The notes below the pieces were generated by a model. It saw only the letters and a program-made list of their open reading frames with translations. It was not told where the DNA came from and ran no database searches. The translations under genes and the position numbers were made by a program. DNA of 47,745 nt. It comes from Bacillota bacterium. Its GTDB lineage: Bacteria > Bacillota_I > Bacilli_A > Izemoplasmatales > Hujiaoplasmataceae. Shown here one piece after another: positions 1 through 47,745 of this stretch (its first letter is position 1; every line of letters begins with the position of its first letter). Location: assembly GCA_029559915.1 (NCBI GenBank), contig JAKPZU010000313.1:1-47745 (forward strand), in the 5' to 3' direction.

Positions 1-101
1 TTTCACGTGTCACAGACATAATATCAAATGACGATATGAGGAAGACAAAATTCATGGATATCGCTACAATACCTGTTACAGAGGTTGTGGGGATAAAATA
101 A
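1..101 (+). CDS. 3' end of a probable tandem copy of the HTH-cyclase gene (partial)
   Basis: The reading frame is open from the window edge and stops with TAA at 99-101. Its last 33 codons match the last 33 codons of the cyclase gene at 383-1948 base for base, and identity runs four bases past the stop (1-105 versus 1848-1952) before the sequences diverge. The simplest reading is a second cyclase gene immediately upstream whose body lies outside the window. A contig edge placed at a repeat during assembly would look the same. No catalytic residues fall in the visible part. Confidence 0.55.
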   Translation, partial: SRVTDIISNDDMRKTKFMDIATIPVTEVVGIK

Positions 102-224
102 AATATTATTATTTTTTAAAATAAATTATTAATATTACATACAATATTTCAACTTATTAAACCAATAAAATGTAACATCGCAATATTATAGATAATAATA
201 TATGATGATATCATATATTTCTTT

Positions 225-367
225 ACTGTCTAACTGTCTATATTATACTGTCTAATTATATTACTTACTGTCTAACAATATAATAATAAATTATACAATA
301 ACGTATTTTTTTCTTGACAAATAATTTAATCTGTATAATTATAATTACAGATCAACATACTGTCTAA
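225..367 (+). repeat. Iterated ACTGTCTAA motif upstream of the cyclase gene
   Basis: Full ACTGTCTAA copies lie at 225-233, 247-255, 267-275 and 359-367, with an eight-base copy at 233-240. Each full copy is preceded by TA, and the copies at 247 and 359 share the longer word ACTGTCTAATTAT. Three copies start 22 and 20 bases apart, about two helical turns, as expected for operators read from one DNA face. The last copy lies just before the ribosome binding site. The cyclase carries an N-terminal HTH, so it could bind these sites itself; that is inference. Confidence 0.7.
314..345 (+). promoter_or_regulatory. Candidate sigma-70-type promoter of the cyclase gene
   Basis: A perfect TTGACA lies at 314-319. 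Two overlapping TATAAT words follow at 334-339 and 340-345, giving spacers of 14 or 20 bases, so neither pairing is ideal. The start codon is at 383, after GAGGAG at 371-376. The ACTGTCTAA copies flank this element on both sides, which suggests regulated initiation. Confidence 0.4.
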
Positions 368-382
368 TTATGAGGAGTTTAT

Positions 383-1948
383 ATGAAGATATTAGATGAA
401 AAATATCAGGGATGGATAAGCAGTAAGGATGTGATGGATTCCTGCAATATCTCAAGGGCAACCCTCAATAATTATATAAAATTGGGAATTATACAAAAAC
501 CTGTTGTCCTCAAACCTGGGAAAGGTATGGAAGGCACAAAAAAAATAGGCTATTTCCCTCCAAATGTTCTTGATCGTATTGCTACATTTAAAAAGCTAAA
601 ACAAGAAGGCAATTCAGTATCAAGTATTGTAAAAAAATTAAAAGAAAAAAAATCACAGAAAGAAACGAAGGCAGATACTGTCACAGAAACAAACAAAGAG
701 ACTGCTACTGTATTAGAATTAGATACTGCAAAGATTGAAAAAATTCAAAAAGGTATTGATGAGCATAAGGTAACACTTGGTGTTGAAGACATTCAGACGC
801 CGGCTTATCTTATTAATCACAAATTTGAAATAGAGTGGATTAATAAAGCAGCAGAAGAACAGATTTTCAGAAGGGATGTAAAAAATATCAGAAACGCTGA
901 GTCAAGAAACATTTTTAAACTGTTTTTTAACTGGGAATTCAGTAGTGGTATCCAGAATTGGCAAAGCATCATTGATTTCCATATGTCATTTGTAAAATCA
1001 AAAAATCCTCGTGAATATATCGAAAAGATATACACAGATATAAACACCAGTGAAATTAAACTTTTAGAGGAGTCATACGACAAAGTCTCGCCTGTGCCAA
1101 GGGAACTGATAAGGGAGAGCAGCGTTAATATAATTAAAAGCGATGGTACAAGCGAATCATATCGTGTATACACTTCTTTTTTCAGAGAAGGTCTTCTATT
1201 TGTTTATGTTCCCTCCAACAGCTACATACAAGAAATTACACAATTTTTATCAGGCCGTGAAAATGTTATCAAGGATTTGCTCCAGAGACGTTTGCCAAGC
1301 ATGGTATCTTTTTGTGTATTGTTTGCTGATTTGCAGGATTCTGTGCGCATATGTGCTGAACTGCCACCCGAAGAATACTTCGAGTTGATTAATCAGATGT
1401 GGAAGACAATGGAAACAACGTTTAGAAAATATTACGGTATATACGGAAAACATGCCGGTGATGGTATTGTATATTATTTTTTGAAGGAGCAGAATTCAAA
1501 CTACCTTATCAATTCGATATACTGTGCAATGGAAATAAAAGAAAAAATGAAAATAATATCAGCAGAATGGAAGGCAAGAAAAAAATGGTACAATGAATTG
1601 TATTTAAACATAGGTATAAATGAAGGTATGGAATACTTCAGTACAGTTAATGCATCGACAAGCATGGAATTTACAGCTTTAGGTGATACAATTAATTATG
1701 CCGGAAGACTCTCAGACCTTGCAAGATATGGTTCAATCTTGACTACAAAAAACCTCGTAAACAATCTGAATGATGAGAGTCGCAGAAAATTGCTTTTTGG
1801 TGTAAGGAAAAAGATGGATGACCATGAAATATTCGTTGAGAATGTGTTTTCACGTGTCACAGACATAATATCAAATGACGATATGAGGAAGACAAAATTC
1901 ATGGATATCGCTACAATACCTGTTACAGAGGTTGTGGGGATAAAATAA
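383..1948 (+). CDS. HTH-PAS-class III adenylate/guanylate cyclase fusion
   Basis: The 521-residue protein combines three parts. Residues 10-41 form a MerR-like helix-turn-helix with a second helical segment at 59-86. Residues 137-280 look PAS-like. The C-terminal third (305-475) is a class III nucleotide cyclase. Visible catalytic features are metal aspartates D316 and D360 (AGDG), K356 before the second one, T431 at the base-recognition position, and transition-state residues N438 and R442 in a GDTINYAGRL stretch. Lys plus Thr is typical of adenylate-specific class IIIb enzymes, so cAMP is the likely product. There is no signal peptide or membrane segment, so it should be cytosolic. The start is set by GAGGAG seven bases upstream. 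The coupling of DNA binding to cyclase activity and the sensed signal are unknown. Its 3' end is duplicated at the window edge. Confidence 0.85.
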   Translation: MKILDEKYQGWISSKDVMDSCNISRATLNNYIKLGIIQKPVVLKPGKGMEGTKKIGYFPPNVLDRIATFKKLKQEGNSVSSIVKKLKEKKSQKETKADTVTETNKETATVLELDTAKIEKIQKGIDEHKVTLGVEDIQTPAYLINHKFEIEWINKAAEEQIFRRDVKNIRNAESRNIFKLFFNWEFSSGIQNWQSIIDFHMSFVKSKNPREYIEKIYTDINTSEIKLLEESYDKVSPVPRELIRESSVNIIKSDGTSESYRVYTSFFREGLLFVYVPSNSYIQEITQFLSGRENVIKDLLQRRLPSMVSFCVLFADLQDSVRICAELPPEEYFELINQMWKTMETTFRKYYGIYGKHAGDGIVYYFLKEQNSNYLINSIYCAMEIKEKMKIISAEWKARKKWYNELYLNIGINEGMEYFSTVNASTSMEFTALGDTINYAGRLSDLARYGSILTTKNLVNNLNDESRRKLLFGVRKKMDDHEIFVENVFSRVTDIISNDDMRKTKFMDIATIPVTEVVGIK

Positions 1949-1952
1949 AATA
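1848..1952 (+). repeat. 105-bp perfect direct repeat of the window start
   Basis: Bases 1848-1952 equal bases 1-105 exactly, covering the last 33 codons and stop of the cyclase gene plus four downstream bases. Identity this strict over coding sequence means recent duplication, gene conversion or an assembly artefact. Confidence 0.95.
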
Positions 1953-2112
1953 AATTGATTCAAAGAATATTTATTTGTCATGATAAAAATGTATAAATCA
2001 ACAGCATTAAAAAATCGATTAATTAAAACAATGGACTTAGATGCAAAAAATTGTTAATAAATTGTCCTAAAACCCATCAATGAAACAAAATAATATTTTA
2101 AAAGGAGAGACA

Positions 2113-2913
2113 ATGAAGAAGATTATTGTATTGATGATTTTTGTTATGATGTTTATCTTTACTACCTCTGTTTTTGCTGGACCGACAATCGATAAGATTA
2201 AAAAAAGAGGAGAGCTGATAATTGGCACTTCTGGGGATTATCCCCCTTTCTCTGTAAAAGATAAAAACAACGAACTGATTGGTCTTGATATAGATCTTGG
2301 TATGTTGATTGCAGAGGCCATGGAGGTTAAAGCAAATATAAAACAGATGCCGTTTACTGAACTTTTAGATGCATTACAGTCAGGAAAAATAGATATGGTA
2401 ATATCCGCTATGACAATTACACCAAAAAGAAATACAAAAGTGTTTTTTATAGGTCCATATTATATTTCTGGTCAATCTGTGATGACTACCAAGATGACAG
2501 CAATGTCCATTGAAAAAATAAATGATATCAATAAACCAGATTTTACGCTTGCAGTACCTGGTGGAACAACAAGCGAAATAATAGCAAAAAAAAGTGTTCC
2601 TAAGGCGAAAATATTAATTGTAAAAGATATGAATGAGGCTGTTAAAATGCTTCTTGAAGGAAAGGTAAAGGCAGTAATGTCGGATACTGCTACATGTGCT
2701 TTTGAAACAATAAGATATAAAGAGGAGAATATAGTTTCTACACCTCCAATGACATTTGAACCTTTTGGTATTGCTATTTCTGAAAACGACCCACTTTTTT
2801 CAAATTTTTTAACAAATGTACTGAATGATCTTAGGGGTAGTGGGGATTTAGAAATCATAACACATAAATGGTTTAAAGATACATCGTGGATAAAAGGGGT
2901 GCCCAAGAAGTAG
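2113..2913 (+). CDS. Family-3 amino-acid-type ABC transporter solute-binding protein
   Basis: This is a 266-residue periplasmic binding protein. The Met at 2113 follows a strong AAAGGAGAG and opens a 22-residue Sec signal peptide ending in VFA; an earlier in-frame ATG at 2080 lacks such a site. The mature part follows the SBP family-3 pattern: GELIIGTSGDYPPFS at the start, then GLDIDLGMLIAEAM, a central SGKIDMVISAMTIT and a C-terminal HKWFKD. Such proteins deliver polar amino acids or related small solutes to an ABC permease. No permease or ATPase of that type is adjacent, so it either serves a distant transporter or acts as a free-standing sensor. The ligand cannot be named from sequence. 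Confidence 0.88.
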   Translation: MKKIIVLMIFVMMFIFTTSVFAGPTIDKIKKRGELIIGTSGDYPPFSVKDKNNELIGLDIDLGMLIAEAMEVKANIKQMPFTELLDALQSGKIDMVISAMTITPKRNTKVFFIGPYYISGQSVMTTKMTAMSIEKINDINKPDFTLAVPGGTTSEIIAKKSVPKAKILIVKDMNEAVKMLLEGKVKAVMSDTATCAFETIRYKEENIVSTPPMTFEPFGIAISENDPLFSNFLTNVLNDLRGSGDLEIITHKWFKDTSWIKGVPKK

Positions 2914-2933
2914 GAAAGGGTAATCTTATTTTA

Positions 2934-2962
2934 TTGAAATCGTCCGTTAAACTTATTATAAT
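2934..2962 (+). promoter_or_regulatory. Sigma-70-type promoter of tRNA-Arg
   Basis: TTGAAA at 2934-2939 and TATAAT at 2957-2962 are separated by exactly 17 bases. Transcription would begin around 2969, a few bases before the mature tRNA 5' end at 2973. Confidence 0.75.
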
Positions 2963-2972
2963 CGTAACCAAT

Positions 2973-3046
2973 GCCCCCGTAGCTCAGGCGGATAGAGCGA
3001 CGGTTTCCTAAACCGCAGGCCGCATGTTCGAGTCATGCCGGGGGCA
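2973..3046 (+). tRNA. tRNA-Arg (anticodon CCU)
   Basis: The 74-base cloverleaf has a seven-pair acceptor stem (GCCCCCG with CGGGGGC), a GCTC/GAGC D stem, an anticodon loop TTCCTAA giving CCU, and a five-pair T stem GCATG/CATGC around TTCGAGT. The outermost anticodon-stem pair (A-C) is mismatched. The discriminator base is A and no CCA is encoded, so maturation needs a CCA-adding enzyme. The last 14 bases overlap, on the opposite strand, the end of the pcnB-type gene. A T-rich stretch follows. Confidence 0.93.
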
Positions 3047-4277
3047 TTCTTTTTTGCTTCAAAAATTGATCCCACCATTTCAAATGATCGTTTTTTCCAT
3101 TTTTAGTTTCTGTTTTTAAACGCAGATATAAGATTGCATCAGGAAAGACCGGCTTGTCGATTATTGAATGAGGATGTCTATGCGGTACTGTACGAAATGA
3201 TTGTTGTAAAGAAAGAATGTTATGAACTGTATTACTGATGCGTTTTGGCAATGTCACAGTTTTACAAATGTTTTTTAATGTATCCTTGCAAACATTTTCC
3301 AATGCCTGTTTATATGGTACATTGTTTTTGTGTTTTACTAACGCATCAGCTTCAATGAAAGGACCTAAAAAAAATGTTAAAAAAAGTTCAATGGATAGGG
3401 TTTTTCCATCTTTATATAATTTATCCAAATAATCAAGATTGTTATAAATTAGACTCATATTTTTCCTGCTTAGACTTATCCACCGTAATATGTCTGGGAA
3501 TAGGGCAGATAACAAACCGCTTTTTATAAAGAGATGGAAAACCTTTTTAGAGAATCCAAATAAAAAAAGTTTTTGAATCTCTTCATAAAGTCTTGCCGGT
3601 GAAACATTTGATATAGTGTAAGACAGATTGCAAATGGCTTCCCAAACAATATTTTCTATAACAAAATTATGAGATGCTGAAAAACGAATTGCACGAAGCA
3701 TCCTTACAGGATCCTCTTTAAACCTTGTATAAGGGTCTCGTATAGTTCGAATTAGTCTTTGGTTGAGATCAATGATTCCATCGCAATAGTCAACTATAGA
3801 GAAATCGGCAATATTGTAGGCAAGGGCATTGATTGTAAAATCTCGACTGAGCGCATCTTCCTCAGGCGTACCAAAAAGATTATCACGAAGAATCATCCCG
3901 TTTTCATCTTTTATATGGTAACGTTTTTCTTTATTGTTATCAGATATTTCTCCGATTGTTGTTTGGTGAGGATTGATTGTACTGCGGAACGTTGAAACTT
4001 CTATTATTTCATCTTTAAAGTGTATGTGGGCAAGCCTGAAGCGACGGCCAACAAGTCGACAATTACGAAAAAGCCTTTTAATTTGTCCTGGAGTTGCGTT
4101 TGTAGCAATATCGAAATCTTTTGATTTACGCCCAAGCAGAATATCGCGCACACACCCCCCAACTAAATATGCAATAAAACCTCTTCGATGAAGATGATAC
4201 AGGATATACAAGGCATTTGGGCTTATTTGTTTTCTCGAGATGCAATGTTCTTTTCTTGGGATAATTTTAGGTTCCAT
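3033..4277 (-). CDS. pcnB: Poly(A) polymerase / CCA-adding class II nucleotidyltransferase
   Basis: The 414-residue protein has the class II nucleotidyltransferase head: LVGGCVRDILLG at 38-49 and the metal-binding pair D54/D56 in KDFDIAT. It then shows VGRRFRLAHIHF at 76-87, the form typical of bacterial poly(A) polymerase I rather than of CCA-adding enzymes. Later come the RDFTINALAYN and EDPVRMLRAIRFSA helices. PcnB adds 3' poly(A) tails that steer RNA decay; some family members add CCA instead, and sequence alone does not fully separate the two. The gene is last in a leftward cluster, 20 bases after the NTPase-CYTH gene. Its stop codon and last codons lie inside the tRNA-Arg gene on the other strand. 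Confidence 0.85.
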   Translation of the reverse strand: MEPKIIPRKEHCISRKQISPNALYILYHLHRRGFIAYLVGGCVRDILLGRKSKDFDIATNATPGQIKRLFRNCRLVGRRFRLAHIHFKDEIIEVSTFRSTINPHQTTIGEISDNNKEKRYHIKDENGMILRDNLFGTPEEDALSRDFTINALAYNIADFSIVDYCDGIIDLNQRLIRTIRDPYTRFKEDPVRMLRAIRFSASHNFVIENIVWEAICNLSYTISNVSPARLYEEIQKLFLFGFSKKVFHLFIKSGLLSALFPDILRWISLSRKNMSLIYNNLDYLDKLYKDGKTLSIELFLTFFLGPFIEADALVKHKNNVPYKQALENVCKDTLKNICKTVTLPKRISNTVHNILSLQQSFRTVPHRHPHSIIDKPVFPDAILYLRLKTETKNGKNDHLKWWDQFLKQKRMPPA

Positions 4278-4297
4278 ATTGCCTTTTTAAAGCATTA

Positions 4298-5419
4298 TCA
4301 GCAATCTAACATCTTATCGTTTAATGTCTTTTTTCGTGCCATGTTTCTCGTGCTATACTTTGGATCACCTGTAATGTTTTTTTTAATGGAAATGAATGTT
4401 GGAACGTGTTTTGCTTCAAGAATAGTTATTCCTTCATTTGTTCCCTTATAACTATCCAGCTCAAAATATTGATTATTCCATAAAAAGCAAATACGTTCCT
4501 TTTCCACAACAGTTGTTTTCGGATCGATTAGGTTCTTTAGTGTGTGGAATTCCTGTTCTGTTATAAGTTCTTCTTCCTCAATATAACTTTCATTTTCTTT
4601 ATTGATCTTTTTTCTTGTGAGAAAATAGAGATATGAGCCATTTTGACCCCTTTTTCTTATTCTGACCTGTTCTTTGCGGTCTTTTGCACGAAGATATATT
4701 TCGCTGATTTGTATATTTTGATGTACTGGGAGCTTTTTATAATCAACATCCTTAACCAAAAATCTATCATTTTTTTCAACAAATGTTGGTATATTAAGGA
4801 TCTGTGAAATTGCGGCAAAGGCTCTTTTTATCTTTCCTTCAAAATCTGTTCTGTTGTCAATAATTTTGAAATGTGGATGTCCGAGCCAACTTTCACGTAT
4901 TCCGTGATCAAAACGGAGTGCCTCCTCTGGGGTTTCTAAACGCGCTGAATTATTTTCTCCGCTATAAAATTCAATAGCCCCGTCCGCTGCTGTAACAAGG
5001 TGGATTACACCGTTGTATCTGTCCCGAAGGCCAACCTCGTTTAAACCTCTTTTTCTTAATATTGCATTGAAATCGTCACGAGATACGAATGCTTTAACAT
5101 CCATGATGCCTCTGTCAAGGAGAATTACCTTTTTTTTACCAGGGAATATTTTTGTAACTGTCCTTTTGTATGTTTCTTCAAAGGCAAGTTGCATGTCGAA
5201 AATGGCCTCTTCGAACAAAACGATTTGTTTTCGTTTATCCATTTTTCGGCGGTCAATCCCATTATTGGTTATCAATGTTGCTGTTTCAGGTATTACAAAA
5301 ACCATAAAACCATGATCTGACAATTTTTCAGTTAAATGAGCGAGGGAAGAGCTTTTGCCGGAACATGGCCCCCCCGTAAGAACAATCATACTAACCGGTT
5401 CGATAAGGAGATTACCCAT
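4298..5419 (-). CDS. P-loop NTPase fused to a CYTH domain
   Basis: Counted from the ATG at 5419 (373 residues; an earlier TTG at 5434 is possible), residues 11-205 form an AAA_28/kinase-like P-loop domain. Its Walker A is GGPCSGKSS at 16-24 and it has a VILLDRGIMD strand near 98-107. Residues 213-360 resemble a CYTH triphosphate tunnel domain with charged strands (IYLRAKDRKEQVRIRKRG). CYTH proteins bind inorganic triphosphate or triphosphorylated organic substrates with metal. The usual ExExK signature reads E215-K-N217-D-R219, so two of three key positions are changed, although Arg can replace Lys. The fusion suggests phosphoryl transfer or NTP sensing; the substrate is unknown. It sits 30 bases after the MFS gene in a leftward cluster. 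Confidence 0.75.
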   Translation of the reverse strand: MGNLLIEPVSMIVLTGGPCSGKSSSLAHLTEKLSDHGFMVFVIPETATLITNNGIDRRKMDKRKQIVLFEEAIFDMQLAFEETYKRTVTKIFPGKKKVILLDRGIMDVKAFVSRDDFNAILRKRGLNEVGLRDRYNGVIHLVTAADGAIEFYSGENNSARLETPEEALRFDHGIRESWLGHPHFKIIDNRTDFEGKIKRAFAAISQILNIPTFVEKNDRFLVKDVDYKKLPVHQNIQISEIYLRAKDRKEQVRIRKRGQNGSYLYFLTRKKINKENESYIEEEELITEQEFHTLKNLIDPKTTVVEKERICFLWNNQYFELDSYKGTNEGITILEAKHVPTFISIKKNITGDPKYSTRNMARKKTLNDKMLDC

Positions 5420-5464
5420 AATTTTCTCGCACAATCATAATACTACAGGTTTTTTGATTTAGCA

Positions 5465-7063
5465 TTATTTTTTACGACGCACCGGCTCTGCTATAAAATG
5501 TTGTACAACAATCGGTCTATTTTCGATTTGAAAGGAACGAACATGCCCCTGAATTTCCCGGTCGGAGATGGTAAAGCGTTCATGCTGGCGCAAATGCTCT
5601 AACCAAGATTCAACAATGAAGGATTCAATATAGTGTCCCGGAGTTTCTATATCATGAAAAAGATTCCATTTTATCGCCCCGTCTCTCATGCGAATCGTTT
5701 TCATTTTTCCCATCGCATCTTTGAAGGCATCAGAATGTAGTTGGTCTATATGATATTCAACAACAACCAATAATGGTCCTTCTTCTAAATACGGTGGTTT
5801 TTCTGTTGCTAACACAGGCCAATTTTGTGAAGGTGTAAGATCGAGCCCGTCTCCGCTTGAAAGTTTATATCTCCAGGAAAAAAATGTTCCTGCAATGGTC
5901 ATAATCGATGTACCTATCATTGTTTCAGAGATGCTGGTTTTGGATGCTATAGCGCCCCAGAGGGCGCTTCCCCCTGCCATACCACCAAAAAATGTAAGAA
6001 TGAAAATGGAAATTACCCGGCCCCTTACCCACGAAGGAATTATTGATTGTATGGATGTATTGAATGTAGAAAGGGTAACGAGCCAAGATATGCCCCCAAT
6101 CACCATAGCAGTTGAAATCAAAATGAAATTTTTTGAAACTGCAAGTACGAACAATATAATAGCTAAAAACAGTTTTGATACCGCTGTTAAAAGATTTATA
6201 GAACATCTATTTCGCATTTTTGGTAATATGATTGCACCTATAAGTCCACCGATGCCAAAGAAACCGAGAAGAATGCCATAACCTGCAGGACTTAGCATAA
6301 GATTTATTCTTGCTACAATTGGAAGAAAAGCCCACAAAGAACTTGTAAAAAAAGAAAATATACCAATATGAATCAAAACAGCCCAAACATGTGGCGCATT
6401 TCTTATATATCTTATACCAGAACGAATAGCTCCCAGAAGCCTTTCTTCAGGGAGGGTACTTAAAATTGGTTCGCGCCTCCAGCGAAAGAGTACTGTGGCT
6501 ACTCCTGACAATGAGGCAGCATTAAAAAGAAACGTAACGCCAGGCCCTAATGCTGCGACAATTAATCCTCCGAGGGCTGGCCCAGCAACCCTTGCGATAT
6601 TGAACGATACCGAACCAAGCGTTATTGCTGAAACAAGCTCTTTACGCGAAACAAGTTCAGGTATAATTGACTGCCATGCAGGCGCATTTATTGATGCACC
6701 GAGGCTGAGAAAAAATGTAAAAGTAAGCAGTATAAAAGGTGTTATTTTAAAAAAGATGGTTGTAATACCGAGCAGTAGTGCTGCCGTTAGCATAAGCAAT
6801 TGTGTAAAAATAAGCAGTCGTCTGCGATCGAAAATATCCGCCATTGCGCCTGCTGGTAGAGAAAAAAGAAAAAAAGGAAGTGTTGTGGCTGTTTGAACCA
6901 TTGCTACCATAAAAGGCGATAGCGTCAAAGAGGTCATAAGCCAAGAGGCGCCAACTTCGTGCGTCCATGTACCAATAAGGGAAACAATATTAGCAGTCCA
7001 TAGCAGCCTAAAAGGCCTGTTGGACAAAGGTTTCCATATAGAGATGTGATTGGTATTGTGCAT
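5465..7063 (-). CDS. MFS_3 (EntS-like) exporter with C-terminal cytosolic domain
   Basis: This 532-residue protein opens with a short cytosolic tail and the phrase RPFRLLWTANIVSLIGTW, typical of the MFS_3 group that includes the enterobactin exporter EntS. About a dozen hydrophobic segments run to residue 415, with the conserved loop GAMADIFDRRRLL after the second helix. The last 100 residues (about 428-532) are soluble and resemble the antibiotic-biosynthesis-monooxygenase-like tail seen on many relatives of this length. The family exports drugs, siderophores or metabolites by proton antiport. The substrate cannot be assigned, and no siderophore genes are near. It is 23 bases downstream of the GAF-GGDEF gene, so the two are probably co-transcribed. 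Confidence 0.85.
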   Translation of the reverse strand: MHNTNHISIWKPLSNRPFRLLWTANIVSLIGTWTHEVGASWLMTSLTLSPFMVAMVQTATTLPFFLFSLPAGAMADIFDRRRLLIFTQLLMLTAALLLGITTIFFKITPFILLTFTFFLSLGASINAPAWQSIIPELVSRKELVSAITLGSVSFNIARVAGPALGGLIVAALGPGVTFLFNAASLSGVATVLFRWRREPILSTLPEERLLGAIRSGIRYIRNAPHVWAVLIHIGIFSFFTSSLWAFLPIVARINLMLSPAGYGILLGFFGIGGLIGAIILPKMRNRCSINLLTAVSKLFLAIILFVLAVSKNFILISTAMVIGGISWLVTLSTFNTSIQSIIPSWVRGRVISIFILTFFGGMAGGSALWGAIASKTSISETMIGTSIMTIAGTFFSWRYKLSSGDGLDLTPSQNWPVLATEKPPYLEEGPLLVVVEYHIDQLHSDAFKDAMGKMKTIRMRDGAIKWNLFHDIETPGHYIESFIVESWLEHLRQHERFTISDREIQGHVRSFQIENRPIVVQHFIAEPVRRKK

Positions 7064-7086
7064 CTTGCTTGATACTTTTTATAGAT

Positions 7087-8163
7087 CTATGAAGAAACAG
7101 TGTCAGGCCATATCATCGTTTGATTCCCGCCATTTTTTTTCGCTTTTTCGAGCATAGCTTGTGCGCGATTTAAAAGATCGTCGGCGGTAATTAATTTTTC
7201 GCTATCAGTAGATGAGAGCCCTACACTGGCAGTTACTTTTAGATTTTGAATGCCTGAAAAATCCAATTTACTGCAGAGTGAACGTATTCTTTCAGCCACA
7301 ATCAAAGAACCATTTAATGGTGTGTTGGACATTAAAATAACGAATCTTTCATTTTCATATCTGCACACTATACTTGTTCCTTTACGAATATTTATTTTTA
7401 AAATGTTTGAAAATTCTACAAGAACTTTATTTGCAACCTCTTGACCAAAAGTACCACTTATAGATTTATAGTTGTCTATATCGATTAGAGCAATTGCAAT
7501 CGATCCTGGATGCCTTTTAAGTTTAGATAATTCTTCTTCTATCCTAACCTCATAATATTGTCGTACGAAAAGACCTGTTAACCCATCATATAATATCTTT
7601 GAAAATAGCAGCGCATTCTGTAAAGATAAAGAAAATATAGTAGAAAAGGTATAAAGCATTTGTATAGCACTTGTTGATAGAATATTCTTTTTTGTAGTTT
7701 CAATTACAACCATTCCTATGGTTTCGAAAAAGGTGTCAACCAATGGCAGGCACAGACATTTTTTAGTTGTATTATCTTCCAAGCCGGATGGTAAAGGAAC
7801 CTTATTATCCAGCCTGAGAGAATAAACGTCAGGAATCTTTATTGACAGGACATGTTTTAAAAAAGGATCCTTACAGGGTAATATTTTATCATTCGGTTGT
7901 GGTTTATGGTTTATGGACAACCCTTCAACACGCAGATTTTTGTTTTCATTTTCCAGAGTTAAAACCGCTACACGTCTACTCTTGCAAAATGTTGAAATCG
8001 TCTCGATAGCATTGTCTATGAGCAATTTTCTATCTGTAAGAGTACCAAGCAGGCGGGCACCAAAACTCATTATCTCCATTTGTTCTTTAAGTTTTTCTGT
8101 TGAAATACCTTGTTCAAGGGATTTGTCTTTTTTCAAATTGTCTGAAGCCTTGTTGTTTTGCAT
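7087..8163 (-). CDS. GAF-GGDEF protein with degenerate active site
   Basis: The 358-residue protein has a GAF-like domain (about 35-185) joined to a GGDEF domain (192-350). The fold markers YDGLTGLFVR (192-201) and TASVGLSS are present. However, the signature loop at 270-274 reads ENERF instead of GGDEF/GGEEF. Both glycines that contact GTP are gone and Arg replaces the fourth residue. The family's IND...GH stretch is also altered (KSISGTFG), while the first metal Asp D228, D230 and K233 remain. Diguanylate cyclase activity is therefore unlikely; a nucleotide-binding or c-di-GMP-free sensor role is more plausible. The start follows GAGGGGG. It is the first gene of the leftward MFS, NTPase-CYTH, pcnB cluster. 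Confidence 0.85.
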   Translation of the reverse strand: MQNNKASDNLKKDKSLEQGISTEKLKEQMEIMSFGARLLGTLTDRKLLIDNAIETISTFCKSRRVAVLTLENENKNLRVEGLSINHKPQPNDKILPCKDPFLKHVLSIKIPDVYSLRLDNKVPLPSGLEDNTTKKCLCLPLVDTFFETIGMVVIETTKKNILSTSAIQMLYTFSTIFSLSLQNALLFSKILYDGLTGLFVRQYYEVRIEEELSKLKRHPGSIAIALIDIDNYKSISGTFGQEVANKVLVEFSNILKINIRKGTSIVCRYENERFVILMSNTPLNGSLIVAERIRSLCSKLDFSGIQNLKVTASVGLSSTDSEKLITADDLLNRAQAMLEKAKKNGGNQTMIWPDTVSS

Positions 8164-8255
8164 AATTAAAGCCCCCTCGTTGTGGTGTGAAAGATTATAT
8201 TATTATATCACCTTTTAGATTTTTTTAAAATTATTAACAAGTTAGTTCATGAAAT

Positions 8256-8272
8256 ATTATTATTATTATTAT
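8256..8272 (+). repeat. (ATT) trinucleotide repeat, about 5.7 units
   Basis: A short ATT microsatellite lies between the divergent GAF-GGDEF and transglycosylase genes. If a promoter spans it, slippage could change promoter spacing. No convincing -35/-10 pair was found around it. Confidence 0.8.
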
Positions 8273-8321
8273 GCCATCCAGTGGTTTGATAATTTTAACA
8301 ACATTTAAAATTTAGGATATA

Positions 8322-10283
8322 GTGTGGTATAAGATAGAAATGAATTGTAAAAAAATACTGAGGATTAATCCATTTTCATTTGTGTTGTATTTTTGTATTT
8401 TTTTTCTTTGTTCACAAAGCTTTGTTTATGGTGAATTACAGACCATACACCTTCCGATAACGATTGACTATAGTATTTTACGTTCTTCTCTTATACAACA
8501 AGCCTTTAATAAACCAGGAGAAAAGGCTGTGCCCCTTGATTTTGGAGAAGGATGTAGTGGCATTGAACTATGGAAGCCGGAAGTAGGCCCAGATAAAGAC
8601 AAAACAATGATTAAACTGGGGAGTAACATTAAGGTAAGGGCTGGTTTGCCTATAGGTAAAACATGTATGCCTTTATCTGAGTGGGATGGATATATTGAGG
8701 TTTTTCAAAATTTGTTTGTTGACCAGAAGAATATGAAACTTGGTTTTCAGACGATGGATTTTCGTACCCTGACACCCGATCGTGCACAAACAAGCATTAA
8801 TACGGTTTTGACCAATATCATAAAAAACTATCTTAATCCTTATCTCAATAAAATAATTATTGATGTTGATGCCCCTGTGAAAGGATTACAAGATATTTTA
8901 CCTTTATTTTTTCAAACAAAAGACCAAAACAACGCCCGTTCATGGTTTTCAAAGCTTAGACCTGGTCAAGTCCAGATAAAACAGAGTGGAATTTCTCTTG
9001 ATTTGCTTATGGATATTGAAAAGGACAGATTGTCAAAAGAAAAAACAGATGTTGCCGATAATGAAAAGGAAAGGGATGAGATTGTAAAAAGTTGGGAAAA
9101 TTTGGATGCCTTTTCTGTTTATCAGGTTCACACGCTAATAGGGCATCCCGTTACTGAAGAAGAGAAATATAATATTCTTGAAATGATTCTTGATACACGG
9201 CACGACTTTATTCAAAATCTTGAAGAAGGAAAATTGCCTAGAGATTTAGTTTCGAAACAATTCTGTGATATATGGCAGGGCTTCGGGCCTTTAATGCGGA
9301 AATATCTGACAAAACAACAAGCCGTATCGTCAAATTTTGTGTTGTTTAGTGCTGTATCTGATGTACTGAGCTCATTAAGAAATATTGGGCCAAGCATTGG
9401 TGTTAGCTTTAATAAAGATGCACTGATAAAGCTGGCTAAACTTATTTCAGTCCCCGGACTGCCAACAGATTTGCAGTATTTGCAGGTCGTTGATAGAAGA
9501 TTGCTGGACTTCTTTGGCATAGGCCAGATTGTCGATGCTGTTCCAATGCCTTCAATATATGTACCAGAGATAGAGATTCCTGATTTGCTGGATTCTGACA
9601 AACTTGCTAATAAGATATACAAATATTTTGGTTTTCATCCTTTTCAAACTTTTCTAAATCTGTCATCTTCCCTCGTATTTGCAGATGGACCAATGATTGA
9701 TCCTGAAAAAATAAGGCCGTGGGTTTTCAAAAAGAATGATTTTAGTCCTTATGTTGAACGTATAGGCAAAAAACTTGAACAGGTCTATGTTGATATTCAG
9801 AAGAAAAAAAGACTCGATAGCAAATATCATATATTTTTCAAGAATCTTTTGTTTGCAACAGCCTGGCAGGAAACATGCTGGAGACAGTTTGTAGAAAATA
9901 AGGGCAAGGTGCGTCCTCTTGAATCTTATAACCAAAGTTCGGTTGGTTTTATGCAGATAAATGTAAGGGTTTGGAGAGGCATTTATCAACCAGAGGCGTT
10001 GCGATGGGATATTGATTACAATATGCGAACGGGTTGTGAAATCCTCGATCTTTACCTTCAAAGATATGCATTAAGGCGAGCCGAAACGCGCACTTTAGAT
10101 CTGGATACACTTGCAATGACTGTTTATGCTATGTACAATGCGGGGCCTGCTCAGTACAAGAAATTTCTTTTAAGAAGGAAAAACTATAAATATTCAAAGG
10201 TTGACCAACTTTTCTGGCAAAAATACCTGTGGGTGAAAGATGGTCAATATAATAAACTTTCCGTTTGTCTCATTGGTAAATAA
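8322..10283 (+). CDS. Exported protein with C-terminal lytic transglycosylase (SLT-like) domain
   Basis: The start is GTG at 8322 (AGGA four bases upstream) or ATG at 8340. The 653-residue product has an N-terminal hydrophobic signal segment (about 16-37) and a long region of no recognised family to about residue 500. The rest is an SLT/goose-lysozyme-like domain: ATAWQETCWRQF carries the probable catalytic E517, followed by SVGFMQINVRVWRG and the closing YAMYNAGPAQYKKF. Such domains cleave the MurNAc-GlcNAc bond of peptidoglycan in the periplasm, making gaps for envelope machines or recycling the wall. The Ntn-hydrolase-like gene begins about 40 bases downstream, so the two probably share a transcript. 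The role of the large N-terminal part is unknown. Confidence 0.8.
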   Translation: MWYKIEMNCKKILRINPFSFVLYFCIFFLCSQSFVYGELQTIHLPITIDYSILRSSLIQQAFNKPGEKAVPLDFGEGCSGIELWKPEVGPDKDKTMIKLGSNIKVRAGLPIGKTCMPLSEWDGYIEVFQNLFVDQKNMKLGFQTMDFRTLTPDRAQTSINTVLTNIIKNYLNPYLNKIIIDVDAPVKGLQDILPLFFQTKDQNNARSWFSKLRPGQVQIKQSGISLDLLMDIEKDRLSKEKTDVADNEKERDEIVKSWENLDAFSVYQVHTLIGHPVTEEEKYNILEMILDTRHDFIQNLEEGKLPRDLVSKQFCDIWQGFGPLMRKYLTKQQAVSSNFVLFSAVSDVLSSLRNIGPSIGVSFNKDALIKLAKLISVPGLPTDLQYLQVVDRRLLDFFGIGQIVDAVPMPSIYVPEIEIPDLLDSDKLANKIYKYFGFHPFQTFLNLSSSLVFADGPMIDPEKIRPWVFKKNDFSPYVERIGKKLEQVYVDIQKKKRLDSKYHIFFKNLLFATAWQETCWRQFVENKGKVRPLESYNQSSVGFMQINVRVWRGIYQPEALRWDIDYNMRTGCEILDLYLQRYALRRAETRTLDLDTLAMTVYAMYNAGPAQYKKFLLRRKNYKYSKVDQLFWQKYLWVKDGQYNKLSVCLIGK

Positions 10284-10319
10284 AGTTTGAGTATGAATTT
10301 AAAAGATTTACATAATGAC

Positions 10320-11198
10320 ATGAAAATCATATTTTTAATTCTTTTTTTAAGCGTATCTTGTTTGCTTATTGGTTTGCCCTATGTCTCTGCTTGTACTGTT
10401 TGGGGTGCAGCAGGAGAGAAGGTAAAAATAAAAGGAACTGTCATTGCAAAGAATCGTGATAACGCCCCGCATCTGTTTTCATCTCCAAGGTTATCCTTTC
10501 CTATAAATGGTTATAAGTTTTTCGGTTTATATGATATTGAAGCCGATGGTTTTGTCATTGCAGGCATAAACGAAAAACATCTGGCGGTATTTAATGCCTC
10601 AGTGACAAGTGTGCCGAAGGCAAAAAGAGAGGTTGCCAAAGAAGACACAACAGAAAGGCTTCTTATGACATTCGATTCGGTTGATGCTGTATTGTTAAGA
10701 AAAGATATTTTTGAAGAAAGTCACCCTGCTATTTATTTGATTGCAGATGCAAGAAAGATCTCTGTAATTGAAGTAGCACCTGATGGAAAGATTTCGATAA
10801 AACAAACCAATAATGGGGCATTATCGTTTACAAATCATTATAATAGTCCAGAACTTGCCTATGCTAATGAAAATACAAGCCCAAACAGCATAGCCAGATT
10901 TAAGCGCATCAATTATTTTATCGAATCTACAAAGCAGCCATTTGAAATTGACGATTTTATAAGTATAAGTGAAGATAAAGCAGGCAGGTCAAATAATTCT
11001 ATATGGAGAACAAAAGATACAAGTTCAAAGGTGAGGACATTGGCGAGCCTTATAATTTCTATCCCAGAAGCAGGTTTGCCTGAAGTTTATGTTAAAATTG
11101 CAAACCCAGGAGAAAAAGAGATGATCATAAGAGAAAAGTTGGATTTTTCAATCTGGTCGAAAAAGCTATTCGAAAAAGATTCAGACATGCTTGACTAA
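10320..11198 (+). CDS. Secreted Ntn-hydrolase-like protein (C45/choloylglycine hydrolase type)
   Basis: From the ATG at 10320 the protein has 292 residues and a 24-residue signal peptide ending VSA, directly followed by Cys25 in CTVWGAAG. In C45/choloylglycine-hydrolase-type Ntn enzymes the N-terminal Cys is the nucleophile. The next conserved features, GTVIAKNRDN and later FTNHYNSPELA, fit that fold, which hydrolyses amide bonds of conjugated acids or acyl-amino compounds. VSAC also matches a lipobox, so Cys25 could instead be lipidated. Alternative in-frame starts are TTG 10287 and ATG 10293; no strong ribosome binding site separates them. The upstream transglycosylase suggests an envelope role, but the substrate is unknown. 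Confidence 0.68.
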   Translation: MKIIFLILFLSVSCLLIGLPYVSACTVWGAAGEKVKIKGTVIAKNRDNAPHLFSSPRLSFPINGYKFFGLYDIEADGFVIAGINEKHLAVFNASVTSVPKAKREVAKEDTTERLLMTFDSVDAVLLRKDIFEESHPAIYLIADARKISVIEVAPDGKISIKQTNNGALSFTNHYNSPELAYANENTSPNSIARFKRINYFIESTKQPFEIDDFISISEDKAGRSNNSIWRTKDTSSKVRTLASLIISIPEAGLPEVYVKIANPGEKEMIIREKLDFSIWSKKLFEKDSDMLD

Positions 11199-11265
11199 TT
11201 GTTTGATGGGGCTATAATAAGAAATAAAGAGACATTGATGTTATAATATCGCAGGAGGTGTGTTC

Positions 11266-11550
11266 ATGGTGACAAAAAAGGTAAGGTCTAAAAAAAATAC
11301 CGTGTCGAAAAAAAATGTTTCTGAAAAGATAAGTCCCGCTTTTTTTGAAGCGTTAAGAAATATTGAATCGATGGGAAAAGAACTCATTGAAAAATCAATT
11401 GACCCTTTTAAAATGGGCTGTAGAATTGCCAACGAGATAAGGGATGTAGCAGACAGGGTCGAAAATGAAGCAATGGCAGAGGGCATATCCTTAACTGAAG
11501 CCTCTTACTACACAGAAACCGTTGTAGGTGTTGGTGTAGGTGTCATTTAA
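11266..11550 (+). CDS. Small protein of unknown function with basic N terminus
   Basis: The 94-residue protein starts at an ATG six bases after a strong AGGAGGTG; a GTG two codons earlier overlaps that site. I do not recognise the family. The first 20 residues are very rich in Lys and Arg. The middle is helical and charged (NEIRDVADRVENEAMAEG) and the C terminus is a Gly-Val run ending VGVGVGVI. There is no signal peptide or membrane segment. It follows the Ntn-hydrolase-like gene by 67 bases and converges with the PurF-like gene. The basic tail could bind nucleic acid, but that is a guess. Confidence 0.6.
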   Translation: MVTKKVRSKKNTVSKKNVSEKISPAFFEALRNIESMGKELIEKSIDPFKMGCRIANEIRDVADRVENEAMAEGISLTEASYYTETVVGVGVGVI

Positions 11551-11574
11551 GCCTAAAAGCAACAGATATACATT

Positions 11575-12963
11575 TTATTGTCCTGTCCAACAATACAGAC
11601 ATAATTTTTCACGGGGCAGATCTATGGCCTTTACCATGTCTTCTATCCTTTGATATCTTAACGTTGTTGCCTCAATTTCTTCTGCAATCCAGTCCACCAT
11701 CTTTTTATATTTTTCTGACTTATCATTGAGATAATCATGTACATCTTCAATGTCATGACCTTCTATCGCCCTTATAGCACGTCGAGCTACCAATTCATCC
11801 ATCGAACGGGTGGATAGGGCAAATTTGCAGGGAAACAACAAGGGTGGACAGGCAGGGCGAACATGCACCTCTTTAGCATCAGAATCCCAGAGTTTTTTTG
11901 CGGTGTAATTTTTCAACTGTGTCCCACGAACGATTGAATCCTCGCATAAAATGATGCGGTTACCGACGATAACATCCTTCACAGCAATAAGTTTCATCGT
12001 TGCGACAAGGTTCCGCATTTCCTGTGCCGGAGGGGCATAGCTTCTCCCATAGCCTGGAGTATATTTCACTAATGGTCTTCTGAAAGGGATTCCTGATTCC
12101 ATAGCATAACCAATGGCATGACCTATACCTGAGTCCGGAACTCCGGCTACAAGATCAGCCTGTACGTTATCGTTTTTAGCGAGCAACCTTCCACATCTTT
12201 CCCGTACAAGTTCGACATTTATCTGTTCATAGCACGAAGCTGGATATCCTGTGTAAATCCATAGGAATGAACAGATTTGATTTTTATTTCCACCTGAATA
12301 TTGTTCTTTTAAACCATCCTTTCCAAGAAGAACAATCTCTCCAGGTTCAAGATATTTCAAAACACGATAGCCAAGATTGAGGAAAGAACATGTTTCCGTT
12401 GCAACAACATAATTACCATTTTTTTCACCAATGACAAGGGGTGTTCTTCCGAGTCGGTCACGTACAGCATAGATCCCATCTTCTTTCATAAGCAGTATGG
12501 AGGCTGAACCCATAATATGGTCATAAAGTTTTTCGAGTCCTTCGACGAGTGTTTCGTATTGATTTATCAATTTTGCGAGAACTTCAACCGAGTTGATCCC
12601 TCCGCTTGACAATTCGCCGAAGGTATCTCCTTTTTTGATAAGTTCTGCTGCTAACTCATTTGTGTTCTCGATCAAGCCTGTGTACACTATTGCAAATGCG
12701 CCGAATTTTGAACCGATTAATAAAGGCTGTGCATAGCGGTCACTGATCACCCCTATGCCATAGTTGCCGTTCATTTCCTTGTATTCTTCATAGAATTTTG
12801 ACTTAAACTGCGATTTACTGATATCATGGATGGCACGATAAAACCTTTTTCCTAAAACTGCCATCCCCCCATATTCAGTTCCCATATGTGAATGATAATC
12901 TGTTCCATAAAAAAGGTCATTCGTACAATTTTCACTTGAAACAATACCGAAGATTCCGCTCAT
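11575..12963 (-). CDS. Amidophosphoribosyltransferase homologue with Ser in place of catalytic Cys
   Basis: The ATG at 12963 follows GGAGG by five bases and gives 462 residues; the frame extends upstream without support. The protein is collinear with PurF: an N-terminal class II glutamine amidotransferase domain beginning SGIFGIVSS, then a phosphoribosyltransferase domain with the PRPP loop IILCEDSIVRGTQ, and a closing LCLYCWTGQ like the cluster-binding tail of Bacillus-type PurF. PurF makes phosphoribosylamine, the first step of purine synthesis, and its mature N-terminal residue is a Cys nucleophile. Here that residue is Ser, read from codon AGC. Glutaminase activity is thus doubtful; ammonia-dependent activity or a new role is possible. 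It may be a paralogue rather than the cell's main PurF, so no symbol is given. Confidence 0.85.
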   Translation of the reverse strand: MSGIFGIVSSENCTNDLFYGTDYHSHMGTEYGGMAVLGKRFYRAIHDISKSQFKSKFYEEYKEMNGNYGIGVISDRYAQPLLIGSKFGAFAIVYTGLIENTNELAAELIKKGDTFGELSSGGINSVEVLAKLINQYETLVEGLEKLYDHIMGSASILLMKEDGIYAVRDRLGRTPLVIGEKNGNYVVATETCSFLNLGYRVLKYLEPGEIVLLGKDGLKEQYSGGNKNQICSFLWIYTGYPASCYEQINVELVRERCGRLLAKNDNVQADLVAGVPDSGIGHAIGYAMESGIPFRRPLVKYTPGYGRSYAPPAQEMRNLVATMKLIAVKDVIVGNRIILCEDSIVRGTQLKNYTAKKLWDSDAKEVHVRPACPPLLFPCKFALSTRSMDELVARRAIRAIEGHDIEDVHDYLNDKSEKYKKMVDWIAEEIEATTLRYQRIEDMVKAIDLPREKLCLYCWTGQ

Positions 12964-13085
12964 TTTTCCTCCATAAGTAGATAAGCAGTCATATTTGAAT
13001 TTGCGATTATGATACAATCTCTTGAAAAATTTCTCTATAAATAAAAGTTGTTCAGACAATAATCAACAAAAAAATTAAAAATATA

Positions 13086-13115
13086 TTGCATATCTTTTAT
13101 ATTTAGAAGTATATA
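13086..13115 (+). promoter_or_regulatory. Candidate promoter of the HU gene
   Basis: TTGCAT at 13086-13091 and TATATA at 13110-13115 are 18 bases apart, about 60 bases before the HU start codon. The -10 region is ambiguous because TATAGT overlaps it at 13112. Confidence 0.4.
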
Positions 13116-13176
13116 GTATTTAAAGGGTGGTTATAATCAGCCTATCAAAAAATAATTCCAAAAAGGAGGGGTAATT

Positions 13177-13446
13177 ATGACAAAGGCAGAATTGGTTGGT
13201 GCTATAGCAGCAGATGCAAAAATTTCAAAGGTTGCTGCAGACAAGGCTTTAAAGGCTTTTATCGATGGAGTGATTTCAGCTTTGAAAAAAGATGAAAAGG
13301 TCATGCTTGTCGGTTTTGGAACATTTTCAGTATCAAAAAGAAAGGCGAGAAAGGGAAGAAACCCGAGAACAGGCAAAGAGATTAAGATACCTGCACGTAA
13401 TGTACCAAAATTTACTGCTGGAAAGGCTTTTAAAGAAGCGATTTAA
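13177..13446 (+). CDS. hup: HU-family nucleoid DNA-binding protein
   Basis: The 89-residue protein is a full-length HU/IHF family member. The helical dimerisation part (1-45) is followed by the signature VMLVGFGTFSVSKRKARKGRNPRTGKEI and the DNA-intercalating arm, where RNPRTG surrounds the conserved proline. It ends IPARNVPKFTAGKAFKEAI. HU dimers bend and compact DNA and assist replication and transcription. Lack of IHF-specific features favours HU. The start follows AAAGGAGGGG. A strong bidirectional terminator closes the gene, which stands alone between the divergent PurF-like gene and convergent hemC. Confidence 0.95.
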   Translation: MTKAELVGAIAADAKISKVAADKALKAFIDGVISALKKDEKVMLVGFGTFSVSKRKARKGRNPRTGKEIKIPARNVPKFTAGKAFKEAI

Positions 13447-13480
13447 CCGTTTTCAAAAAATTTAATCCAGTCTTTTTAAA

Positions 13481-13512
13481 AATGCCTTCGGTTTATGCCG
13501 AAGGCATTTTTT
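13481..13512. terminator. Bidirectional intrinsic terminator between hup and hemC
   Basis: An 11-bp perfect stem (13481-13491 with 13498-13508) with a six-base loop is followed by a T-run on the plus strand. On the minus strand the stem is likewise followed by five T. The right half and loop overlap the last codons and stop of hemC, so the hairpin serves both genes and is partly coding. Confidence 0.85.
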
Positions 13513-14392
13513 TCTCAATAATTGAAACTATCTGTTTCAATAGCACATCTTTGTTTTCAAGGCGTTCCACATAAGCATCTTTTATAATGACCATACCGTT
13601 TTCATCACCGAGAAAAACATGAAGCGTTAATACATCGTTGGTTATAGATGCGTTTATTCCGAGTGGAACCTGACAACCCCCGCCGATTATGGATTGCAGT
13701 TCTCTTTCTAACATAATTTCATGGAAGGTATTTTCGTGATTCAGGGGTTTTACAAATTCCATACAATCGATTTCTTTTCTTGTTTCAATGCCTATAACAC
13801 CCTGTCCCGATGGAGGTACCATAATTTCAAAGGGAATAAGCTCGTTGATTAAATGCTGAAAGCCCATTCGCTTTATACCAGCATAAGCAAGAACAATACC
13901 ATCGAGGTTCTGCGTGTTTAATTTTTTTATCCTTGTATCAACATTACCCCTTATGGGAACAATTTTTAGGTTTTTTTTAAAAAATAGAAGCTGCGACTTT
14001 CTTCTTGAGCTACCAGTGCCAATGCAAGAATCTTCCTTTATATCGTGTATACTCTTGTATGATGTCGAGATGAAAACGTCCCTCGGGTCTTCCCTTTCAA
14101 GGACTGCCCCTATAACGAGTTCATTTTCGAGTTCCGAAGGCATATCTTTCATGCTGTGAACCGCCATATCAATTTCGTTTTTTAATAGGGCATCCTCTAT
14201 CTCTTTAACAAAAAGACCTTTGCCGCCAATAAGTTGGAAAGGCTTGTCCCACACAGTATCGCCGGTTGTTCTGATAACCCTTATGATACATTCAACATGT
14301 GGGTAAATTTCTTTCAATTTTTCAACTACGATTTCAGTTTGCTTAAGCGCAAGCTTACTCCCCCTAGTCCCAATCTTCCATGTCTTTTTCAT
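13493..14392 (-). CDS. hemC: Hydroxymethylbilane synthase (porphobilinogen deaminase)
   Basis: HemC joins four porphobilinogens into linear hydroxymethylbilane in the heme/siroheme pathway. The 299-residue product starts at the ATG at 14392, preceded by AGGAAG; an in-frame ATG four codons earlier lacks a site. Recognisable parts are IGTRGSKLALKQTE at the N terminus, DMAVHSMKDMP, GTGSSRRKSQL, RGNVDTRIKKL, and GGGCQVPLG with the Cys that holds the dipyrromethane cofactor. Length is normal. The gene overlaps hemA by 29 bases in another frame, indicating translational coupling, and ends in the shared terminator. Confidence 0.96.
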   Translation of the reverse strand: MKKTWKIGTRGSKLALKQTEIVVEKLKEIYPHVECIIRVIRTTGDTVWDKPFQLIGGKGLFVKEIEDALLKNEIDMAVHSMKDMPSELENELVIGAVLEREDPRDVFISTSYKSIHDIKEDSCIGTGSSRRKSQLLFFKKNLKIVPIRGNVDTRIKKLNTQNLDGIVLAYAGIKRMGFQHLINELIPFEIMVPPSGQGVIGIETRKEIDCMEFVKPLNHENTFHEIMLERELQSIIGGGCQVPLGINASITNDVLTLHVFLGDENGMVIIKDAYVERLENKDVLLKQIVSIIEKKMPSA

Positions 14393-15644
14393 TATCTTCC
14401 TCAAACCTGAATAATTGTTTCATTACATCAAGCGTAGATGGATCCCCGTTTTGCCTTATCAATGAGATGTGTCTGTATATAATCTTGTTAACGATGTTTT
14501 TTGTCAGCAAATCCATATTTTTTTGTATTTCTTCATCAGAATATTTCATTCTATTAAACATCTTATTCAGTTCACTCGTTCTAATCTCTTCAATGGATTC
14601 GATTATGTGTGTAATGAGAGGGTTTTTGTCGAGTTGCTTCAACCAGTTTGAAAAATTTATCACCCCTTCTTCAACAATAGCATGTGCCTTTTCAGACTCC
14701 TTAATCCTGTCAGAGAGATGTTGCAGCGAGAGTTCTTTGAGATCATCAATATCGTAGAGATAAACGTTATCTATACGATTAACCTCAGGATCTATATCCC
14801 TTGGCATAGCGATGTCGATAAAAAATAAAGGTCTATTTCTCCTTTTTTTCATTACAAAAACAACGAGTTCTTTATCAATAATAGGTTCATCAGAGCCCGT
14901 TGAAGACAAGACCATATCTACTCTTGTAAGCAGTTCCGGGATATCGTCAAAAGGGTAGGGGATACCTGTGATGTTTTCAGCGAGCCTTTTTGCATTTTGT
15001 AGCGTCCTATTTGTTATCAAGATGTCGCTTAGTCCTTCTTTTTTGAAATATTTAAGCGCAACTTCGCACATCTCTCCAGCGCCTATTACAAGAATCTTTT
15101 TTTGTTTTAACTCGATAAAAATCTTTTTTGCGAGTTCTATTGCCATTGAGCTTATCGATAATGGGTTATAACCGATTTTAGTCTCGGTTCTTATTTTCTT
15201 AGCTACATTGAAGGTTTTATGGAAAAGTTTATTTAGAAAAAAACCGGCTGTATTGTTGAATGTTGCAATTCTGTATGCGTCTTTTACCTGTCCAAGTATC
15301 TGAGGTTCTCCTATTATCATCGAGTCAAGTCCCGATGCAACAAGAAATAAATGCCTGTACGCATCGTTGTCAATAAAACTGTAAGTATAGTTTTCCAACC
15401 ACTCGTTTTTTATAGAGAAATATTCGATTAATAAAATCTCGATCTTGTTTAGATATTCTTCAGGGGTTTCACAACAAAAATATATCTCAGTCCTGTTACA
15501 AGTAGACAAGACAACATTTTCATCCAAACCAGAATCCTTAAGCTTTTTTAAGAGACCTGGCAGTTTGTTTTCGGAACAGAACAGCTTTTCTCTAATCTCT
15601 ATTGGTGCAGTATTGTGATTAAGACCAAATACGATTATATGCAT
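14364..15644 (-). CDS. hemA: Glutamyl-tRNA reductase
   Basis: HemA reduces glutamyl-tRNA to glutamate-1-semialdehyde with NADPH, the first committed step of C5-pathway tetrapyrrole synthesis. The 426-residue protein has GLNHNTAPIEIREK at the start, the catalytic Cys49 in STCNRTEIYF, the GEPQILGQVKDAYR segment, a Rossmann loop (LVIGAGEM) and a C-terminal helical dimerisation domain. Length is normal. It lies between ccsA and hemC in a leftward tetrapyrrole/cytochrome cluster, so precursor supply is linked to cytochrome assembly. No clear ribosome binding site precedes the ATG. Confidence 0.96.
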   Translation of the reverse strand: MHIIVFGLNHNTAPIEIREKLFCSENKLPGLLKKLKDSGLDENVVLSTCNRTEIYFCCETPEEYLNKIEILLIEYFSIKNEWLENYTYSFIDNDAYRHLFLVASGLDSMIIGEPQILGQVKDAYRIATFNNTAGFFLNKLFHKTFNVAKKIRTETKIGYNPLSISSMAIELAKKIFIELKQKKILVIGAGEMCEVALKYFKKEGLSDILITNRTLQNAKRLAENITGIPYPFDDIPELLTRVDMVLSSTGSDEPIIDKELVVFVMKKRRNRPLFFIDIAMPRDIDPEVNRIDNVYLYDIDDLKELSLQHLSDRIKESEKAHAIVEEGVINFSNWLKQLDKNPLITHIIESIEEIRTSELNKMFNRMKYSDEEIQKNMDLLTKNIVNKIIYRHISLIRQNGDPSTLDVMKQLFRFEEDNEKDMEDWD

Positions 15645-15700
15645 AGCTATACCAAAAATAAGATAATAATTCTAAAAAGTTGGCTGAAGCGGAAAATAAG

Positions 15701-16516
15701 CTATAAGTAAGAATGAAGTCCTCCTGCAAGGAGATTAACCCCTAAAAAGGTGATTAAAATAAAGAAAAACCCTATTATCATCATATATGCTGTTTTTTTT
15801 CCTCTCCAGCCAATTGTAAGCCTGTTATGGATGAGTATTGCATATGTTATCCATACTATAAGCGACCACGTTTCTTTTGGGTCCCAACTCCAATAAGAGC
15901 CCCATGCTGTACTTGCCCATATTGAACCGGTAATTATGCCTACGGTTAAAAAAGGAAAACCATATGACATGCACCTATAGTTTATCAAATCAAGTGTTTC
16001 AAGTGATGGTAATCTTGCAGATATGGATGGGAATCTCTTTTTTTTAATGCCTCTTTCAACGAAAAGATAAATCAACGATATAAAAAAACCTATAAAGAAT
16101 ATTGCATTGCCGGAAAAGGAGAAAACTGTATGTATGGGGAGCCAATAGCTATCGAGAATCGGAGGTAGTGGTTTGATGTCTGACGGAAATGAAAACGCCC
16201 ATACCAACATTAAAAATATGACAGGCGTTATAATGCAACCGAGAATCTCTATTCTGTATATTCTTCTGATATATAAAAAGAAAGCTGTTACACACAGACT
16301 TAAAAAAGAAAGCGACTCATATATATTGGTTATGGGTGTGTAGCCTGCATGAAAATACCTCCAAAATATCGATATAAGATGGATACAAAACCCTGAAAAT
16401 AGCACATAATAACCCACTTTTTCAAACAGTGCCTTGTTCACAACAAGAAAGAGCATATAAGATGCCGTAGACAATAGATAAAAAAACAACGACAGATTAA
16501 ACAATATAACGTTCAT
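15701..16516 (-). CDS. ccsA: CcsA/ResC-type cytochrome c biogenesis protein (HemX-like)
   Basis: The 271-residue integral membrane protein has about eight hydrophobic segments. It carries the tryptophan-rich WWD heme-handling motif WGSYWSWDPKETWSLIVW (about 208-225), flanked by His-containing periplasmic loops (LPIHTVFSF and AILIHNR). CcsA with CcsB/ResB forms System II, which exports heme and attaches it to apocytochromes c. Members next to hemA are often called HemX. The start ATG overlaps the stop of the preceding sirC-type gene by four bases, so the two are coupled. No ccsB is visible in the window. Confidence 0.9.
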   Translation of the reverse strand: MNVILFNLSLFFYLLSTASYMLFLVVNKALFEKVGYYVLFSGFCIHLISIFWRYFHAGYTPITNIYESLSFLSLCVTAFFLYIRRIYRIEILGCIITPVIFLMLVWAFSFPSDIKPLPPILDSYWLPIHTVFSFSGNAIFFIGFFISLIYLFVERGIKKKRFPSISARLPSLETLDLINYRCMSYGFPFLTVGIITGSIWASTAWGSYWSWDPKETWSLIVWITYAILIHNRLTIGWRGKKTAYMMIIGFFFILITFLGVNLLAGGLHSYL

Positions 16517-17157
16517 CGTATATCGGGGGCAAATTTATTTTTTATTGTGTCCATATCCATGCGAACTATATCGCTTGTATCCATCTTGCTGATTTCAGAA
16601 AGTATTCTTCTCCTTTTACCTTTATCATGGATCTTTTCTATGAGAATCTTTCTGAATTCACCTATTTTTTTTGCGTACCTGATATAATCCTTAGATAAAA
16701 TGGTGCCAATATCCTTTCTCAACCTTTTGGACAGCATTGGAAGTGTTCCGGATGTTGAAATGGCAACAATGATAGATTCTTTTTTTACTATGGATGGCAC
16801 TATGAAATCGCACAAAGCAGGATCATCGACCACATTGACGGGGATATGCAAAGACAAGGCGTCTGTTTTTATGACTTTGTTTATCTCTTTATTGTTGGTA
16901 GCCGCAAAAACAAGTATTGCATTGTCGATGTCACCTTTTCTATATTCTCTTGGTACAATCTCTATTTTACCTTTTTTCTGCAAGTTTGAAAGATTTTTTG
17001 TGAACAGAGGACTTATAACCTTTACCTTTGTATTGAATTTAAGCAGCATTCTGACTTTTTGTTCTGCAACGGATCCACCGCCGATTACCAAGCAGAGTTT
17101 ATCGGCTACATTGAAAAAGATCGGGCAGTAGTTGTTTTTATTCGTTTTTTTGCTCAA
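16513..17157 (-). CDS. Precorrin-2 dehydrogenase / siroheme synthase N-terminal-type protein
   Basis: The 214-residue protein opens with FFNVADKLCLVIGGGSVAEQKVRMLL, the NAD-binding start of CysG-N/Met8/SirC proteins. PREYRKGDI and a SIVKKESIIVAISTSGTLPMLSKRLRKDI region follow as in that family. It oxidises precorrin-2 to sirohydrochlorin and may also insert iron. It lacks the methyltransferase half of CysG. The only available start is TTG at 17157, without a clear ribosome binding site; translation may couple to the acylphosphatase gene ending seven bases upstream. It belongs to the heme/cytochrome cluster. Confidence 0.9.
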   Translation of the reverse strand: MSKKTNKNNYCPIFFNVADKLCLVIGGGSVAEQKVRMLLKFNTKVKVISPLFTKNLSNLQKKGKIEIVPREYRKGDIDNAILVFAATNNKEINKVIKTDALSLHIPVNVVDDPALCDFIVPSIVKKESIIVAISTSGTLPMLSKRLRKDIGTILSKDYIRYAKKIGEFRKILIEKIHDKGKRRRILSEISKMDTSDIVRMDMDTIKNKFAPDIR

Positions 17158-17163
17158 GTTATT

Positions 17164-17436
17164 TTAATAAATGATCTGAAACTTTTTAAACTCGTTTTTA
17201 AAGTCTTCCCATTGCACGTCAATACCAGATACAAATGCACCGTCAGGACCCTTTTTACACCATATAACCATCTTCTTTAAACTTTCTTCATTTCCTTCGC
17301 ACACTATTTCTACCCTTCCATCCCTCAGGTTTTTTACCCAACCGTATATGCCGAACTCTTTTGCCTTCGTTAATGTGCTTTGCCTGAAGAAAACGCCCTG
17401 GACAATACCGCTAACATATATATGTAATCTCTTCAT
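17164..17436 (-). CDS. acyP: Acylphosphatase
   Basis: The 90-residue product from ATG 17436 has the standard length of this family; the longer open frame has no support. It shows HIYVSGIVQGVFFRQST with the phosphate-binding Arg, and GWVKNLRDGRVEIVCEG with the catalytic Asn. Acylphosphatase hydrolyses acyl phosphates such as acetyl phosphate or 1,3-bisphosphoglycerate. It is first in the leftward run to hemC; there is no obvious functional link with tetrapyrrole synthesis. An inverted repeat (17451-17464, GTTGA/TCAAC) lies upstream. Confidence 0.95.
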   Translation of the reverse strand: MKRLHIYVSGIVQGVFFRQSTLTKAKEFGIYGWVKNLRDGRVEIVCEGNEESLKKMVIWCKKGPDGAFVSGIDVQWEDFKNEFKKFQIIY

Positions 17437-17530
17437 CGTTGATGTTTTTTGTTGATAAGTCAACCTATTTATTATAAGTAACATAAGGGCCTTATAAAAT
17501 CAAAACCTTTAATGACCAGGAGAAATCAAT

Positions 17531-20500
17531 ATGTATCGAATTGGTATCGACATAGGTTCTGTGAGTGTGAACCTTGTTTTAATGGATGCATCTGGTCGTA
17601 TTTTAAAAGAAGAGTATATACGCCATAAAGGAAGATCATTAGAAACTGCAAGAGACGCAATCAAAGAGATATCGAATTCATACAAAATCGAGTTCATTTC
17701 AACAACAGGAATAGGTGCAAAGATTTTTGCATCGTTGATTGGTGCATCTTTTGTCAATGAAATTGTAGCCTTGTCAAGAAGTTTCAGTAATCTTTATCCT
17801 CATGTAAGAAGTGTCATAGACATTGGGGGAGAAGATTCAAAACTCATTGTATTTGAAGATTTGAATAATAGCGGAAAACTCAGGATAAAAGATTTTTCAA
17901 TGAATGCCTTGTGTGCTGCTGGCACTGGCTCATTTTTAGACCAGCAGGCATCACGGCTAAGATTTACTATTGAAGAGTTTAGCGAGATAGCCCTAAAGTC
18001 CAAAAATCCACCGAGAATTGCGGGAAGATGCACGGTATTCGCAAAATCCGATATGATTCACCTTCAGCAGATTGCAACACCCGATTATGAAATTGTGGCG
18101 GGTTTGTGTTATGCCCTGGCGAGGAATTTTAAAAGTAATATCGCTAAAGGTAAAGATATCAAAAATCCAGTGGCTTTTATTGGTGGTGTTGCTGCTAATG
18201 CGGGTATGAAAAGGGCGATTAAAGATGTTTTTGCGCTTAGCGGGGATGACTTTCTCATACCTGAGCGTTTTACCTCGATGGGCGCTATCGGTGCTGTTTA
18301 TAAGGTAGTTGACGAGCCATCGCTGAAACATGATTTTATAGGTTTTGAAAAATTAGACGAATATTTGTCTCACAGTGAATTTGATGAAGGGCACGAACCC
18401 CTGTCTCTCTCAAAAGAAAATATACACGTTGAATACAATGTTCTGCGTGTATCTAAAAAAACAAACGCCTATCTTGGTGTTGATGTCGGTTCAATAAGCA
18501 CAAACCTTGTCTTGATTGACGAAAACAATAATGTCCTTGCAAAGAGATATCTTATGACAGAGGGGAGGCCTCTCGAGGCCGTGAAACGCGGTTTGGCGGA
18601 ATTAAGCGAAGAGATTGGTGATATGGTTGAAATAATAGGTGCAGGAACAACGGGTTCTGGAAGATATTTAATTGCAGATTTTATTGGTGCTGATATTGTC
18701 AGAAATGAAATTACTGCCCAGGCAGAAGCGGCAATCCATATTGACCCGACGGTTGATACCATCTTTGAGATTGGCGGTCAGGATTCTAAGTATATAAGCA
18801 TCGATAACGGTGTAATTGTTGATTTCGAAATGAACAAGGCATGTGCCGCAGGGACAGGTTCGTTCTTAGAAGAACAAGCTGAAAAGCTTGGTATCTCAAT
18901 AAAAGAGGAATTTGGGAAATTTGCGCTTTCATCAAAAAAACCCGTTAAAATGGGAGAAAGATGTACTGTTTTTATTGAATCTGATCTTGTTCATTATCAG
19001 CAGAAAGGAGCAAAAACTGATGACCTTGTAAGTGGACTTTCATATTCAATAGTTGCAAATTATCTGAACAAGGTTGTAGGTGACAAGAGGGTAGGGCACA
19101 ATATATTCTTTCAGGGGGGCACAGCATTCAACAAGGGAGTTGCAGCGGCATTTGAAAAGGTGTTAAAAAAACCAGTCAGGATCCCTCCTCACCACGATGT
19201 AACCGGCGCTATAGGTGTTGCAATTCTTGCTATGAAGGAAAAGACCTGGAACAAGAGTAGTTTTAAGGGGTTTGATTTAAGCAAAAGACATTACGAAATT
19301 GAGACATTTGAATGCAAAGGATGCGAAAACCTATGCGAAATTAGAAAGGTGACTGTCGAGAATGAGTCGCCACTTTTTTATGGAAGCAGATGTGAAAAAT
19401 ATGATGTGGTGAGACGTACTGAAAATAACAATACGAGGGATCTTTTCAAGGTCAGGGAAGAAATCCTTCATAATGTTTATGATAAGGTAGTCAAGGATGG
19501 TGAACCTATAGGCATACCAAGGATGCTCAATATGCTTGAATTTCTTCCTTTCTGGAAGGCCTTTCTCTCAGAACTTGGCTTTTCAGTTATCCTTTCAGAT
19601 GCAACAAATAAAAAGATTATAAAACAAGGTGTTGAAAATATTATCGTTGAATCCTGCTTCCCGGTGAAGCTTGCCCATGGACATATCCTTGATCTTTTGA
19701 ACAAAGGAGTTAAACGAATATTCATTCCAAGTGTAATAAACCTAAAAAATCCTTCAAAACAGGTTGTAAATACATTTTCATGTCCTTATGCACAATCCAT
19801 CCCTTATACAGTCAAGGCATCCATAGATTTTGAATCTGCAGATGTTAAAATAGATGCTCCCATTGTATATTTCGGTAAAGATGAGAAGGAAATTTTGAAG
19901 AGCCTCATAAAATATGGGAAAACCATCCGTAAAAATAAAAAGGCTGTTGAAAATGCGTTTAAGGTTGCAATGGACTGTCAAAATTTATTTTATCAAAGGT
20001 GTAGAGAGGAAGGTCTTGAATACATCTCTAATCTTGACAGAGAAGACAAGTTGATGGTTGTTATCGGTAGGCCATATAACAGCGCTGATCCTGGAGCAAA
20101 CCTCAATATACACAAAAAATTGATAGATCTCGGTGTAAAACCTATACCGCTGGACATGCTTCCTATGATGGAAGAAATGGAAGCGGATGAAGATTTAAAA
20201 GATATGTACTGGGGTTATGGGCAGAAGATTTTAAAGGCTGCTAAGCTTACAAAAAATCATGATAATTTCTATGGTATATATATCACAAACTTTGGTTGTG
20301 GGCCTGATTCTTTTATTACACATTTTTTTAAAGACATATTAAAAGGCAAACCTTTTCTACAGCTTGAAATTGATGAACATAGCGCTGATGCAGGTGTTGT
20401 TACAAGATTGGAGGCTTTTCTCGATAGCATTAAAAATGCAAGAAACCGAACAAAAACCTTAAAACGAAACTCAGCAAAATATAGCACACACGGCAAAGGC

Positions 20501-21688
20501 AGAAAGATATACATACCCCCGATGTGCGACCACGCATTTACACTTTCAAGCGCATTCAGGGCATGTGGTGTTGAGGCTGAAGTCATGGATGAATCGGACG
20601 ATACAACTGTATATTGGGGCAGGAAATTTACAACAGGGAAAGAGTGTTATCCATGTATTCTCACAACCGGTGATATGCTCAAAACAATAAAAAAAGAAGA
20701 TTTTGACCCCGAAAAAAGCGCCTTTTTTATGCCATCCGGTAGCGGTCCATGCAGGTTTGGTCAGTATCATAGGTTCCACAGGTTGGTGCTTGACGAAATG
20801 GGTTTTGATAATGTCCCGATATACGCACCGAATCAGGATCACCGATTTTATAATGAACTCAATATACTCGGAAGTAAATTTTCAAGGTTGGCGTGGCGTT
20901 CTGTTGTAGCTACAGACCTCATCATTAAGATGCTTCACGAAACAAGACCTTTTGAAATTAAGACTGGAGAAACAGACGAAGTTTATCGTGAAGCGCTTGA
21001 ACGAATATCTCGTTCCATTGAAAAAGACGGTGAAGATCTGTTTGATGTTTTGAATGGTATAATCGATAAGTTTCTCGGTATAAAGAAAAAGGATGAAAAA
21101 AGACCAATCGTTGGTGTTGTTGGTGAGATTTATATTAGGTCAAACAGGTTTAGCAATGACGAACTGATAAGGAAGATAGAATCTTTTGGCGGTCAGGTAT
21201 GGCTTGCACCATTTGCAGAATGGATCTCTTACGTTAATTACATACATAGAATGAAAAATATTAGATTAGATAACATGAAGAATATGCTGCATTTTTTTCT
21301 TACTGAGTATATTCAGAAAAAAGATGAGCATAGGATAGAAGAAATATTTAAAAACCATCTCAGATATGGTGCAGAGCCGGTAATCAAAAGTATTATTAAA
21401 AAGGCAAGCCCTTATATCCATGTCAGTTTTGAAGGAGAAGCTATTCTTAGTGTCGGAAAATCCATTGACTTTCTTGATAAAGGCGTTTCGGGGGTCGTTA
21501 ACGCAATGCCTTTTACTTGTATGCCAGGGACAATATCAGGCGCATTGATGAAATTGGTTCAGAAAAAATATGATACGCCTATTATAAATGTTGCATATGA
21601 TGGCCAAGGAACAACCAACATAACTACAAGACTTGAAGCATTTATGTACCAGGTAAAAGAGTATTTTCAGAAGACATCTGAGGCTTGA
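17531..21688 (+). CDS. Fused tandem 2-hydroxyacyl-CoA dehydratase/benzoyl-CoA reductase-type activase (BcrAD/BadFG)
   Basis: This 1385-residue protein contains two ASKHA ATPase domains. The first (about 3-260) has GIDIGSVSVNLVL and the second (about 314-580) has GVDVGSISTNLVL. Each carries the CAAGTGSF and RCTVF cysteines (C128/C167 and C438/C478) that in homodimeric activators such as HgdC hold one shared [4Fe-4S] cluster. The remaining 800 residues resemble DUF2229 and the dehydratase D-component, with more Cys-containing motifs (FECKGCENLC, YPCILTTGD). HgdC-type activators use ATP to push a low-potential electron into dehydratases or reductases. Such long fusions occur in anaerobes; their partner is generally unknown, and no dehydratase subunits are nearby. 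The start follows AGGAGA. Transcription converges with accA. Confidence 0.9.
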   Translation: MYRIGIDIGSVSVNLVLMDASGRILKEEYIRHKGRSLETARDAIKEISNSYKIEFISTTGIGAKIFASLIGASFVNEIVALSRSFSNLYPHVRSVIDIGGEDSKLIVFEDLNNSGKLRIKDFSMNALCAAGTGSFLDQQASRLRFTIEEFSEIALKSKNPPRIAGRCTVFAKSDMIHLQQIATPDYEIVAGLCYALARNFKSNIAKGKDIKNPVAFIGGVAANAGMKRAIKDVFALSGDDFLIPERFTSMGAIGAVYKVVDEPSLKHDFIGFEKLDEYLSHSEFDEGHEPLSLSKENIHVEYNVLRVSKKTNAYLGVDVGSISTNLVLIDENNNVLAKRYLMTEGRPLEAVKRGLAELSEEIGDMVEIIGAGTTGSGRYLIADFIGADIVRNEITAQAEAAIHIDPTVDTIFEIGGQDSKYISIDNGVIVDFEMNKACAAGTGSFLEEQAEKLGISIKEEFGKFALSSKKPVKMGERCTVFIESDLVHYQQKGAKTDDLVSGLSYSIVANYLNKVVGDKRVGHNIFFQGGTAFNKGVAAAFEKVLKKPVRIPPHHDVTGAIGVAILAMKEKTWNKSSFKGFDLSKRHYEIETFECKGCENLCEIRKVTVENESPLFYGSRCEKYDVVRRTENNNTRDLFKVREEILHNVYDKVVKDGEPIGIPRMLNMLEFLPFWKAFLSELGFSVILSDATNKKIIKQGVENIIVESCFPVKLAHGHILDLLNKGVKRIFIPSVINLKNPSKQVVNTFSCPYAQSIPYTVKASIDFESADVKIDAPIVYFGKDEKEILKSLIKYGKTIRKNKKAVENAFKVAMDCQNLFYQRCREEGLEYISNLDREDKLMVVIGRPYNSADPGANLNIHKKLIDLGVKPIPLDMLPMMEEMEADEDLKDMYWGYGQKILKAAKLTKNHDNFYGIYITNFGCGPDSFITHFFKDILKGKPFLQLEIDEHSADAGVVTRLEAFLDSIKNARNRTKTLKRNSAKYSTHGKGRKIYIPPMCDHAFTLSSAFRACGVEAEVMDESDDTTVYWGRKFTTGKECYPCILTTGDMLKTIKKEDFDPEKSAFFMPSGSGPCRFGQYHRFHRLVLDEMGFDNVPIYAPNQDHRFYNELNILGSKFSRLAWRSVVATDLIIKMLHETRPFEIKTGETDEVYREALERISRSIEKDGEDLFDVLNGIIDKFLGIKKKDEKRPIVGVVGEIYIRSNRFSNDELIRKIESFGGQVWLAPFAEWISYVNYIHRMKNIRLDNMKNMLHFFLTEYIQKKDEHRIEEIFKNHLRYGAEPVIKSIIKKASPYIHVSFEGEAILSVGKSIDFLDKGVSGVVNAMPFTCMPGTISGALMKLVQKKYDTPIINVAYDGQGTTNITTRLEAFMYQVKEYFQKTSEA

Positions 21689-21695
21689 GAAAACC

Positions 21696-22655
21696 TCAAT
21701 TCTTGCTTTCGAATACACCCATATTTCTGAATTTTTGATACCTTTGGTTTATCAACACATCGCTTGAAAAATTCATAAGTTCTTTAAGGTATTTTGAAAA
21801 AGGTTCTTTTAAGTTCAAAAATGTCTGTTTCCAGTTTCTGTGAGCCCCTCCAAAAGGTTCTTTGATGACTGCATCTACGACTTTGAGTTTATGCAATTCG
21901 TACGATGTAGGCTTGAGTGCATCGGCGGCAAGCGGTCCTTTTGAGCCATCTCTCCACAGGATAGCTGCACAGCCTTCGGGTGATATCACTGAATAGGTGG
22001 CGTTTTCCATCATAAGTATTCTATTTCCAACGCCTATTGCGAGAGCTCCACCACTTCCGCCTTCTCCGATTACAATGGAGATTATTGGTACAGAAAGAGA
22101 GAACATGAACTCAATGCTTGATGCAATAGCTTCTGCTTGACCGCGCTCTTCTGCTCCAATACCAGGGAAGGCACCAGGCGTATCGATGAATGTAATGATT
22201 GGTTTATTCCACCTGTTCGCCATCTCCATTATTCTCATAGCCTTTCTATAGCCATCAGGATGTGCCATGCCAAAGTTTCTGAAGGCCATTTCTCTTACAT
22301 TTTGTCCTTTCTGATGACCAAGAACAGCTATACCAATACCTTCAAAGGCTGCAAAACCTGCTATGATTGCTGGATCATCCTTAAACTTTCTATCCCCATG
22401 AAATTCTGTAAAATCAGTAAAAAGATTGTTGACATAATCAAGGGTGTGCGGCCTGTCGAGATGCCTTGATATCTGAAGTCTTTGCCAGTTGGTAAGCTCT
22501 CCGTATATCTCCTTCTCAAGTTTGGATATCTTTTTGGTTAGACCAGCAATTTCTTTTGAAAAGCGGGGGTCGTTAAATCCATAAAATCTTTCAATCTCGA
22601 GCATCCTTCTTTCCAAGGGCTCGAGTTTTTTCTCAAAGTCAAGATAATATCTCAT
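21696..22655 (-). CDS. accA: Acetyl-CoA carboxylase carboxyltransferase subunit alpha
   Basis: AccA is half of the carboxyltransferase that transfers CO2 from biotin to acetyl-CoA, making malonyl-CoA for fatty acids. The 319-residue product shows TNWQRLQISRHLDRPHTLDY, GHQKGQNVREMAFRNFGMAHPDGYRKAMR, FIDTPGAFPGIGAEERGQAEAI and GEGGSGGALAIG, all characteristic. The ATG at 22655 lies inside the end of dnaE (17-base overlap) and is preceded by GAGGTG, so translation is coupled to dnaE. It is the last gene of the guaB-guaA-dnaE-accA run and converges with the activase gene across only seven bases. Confidence 0.96.
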   Translation of the reverse strand: MRYYLDFEKKLEPLERRMLEIERFYGFNDPRFSKEIAGLTKKISKLEKEIYGELTNWQRLQISRHLDRPHTLDYVNNLFTDFTEFHGDRKFKDDPAIIAGFAAFEGIGIAVLGHQKGQNVREMAFRNFGMAHPDGYRKAMRIMEMANRWNKPIITFIDTPGAFPGIGAEERGQAEAIASSIEFMFSLSVPIISIVIGEGGSGGALAIGVGNRILMMENATYSVISPEGCAAILWRDGSKGPLAADALKPTSYELHKLKVVDAVIKEPFGGAHRNWKQTFLNLKEPFSKYLKELMNFSSDVLINQRYQKFRNMGVFESKN

Positions 22656-25600
22656 CAATCACCTCGTAATCTATGCCCTCCGTGAAATGTTTTGATAAAA
22701 TACCCAGTTTATTGTGATCTATCCTGAGTTCAGGGATATTTAAAGTACGTTTTTCTCCGTTAAGTCTGAACTCAAACAATATGCCTGACTTGCCTTTTAT
22801 GCCGTAAAAAAAGTCTCTTAATCTTTTTAGGTCATCTTTGCTGAATTTCTCACAATCAATATAGATTTTTATTGTTTTATTCATTTCACGTGTTGCGTCT
22901 TCAAGGAGGGTTATATGCTTTGTTCTTATCTTTACTGTTCCTTCTTCGGATTTTTCAACAGAACCATTTACGACAATTGGTTTATCACTCTTGAGAATAG
23001 AGATGCTTTTGGTTAACTGTTCAGGGAATACTATTATTTCAATAATACCCTTTGTGTCTTCGACGTTGGCATACGCCATACGGTCGCCCCTTTTTGTCGT
23101 AAGCTCCTTATATCCGTTTACAATGCCTACAAAGTCTATATCTTCTGATATATCAAACTCCTTAATCTTTTGACTGTCATAATCTGTAATTTGCCGAATG
23201 ACGTGTTCGAACTGTTTAAGGGGGTGCTGACTGAAATAAAAACCAAAAGCATCCTTTTCACCAGCGATAAGCTCATTATGCGACAACTCATCGATGTCCG
23301 GTATGTCAATCGTTTTATCAAAAGAAAATTGGTCGGCGAACATGTCCATCTGTTCGTATCCACTCCTCATGCTTTGTTTTTGCGGCTTATCCGTTTTTTC
23401 AAGAATCATGTGGAGCACCTGTGACCTCTTAAGCCCCATAGAGTCAAAGCAGCCTGCCTTTGCAAGGCTTTCAAGCACTTTCTTGTTTGCTTTCCTCGAA
23501 TCAATTTCACTGAGAAACTGTGCAAAAGATTTAAAACCGCCAAGTTCATCCCTTAACAATAAAATCTGGTCAATCGCTGCATCTCCAACATTTTTAATGC
23601 CGGACAAACCATATCGTATCTTCTTTTCGCCGAGGATAGAAAAATATTTGCCGCTTTGGTTTATGTCCGGCGGCAAAATATTTATGCCGTTTTCCCTGCA
23701 CTCTGTGATGTATTTAATCAGTTTGTCAGTGTTGTTTACTTCACTTGAAAGCATTGCCGTAACGTAGTGGGTGTAATAATGTGCCTTGAGATATGCTGTT
23801 TGATATGCAATCAGACCGTATGCTGTACTGTGGGATTTGTTGAAACCATATTCACCAAACCTTACAATAACGCCATAAATTTTCTCAGCTACATCTGGCG
23901 GTACCCCATTGGCAATCGCTCCATCGACAAACTGTTCCCTGTATTTTTCAAGTATTGCAGGTGTCTTTTTGCTCATAGCCTTTCTCAGGGCGTCAGCGTC
24001 TTTCAGAGAGAAATTGGCAAGCTTCGAGGCAATCTTCATTATCTGTTCCTGATATATTATGACTCCATATGTATCTCTAAGAATATCTTCAAGCAACGGT
24101 GTCTCGTATCTTACAAGTGAAGGATTGTTTTTTCTTTTTGTGAAGTCCTCTACCATTCCACTTTTTAATGGACCAGGTCTGTATAGTGCGATAAGGGGCA
24201 TGATGTCTTCAAACTTAGATGGTTTTAGTTTTGTAAGCAACTCCCTCATTCCTCTGCTTTCAAGCTGGAATACCCCAGATGTATCTCCAGAAGAAAGGAG
24301 TTCATACGTTTTCGCGTCATCAAGCGGTATGTTGTTGATATCGACATCTATCCCATCAGATTTTAATAATCTTTGCACGTTATCCATAAGTGTGAGTGTT
24401 TCCAGACCGAGAAAATCAATCTTTATCAAACCAATTTTTTCGATGGTCTTCATGGGGTATTGGGTAACGGTTTCACCCTTTTGGCCTCTGTATAAGGGCA
24501 GGTGTTCTGTGAGATGCTTGTTCGAGATAACTATGCCTGCTGCATGGGTTGATGCATGTCGTGAAAGACCTTCGAGTACAATGGCATTGTCCAAAAGCTC
24601 TTTAATCTTTGCATCATTCTTGTAAAGCTCTTTTAGCCTTGATTCTTCATCAATGCAGCTTTGTATTCCAGAGTTGATGTCTGGAATAAGTTTTGCAATC
24701 TTGTCAACCTCTGCATAAGGTATACCCAGTGCCCTCCCCACATCCCTTACTGCGGCCTTTGATTTCATCGTTCCAAATGTGATGATCTGTGCAACCTTAT
24801 CATCTCCATATTTTTCGGTTACATATCTGATCACATCTTCTCTGCCGTCCTTGCAAAAATCAACGTCTATATCGGGCATGCTTATTCTTTCAGGATTAAG
24901 AAACCTTTCAAAGATAAGGTCATACTTTATTGGATCGATGTCGGTTATGCCAAGGCAATATGCGACAAGGCTTCCTGCCGCTGAGCCTCGACCTGGTCCC
25001 ACCGGTATACCATGAGTCTTCGCATAGTTAATAAAGTCTGCAACAATGAGGAAATAATCTGCGAAACCTGTTTTTTTAATAACCCCTATTTCATATTTCA
25101 GTCTTTCTTTGTATCTTTCAGACAACTCATCTGAAAAGTCAGTCGAAGATGCCTTGGTGGAGTTGATCCTCTTTTTAAATCCATCGAAACATAATTTTTC
25201 AAAATAATCGTTCAACTCAAGATTGTCTGGCGGGGTGAATTCAGGGAAATGATACACACCTTCGGTCATAACGACATTGCACATTTCTGCTATTTTAACG
25301 GTGTTTGTAAGCGCCTCAGGGTATTCCGAGAAGGCTCTCTCAAATTCATCGGGTGATTTGAAATAGAATTCGTCTGACTTAAAACTCAGCCTGTTTTGAT
25401 CGTTTATTGTTTTTCCTGTTTGTATGCAAAGAAGCAGTTCGTGTGCCCTCGCTTCATTTTTTCTTAAATAATGACAGTCGTTTGTTGCAACAATAGGTAT
25501 TCCATAGTGCCCTGATAGGTTGATAAGTGCTTCGTTGACCCTTTTTTGTTCATCAAGACCATTATCCTGTAATTCAAAAAAGAGTCTATCCCCGAATATC

Positions 25601-26094
25601 GAATAATATTCTTCTACAATATCCTTTGTCTTTTTCTCATCGCCTTTCAGAATTGAGTTGGGTATTTCACCCTTTATACAAGCTGTCAAGCATATAAGGC
25701 CGTCGTTGTATTTTCTCAGCAGTTCCCTGTCTATTCTTGGTACATAATAAAATCCTTCAAGCTGGGCAAGACTCATGAGCTTTATAAGGTTTCTGTACCC
25801 GTCGTTATTCATGGAAAGCAAAATTACATGGTATGCATTATCCTCACCCTTGACACCCTTTTTATCAAAACGGGACTTAGGCGCAATATATGCTTCGCAG
25901 CCGAGTATGGGCTTTATGCCGAATTCTTTGGCTGCATAATAAAAATCTGCAACACCAAACATATTGCCATGATCTGTGATGGCACATGCATTCATTTTGT
26001 ATGACCTGGCAAGCTGAAAAAGCTGATCGAATCTTATTGCGCCATCGAGAAGACTGAACTGTGTGTGTAGATGTAAATGAACAAAATCTTTCAT
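22639..26094 (-). CDS. dnaE: DNA polymerase III alpha subunit
   Basis: DnaE is the replicative polymerase subunit. The 1151-residue product begins with the PHP domain (DFVHLHLHTQFSLLDGAI, then ITDHGNMFG). It continues with the polymerase core, where PDIDVDFCKDGREDVIRYV holds two catalytic aspartates, and GPGRGSAAGSLVAYCLGI lies just before. Helix-hairpin-helix and OB-fold parts follow. Length fits DnaE1. The ATG at 26094 is chosen over an in-frame TTG four codons upstream; neither has a strong ribosome binding site. It lies 44 bases after guaA and overlaps accA, a replication gene embedded in a nucleotide/lipid synthesis operon. Confidence 0.97.
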   Translation of the reverse strand: MKDFVHLHLHTQFSLLDGAIRFDQLFQLARSYKMNACAITDHGNMFGVADFYYAAKEFGIKPILGCEAYIAPKSRFDKKGVKGEDNAYHVILLSMNNDGYRNLIKLMSLAQLEGFYYVPRIDRELLRKYNDGLICLTACIKGEIPNSILKGDEKKTKDIVEEYYSIFGDRLFFELQDNGLDEQKRVNEALINLSGHYGIPIVATNDCHYLRKNEARAHELLLCIQTGKTINDQNRLSFKSDEFYFKSPDEFERAFSEYPEALTNTVKIAEMCNVVMTEGVYHFPEFTPPDNLELNDYFEKLCFDGFKKRINSTKASSTDFSDELSERYKERLKYEIGVIKKTGFADYFLIVADFINYAKTHGIPVGPGRGSAAGSLVAYCLGITDIDPIKYDLIFERFLNPERISMPDIDVDFCKDGREDVIRYVTEKYGDDKVAQIITFGTMKSKAAVRDVGRALGIPYAEVDKIAKLIPDINSGIQSCIDEESRLKELYKNDAKIKELLDNAIVLEGLSRHASTHAAGIVISNKHLTEHLPLYRGQKGETVTQYPMKTIEKIGLIKIDFLGLETLTLMDNVQRLLKSDGIDVDINNIPLDDAKTYELLSSGDTSGVFQLESRGMRELLTKLKPSKFEDIMPLIALYRPGPLKSGMVEDFTKRKNNPSLVRYETPLLEDILRDTYGVIIYQEQIMKIASKLANFSLKDADALRKAMSKKTPAILEKYREQFVDGAIANGVPPDVAEKIYGVIVRFGEYGFNKSHSTAYGLIAYQTAYLKAHYYTHYVTAMLSSEVNNTDKLIKYITECRENGINILPPDINQSGKYFSILGEKKIRYGLSGIKNVGDAAIDQILLLRDELGGFKSFAQFLSEIDSRKANKKVLESLAKAGCFDSMGLKRSQVLHMILEKTDKPQKQSMRSGYEQMDMFADQFSFDKTIDIPDIDELSHNELIAGEKDAFGFYFSQHPLKQFEHVIRQITDYDSQKIKEFDISEDIDFVGIVNGYKELTTKRGDRMAYANVEDTKGIIEIIVFPEQLTKSISILKSDKPIVVNGSVEKSEEGTVKIRTKHITLLEDATREMNKTIKIYIDCEKFSKDDLKRLRDFFYGIKGKSGILFEFRLNGEKRTLNIPELRIDHNKLGILSKHFTEGIDYEVIDEILS

Positions 26095-26138
26095 CGCTTG
26101 TGCCAATTTATTGATTCAAAGGTATTATCCATTTTCAT

Positions 26139-27683
26139 TTATTCCCATTCTATCGTACTTGGAGGTTTTGAAGATATATCATAGACCACCCTGTTTACAC
26201 CTGGTACTTCATTGATAATCCTTCGCGCGATCTTATCGAGGATTTCATATGGGATTTTTGCCCAATCGGCTGTCATCGCATCCTCGCTTTCCACTATTCT
26301 CAGCGCAATTACGTTTGCATATGTGCGTTCATCACCCATAACTCCAACAGTTTTTACAGGAATCAAAATAGCAAAAGACTGCCAGATATGACGGAACTTA
26401 GCGTTTCTTTCGACTTCGTCTCTTACTATGCTGTCCGCATCTTTTAATATGCTCAATCTTTCTCTGTTTACCGCACCTATGACCCTAATTGCAAGCCCAG
26501 GACCTGGAAAAGGTTGTCTGTAAACAATATTGTCGGTCAATCCAAGCTCTTTTCCGACAATCCTGACCTCATCTTTGAATAGTTCCCTCAATGGTTCGAT
26601 AAGTTTGAGTTTCATCTTTTTAGGAAGACCACCTACATTGTGATGGCTTTTTATTGTTGCAGAAGGTCCCTTGAAAGATATGCTTTCAATGACGTCTGGA
26701 TACAGTGTGCCTTGTGCGAGATATTTCATATCACCGAAACCGGATGCCTCTTCCTCAAAAATCTTAATGAAAAGCCTTCCGATTATTTTTCTCTTTTTTT
26801 CGGGGTCTGTAACCCCCTTCAGGGCAGAAAGAAATTTTTCTTCTGCGTTTACATATTTTAGATTTATATGGAGTTTGCCCTCAAAGATATCAAGAACTTC
26901 TTCAACTTCATTTTTCCTGAGCACACCATTATTTACGAATACGCAGATTAGATTGTTTCCGATTGCCTTGTTTATGAGGGTCGCCACTACAGAAGAATCG
27001 ACACCGCCGCTTAATGCGCAAAGCACCTTGCTGTTTCCCACCTCTTCTCTAATCCTCTCGACAGCGAGTTCAACAAATGATCTCGGTGAAAAAAGTCCTT
27101 TTACTTTACATATATTATAAAGGAAATTTTTTAGAATCTGCTTGCCTTTAGTTGTATGATGAACTTCAGGATGAAACTGGACACCATAAATTTTATCTTC
27201 AATCTTTTTTATTGCCGCATATGGTGAATTGTCTGAATGTGCTAAAATTTTAAACCCTTCAGGAATTTTGAAGACTCTGTCCTGATGGCTCATCCATATA
27301 ATATCCCCATCTTTGATACCCTTAAAAAGTCCGTCGTCCTCATCAAAAAAGATGTGAGCCTTTCCGTATTCTCGCTTTAATGATTTGTCGATTTCGCCGC
27401 CAAAGAACTTTGTAATCAACTGTAAACCGTAACAAATTCCAAGAATAGGTATTTTTAAATTAAAAATTCCATCTGTGCATTGAGGCGCATCTGCTTCGGT
27501 AACGCTCCTTGGTCCGCCGGAAAGAATGATCCCCTTAGGATCCATAGAGTTTATTTTATCGAGTCCGATGTTGAATGGATAAATCTCACAGTAGACACCC
27601 AGTTCACGAACCTTTCTTGCGATGAGTTGCGTGTACTGAGAGCCAAAATCAAGTATTAGAATAGTTTCTTTGTGGTAATCCAT
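26139..27683 (-). CDS. guaA: GMP synthase (glutamine-hydrolysing)
   Basis: GuaA aminates XMP to GMP. The 514-residue product has the class I glutaminase domain with the nucleophile in [11 protein letters not shown] and the His/Glu pair in [10 protein letters not shown]. The ATP pyrophosphatase P-loop [14 protein letters not shown] follows, and the C-terminal dimerisation domain ends PPSTIEWE. Start choice is between ATG 27683 and TTG 27698; the TTG start would overlap guaB by eight bases. Neither has a strong Shine-Dalgarno, and coupling to guaB is likely. Confidence 0.97.
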
Positions 27684-27690
27684 AGTATTT

Positions 27691-29172
<1,482 letters not shown>

Positions 29173-29259
29173 TTATCCATACTGGGCAATAATCCAGACC
29201 TCGTTTTTATAATTAATATCAGACAGTTGCAAAATAATAGTATTTTGTATTTTGTTGTG

Positions 29260-29287
29260 TTGCCATTTTATATTGGATTAGTATAAT
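29260..29287 (+). promoter_or_regulatory. Promoter of the Opp-type ATPase pair
   Basis: TTGCCA at 29260-29265 and a perfect TATAAT at 29282-29287 are 16 bases apart. The -10 box overlaps the first in-frame ATG (29286), which rules that ATG out and supports the start at 29319. Confidence 0.65.
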
Positions 29288-29318
29288 GCATAGGGTTAAA
29301 ATAATCAAAGAGATTTTC

Positions 29319-30287
29319 ATGGACGAACATACTATAACGATAAACAATCTCTGCACATCAATAACTGTTGATATAGGTATTGTCAAGGCGGTAGAGAATG
29401 TAAGTTTCTCTATAAAAAAAGGTGAGGTATTCGGCCTTGTTGGAGAAAGCGGGTGCGGAAAGACAATGACCGCACTGTCAATCATGGGTCTTGTTCCGTC
29501 TCCTGGTAGAATTGTCAGTGGGGAGATAATTTTTGAAGGAAGAGATATAACAAGATTAAATGAAAAGGAGATGCAAGATATAAGGGGAAACAAGATAGGA
29601 ATGATCTTTCAGGAACCCATGACAGCGCTAAACCCTGTTTTGAGGATAGGAGAGCAGATTGCAGAAACAATCAAGATTCATAATAACGCAGGGAACATGG
29701 AAATAAAAGACAGGGTCTTGAAACTCTTAAAACAGGTGGGGTTTGACGAACCTGAAAAAAAATTTGCACAATACCCCCATCAGCTTAGTGGTGGTCAGCG
29801 CCAAAGGATACTTATTGCTATCGCGATATCCTGTAATCCTCTGCTTCTGATTGCAGATGAACCTACAACTGCGCTCGATATAGCCACAGAGTCACAAATA
29901 TTGAGCTTGCTCAACGGGTTGATTGTGGAATATGGCATGTCGATGCTTTTTATCACGCACAACCTGCATATCATAAGAAAATTAGCTCAAAATATCGGGA
30001 TCATGTATGCAGGACGCCTTATTGAAAAAAACAACGTTGAAGATTTTTTCAGTGAGCCATTGCATCCGTATAGCAGAGGTCTTGTAGATTCTATAGTAGG
30101 GCTTTCGGGAAAGGAAAAACGACTTAAAACGATACCGGGCTTTGTTCCGAGATTATCAGAAATGCCAGAGGGTTGTAAGTTCCATCCTCGATGCAACAAG
30201 GTAATGCCTCAGTGCATGATTAATGAACCTCCAATGTTTACAATTGGTAATGAAAAATGGATAAAGTGCTTTCTGTATCAGGGTTGA
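29319..30287 (+). CDS. Oligopeptide/dipeptide ABC transporter ATP-binding protein (OppD/DppD-like)
   Basis: The 322-residue ATPase has Walker A GESGCGKT (42-49), the signature LSGGQRQRILIA, Walker B LLIADEP and a switch His in FITHN. The C-terminal extension typical of Opp/Dpp ATPases is present (GFVPRLSEMPEGCKFHPRCNKVMPQC). It would power import of peptides or nickel-type solutes together with the next ATPase. The start at 29319 follows AAGAGA and avoids the promoter overlap of the earlier ATG. No permease or binding-protein gene is adjacent, so the membrane partners must be elsewhere. Confidence 0.92.
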   Translation: MDEHTITINNLCTSITVDIGIVKAVENVSFSIKKGEVFGLVGESGCGKTMTALSIMGLVPSPGRIVSGEIIFEGRDITRLNEKEMQDIRGNKIGMIFQEPMTALNPVLRIGEQIAETIKIHNNAGNMEIKDRVLKLLKQVGFDEPEKKFAQYPHQLSGGQRQRILIAIAISCNPLLLIADEPTTALDIATESQILSLLNGLIVEYGMSMLFITHNLHIIRKLAQNIGIMYAGRLIEKNNVEDFFSEPLHPYSRGLVDSIVGLSGKEKRLKTIPGFVPRLSEMPEGCKFHPRCNKVMPQCMINEPPMFTIGNEKWIKCFLYQG

Positions 30288-31198
30288 AAAAATATTATGA
30301 AGTAAAGAGATCTGCTTTTTCTTACAAAAAAGAGATAGTTCGTGCTGTCGATGGTGTAGACCTATCGCTTGAACGTGGACAAACTCTTGGTATTGTCGGC
30401 GAAAGTGGCTCAGGGAAAAGTACGCTTGTTCGGTGTATCATGCTTCTTGAGAAACCTGATGTCGGAGATATTGTGTTTTCTGGTGTCAATTTCACCAAAA
30501 CCAATGATAATCAACTAAAGAGGCTGAGAAAAGACATTCAGATCATCTTTCAGGACCCTTATTCATCATTGAACCCACGCCTTAGAATATATGATGCCAT
30601 TGCAGAACCTGTTTTGTTTCATAATATTGCCCATGATGGTGATGATGCAAGACAAAGGGTTACAGAAATACTGGGAAGTGTCGGTATCAGCGAGGATTTT
30701 TTTCAAAAATATCCGCATGAAATGAGTGGTGGACAAAGGCAAAGGGTTGCTATCGGAAGGGCACTTGCGACAAATCCTTTACTCATCGTTGCTGATGAAC
30801 CTGTATCTTCCCTCGATGTATCGATTCAGGCACAGATAATAAATCTATTCATGGATATTAAAGAACGCACAAAAATATCTATGCTTTTTATATCTCACGA
30901 TTTAAATGTCGTAAGGTTTGTATCCGATGAAATCATGGTTATGTACAAGGGCAGGGTGGTTGAACAGGGAAAGACAGACAACATATTCTATCAGCCGATG
31001 CACCCATACACACAGATGCTTATAGATTCTATAAAAGGAGGTTTTTCAAGCAGGGCAGGGGATGATAATCATGCCCCAACCGGGTGTGCATACTATCCAA
31101 GATGTGAAAGGAGGACATCTGTCTGTGTCGAAATAGCCCCTGAATTAAAAGACTACGACTGCGGGCATATGGTCGCATGTCATGCAGTTCATGGCTGA
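30257..31198 (+). CDS. Oligopeptide/dipeptide ABC transporter ATP-binding protein (OppF/DppF-like)
   Basis: The 313-residue ATPase has Walker A GESGSGKST, signature MSGGQRQRVAIGRAL, Walker B LIVADEP with the following SSLD, and FISHD. Its Cys-containing C-terminal extension (GCAYYPRCERRTSVC) is like that of OppF/DppF. It would pair with the preceding ATPase as a heterodimer. The genes overlap by 31 bases, so translation is coupled. The 3' end is close to a truncated HepT remnant on the other strand, suggesting past rearrangement at this boundary; loss of downstream permease genes is possible but not shown. Confidence 0.92.
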   Translation: MDKVLSVSGLKKYYEVKRSAFSYKKEIVRAVDGVDLSLERGQTLGIVGESGSGKSTLVRCIMLLEKPDVGDIVFSGVNFTKTNDNQLKRLRKDIQIIFQDPYSSLNPRLRIYDAIAEPVLFHNIAHDGDDARQRVTEILGSVGISEDFFQKYPHEMSGGQRQRVAIGRALATNPLLIVADEPVSSLDVSIQAQIINLFMDIKERTKISMLFISHDLNVVRFVSDEIMVMYKGRVVEQGKTDNIFYQPMHPYTQMLIDSIKGGFSSRAGDDNHAPTGCAYYPRCERRTSVCVEIAPELKDYDCGHMVACHAVHG

Positions 31199-31213
31199 TA
31201 TAATAAGGTCAGT

Positions 31214-31330
31214 TTGAGTTTTCCAGTCTTCTTTGTAGTTTTTTACTGAAATTTTTGAATATTCTTCGATTTGGCTAAGATAAACTTCTATCTCGGCAAT
31301 TTTTCTGCCTATCAATAATTTATCGACCAA
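31214..31330 (-). pseudogene. Truncated HepT-like (DUF86/HEPN) toxin remnant
   Basis: From a TTG at 31330, seven bases after GGAGGT, the frame reads VDKLLIGRKIAEIEVYLSQI and continues to NYKEDWKTQ, matching the first third of DUF86/HepT proteins. After codon 41 (31214) the resemblance stops; the open frame then runs 20-odd unrelated codons into the end of the OppF-like gene on the other strand. The missing C-terminal part carries the HEPN Rx4-6H RNase motif, so the remnant should be inactive. The family normally pairs with an MNT nucleotidyltransferase, which is not visible here. Confidence 0.6.
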
Positions 31331-31469
31331 TCCCATACCTCCTTTTGAGAATATTTTCTTCTTTTATGGAAAAATCAAAGTATTTCCTCAAAATGAGAGA
31401 TTCATATTTGTGTCTAATGAGATGTATTTTTTCGTGGATGTTCTCTGGAAGTCGTTCAAACCGTATCAT
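31320..31469 (-). CDS. Small ORF upstream of the HepT remnant
   Basis: This 49-residue frame begins MIRFERLPENIHEK and ends KRRYGIGR. It overlaps the start of the HepT remnant by 11 bases, and its end contains that gene's ribosome binding site, so the two look translationally coupled as in toxin-antitoxin pairs. It is too short for an MNT antitoxin and I recognise no family. It may be the 3' remnant of a larger gene or chance. Confidence 0.3.
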   Translation of the reverse strand: MIRFERLPENIHEKIHLIRHKYESLILRKYFDFSIKEENILKRRYGIGR

Positions 31470-31577
31470 AATTTAACAGAATAATTGGCTTTTACCGCTT
31501 TGTCAATGAGAAAGAAGCAGTAATTCCCCTTGAACAAACAAGACAAGTTATAGTAATGTTTAAGCCGTTAAGCGAAC

Positions 31578-33707
31578 ATGAAAGGTTTTAACTTCAAAGA
31601 GTTTTTTAAACAACAGGAAAATTACTATTTTCTTTATATCATTTTACTCGTTTCTTATGTGGCTTATTATCTTTTTCAATGGCCTATTTTTGCTGGTGAT
31701 ACAGACCTCTGGTATCATTTAAATGGTGGCAGATACATCCTCGAACACGGAACAACCCCAAAAGACAGCAGTTACTTTTCTTTCATAGACCCTCCCCGTG
31801 AGTGGGTTGATTATTTCTGGCTATTCCAGGTGCTTGTCTACAAAATACACTCTTTTTCCGGATATTACGGGCTTGTGTTTTTAAGGGCAATCATGTTTCT
31901 GGCAACATTTGTAGTAAGTTACTTAATAATAAGTAATGGTAAAAAGTCTAAACCTGACTTGTACGCACTGATTGTGATTACATTGTGCATTTTGTTGATT
32001 CTTCCGAGATTTTCTCTTGTAAGACCCCATTTATTTACATACTTTTTTATTGTGTTTTCGATTTATTTAATTGAATCAAAAAAATATATTTTTATTTTTC
32101 CAATAGTTTCAATATTCTGGGTAAATTTGCATGGGATTGCATATCCAGTTTTGATACTGATTGTTCTCGCTTATTTAATTGATTTTTTCTTTCTGTATTA
32201 TTTAAGCAAACAAAACATTAAAAAAGGGGAATTAGCTTATTTAATTCCGCTAATTTTCGCTTTAGCTTCGGTTTATTTAACCCCACACGGAAAAGAATTA
32301 TTGTCAATGCCATTCATTTCTACAGAATTTGCAGCTCATTACATACAAGAAATTAAAAAAATATCGATGGAGGAATTAATATCATTTCAAATGATTAAAT
32401 TAATTCCTATTCCATCTACTTTATTTAATGTTTTTTTGATAGCCACTTTTTTTAGCTTAATCACTTCATTTGTAAACAAGAATTTTAGAATAAGCTCTAT
32501 AATAATATTATGTGGAGCAATACTTTTATTATTTAAAAGTGGTCGATTTAGATTTGAATTTGTACTTTTGTCTTTACCTTTTCTGTCTGTCAACAGAATT
32601 CAACTTGATATAAAAAATATAAATAATAGAGCTATCAAATGTATTTGCATGGTAACTATTGTATTAATAATGGTTATACCTTTTAAAAATGTATTTGTTA
32701 TGTACCAAAATAGGCCGAAATATCCTTTTTCAGAAAGAATTCTTCCGTCTGGTATTTCAAGATTTCTTAACCATATTAATGCTGAAGGCTTTGTGTTGAA
32801 TAATCCAGATTATGGAGGTTATCTCCAATGGATGCTTTATCCAAGATATAAAATCTTTATGGATATGGAGGTTCCATTTCTTTTTACAAATGAAGACATG
32901 CTGATTGCAACCAAAATGTATATTAATAAAGATTATTTTCTAAATGTTATCACTCGATACGACCCATCTTTTGTGATGGTTTCTTGCGTCAATAAAGGCT
33001 TTAAAGATATTATCAAAATGTTTCCCTTTTATAAGCCGGTTTTTTTAGACGATTATGAGGTATTATATGTAAACGAAAAGCATTATCCTGTAATTGCCAA
33101 TGAGTATAAATTAAGCGCCATTGATCCATTCACATTCACTTCACAATCTAAAGAATCTTTAATAAAATCTGATAATATTCATAAAACACTTGAAGAACTT
33201 CAGAAGATGAAAGAAATAAGCCCGGACTCCGGAATTATAAATCAGTCGTTAGCAATAATTTATTGCAATGAAGGCAAATTAGAAAAGGCAATTGAGTGTG
33301 CAAACAGCATTGTCAATAGTTATCCAGAGTCACCGACAGGGTATAAGATGCTCGGTGATTGCTATAAAAAAATAAAGCAATATGGAGAAGCCATTAAAAA
33401 CTACAATGCTGCGTTAAGAATAATTGACAATGCAGAGATTAAAAAAGAGATTGGTTCAATATATATGGAACAAAAACAATATAAGCAGGCCTACGATATT
33501 TTAATTAAAATTATGAATATTTACTCACCGGGTATTACTTATAAAGAACTTTATGAACTTATTTTATCTGCAATTTTATCAGATAACATTCATGATGCAG
33601 AAAAACTTTTAAGTTATGCAAGTGTTGGAATCCCTGAAAAAGATGAAGAATGGATTAAAAAATATGATTATCTTAAAGAACTATTGCAAAGCAAAATAAA
33701 AATGTAA
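31578..33707 (+). CDS. Multi-span membrane protein with C-terminal TPR region (possible GT-C-type)
   Basis: The 709-residue protein has many hydrophobic segments through about residue 375, then a soluble C-terminal part. An early periplasm-facing loop reads GDTDLWYHLNGGRYILEHGT and ends in WVDYFWLFQ, a pattern seen in polytopic proteins related to GT-C glycosyltransferases. Residues 540-705 contain TPR-like repeats (IINQSLAIIYCNEGKLEKA, GYKMLGDCYKKIKQYGEA). It is followed 95 bases later by a TMTC-like protein of similar plan, then a pilin. A sugar-transfer role on surface proteins is inferred from fold and neighbours only. The sequence is visibly more AT-rich than the flanking housekeeping genes, which may indicate transfer. 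Confidence 0.6.
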   Translation: MKGFNFKEFFKQQENYYFLYIILLVSYVAYYLFQWPIFAGDTDLWYHLNGGRYILEHGTTPKDSSYFSFIDPPREWVDYFWLFQVLVYKIHSFSGYYGLVFLRAIMFLATFVVSYLIISNGKKSKPDLYALIVITLCILLILPRFSLVRPHLFTYFFIVFSIYLIESKKYIFIFPIVSIFWVNLHGIAYPVLILIVLAYLIDFFFLYYLSKQNIKKGELAYLIPLIFALASVYLTPHGKELLSMPFISTEFAAHYIQEIKKISMEELISFQMIKLIPIPSTLFNVFLIATFFSLITSFVNKNFRISSIIILCGAILLLFKSGRFRFEFVLLSLPFLSVNRIQLDIKNINNRAIKCICMVTIVLIMVIPFKNVFVMYQNRPKYPFSERILPSGISRFLNHINAEGFVLNNPDYGGYLQWMLYPRYKIFMDMEVPFLFTNEDMLIATKMYINKDYFLNVITRYDPSFVMVSCVNKGFKDIIKMFPFYKPVFLDDYEVLYVNEKHYPVIANEYKLSAIDPFTFTSQSKESLIKSDNIHKTLEELQKMKEISPDSGIINQSLAIIYCNEGKLEKAIECANSIVNSYPESPTGYKMLGDCYKKIKQYGEAIKNYNAALRIIDNAEIKKEIGSIYMEQKQYKQAYDILIKIMNIYSPGITYKELYELILSAILSDNIHDAEKLLSYASVGIPEKDEEWIKKYDYLKELLQSKIKM

Positions 33708-33802
33708 ATTTGTTTCTGATATGATTTTTTATCTTGGTGCGATATTATCTTAATATTCAATGTTCTGTTGTTTTATAATTTTTCGTCAATTAACTATTGA
33801 AT

Positions 33803-35494
33803 ATGAACAATTTAAAGATACTGCTTGCGATATTGATAATTCTTTCTGTTACCTCAATATCGTATTTTCCGACAATTGAAAATGATTTTGTTAATTGGGA
33901 CGATGATGGATATGTAATAAAGAATGAACTTATTAAAGAATTCACATTTAAAAATATAAAGAAGATATTTACCACATCCTTTGTAAGCATGTACACGCCA
34001 ATTGCCGTATTATCATACGCAGTTGAATATAAAATATTCAATCTCAATCCACACGCATATCATACAACAAACTTAATTTTTCACTTATTGAACTCTATTG
34101 TAGTCTTCTGGCTTTTTTTGATATTAAGCAGAAACAATAAGATTTCATTTTTTGTTTCTATTTTTTTTGCTATCCACCCAATGCATGTAGAGTCTGTTGC
34201 ATGGATAGCAGAAAGAAAGGATGTCCTTTATGCCCTATTTTACCTTGGATCAATGATTGCTTATCTGCGATATTTAAAAAATTTTGACCAAAAAAAATAT
34301 CTAATCCTATCTATCATACTATTTATCATATCTTTATTTACAAAACCAATGGCGGTTTCCTTGCCGTTTGTTTTGTTTTTGCTCGATTATTATTATGAAA
34401 GAAAGATAGAAAAGCGTGCTATAATCGAAAAAATCCCTTTGTTTGGCTTCGCTATTTTTTTTAGCATTCTCGCAGTTTATACGGAATCCGACGCAATTGA
34501 AAGAGAACTACTGTATTCTTTTCCAGAAACTACTGTATTCTTTTTTTACAGATCATGCTTTTACTTTTTCAAGCTATTCATGCCATTAAATCTTTCAGCT
34601 ATACACCCATATCCAAATAAAATTGATGGATTACTGCCATTTAAATTCATATTGTCTCCGTTTATTTTTACACTAATTGTTATTTTATTAATTTATTTGT
34701 CTATAAGATTTAAAAAGCACAGAAAAACAATTATTTTTGGAGTACTCTTTTTTTATATAACAATTGCACCTGTTTTGCAGTTTATACCTGTGGGTCAAGC
34801 TATTGTAGCAGAAAGATACACTTATATCCCCTATCTTGGTCTTTTTTTTATTGTTGCAACCTTTGTTCAACATTTTTATGATGATTATGTAAAAAATCGA
34901 GCAATTTTTAAAGCCCTTTTTTTATTATCGTTTTTTATTATTGTTGCATCTACAGGATATATGACATGGCAAAGATGCCACATATGGAGGGATGGAATAA
35001 TATTTTGGAGCGATTTTATAAAAAACAATCCAAATAGCCCAGCGGGCTACAATAGCAGGGGGAATGCACATTTTTTAATTGGCGATTACCGTAAAGCATT
35101 TAACGATTATCGAAATGCTTTAAAAATTGATCCTAATCACATAGGCGCAAGTTATAATATTTGCATATTACATAAAATCTCAGGTGACTATAATAACGCA
35201 ATAACATGGTGTAAAAGAACAATAGAATTAAAAAATGATTATGCTGAAGCGTATGGGAATCTTGGAGATATATTTTTCTTTATTGGAAAAAAAAATGATG
35301 CAAAACTAATGTATCGAGAAGCAATAAAAAGAAATGAAAAGTTTATCCCAGCATATATAAACATTGGTGTAATTTATTACTATGAGAAAGAGTATGACAT
35401 ATCATTCAGATATCTTAATAAGGCAATAGAGCTTGGCGGGAGAATACACCCTGATCTGCTTGAATTTGTTAAGAACTATAGATCAGGTAAATAA
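33803..35494 (+). CDS. TMTC-like TPR membrane protein (possible protein O-mannosyltransferase relative)
   Basis: From ATG 33803 the protein has 563 residues. It shows the acidic first loop FVNWDDDGYVIKNELI, then SYAVEYKIFNLNPHAYHTTN and FAIHPMHVESVAWIAERKDVLY, strongly reminiscent of bacterial relatives of TMTC proteins. About ten membrane segments are followed by TPR repeats from about residue 405 (PAGYNSRGNAHFLIGDYRKA, AEAYGNLGDIFFFIGKKNDA). TMTCs transfer mannose from polyprenyl-phosphate carriers to proteins. Only 159 bases separate it from the pilin gene, so a role in pilin glycosylation is plausible but unproven. Like the preceding gene it is very AT-rich. Confidence 0.75.
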   Translation: MNNLKILLAILIILSVTSISYFPTIENDFVNWDDDGYVIKNELIKEFTFKNIKKIFTTSFVSMYTPIAVLSYAVEYKIFNLNPHAYHTTNLIFHLLNSIVVFWLFLILSRNNKISFFVSIFFAIHPMHVESVAWIAERKDVLYALFYLGSMIAYLRYLKNFDQKKYLILSIILFIISLFTKPMAVSLPFVLFLLDYYYERKIEKRAIIEKIPLFGFAIFFSILAVYTESDAIERELLYSFPETTVFFFYRSCFYFFKLFMPLNLSAIHPYPNKIDGLLPFKFILSPFIFTLIVILLIYLSIRFKKHRKTIIFGVLFFYITIAPVLQFIPVGQAIVAERYTYIPYLGLFFIVATFVQHFYDDYVKNRAIFKALFLLSFFIIVASTGYMTWQRCHIWRDGIIFWSDFIKNNPNSPAGYNSRGNAHFLIGDYRKAFNDYRNALKIDPNHIGASYNICILHKISGDYNNAITWCKRTIELKNDYAEAYGNLGDIFFFIGKKNDAKLMYREAIKRNEKFIPAYINIGVIYYYEKEYDISFRYLNKAIELGGRIHPDLLEFVKNYRSGK

Positions 35495-35586
35495 TTAGCA
35501 GGGATGAACCCCATGCAATATTGCTAAATAAAAATATTTTTGAGCGCAGCTTCCATTAATTAATGATAAAAGTGTGATTAAAATCA

Positions 35587-35615
35587 TTGACAAGAAAGAT
35601 TTATATTATTATAAA
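35587..35615 (+). promoter_or_regulatory. Sigma-70-type promoter of the pilin gene
   Basis: A perfect TTGACA at 35587-35592 is followed after 17 bases by TATAAA at 35610-35615, about 40 bases before the pilin start. AGGAGG at 35643-35648 gives a strong ribosome binding site. This suggests high, constitutive-type expression, unlike sigma-54-driven pilA genes. Confidence 0.75.
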
Positions 35616-35653
35616 GTATATTGCAATATATCATAATTTTATAGGAGGTTTTT

Positions 35654-36094
35654 ATGATTAAGGTTCAAAGAAATAGTAAAGGTTTTACGTTGATTGAGCT
35701 TTTGATCGTTATCGCGATCATCGGTATCCTCGCTGCAATAGCTATCCCGGCATATACAGGATACACGAAAAAATCAAAGGTTTCAGGTATTGTAAATGCA
35801 ATGGGTGCTGCAAAAAATGCATTGGCAGCATATTTTACTGAAAATTCCAGTGCCACCCTAGATCTTGATTATGCTAACATCGCGGGTAACATAGGAGTTT
35901 CTTTGCCGGATCAGTACATAAATTCAACTGGTACTCAAATTAATGCAACTAACTCGAATAATATTGTTATAACAGTTAATGCTAAAGGCATTGGTAGTGG
36001 TGTTGATGGCACTCTTCTCAATTTAACTGGCAACTTGGGCAATAATACATGGACTTGGGGCGGGAACATGGATGCCGCTTACAAACCAAAATAA
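35654..36094 (+). CDS. pilA: Type IV major pilin
   Basis: The 146-residue prepilin has a 10-residue leader ending Gly and then [24 protein letters not shown], the class IVa pilin N terminus with Glu5 and a methylatable Phe1. The mature protein is 136 residues. Its globular part is rich in Ser, Thr and Asn (for example [14 protein letters not shown]), offering many possible glycosylation sites, and ends [12 protein letters not shown] with no Cys pair. It polymerises into the pilus fibre after cleavage by a prepilin peptidase. Its own strong promoter and terminator make it a single-gene unit, as expected for the abundant subunit. It is too long to be a short electrically conductive Geobacter-type pilin. 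Confidence 0.94.
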
Positions 36095-36122
36095 TCCGTA
36101 AGACGATATCTGAATTCAAATG

Positions 36123-36150
36123 GGGGCGCGAATGCGCCCCTTATTTTTTT
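36123..36150 (+). terminator. Intrinsic terminator of the pilin gene
   Basis: A seven-pair GC stem, GGGGCGC with GCGCCCC, around a GAAT loop is followed by TTATTTTTTT. It lies 29 bases after the pilin stop. From 36151 to 36365 I see no gene; the stretch is AT-rich. Confidence 0.92.
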
Positions 36151-36365
36151 AAATATGCTATTTTTTGGATTTGCCCCCAGGCCATACGCTTAGCAACTGT
36201 TTCAATTAATTGACAAGATAAAACGTGATATTCAACATTTATATGTGTTTAGTCAACTCTTTCAACATTTAAATTTCAAAGAATCATCTTCTTTTGGTTT
36301 TAATTCCTTCAAATTGGTTTGATGACTTATACGATTCAACATATGTTTTTTAATAACCTATATTT

Positions 36366-36399
36366 TATTACACAATATGTAATAATTATGCTATATAAT
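36366..36399 (+). promoter_or_regulatory. Palindrome plus -10 box at a probable leaderless start
   Basis: TATTAC (36366-36371) and GTAATA (36379-36384) form an inverted repeat around ACAATAT, at the -35 position. A perfect TATAAT lies at 36394-36399, five bases before the ATG of the DUF4143 gene at 36405, and no Shine-Dalgarno exists. Initiation would fall on or next to the ATG, giving a leaderless mRNA, with the palindrome as possible operator. Confidence 0.5.
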
Positions 36400-36404
36400 A
36401 TGAC

Positions 36405-37775
36405 ATGTTATTCCAAAGAAACGTAAATAAGTTTTTATTGGATTGGAAAAAAAAGGAGAACAGAAAACCCCTTGTTGTGAAAGGCGCAAGGCAGGTAGGC
36501 AAGACCTTTGCAATTAAGGCGTTTGCTGAGAAAGAATTTAAATCCTGCATATACATTAACCTCGATAAATCAGATAATCTTTCGTTGTTTGACAGAATAA
36601 GTCCTATTCAAGAAGTTATTCAGATGGTTGAGCTAAAATATAATCAAAGGGTTACAGCAGGTGACACAATCATCTTTTTTGATGAGATTCAAAATTCGCC
36701 TGTGGCAATGTCTCAACTTCGATATTTTTACGAGGAAATGCCTTCACTGCATATAATTGCCGCCGGTTCTCTGCTGGAAATAAAGATGAAAAGGGAGGGA
36801 TTTTCATTCCCTGTCGGCAGGGTGGAATATTGTTATATGTTTCCAGTCACATTTGATGAATTCCTGACGGCTTTAAATGAAAATGAATTATCAGCTTATA
36901 TCGAAAACATTACAATAAATAGTCAAATACCAGATGGAATCCATGAAATGCTGATGAAAAGGTTTCGTGAATACGTGCTTGTTGGTGGAATGCCGGAAGC
37001 GGTTGCGCAATATTCCATCAGAAAATCATTCCTGGATGTGGATCCTGTCTATGAATCGATTTTGACTGGATTTAAGAACGATGTTTATAAATACGCGAGG
37101 GATGCTAAAACCAAGTATCTTCAATACGTCATTGAACACGCTTCAAGATATGTTGGATTGCCTGTAAAATATGAAAGATTCGGCGGTTCGTCTTTTAAAA
37201 GCCGTGAAATGAGTGATGCATTCGATACACTTGAAAAATCCATGATAATAAACAGGGTTTATCCAGTATCAACAAACAAGATTCCATTGATGCATAATCT
37301 TAAAAAATCCCCTAAGCTTGTTTTTCTTGATGTAGGTCTTATAAATTACCAAATGGGTTTTAGAACTGACATTATGAATGTGGAAGATTTAAATGCTGTA
37401 TTTAATGGTCAAATTAGTGAACAGATAGTCGGGCAAACATTATTAGCATTAAACCATTCAACAAATCAGCGCCTTGCATTCTGGTATAGAGAAAGGAAAG
37501 GTTCGACGTCTGAGATTGATTATCTGATAGTTTATGGTAATAATAAGGTGATACCCCTTGAAGTCAAATCAGGAAAGACAGGGAAATTAAAATCACTGCA
37601 TGTTTTTATGGAAGAAGGTGGAAATGATATTGCAGTCAGGGTGCATTCCGGGAATTTGTGCGTTGATGCTTTGTATACATCAAGTGGAAATGAATTTACA
37701 TTAATTTCTGTTCCTTTTTATTTGCTGCACCGCATTAAAGAACTTCTCGACGGGTATTTTCCTCAAAAAATGTGA
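36405..37775 (+). CDS. AAA ATPase with C-terminal DUF4143
   Basis: The 456-residue protein has the AAA_14/DUF4143 arrangement. Walker A GARQVGKT lies near residue 27, Walker B is IIFFDEIQ, then comes sensor-like IIAAGSLLE and the typical VGRVEYCYMFPVTFDEFL. The C-terminal DUF4143 part has RKGSTSEIDYLIVYGNNKVIPLEVKSG, a nuclease-like (E)xD...ExK arrangement. These ATPases are common accessory genes of unknown function, often single and horizontally moved. It interrupts the pilus region between the pilin and the prepilin peptidases, has its own promoter with probable leaderless start, and shows no functional tie to pili. Confidence 0.9.
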   Translation: MLFQRNVNKFLLDWKKKENRKPLVVKGARQVGKTFAIKAFAEKEFKSCIYINLDKSDNLSLFDRISPIQEVIQMVELKYNQRVTAGDTIIFFDEIQNSPVAMSQLRYFYEEMPSLHIIAAGSLLEIKMKREGFSFPVGRVEYCYMFPVTFDEFLTALNENELSAYIENITINSQIPDGIHEMLMKRFREYVLVGGMPEAVAQYSIRKSFLDVDPVYESILTGFKNDVYKYARDAKTKYLQYVIEHASRYVGLPVKYERFGGSSFKSREMSDAFDTLEKSMIINRVYPVSTNKIPLMHNLKKSPKLVFLDVGLINYQMGFRTDIMNVEDLNAVFNGQISEQIVGQTLLALNHSTNQRLAFWYRERKGSTSEIDYLIVYGNNKVIPLEVKSGKTGKLKSLHVFMEEGGNDIAVRVHSGNLCVDALYTSSGNEFTLISVPFYLLHRIKELLDGYFPQKM

Positions 37776-37818
37776 TGATTATCGTAGAATTATTTTGAAC
37801 AATGGTTTATAAGTTCAA

Positions 37819-38589
37819 ATGGGTTTTATTGTATTTTTATTTGGGGCGATAGTGGGGAGCTTTCTGAATGTGTGTATATATCGGCTTCCACGTGAAAAAT
37901 CGATTATTTTTCCACGTTCATTTTGCCCATCTTGTGAAAAACCCATTAAATTCTATGACAATATCCCAATCATAAGTTATTTGTATCTCATGGGAAAATG
38001 TAGGCACTGCGGTGTGAGATTTTCAGTAAAATATCCAATTGTTGAATTTATTACCGCCTCGTTGTTTACATTACTTTTTTTAACGATTGGATTAACCATT
38101 GAATTGCCCGTGTTGCTTTTTTTTGTTTCTATTCTCATAGTGATATCCTTCATAGACCTCGAGTTTCAGATAATCCCCGATATATTGAGTCTTGGCGGCA
38201 TTGTGGCGGGTTTTCTTTTGTCTTTTGTCAGGACAAATTTCAGCGTGCTCAATTCGGTATACGGTATTTTCTTGGGCGGAGGAATACTCTTTGCAATTGC
38301 CTATGGATACCAACTGTTAAGAAAGAAAGAAGGAATGGGCGGCGGTGATATCAAGCTGCTCGGTATGATAGGTTCATTCTGTGGCATAAAGGGTGTAGTA
38401 TTCAGTCTAATGTTAGGTTCTTTGATTGGAACTATTGTCGGTATTCCTCTGATGTTTATCAAAGGCAAAAAAGAGGGTGTTGGGTATGCGATACCGTTTG
38501 GTCCGTTTCTGTCACTCGGGGCGTTGATTTTTGTTTTTGCCGGGGATAGAATCATATATGAGTTCATTGCTTTTCTGGTGAGAAAATAA
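37819..38589 (+). CDS. pilD: Prepilin peptidase / N-methyltransferase (copy 1)
   Basis: PilD cleaves the leader of type IV prepilins at the inner membrane and N-methylates the new Phe1. The 256-residue protein has the methyltransferase-domain Cys pairs C36/C39 and C61/C64 and the two catalytic aspartates of the GxGD-type peptidase, D113 (IDLEFQIIPD) and D177 (GGGDIKLLG). About eight membrane segments follow the family plan. All key residues are intact, so it should be active. A second, diverged copy follows 138 bases after it. The ATG has no strong ribosome binding site. Confidence 0.94.
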   Translation: MGFIVFLFGAIVGSFLNVCIYRLPREKSIIFPRSFCPSCEKPIKFYDNIPIISYLYLMGKCRHCGVRFSVKYPIVEFITASLFTLLFLTIGLTIELPVLLFFVSILIVISFIDLEFQIIPDILSLGGIVAGFLLSFVRTNFSVLNSVYGIFLGGGILFAIAYGYQLLRKKEGMGGGDIKLLGMIGSFCGIKGVVFSLMLGSLIGTIVGIPLMFIKGKKEGVGYAIPFGPFLSLGALIFVFAGDRIIYEFIAFLVRK

Positions 38590-38733
38590 AGAGAGGTTGT
38601 TGAACCATCAATTATCTAAAGTAGTCGTCATTAACAGATAAAAAGCGTGAGGCAATTGACTAACTCTAATATTTATGCGATAAATTGATTGTTATCACAG
38701 AAATATTTTGATCTATCATGTATAATTATGTCT

Positions 38734-39495
38734 ATGAGTTTTATTGTTTTTATATTAGGGACGATAGTGGGGAGCTTTCTGAATGTATGTATATATCGGC
38801 TTCCACGTGAAAAATCGATTATTTCCCTCCATTATTTTTGCCCATCATGCGAAGGACCTATCGGATTTTATGACAATATACCCATCTTAAGCTATGTTTT
38901 ACTAAAAAGCAGATGCCGAAATTGTAACACAAAAATTTCAATAAGATATCCTACAGTAGAATTTATAACCGCCTTATTGTTTTTGCTTCTTTACAAAAAA
39001 ACGGGTTTGAATATCGAACTGCTTGTTTTGATGCTTTTTGTAGCCGTGTTAATTGTTATATCATTGATTGACTTTGAATTTAAAATAATACCTGATATCT
39101 TGAGTCTTGGGGGTTTGGTCATCGGGTTTATGCTATCGTTTATCAGACCATTTTTTGGGTTCCTTGATTCATTATATGGAATTTTGCTTGGAGGCGGTGT
39201 TCTTTTTGCAATTGCATATCTTTATCAACTGTGTGCCAAAAGAGAAGGCTTAGGCGGTGGTGATATAAAACTTCTTGGAATGATAGGTTCTTTTATAGGT
39301 ATCAAGGGTGTTTTGTTTAGTCTGATATCGGGTTCTTTGGTGGGTACGATAGTTGGAATTCCACTGATGTTAATAAAAGGCCAAGACACAAAATATGGTA
39401 TTCCCTTTGGGCCCTTTCTATCCTTCGGAGCTATTGTGTACATATTTTATGGTAATATGTTTATAATAATGCTTTTAAACCTTTTAAGGAAATGA
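38734..39495 (+). CDS. Prepilin peptidase / N-methyltransferase (copy 2)
   Basis: From ATG 38734 (an ATG two codons earlier is equally possible) the protein has 253 residues collinear with copy 1. It keeps the Cys pairs (CPSC, CRNC), the Asp in IDFEFKIIPD and GGGDIKLLG, so it should be active. Overall the two proteins differ at many positions, but 63 bases near the 5' ends are almost identical (37847-37909 and 38762-38824, one mismatch), pointing to local gene conversion. One copy may serve the major pilin and the other the minor pilins downstream. The open frame before the ATG lacks start signals. Confidence 0.92.
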   Translation: MSFIVFILGTIVGSFLNVCIYRLPREKSIISLHYFCPSCEGPIGFYDNIPILSYVLLKSRCRNCNTKISIRYPTVEFITALLFLLLYKKTGLNIELLVLMLFVAVLIVISLIDFEFKIIPDILSLGGLVIGFMLSFIRPFFGFLDSLYGILLGGGVLFAIAYLYQLCAKREGLGGGDIKLLGMIGSFIGIKGVLFSLISGSLVGTIVGIPLMLIKGQDTKYGIPFGPFLSFGAIVYIFYGNMFIIMLLNLLRK

Positions 39496-39512
39496 GGAGG
39501 TGTCGGATTTTT

Positions 39513-39830
39513 ATGAACAAAACAAGCCTAAATACAAAATCTTTTTTAATATTTTTCATTGTGCTTCTCGTATCTCTTTTCTTTATAAAACCGTCAATCT
39601 CACAGGAAAATCTAACGTTAACAGGCATTATTAGATCTGTTGATGCCATATCAGGCATCGTTAGGATCCAGGTAACAACTGAAAAATGTCAGGGTTTGTG
39701 GAATTTCAGGATGCCAGACTACGCAAAGGAAGACCTCAATAAATCCATGATAGGCCGCAGGGTACAGTTTGCTATAAATAGTTCTGTTTGCGATCCAAGA
39801 AACATTTATACCATAATGCTTGAGAGGTAA
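39513..39830 (+). CDS. Small exported protein of unknown function
   Basis: The 105-residue product starts at ATG 39513, after AGGAGG at 39495-39500 (12-base spacing, somewhat long) and GGA nearer. It has a hydrophobic signal segment (about 10-28) ending near PSISQ, then a compact beta-rich domain: LTLTGIIRSVDAISGIVRIQVTT and RRVQFAINSSVCDPRNIYTIMLER with two Cys that may form a disulfide. I do not recognise the family. It lies 17 bases after pilD copy 2 and two bases before pilY1, so it is probably a periplasmic part of the pilus operon. Confidence 0.72.
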   Translation: MNKTSLNTKSFLIFFIVLLVSLFFIKPSISQENLTLTGIIRSVDAISGIVRIQVTTEKCQGLWNFRMPDYAKEDLNKSMIGRRVQFAINSSVCDPRNIYTIMLER

Positions 39831-39832
39831 AA

Positions 39833-42800
39833 ATGAGAGGCATTGTTTTTTCAATTTTTATTTTCTTTTATTTTCTGTTTTGTATTCCATTCTCTTTTGC
39901 GCAGAGCATGGCAGACTACTGTCAGATGCCTTCTTCGATTGGAACCCCGGTTGATCCTAATCTTCTTTTGCTTGTTGATACGAGCGGAAGCATGGGCTTT
40001 TGTGCTTATTCATCAGTTACAAGTGGTAGTTCATGCGATAATTCGACATATGATTCTACAAAAAACTATGAGGGTTATTTCGAACCTACAAAATATTATA
40101 AACCCGTTAAGCCTACCAACGAGACACTTGCATGCGATCCTGCTACAGAGACATGCTTGTGGGTTGAGACAATCCCTTCTGGTTCTCCCTGCACAAGTAC
40201 ATGCACAAGCTGGACATGTGTAAGCAGCACATTTGGTTATGATCAGTGTGATCCTAAGGGTACACACGGATGTACTAGAACAAAATATGCTTGTTGTAAA
40301 ACTTGGACATTATCCGGAGATTGCAATATCAGCACTGGAAACTATCTAAATTATAAATACATGAGAAGGGTCGATGTCCTAAGGTGGGCGCTGACAGGAG
40401 GTAAGCCAAAAAGCTGCAAAAACACAATTCAGACTTGTGACCCAGAAGTCTATCCCAATACCCAATTATCATGCGATAGTTCGGGCTGTATCCTTCTTGG
40501 AACAGACGGCCTTACTATGGTTAGGGTTCCGTGGGAAAGGATTACTGGTAGCCAAGGCGGGCTCTTGTTTCAACTGAAAGATCTTTCTCCAAAACCATTT
40601 ATAGGCGCTATGTTTTTTGATACGAATGGCGTTAATAGAGCCGTATATATAGGTGACTTTACAACATCGGCGAGCTTTGATAGTGTAAAACCATACAAAA
40701 ATGTAATAACAGCTTTAAATTATGAAGCGCCTGGAGGTTCAACCCCTACCGCACCTGCCATGTGGGATGCATTAAATTATCTTTCCCAGGATACACCGAA
40801 ATATGGCGGACCCCAACCTCAGACAGATTCTGGATCTAAATGGAAAAATCCAATGTACAGATGTTTTGATAAAGATAACGACGGAAACTGTCAGAGTAAT
40901 GAATTTGAACTTGTCCCATGTGCAAAAAACTTTGTGATCCTTATGACGGATGGGCAATGGAATAGAGGGGGGTACCCGGTAAGCTCATACTGCAAGATTG
41001 ATAATGACATAGAGGCAGAATCACCTGACCCGGTTATTCCTGCCTACTGGATGCACAAAAAAGGATATACCAACAAGGTATCAGGGGTTAGCAGCTATGT
41101 GGAGTCTGTCTATACAATGGGTTTATGGCTCGGGGGAACAGGGGAGCGCTCCCTGAAGAATGTAGCAATGTACGGAGGTTTTGACAGGACAAACATGTGG
41201 CCAGGAGGGACGAGCGGGTACCCATCGTCTTCATGTGGTCCTGTAGAAGACTGTTGTACTTCATCTAACTGCGGAAAGGGTAGCCCATGTACAAATCTTC
41301 CGGCATCCCATTCTAGCTGGGACAAGGATGGCAATGGTATTCCTGATACATTTTTCAAGGCAGACGATGCAACTGAGATAAAAGAAAAGATAGCGAGCGT
41401 TATCCTTGACATTTTACGTAATATATCGAGTGGCAGCGCAGTCTCGATACTTGCGTCCAGCGAAGGAAGTGGGGCAAACCTATTGCAAGCGGTTTATTTT
41501 CCAAAAAAATCTTTTGGTGCAACAGAGATAGATTGGATTGGCAAGATGCATAACCTATGGTATTATGTCGACCCATATTTACAAAACAGCAATATAAGAG
41601 AAGATACAACTGTTGATAAGATATTGAATCTCACCAACGACTATATAGTTAACTTTTATTTTGATACCACAGCAAATGAGGTATTGGTCAAAAGATATTC
41701 AGACTCAGATGGTGATGGATCACCGGACCCGGACGGCTTAGTGGATACCGTTAATATTGAAAATGTGAAAACCCTATGGGAGGCCGGTAATGTGTTGTGG
41801 TCGAGGAACCTTTCCACAACGCCAAGAACAATCTACACGCAACTTAGTAATAATTTAACTGATTTTTCTGTTAGTAACGCATCTGCGTTGCAGTCATATC
41901 TTCAGGCGGCAAACAAAACTGAGGCAGAGGACTTAATAAAATACATTCACGGTATCGATAAGAGCGATTACAGAAACAGGACTGTTACGATCAGCGGGAC
42001 AACAGCAACCTGGAAGTTGGGCGCTATCATAAATTCAACGCCAAGGATCCAGTCTTTCTCCCCTATAAACACCTATCATATGGGGATACCCAATGGTTAT
42101 AGTGATACAACTTATTACGATTTTGTAAATCAGGATAGTTATAAAAATAGGGGCATGGCATACGTGGGAGCAAATGACGGTATGCTTCACGCCTTTTATT
42201 TAGGCGATCTAAAACAGACATGGTCTGGCAGAGGTACGAATGAGAAGGGCAAATTAGAGGGAACTGATCTTGGAAAAGAAAAATGGGCATTTATTCCAAA
42301 AAACGCCTTGCCATACCTAAAATATCTTACAGAGGATAATTATTGTCATATATATTATGTTGATTCTTCTCCATTTCTAATAGATGCAAGCATAAATGGA
42401 GATGCTGATGATACCAAGACGGTGAATAGTTGGAAGACAATCCTAATTGGGGGTATGGGACTCGGCGGTGCCTGTAGAGAACCTAGCAGTTCATGCACAA
42501 ACTGTGTGAAAACACCAATGAGTGGCTTAGGATTTTCATCTTATTTTGCCATTGATGTTACAGACCCGGAAAACCCTGTCCTTTTGTGGGAGTTTTCTCA
42601 TTCTGAACTGGGCATGTCTACATCAGGACCGGCATTTATAAGACAAGGGGACTCTACAAAAAATGGTAAATGGTTTGTTGTTTTTGCGTCTGGGCCAACC
42701 GGACCAATAAATAATATATATCGTCAGTTTCTTGGAAGGTCAGATCAACTATTGAGGCTCTTTGTCCTCGATTTAAAGACAGGAACACTTCTCAGGAAAA

Positions 42801-43702
42801 TAGATACAGACAAATCTGATGCATTTGGGGGCTCTATATTCAATACATCCTTGGATGTAGATAAATCAAATGTGGGTTCTTCAGGTTTCTATAAAGACAA
42901 TGTAGCATATGTAGGGTATACGAAATGTGCAGATTCGCCTTGTACATCGAGTTCAACCTGGACAAAAGGCGGTGTTTTAAGACTTATAACAAAAGAGAGT
43001 GATAATCCAAATAATTGGGTTGTAAACTCTGTTATAGAAGATATAGGTCCAGTTACATCAGCAATAGCAAAATTACAGGATAGAAATAGCGGCAAACTCT
43101 GGTTGTATTTTGGAACAGGCCGATATTTCTATAAAATGGGAACAAATATCGATGACCCTGGAAGTACGTCTGATACGAGCACGATAAGGCGTTTATTTGG
43201 TCTCAGTGAACCGTGCTACCTATCGTCAAACACCTTTGATACGTCCTGTACATCATCTATAACGGAATCTAATTTAAAAAATCAGACCACAAGCCCTTCA
43301 GCTTCACTTGATTCAATATATTCTGGCTGGTATATAAATCTTGACCCCCCAGATTCTGTAAACCTTCAAGAGAGGGTTATAACTGACCCCCTTGCTGTAT
43401 TCAGTGGCGCTGTATTTTTTACTACCTTTCAGCCTTCGGCAGACATATGTGCAGTTGGTGGTAACACATATATATGGGCGGTAGATTACAAAACCGGTGG
43501 TGGTGCAACAGGTTTATTAGGTAAGGCTTTACTTCAGGTTTCAACAGGTGAGATAAAGGAGTTGGGACTAAGCTCAGCATTTTCAGAAAAAGGTAGCAGA
43601 AGGACTGCATCAATTTCAGGTATGCCGCCGAGAGGGCAAGGGTTATCAGTTGTGATTGGTCCAAGGCCAATGAAAAAGATATTACACATAAAAGAAAAAT
43701 GA
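39833..43702 (+). CDS. pilY1: PilY1-type pilus tip adhesin / assembly protein
   Basis: The 1289-residue protein has a signal peptide (1-24) and a von Willebrand A-like domain with the MIDAS core D49-T-S51-G-S53. The C-terminal PilY1 beta-propeller region begins around residue 755 with RIQSFSP, AYVGANDGMLHAFY and GGMGLGGACR. EF-hand-like Asp-rich loops lie near 345-358, 495-505 and 622-637, suggesting calcium control. Residues 101-164 hold ten Cys, an unusual insert in the vWA region. PilY1 promotes pilus extension with the minor pilins and acts in adhesion and surface sensing. The start follows GAGAGGT two bases after the upstream gene, and the stop overlaps fimT by four bases. Confidence 0.9.
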   Translation: MRGIVFSIFIFFYFLFCIPFSFAQSMADYCQMPSSIGTPVDPNLLLLVDTSGSMGFCAYSSVTSGSSCDNSTYDSTKNYEGYFEPTKYYKPVKPTNETLACDPATETCLWVETIPSGSPCTSTCTSWTCVSSTFGYDQCDPKGTHGCTRTKYACCKTWTLSGDCNISTGNYLNYKYMRRVDVLRWALTGGKPKSCKNTIQTCDPEVYPNTQLSCDSSGCILLGTDGLTMVRVPWERITGSQGGLLFQLKDLSPKPFIGAMFFDTNGVNRAVYIGDFTTSASFDSVKPYKNVITALNYEAPGGSTPTAPAMWDALNYLSQDTPKYGGPQPQTDSGSKWKNPMYRCFDKDNDGNCQSNEFELVPCAKNFVILMTDGQWNRGGYPVSSYCKIDNDIEAESPDPVIPAYWMHKKGYTNKVSGVSSYVESVYTMGLWLGGTGERSLKNVAMYGGFDRTNMWPGGTSGYPSSSCGPVEDCCTSSNCGKGSPCTNLPASHSSWDKDGNGIPDTFFKADDATEIKEKIASVILDILRNISSGSAVSILASSEGSGANLLQAVYFPKKSFGATEIDWIGKMHNLWYYVDPYLQNSNIREDTTVDKILNLTNDYIVNFYFDTTANEVLVKRYSDSDGDGSPDPDGLVDTVNIENVKTLWEAGNVLWSRNLSTTPRTIYTQLSNNLTDFSVSNASALQSYLQAANKTEAEDLIKYIHGIDKSDYRNRTVTISGTTATWKLGAIINSTPRIQSFSPINTYHMGIPNGYSDTTYYDFVNQDSYKNRGMAYVGANDGMLHAFYLGDLKQTWSGRGTNEKGKLEGTDLGKEKWAFIPKNALPYLKYLTEDNYCHIYYVDSSPFLIDASINGDADDTKTVNSWKTILIGGMGLGGACREPSSSCTNCVKTPMSGLGFSSYFAIDVTDPENPVLLWEFSHSELGMSTSGPAFIRQGDSTKNGKWFVVFASGPTGPINNIYRQFLGRSDQLLRLFVLDLKTGTLLRKIDTDKSDAFGGSIFNTSLDVDKSNVGSSGFYKDNVAYVGYTKCADSPCTSSSTWTKGGVLRLITKESDNPNNWVVNSVIEDIGPVTSAIAKLQDRNSGKLWLYFGTGRYFYKMGTNIDDPGSTSDTSTIRRLFGLSEPCYLSSNTFDTSCTSSITESNLKNQTTSPSASLDSIYSGWYINLDPPDSVNLQERVITDPLAVFSGAVFFTTFQPSADICAVGGNTYIWAVDYKTGGGATGLLGKALLQVSTGEIKELGLSSAFSEKGSRRTASISGMPPRGQGLSVVIGPRPMKKILHIKEK

Positions 43703-44208
43703 AAAAAGATAACGGTTTTACTATTATAGAACTAATGGTTGTTGTTGTAATTGCAGGAATACTTGCAACACTCTCTGTAGCGGGGTACAGGAATTTTGTA
43801 AGTAAATATGAGATAAACAGCCAGACAAGGGAACTGTATTCTGACCTTATGAGTCTTAGAATGATGGCCATGCAAAAAAACAGGATGACGTTCGTACAAT
43901 TGTCAGATAATAGCTATATAGGGTATGAAGATACAGATCCACAACCTGACGGAGATGAAACATTAAATACAGGTTTAGATTCTGTGATTATCCCATCGAA
44001 ATCAGTCAAAAACACATTTTCATATACAGGCGGGGGTTTTATAAATTTTAATTCAAGGGGATTTTCAAATACTACATGCACGATATGTATCTTATCACAG
44101 GTAAACCCTTCATATGACTGTATTAAAGTATCATCTACAAGAGTTACAATCGGAAAAATAAAAAATCAATCATCGGGGTGCACAAGTGCAAATTGTGAAA
44201 CACAATAA
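43699..44208 (+). CDS. fimT: Minor pilin / type II pseudopilin, FimT/GspH-like
   Basis: The 169-residue prepilin-like protein has a short leader (MKKDNG) before FTIIELMVVVVIAGILATLSVAGYRNF, with Gly-1 and Glu5. The soluble domain follows the GspH/FimT plan (TRELYSDLMSLRMMAMQKN, then a C-terminal beta region with Cys near the end). FimT-like minor pilins help initiate the pilus and, in some species, bind DNA for uptake. The ATG overlaps the pilY1 stop by four bases, so translation is coupled, and the end overlaps pilV. It is the first of four minor pilin genes. Confidence 0.85.
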   Translation: MKKDNGFTIIELMVVVVIAGILATLSVAGYRNFVSKYEINSQTRELYSDLMSLRMMAMQKNRMTFVQLSDNSYIGYEDTDPQPDGDETLNTGLDSVIIPSKSVKNTFSYTGGGFINFNSRGFSNTTCTICILSQVNPSYDCIKVSSTRVTIGKIKNQSSGCTSANCETQ

Positions 44209-44569
44209 CAAGGCGTTTACCCTTGTGGAGATGCTTGTAGCTATTACCATTCTAACCATAGGCATGCTCGCCGCCCTCGAAGGCCTTGTGTTGTATATGC
44301 AACAAAACCTTAATAGTCTTTCTCGAGATGAATCTGTGAGGATTGCCGAACAGAAGATGAACGAGTTGAGGAATTTGTCATACACATCCATCACATCTGG
44401 AAGTTCAACCATTAAAAGAAAGATAAAAAGATTCGAAAAGAATTTTACTGTATCTTGGACTGTTACAAATCTATCAAGCAATAGCGTCTCTATAGAAGTT
44501 ACTGTGAAGTGGACGATCTTGAATAAGGAATGGAGTCATGCTGTCAGATCGATTGTGTCAAGAGGCTGA
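44186..44569 (+). CDS. pilV: Minor pilin PilV-like
   Basis: The 127-residue product starts at GTG 44186, six bases after GGGGTG, overlapping fimT by 23 bases; GTG 44195 is an alternative. It has a prepilin N terminus, NNKAFTLVEMLVAITILTIGMLAALEGL, like PilV/PilI proteins. The residue before the cleavage site is Ala rather than the usual Gly. The following VRIAEQKMNELR helix and the WTVTNLSSNSVSIEVTVKW strand pair fit PilV. PilV is part of the initiation complex with FimT/FimU, PilW, PilX and PilY1. Confidence 0.83.
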   Translation: MQIVKHNNKAFTLVEMLVAITILTIGMLAALEGLVLYMQQNLNSLSRDESVRIAEQKMNELRNLSYTSITSGSSTIKRKIKRFEKNFTVSWTVTNLSSNSVSIEVTVKWTILNKEWSHAVRSIVSRG

Positions 44570-44573
44570 TTTT

Positions 44574-45665
44574 ATGGGACATAATAAAAAGGGTTTTACA
44601 TTAATAGAACTCCTTATTGCCATAACCATCCTTGCAATTATTGTTGCTCTGAGTGCTGATACCTTTAGGGTTGTTTTAAAACAAGCAGGACAGGAGGCGG
44701 GAATTGTATCAACTCAGATAGATAATTTGATCGGTCTTAATATGCTTTCCGATGACATAGAACACGCAGGGTATGGTCTTCCCGAAAGTTTCAAATCTGC
44801 AATTAGCTATAGCGAGGCAACTACGTCCCCAGCAAATACATATAATAGTGCACCGTCTAATGTCCCAAAGGCATTTGCAGTTGGTAACAATACTGGTTAC
44901 AACGGCTCTGATTACCTTGTCATAAGATCTACAATGATTGGCACAAATAACGCCTGCACAAAATGGACTTATATTACAAATGAACAAAAACCAGTTCCAA
45001 AGTCATGGGGGGCAACAAACAAAGACTTGAATAATGGAAATAGAGTAATTGTAATAAAGCCTGCCAAAGATATTTATAGCAAAAATGAACTTATAGTTGA
45101 CAGCGATGGAAATTTTTTCACTTCCTTTAGTTCTACGGCGTTTCCTGCAGATTTTTCACCACAGAACCCTTCAGAAAGGTATATTATCTATGGGGTTGAT
45201 GCAAATACAGACCTAAGGATGCCTTTTAATAGGGCCGATTACTATATAAACAGGCCAACATCAGGAATGCCTTCGAGATGTGCACCAAATACTGGTATAT
45301 TATATAAAACTACGATAAATCAGTCTGGTGGAGGGTCAAACTATTTACAAGTTTTTGATTGCGTTGCAGATATGCAAGTTATATTTGGTCTTGATAATAA
45401 TGAGGATGGAGTTCTTGACACGTATTCTGATGATATAACAAGTTTAAGTGCCGTTAACATAAAAAAAAGGGTGAAAGAGGTAAGGGTGTATATTTTGACG
45501 CATGAAGGTAATAAAGATAATGATTATACATATCCTTCAGGAACAATTACTATAGGCGAATTTGATAAGGGGCATGATTTTAATCTAACAAGTACAATAG
45601 GTTCCGGGTGGCAGAACTATAAATGGAAACAACGCATCCTTGTACTAAAACCAAAGGATCTTTAA
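44574..45665 (+). CDS. pilW: Minor pilin PilW-like
   Basis: From ATG 44574 (after AAGAGG; an in-frame ATG at 44538 lies inside pilV without support) the product has 363 residues. The leader MGHNKKG precedes [25 protein letters not shown], with Gly-1 and Glu5. The large C-terminal domain begins LIGLNMLSDDIEHAGYGLPES, the typical PilW phrase, and includes GNNTGYNGSDYLVIRSTM. PilW is the largest minor pilin of the tip complex that starts pilus polymerisation and holds PilY1. The gene is four bases after pilV and two bases before pilX. Confidence 0.88.
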   Translation: MGHNKKGFTLIELLIAITILAIIVALSADTFRVVLKQAGQEAGIVSTQIDNLIGLNMLSDDIEHAGYGLPESFKSAISYSEATTSPANTYNSAPSNVPKAFAVGNNTGYNGSDYLVIRSTMIGTNNACTKWTYITNEQKPVPKSWGATNKDLNNGNRVIVIKPAKDIYSKNELIVDSDGNFFTSFSSTAFPADFSPQNPSERYIIYGVDANTDLRMPFNRADYYINRPTSGMPSRCAPNTGILYKTTINQSGGGSNYLQVFDCVADMQVIFGLDNNEDGVLDTYSDDITSLSAVNIKKRVKEVRVYILTHEGNKDNDYTYPSGTITIGEFDKGHDFNLTSTIGSGWQNYKWKQRILVLKPKDL

Positions 45666-45667
45666 TA

Positions 45668-46309
45668 GTGAATCAGGATAAAGCAAAAATTGGGAAAAAG
45701 GGAGTGGCTATTGTACTTGTATTGATGATAATACTCATCTCTTCATTGATGATCGGCATGGTTTTATATTTTTCAGGAAAAGGCACCGAGATTTCACTAA
45801 TTGACAAGAAATACAAGACCGCCAAAGATGCATCATATGGTGCAGTGGATTTTTTTTTGAAAGACTTTATACCAACCTCAATTAGTATTGCAACCGCTAC
45901 ACCAAGCAGCTCGATAATTTCATCATTAAACAGCTTGAATTTAACCACAAGCACAGCCATATCAAAAATCGCAACCGATACCTGTTTCAGCAGCAAATTA
46001 TTATCTTCCACCTCATCCTGGCATGGCACATGTTCAGCCTCTTCTGATATTAAAACATCTGGTGATATCAAGTTTTCATTAAAGGCTGAATCATCAACTC
46101 CATTCGATGTGTATATACGAATTACAGACACTATTCAAGGAAACAGCAATACAGGCGGTGTTATGCTTGAAGGAACAGGTGTTGCGGAGTCTTCGAGCGG
46201 TATCATTACCCCTCAGCATTTTCCATATACTTATAGCATAGATGTTCAAGGGGAAAGACAGCTTAGCCCAAGCGAGAGGGTTCAACTCGAAGTGCTTTAT
46301 GCCTACTAA
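45668..46309 (+). CDS. Minor pilin PilX/GspK-like
   Basis: GTG at 45668 follows AAAGGAT and lies two bases after pilW; the longer frame from 45623 overlaps pilW without support. The 213-residue product begins with NQDKAKIGKKG and then VAIVLVLMIILISSLMIGMVLYF. The Gly is right for cleavage but Glu5 is absent, as is common in PilX/GspK proteins, which cap the tip complex. The remainder is Ser/Thr-rich with two Cys near CFSSK and GTCSA, and ends VQLEVLYAY. Its position after pilW agrees with a PilX role. Confidence 0.8.
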   Translation: MNQDKAKIGKKGVAIVLVLMIILISSLMIGMVLYFSGKGTEISLIDKKYKTAKDASYGAVDFFLKDFIPTSISIATATPSSSIISSLNSLNLTTSTAISKIATDTCFSSKLLSSTSSWHGTCSASSDIKTSGDIKFSLKAESSTPFDVYIRITDTIQGNSNTGGVMLEGTGVAESSSGIITPQHFPYTYSIDVQGERQLSPSERVQLEVLYAY

Positions 46310-47033
46310 ACAAAAAAAGCCAACAAAAAAGATAAAACCAAAATCAAAAAAGACATTCATTTATATAGCCATAGGCATTTTGATGGTTATTATTCTACTT
46401 TATTTTTTGATAGAGACTACAGATAAGGAAGGACAGGAAAAAACAAAAAAAAGAGGGCTTGAAAAAACCCAAACTAAGGATGCAAGCATCAAAAAACAAG
46501 CGCCCTTTGTACCACTGGATAAGGCTCGGTTAGAACTCATATCTTTAGGCGGTAAAGATAATATCAGGGTTTTGGTAGACAGAGAAGATCCTGAAATGGT
46601 TTATAGATATCAATGGACGATTAATGGGAACATTCTTAAAGATCATGTATCGGATACTGTTTCAAATTTTAAAGAAGGAGACATAGTCGGTGTTTTAATA
46701 ACCCCGATAAAAGGGGAAAAAGAAGGTCAACCAAGATATCTAAGCCTTACAATTGACACCGTTACGCCAAAGGTATCAGGTATGTCTGAACCAAAAATAG
46801 AAAAAGACATTATGGAATTTAAAATTCTTGCTGATAGCAAAGATGGTGGTGCTTTTTCTTTTACATCAATTAAGGTCCCAGATGGGATGGTAATCGATGG
46901 TAAAAAGGGTGTGGTGAAATGGCCAATAAAAGATGTCCCCGCTGGAATATACGAAGGCAGTGTATCAATTAAGAATCAAAAAGGCGCTGAAACTATATAT
47001 ACATTTGCAATAAATTTAAAACAAAATAAGTAA
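46299..47033 (+). CDS. Bitopic membrane protein of unknown function in the pilus operon
   Basis: From ATG 46299, inside the end of pilX (11-base overlap), the product has 244 residues. It has a very basic cytosolic N terminus (about 1-22), one membrane helix (TFIYIAIGILMVIILLYFL), a charged linker and a periplasmic domain of about 170 residues. That domain looks like two Ig-like beta sandwiches, with YRYQWTINGNIL and a KGVVKWPIKDVPAGIYEGSVSIKN ending that recalls cadherin- or putative-Ig-type folds. I do not recognise a named family. Overlap with pilX and the conserved gene direction suggest a pilus-associated function, perhaps anchoring or coupling. Confidence 0.72.
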   Translation: MPTKQKKPTKKIKPKSKKTFIYIAIGILMVIILLYFLIETTDKEGQEKTKKRGLEKTQTKDASIKKQAPFVPLDKARLELISLGGKDNIRVLVDREDPEMVYRYQWTINGNILKDHVSDTVSNFKEGDIVGVLITPIKGEKEGQPRYLSLTIDTVTPKVSGMSEPKIEKDIMEFKILADSKDGGAFSFTSIKVPDGMVIDGKKGVVKWPIKDVPAGIYEGSVSIKNQKGAETIYTFAINLKQNK

Positions 47034-47083
47034 ATGCAATAATCTCAGGAGAAATTATTTACAGTATTAAATGTGAAGATAGA

Positions 47084-47745
47084 GTGGGTTTAAAACGAAT
47101 CGATTTATATAGACTCTCCCATCTTTTTTTACCGCTCCCATTTTTTCTCATCCCTTTCCTTGGCGGAAATCATCTGTCACTTTATTACGTTACAATCGAC
47201 AAATTCTGGATTGAATCAACATTTATATTGTTTTTGATTTTAGCTATTCTAATAAACGTTGTTAACAAAAAAATAAGGGAAATATGCGGTTTTATAAGGT
47301 TTCTCACGTTTTTTCTTCCGTTTGCAGCAGTTGGAGTTATCAGCATATTTTACACATGGAATAGATTTTACACCATAAACAATTTAAATGTTCTATCTTG
47401 GGTTGTAGGGGTGGTCTTTCTTTTTTCAATTTCAGAAAAAAGAGAAACATTACTCAAAGCACTTTTAGCTGGTGCTGTATTATCTGTATTCTGCATGATT
47501 GCACAGACATATTTATTGTTTCCGAATTTATTTAAATCTTCGCTGACGGGAAGTGACGCCATAGCTTTGAGTGAAAGAGTTGTTCCATTTTCTTCATTTA
47601 TAAATGAATCGCCACTTGGAGGATTTTTTGTCACGCTTTTACCCATAGCTCTATACTTTGCTCTACTTAAGAAAAATATTTTGTCTGTAATGGCATCATT
47701 ATTAATTTTTTTCGGCCTTTTATTTTCAATGTCAAGGATAGCAAT
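47084..47745 (+). CDS. O-antigen polymerase/ligase-like membrane protein (partial, 3' end outside window)
   Basis: The frame is open to the window edge with at least 220 residues. It starts at GTG 47084 or possibly at a rarer codon closer to AGGAGA at 47047-47052. The product is strongly hydrophobic with about six or more membrane helices. The stretch VPFSSFINESPLGGFFVTLLPIALYF resembles the region before the catalytic loop in Wzy/WaaL/PglL (Wzy_C) proteins. These polymerise glycans or transfer them to lipid A-core or to pilin (PilO/PglL). Placement after the minor pilins makes an oligosaccharyltransferase for pilin conceivable; the distinguishing C-terminal part is missing. Confidence 0.65.
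   Translation, partial: MGLKRIDLYRLSHLFLPLPFFLIPFLGGNHLSLYYVTIDKFWIESTFILFLILAILINVVNKKIREICGFIRFLTFFLPFAAVGVISIFYTWNRFYTINNLNVLSWVVGVVFLFSISEKRETLLKALLAGAVLSVFCMIAQTYLLFPNLFKSSLTGSDAIALSERVVPFSSFINESPLGGFFVTLLPIALYFALLKKNILSVMASLLIFFGLLFSMSRIA

Follow-up and report, generated by a model that had tools for sequence, protein, structure and literature searches.

Our analysis identified a gene that probably encodes a ligand-sensing one-component regulator fused to an adenylyl cyclase and that, judging from its sequence and those of its relatives, would be subject to negative autoregulation through an array of operators around its own promoter. This gene (383-1948, plus strand) lies close to one end of the window, the 47,745-nucleotide stretch of DNA analyzed here, which corresponds to positions 1-47745 of contig C238 of the MAG G000. 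One-component autoregulators are already known; what appears to be new is the presence of a MerR HTH, an MltR-type sensor and a class III cyclase in one chain. Our literature search, which most subscription papers lay outside, found no MerR-cyclase or MLTR-cyclase chain and no description of its operator.

Operator array and its conservation

The 9-mer ACTGTCTAA occurs exactly four times in the window (225-233, 247-255, 267-275, and 359-367), with steps of 22 and 20 bp between the copies starting at 225, 247, and 267, and ACTGTCTAT, an 8/9 match at 233-241, overlaps the first copy. This arrangement agrees with an earlier note on this DNA, which had described four full copies and one eight-base copy around the promoter, with steps of 20-22 bases among three of them. 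The copies also exceed what is expected by chance: 0.26 copies are expected in the whole window, with at least four reached in 0 of 100 shuffles, and shuffling of the 278 intergenic bases at 105-382 gave a mean of 0.0044 copies and a maximum of 1 (5000 shuffles). Another copy, the degenerate TTAATCTGTATAA (326-338), is absent from the list of the earlier note and lies over a -10-like TATAAT. All copies in the window share the same orientation and flank a TTGACA hexamer ahead of the 521-codon gene, in an AT-rich upstream spacer (17% G+C). The features of this region are the following (matches are to the 13-bp consensus described below, and distances are relative to TTGACA):

1-105, plus strand: 3' end of another copy of the regulator-cyclase gene, identical to 1848-1952 and cut by the contig start
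221-233, plus strand: operator copy CTTTACTGTCTAA, 11/13 matches to TTAkACwGTmTAA; core kept in L062 and L063 at -87
233-241, plus strand: overlapping 8/9 copy ACTGTCTAT
243-255, plus strand: operator copy TTATACTGTCTAA, 13/13; the sole perfect palindromic-consensus site in G000
263-275, plus strand: operator copy ACTTACTGTCTAA, 10/13 with a perfect right half; at -45, likewise in L062 and L063
314-319, plus strand: TTGACA, -35 hexamer, found in nearly all orthologous promoters and used as alignment anchor
326-338, plus strand: operator copy TTAATCTGTATAA, 11/13, overlapping TATAAT; positions +18 to +21 are occupied in most orthologues
334-339 and 340-345, plus strand: two TATAAT hexamers (spacers of 14 and 20), either of which may be the true -10
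355-367, plus strand: operator copy ACATACTGTCTAA, 11/13, between promoter and ribosome-binding site
372-377, plus strand: GAGGAG, probable ribosome-binding site from sequence
383-1948, plus strand: gene of 521 aa, with HTH (about 13-90), disordered linker (about 90-130), PAS sensor (about 134-278), and cyclase (about 305-520)

To this gene we compared 20-odd cyclase-bearing relatives (30-81% identity), comprising three public records and about twenty full-length sequences among relatives of G061, together with a set of cyclase-free relatives. When all upstream regions are considered together, the bases to the left of the 9-mer read TTAk, so that ACTGTCTAA represents one side of the 13-bp palindrome TTAkACwGTmTAA, whose left arm carries T at -3 in 55 of the 59 half-site matches (perfect palindromes enter this count on both strands). 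Of the five window copies, four are imperfect palindromes. Because the underlying unit is palindromic, a symmetric dimer is a likelier binder than a protein recognizing direct repeats.

Sites with at least 12 of 13 matches were found in 21 of the 23 upstream regions of the cyclase-bearing set, against a shuffled mean of 0.13. As the consensus had been drawn from these same 23 upstreams, it was fixed and applied to 15 loci found later, where 38 sites with at least 11 of 13 matches are spread over 14 of the 15 upstreams; shuffled sequences gave a mean of 0.77 sites. Most of the 38 lie at -13 to -16 or at +19 to +21 of TTGACA. In the layout common to the orthologous promoters, one site is centered about 15 bp ahead of TTGACA, and a second, covering the -10, is centered 18-21 bp past the first base of this hexamer. 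The window and its closest relatives, L062 and L063 (80% protein identity), keep the second of these sites and have upstream sites at -45 and -87; a site at -65 is present in the window and, in degenerate form, in L062, and all three have one more site at +47 or +48. In an alignment of the three upstreams, the five site cores are identical at 37 of 40 positions, whereas outside the cores the figure is 52 of 109 (Fisher P = 2e-7). Two distant cyclase forms, L141 and L081, have no such operators upstream. In L073 (G082), the recognition helix reads ITMPTLNYYI instead of ISRATLNNYI and the promoter operators have decayed, a pattern compatible with coevolution between the protein and its site. Absence of the array at orthologous loci, which the earlier note had named as an observation that would speak against its reading, was not what we encountered, sites being present at almost every orthologous promoter. 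That the array merely represents chance or low-complexity repeats has an almost negligible probability: the AT-rich spacer close to a contig end would favor such an origin, and the shuffles, the conservation across species, and the held-out loci oppose it.

The earlier note had also called the array phased. This description is weak: in the window, the sites at -65, -45, and +18 follow the one at -87 by 22, 42, and 105 bp, or about 2.1, 4.0, and 10.0 turns, but the site at +47 is off phase. Over the non-redundant distances of all orthologues, a 10.5-bp period was not significant (P about 0.14), and helical phasing was dropped as a general feature. The only spacing recurring across orthologues is a pair 32-34 bp apart, at about -15/+18.

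A predicted MerR-like regulator ending in a cyclase

The N-terminal HTH domain proposed in the earlier note was recovered and is MerR-like. MerR_1 was detected in 14 of 23 family members at E <= 0.01 and above the cut-off in L079 and L013, and the window protein alone scored 14.1 bits, below the Pfam cut-off of 21.6. The best solved-structure match of this domain is 4ua1, and its core, ISRATLNNYI, is nearly invariant in the family. In the structural model of the full-length protein (mean pLDDT 78.5), the HTH is followed by a helix (79-95) and a low-confidence linker to the sensor (90-129). The cyclase gene of L080 (G069:C95, about 256105-257645) either contains a sequencing error or is interrupted between HTH and sensor by a frame change. 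As in the MerR family (e.g., MerR, PDB 4ua1), there is a winged HTH with palindromic operators and a site that lies over the promoter hexamers or between them; unlike in that family, there is no clear MerR-type coiled-coil dimerization domain, its place being taken by the PAS sensor and the cyclase, and there are several operators, each a short 13-bp palindrome, with a spacer of mostly 14-17 bp.

The sensor is related to that of the MltR/MmyB-like regulators (PF17765; PDB 3pxp; PMC3406030). MLTR_LBD (PF17765) was detected in 8 of 23 members (best E 1.6e-7), with no match in a profile scan of the window protein itself; fold matches of the modeled sensor include MltR 3pxp, and its residues P140, A141, N154, and N176 correspond to the conserved P110, A111, N124, and N149 of MltR (PMC3406030). 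Both kinds of protein are thus one-component regulators with an N-terminal HTH, a PAS-related ligand-binding domain, and the P-A-N-N residues. MltR, however, has an HTH of the Xre type and lacks a cyclase, whereas here the HTH is of the MerR type and a class III cyclase forms the C-terminus of many members. The Xre-type HTH that marks MmyB/MltR regulators is therefore lacking, and the sensor is shared but not the membership. MltR 3pxp was crystallized with a fatty acid modeled as myristate, a co-purified ligand of uncertain relevance (PMC3406030). An acyl or fatty-acid-type ligand is weakly to moderately suggested for the sensor described here.

The cyclase domain scored 43.8 bits against PF00211 (cut-off 21.9) and is closest to the class IIIb adenylyl cyclases CyaB (3r5g) and CyaC (1wc1), with fold matches to both. 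It shares with them the catalytic fold and six residues, including Thr in place of Asp, all kept in the window protein: D316 and D360 (metal Asp), K356 and T431 (adenine), and N438 and R442 (transition state). As the earlier note had anticipated, the product is thus predicted to be a cAMP-producing enzyme, with moderate to strong confidence. CyaB and CyaC are, unlike the protein described here, not fused to a DNA-binding domain. All six residues are also present in 16 of 21 other full-length rows; L062 and L065b are changed only at the catalytic Thr, and L075, L051, and L081 have degenerate catalytic residues, as if their cyclase domains had been retained for a non-enzymatic role. Class III cyclases joined to a DNA-binding HTH in one chain have been described in Mycobacterium tuberculosis, namely the Mclx proteins Rv0386, Rv1358, and Rv2488c (PMC4452763). 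In these the cyclase is N-terminal, an ATPase lies in between, and a LuxR HTH is C-terminal, and no operator array for them was encountered in PMC4452763.

Proposed autoregulation and competing readings of the operators

A search of the genomes for ACTGTCTAA clusters, which the earlier note had proposed for the rest of the window's own genome, located sites almost nowhere beyond the promoters of regulator genes. The 22 genomes searched contain 22 perfect palindromes, 17 of them at or near the regulator gene's own promoter: 16 within the promoter (two on contigs broken there) and one about 500 bp upstream, in G132. The remaining five lie elsewhere: in the region of an Mrp antiporter operon (L084), inside pilC-like and rsmI-like genes, near miaA/PBP, and in G070:C194. 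At L084 (around 1450-1515; G132:C60), TTAGACAGGGTTAATCCTGTCTAA and a perfect TTAGACAGTATAA are located between Mrp-antiporter-type genes and possibly represent a second target in G132. Elsewhere in the genomes, ACTGTCTAA is found as lone copies, mostly in coding sequence. Genes with this HTH number one or two per genome. As perfect sites are nearly confined to the regulator gene and such HTH genes are so few, a dedicated autoregulator is suggested rather than a global one; a genome-wide regulon was discarded, given the few perfect sites outside. The autoregulation through the repeat that the earlier note had put forward therefore gains from the recurrence of the sites at orthologous promoters, and these comparisons strongly suggest that the operators are bound by the protein's own HTH.

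For the direction of control, repression rather than activation is moderately indicated, because the promoter has a perfect -35 and its -10 is covered by an operator. The position of the -10 is less certain, as in several of the cyclase-form promoters (spacers were listed for 13) the operator-embedded TATAAn is only 14-15 bp from TTGACA. Positive autoregulation of the MerR type, in which a dimer at 326-338 would occupy a 20-bp spacer separating TTGACA from the -10 and untwist the promoter when ligand is bound, is unlikely but keeps an appreciable chance. The HTH is of the MerR type, the 20-bp spacer leads to TATAAT (340-345) in the window and to TATAAA in L063, and on this spacing the operator falls between both hexamers; an operator within a 19-20 bp spacer is, however, possible in the window and L063 but not in most orthologues. 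Many of these have their best -10 inside the operator, at a spacer of 14-17, and nothing good at 20; the operators of cyclase-free forms are often centered at +21, which would place TATAAn at a spacer of 17; and additional operators outside the spacer are foreign to the classical MerR layout.

We give only a slight chance to a reading in which the MerR-like domains line up head to tail on genuine direct repeats, as in BldC, which has a MerR-like DNA-binding domain and repeated sites at its targets (PMC5859096). The single orientation of the window copies would fit, since BldC binds direct repeats (PMC5859096), but BldC sites are asymmetric, whereas here TTAk precedes ACwGT across orthologues and the site is palindromic, and the direct-repeat reading was dropped once this became apparent. 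Copy spacing is also variable and mostly much longer than the 9-bp repeat of BldC, and PAS and cyclase domains normally dimerize, unlike the 68-residue BldC. A small, lone MerR-like domain with direct repeats, as in the BldC family, is thus not what is found in a 521 aa multidomain protein with palindromic sites. There is likewise a small probability that the operators belong to another regulator, such as a cAMP receptor feeding back on cyclase expression. CRP feedback on cyclase genes is known in general and provides a precedent, and CRP-type cNMP-binding proteins are present in the genomes checked. The sites, however, also precede cyclase-free forms, are nearly confined to the regulator gene, unlike those of a global CRP, do not resemble TGTGA-N6-TCACA, and have decayed where the HTH of the regulator itself changed (L073).

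Under negative autoregulation, dimers of the regulator would bind the 13-bp palindrome, one over the -10 and another just upstream of the -35, the latter replaced in the window's branch by three copies further upstream, and one more dimer would sit ahead of the ribosome-binding site. Together, the bound dimers would shut off a near-consensus sigma-70 promoter. A ligand in the PAS domain, perhaps of the acyl or fatty-acid type, would alter DNA binding and/or cyclase activity, cAMP output would be tied to the regulator's own copy number, and cAMP could act via CRP-type proteins. More tentatively, and with doubts prevailing, these proteins could be DNA-bound second-messenger switches, in which a MerR-MLTR module is anchored at its own promoter by a multi-site operator, essentially without other targets, and the real output is the fused cyclase (in the cyclase-free branch, an adjacent PilZ-type protein); binding would then mainly set enzyme copy number and perhaps gate cyclase dimerization on DNA. 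This appears to be a case of a transcription factor controlling mainly the amount of a second-messenger enzyme. With the operator defined as TTAkACwGTmTAA and exemplified by nearly 40 natural promoters, a cAMP pathway from deltaproteobacterial lineages that are uncultivated becomes open to direct testing in a laboratory host.

Cyclase-free forms, gene neighbors, and origin of the contig

A second set of genomes encodes a form of 265-280 aa that ends before the cyclase. This form (L013 and its kin) keeps the same operators, which places these with the HTH-sensor module and not with the cyclase. In a quick tree of uncertain rooting, the short forms cluster with one another and are separated from the cyclase forms. 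In most loci with readable downstream sequence, the cyclase-free form is followed by the same gene, which in L013 (5881-7986), the only copy scanned, has a PilZ domain; matching genes lie downstream in L123, L124, L126, L127, L131, L132, L134, L138, and L139. It is possible that its product is a c-di-GMP partner of the same sensor.

The cyclase forms are usually located 3' of etfB-etfA-fixC-fixX (fixABCX, ETF; gene names by sequence inspection). This cluster precedes the regulator in L063, L064, L065, L067, L069-L073, L075, and L080 (partly read in some), and L070 has a second fixABCX set downstream of the regulator. Considering these neighbors and the sensor type, an acyl or electron-transfer-related signal is plausible, and the recurrent neighborhood suggests a tie between electron-transfer-flavoprotein metabolism and cAMP. 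CRP-type cNMP-binding proteins, found in all six genomes checked, are possible receivers of the cAMP.

Among 60 relatives of the window's MAG, we found no orthologue of the regulator-cyclase gene and one weak cyclase-only match. The neighboring CCA-transferase-like gene is 61% identical to those of G061 and G065, versus 35-42% in the MAG relatives checked, and a separate copy (35%) is present in the MAG itself, at C84. Therefore, on sequence grounds, the window contig probably entered its MAG as a contaminant from the G061/G065 lineage, which would explain the absence of orthologues in those 60 relatives. The public orthologue records are titled as Proteobacteria and deltaproteobacteria MAGs, two of them with names that refer to lake sediment. 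Of the tandem copy mentioned in the earlier note, the window contains only the final 105 bases, its upstream lying beyond the contig start. The 105-base identity between 1-105 and 1848-1952 could reflect a second gene copy that was cut off or a tandem repeat at which the assembly broke, and the G065 contig likewise ends 49 bases past its gene copy. In the window, the cyclase gene is followed by a gene for an amino-acid-type solute-binding protein (PF00497; 2080-2913) and a tRNA-Arg (CCT) gene (2972-3047).
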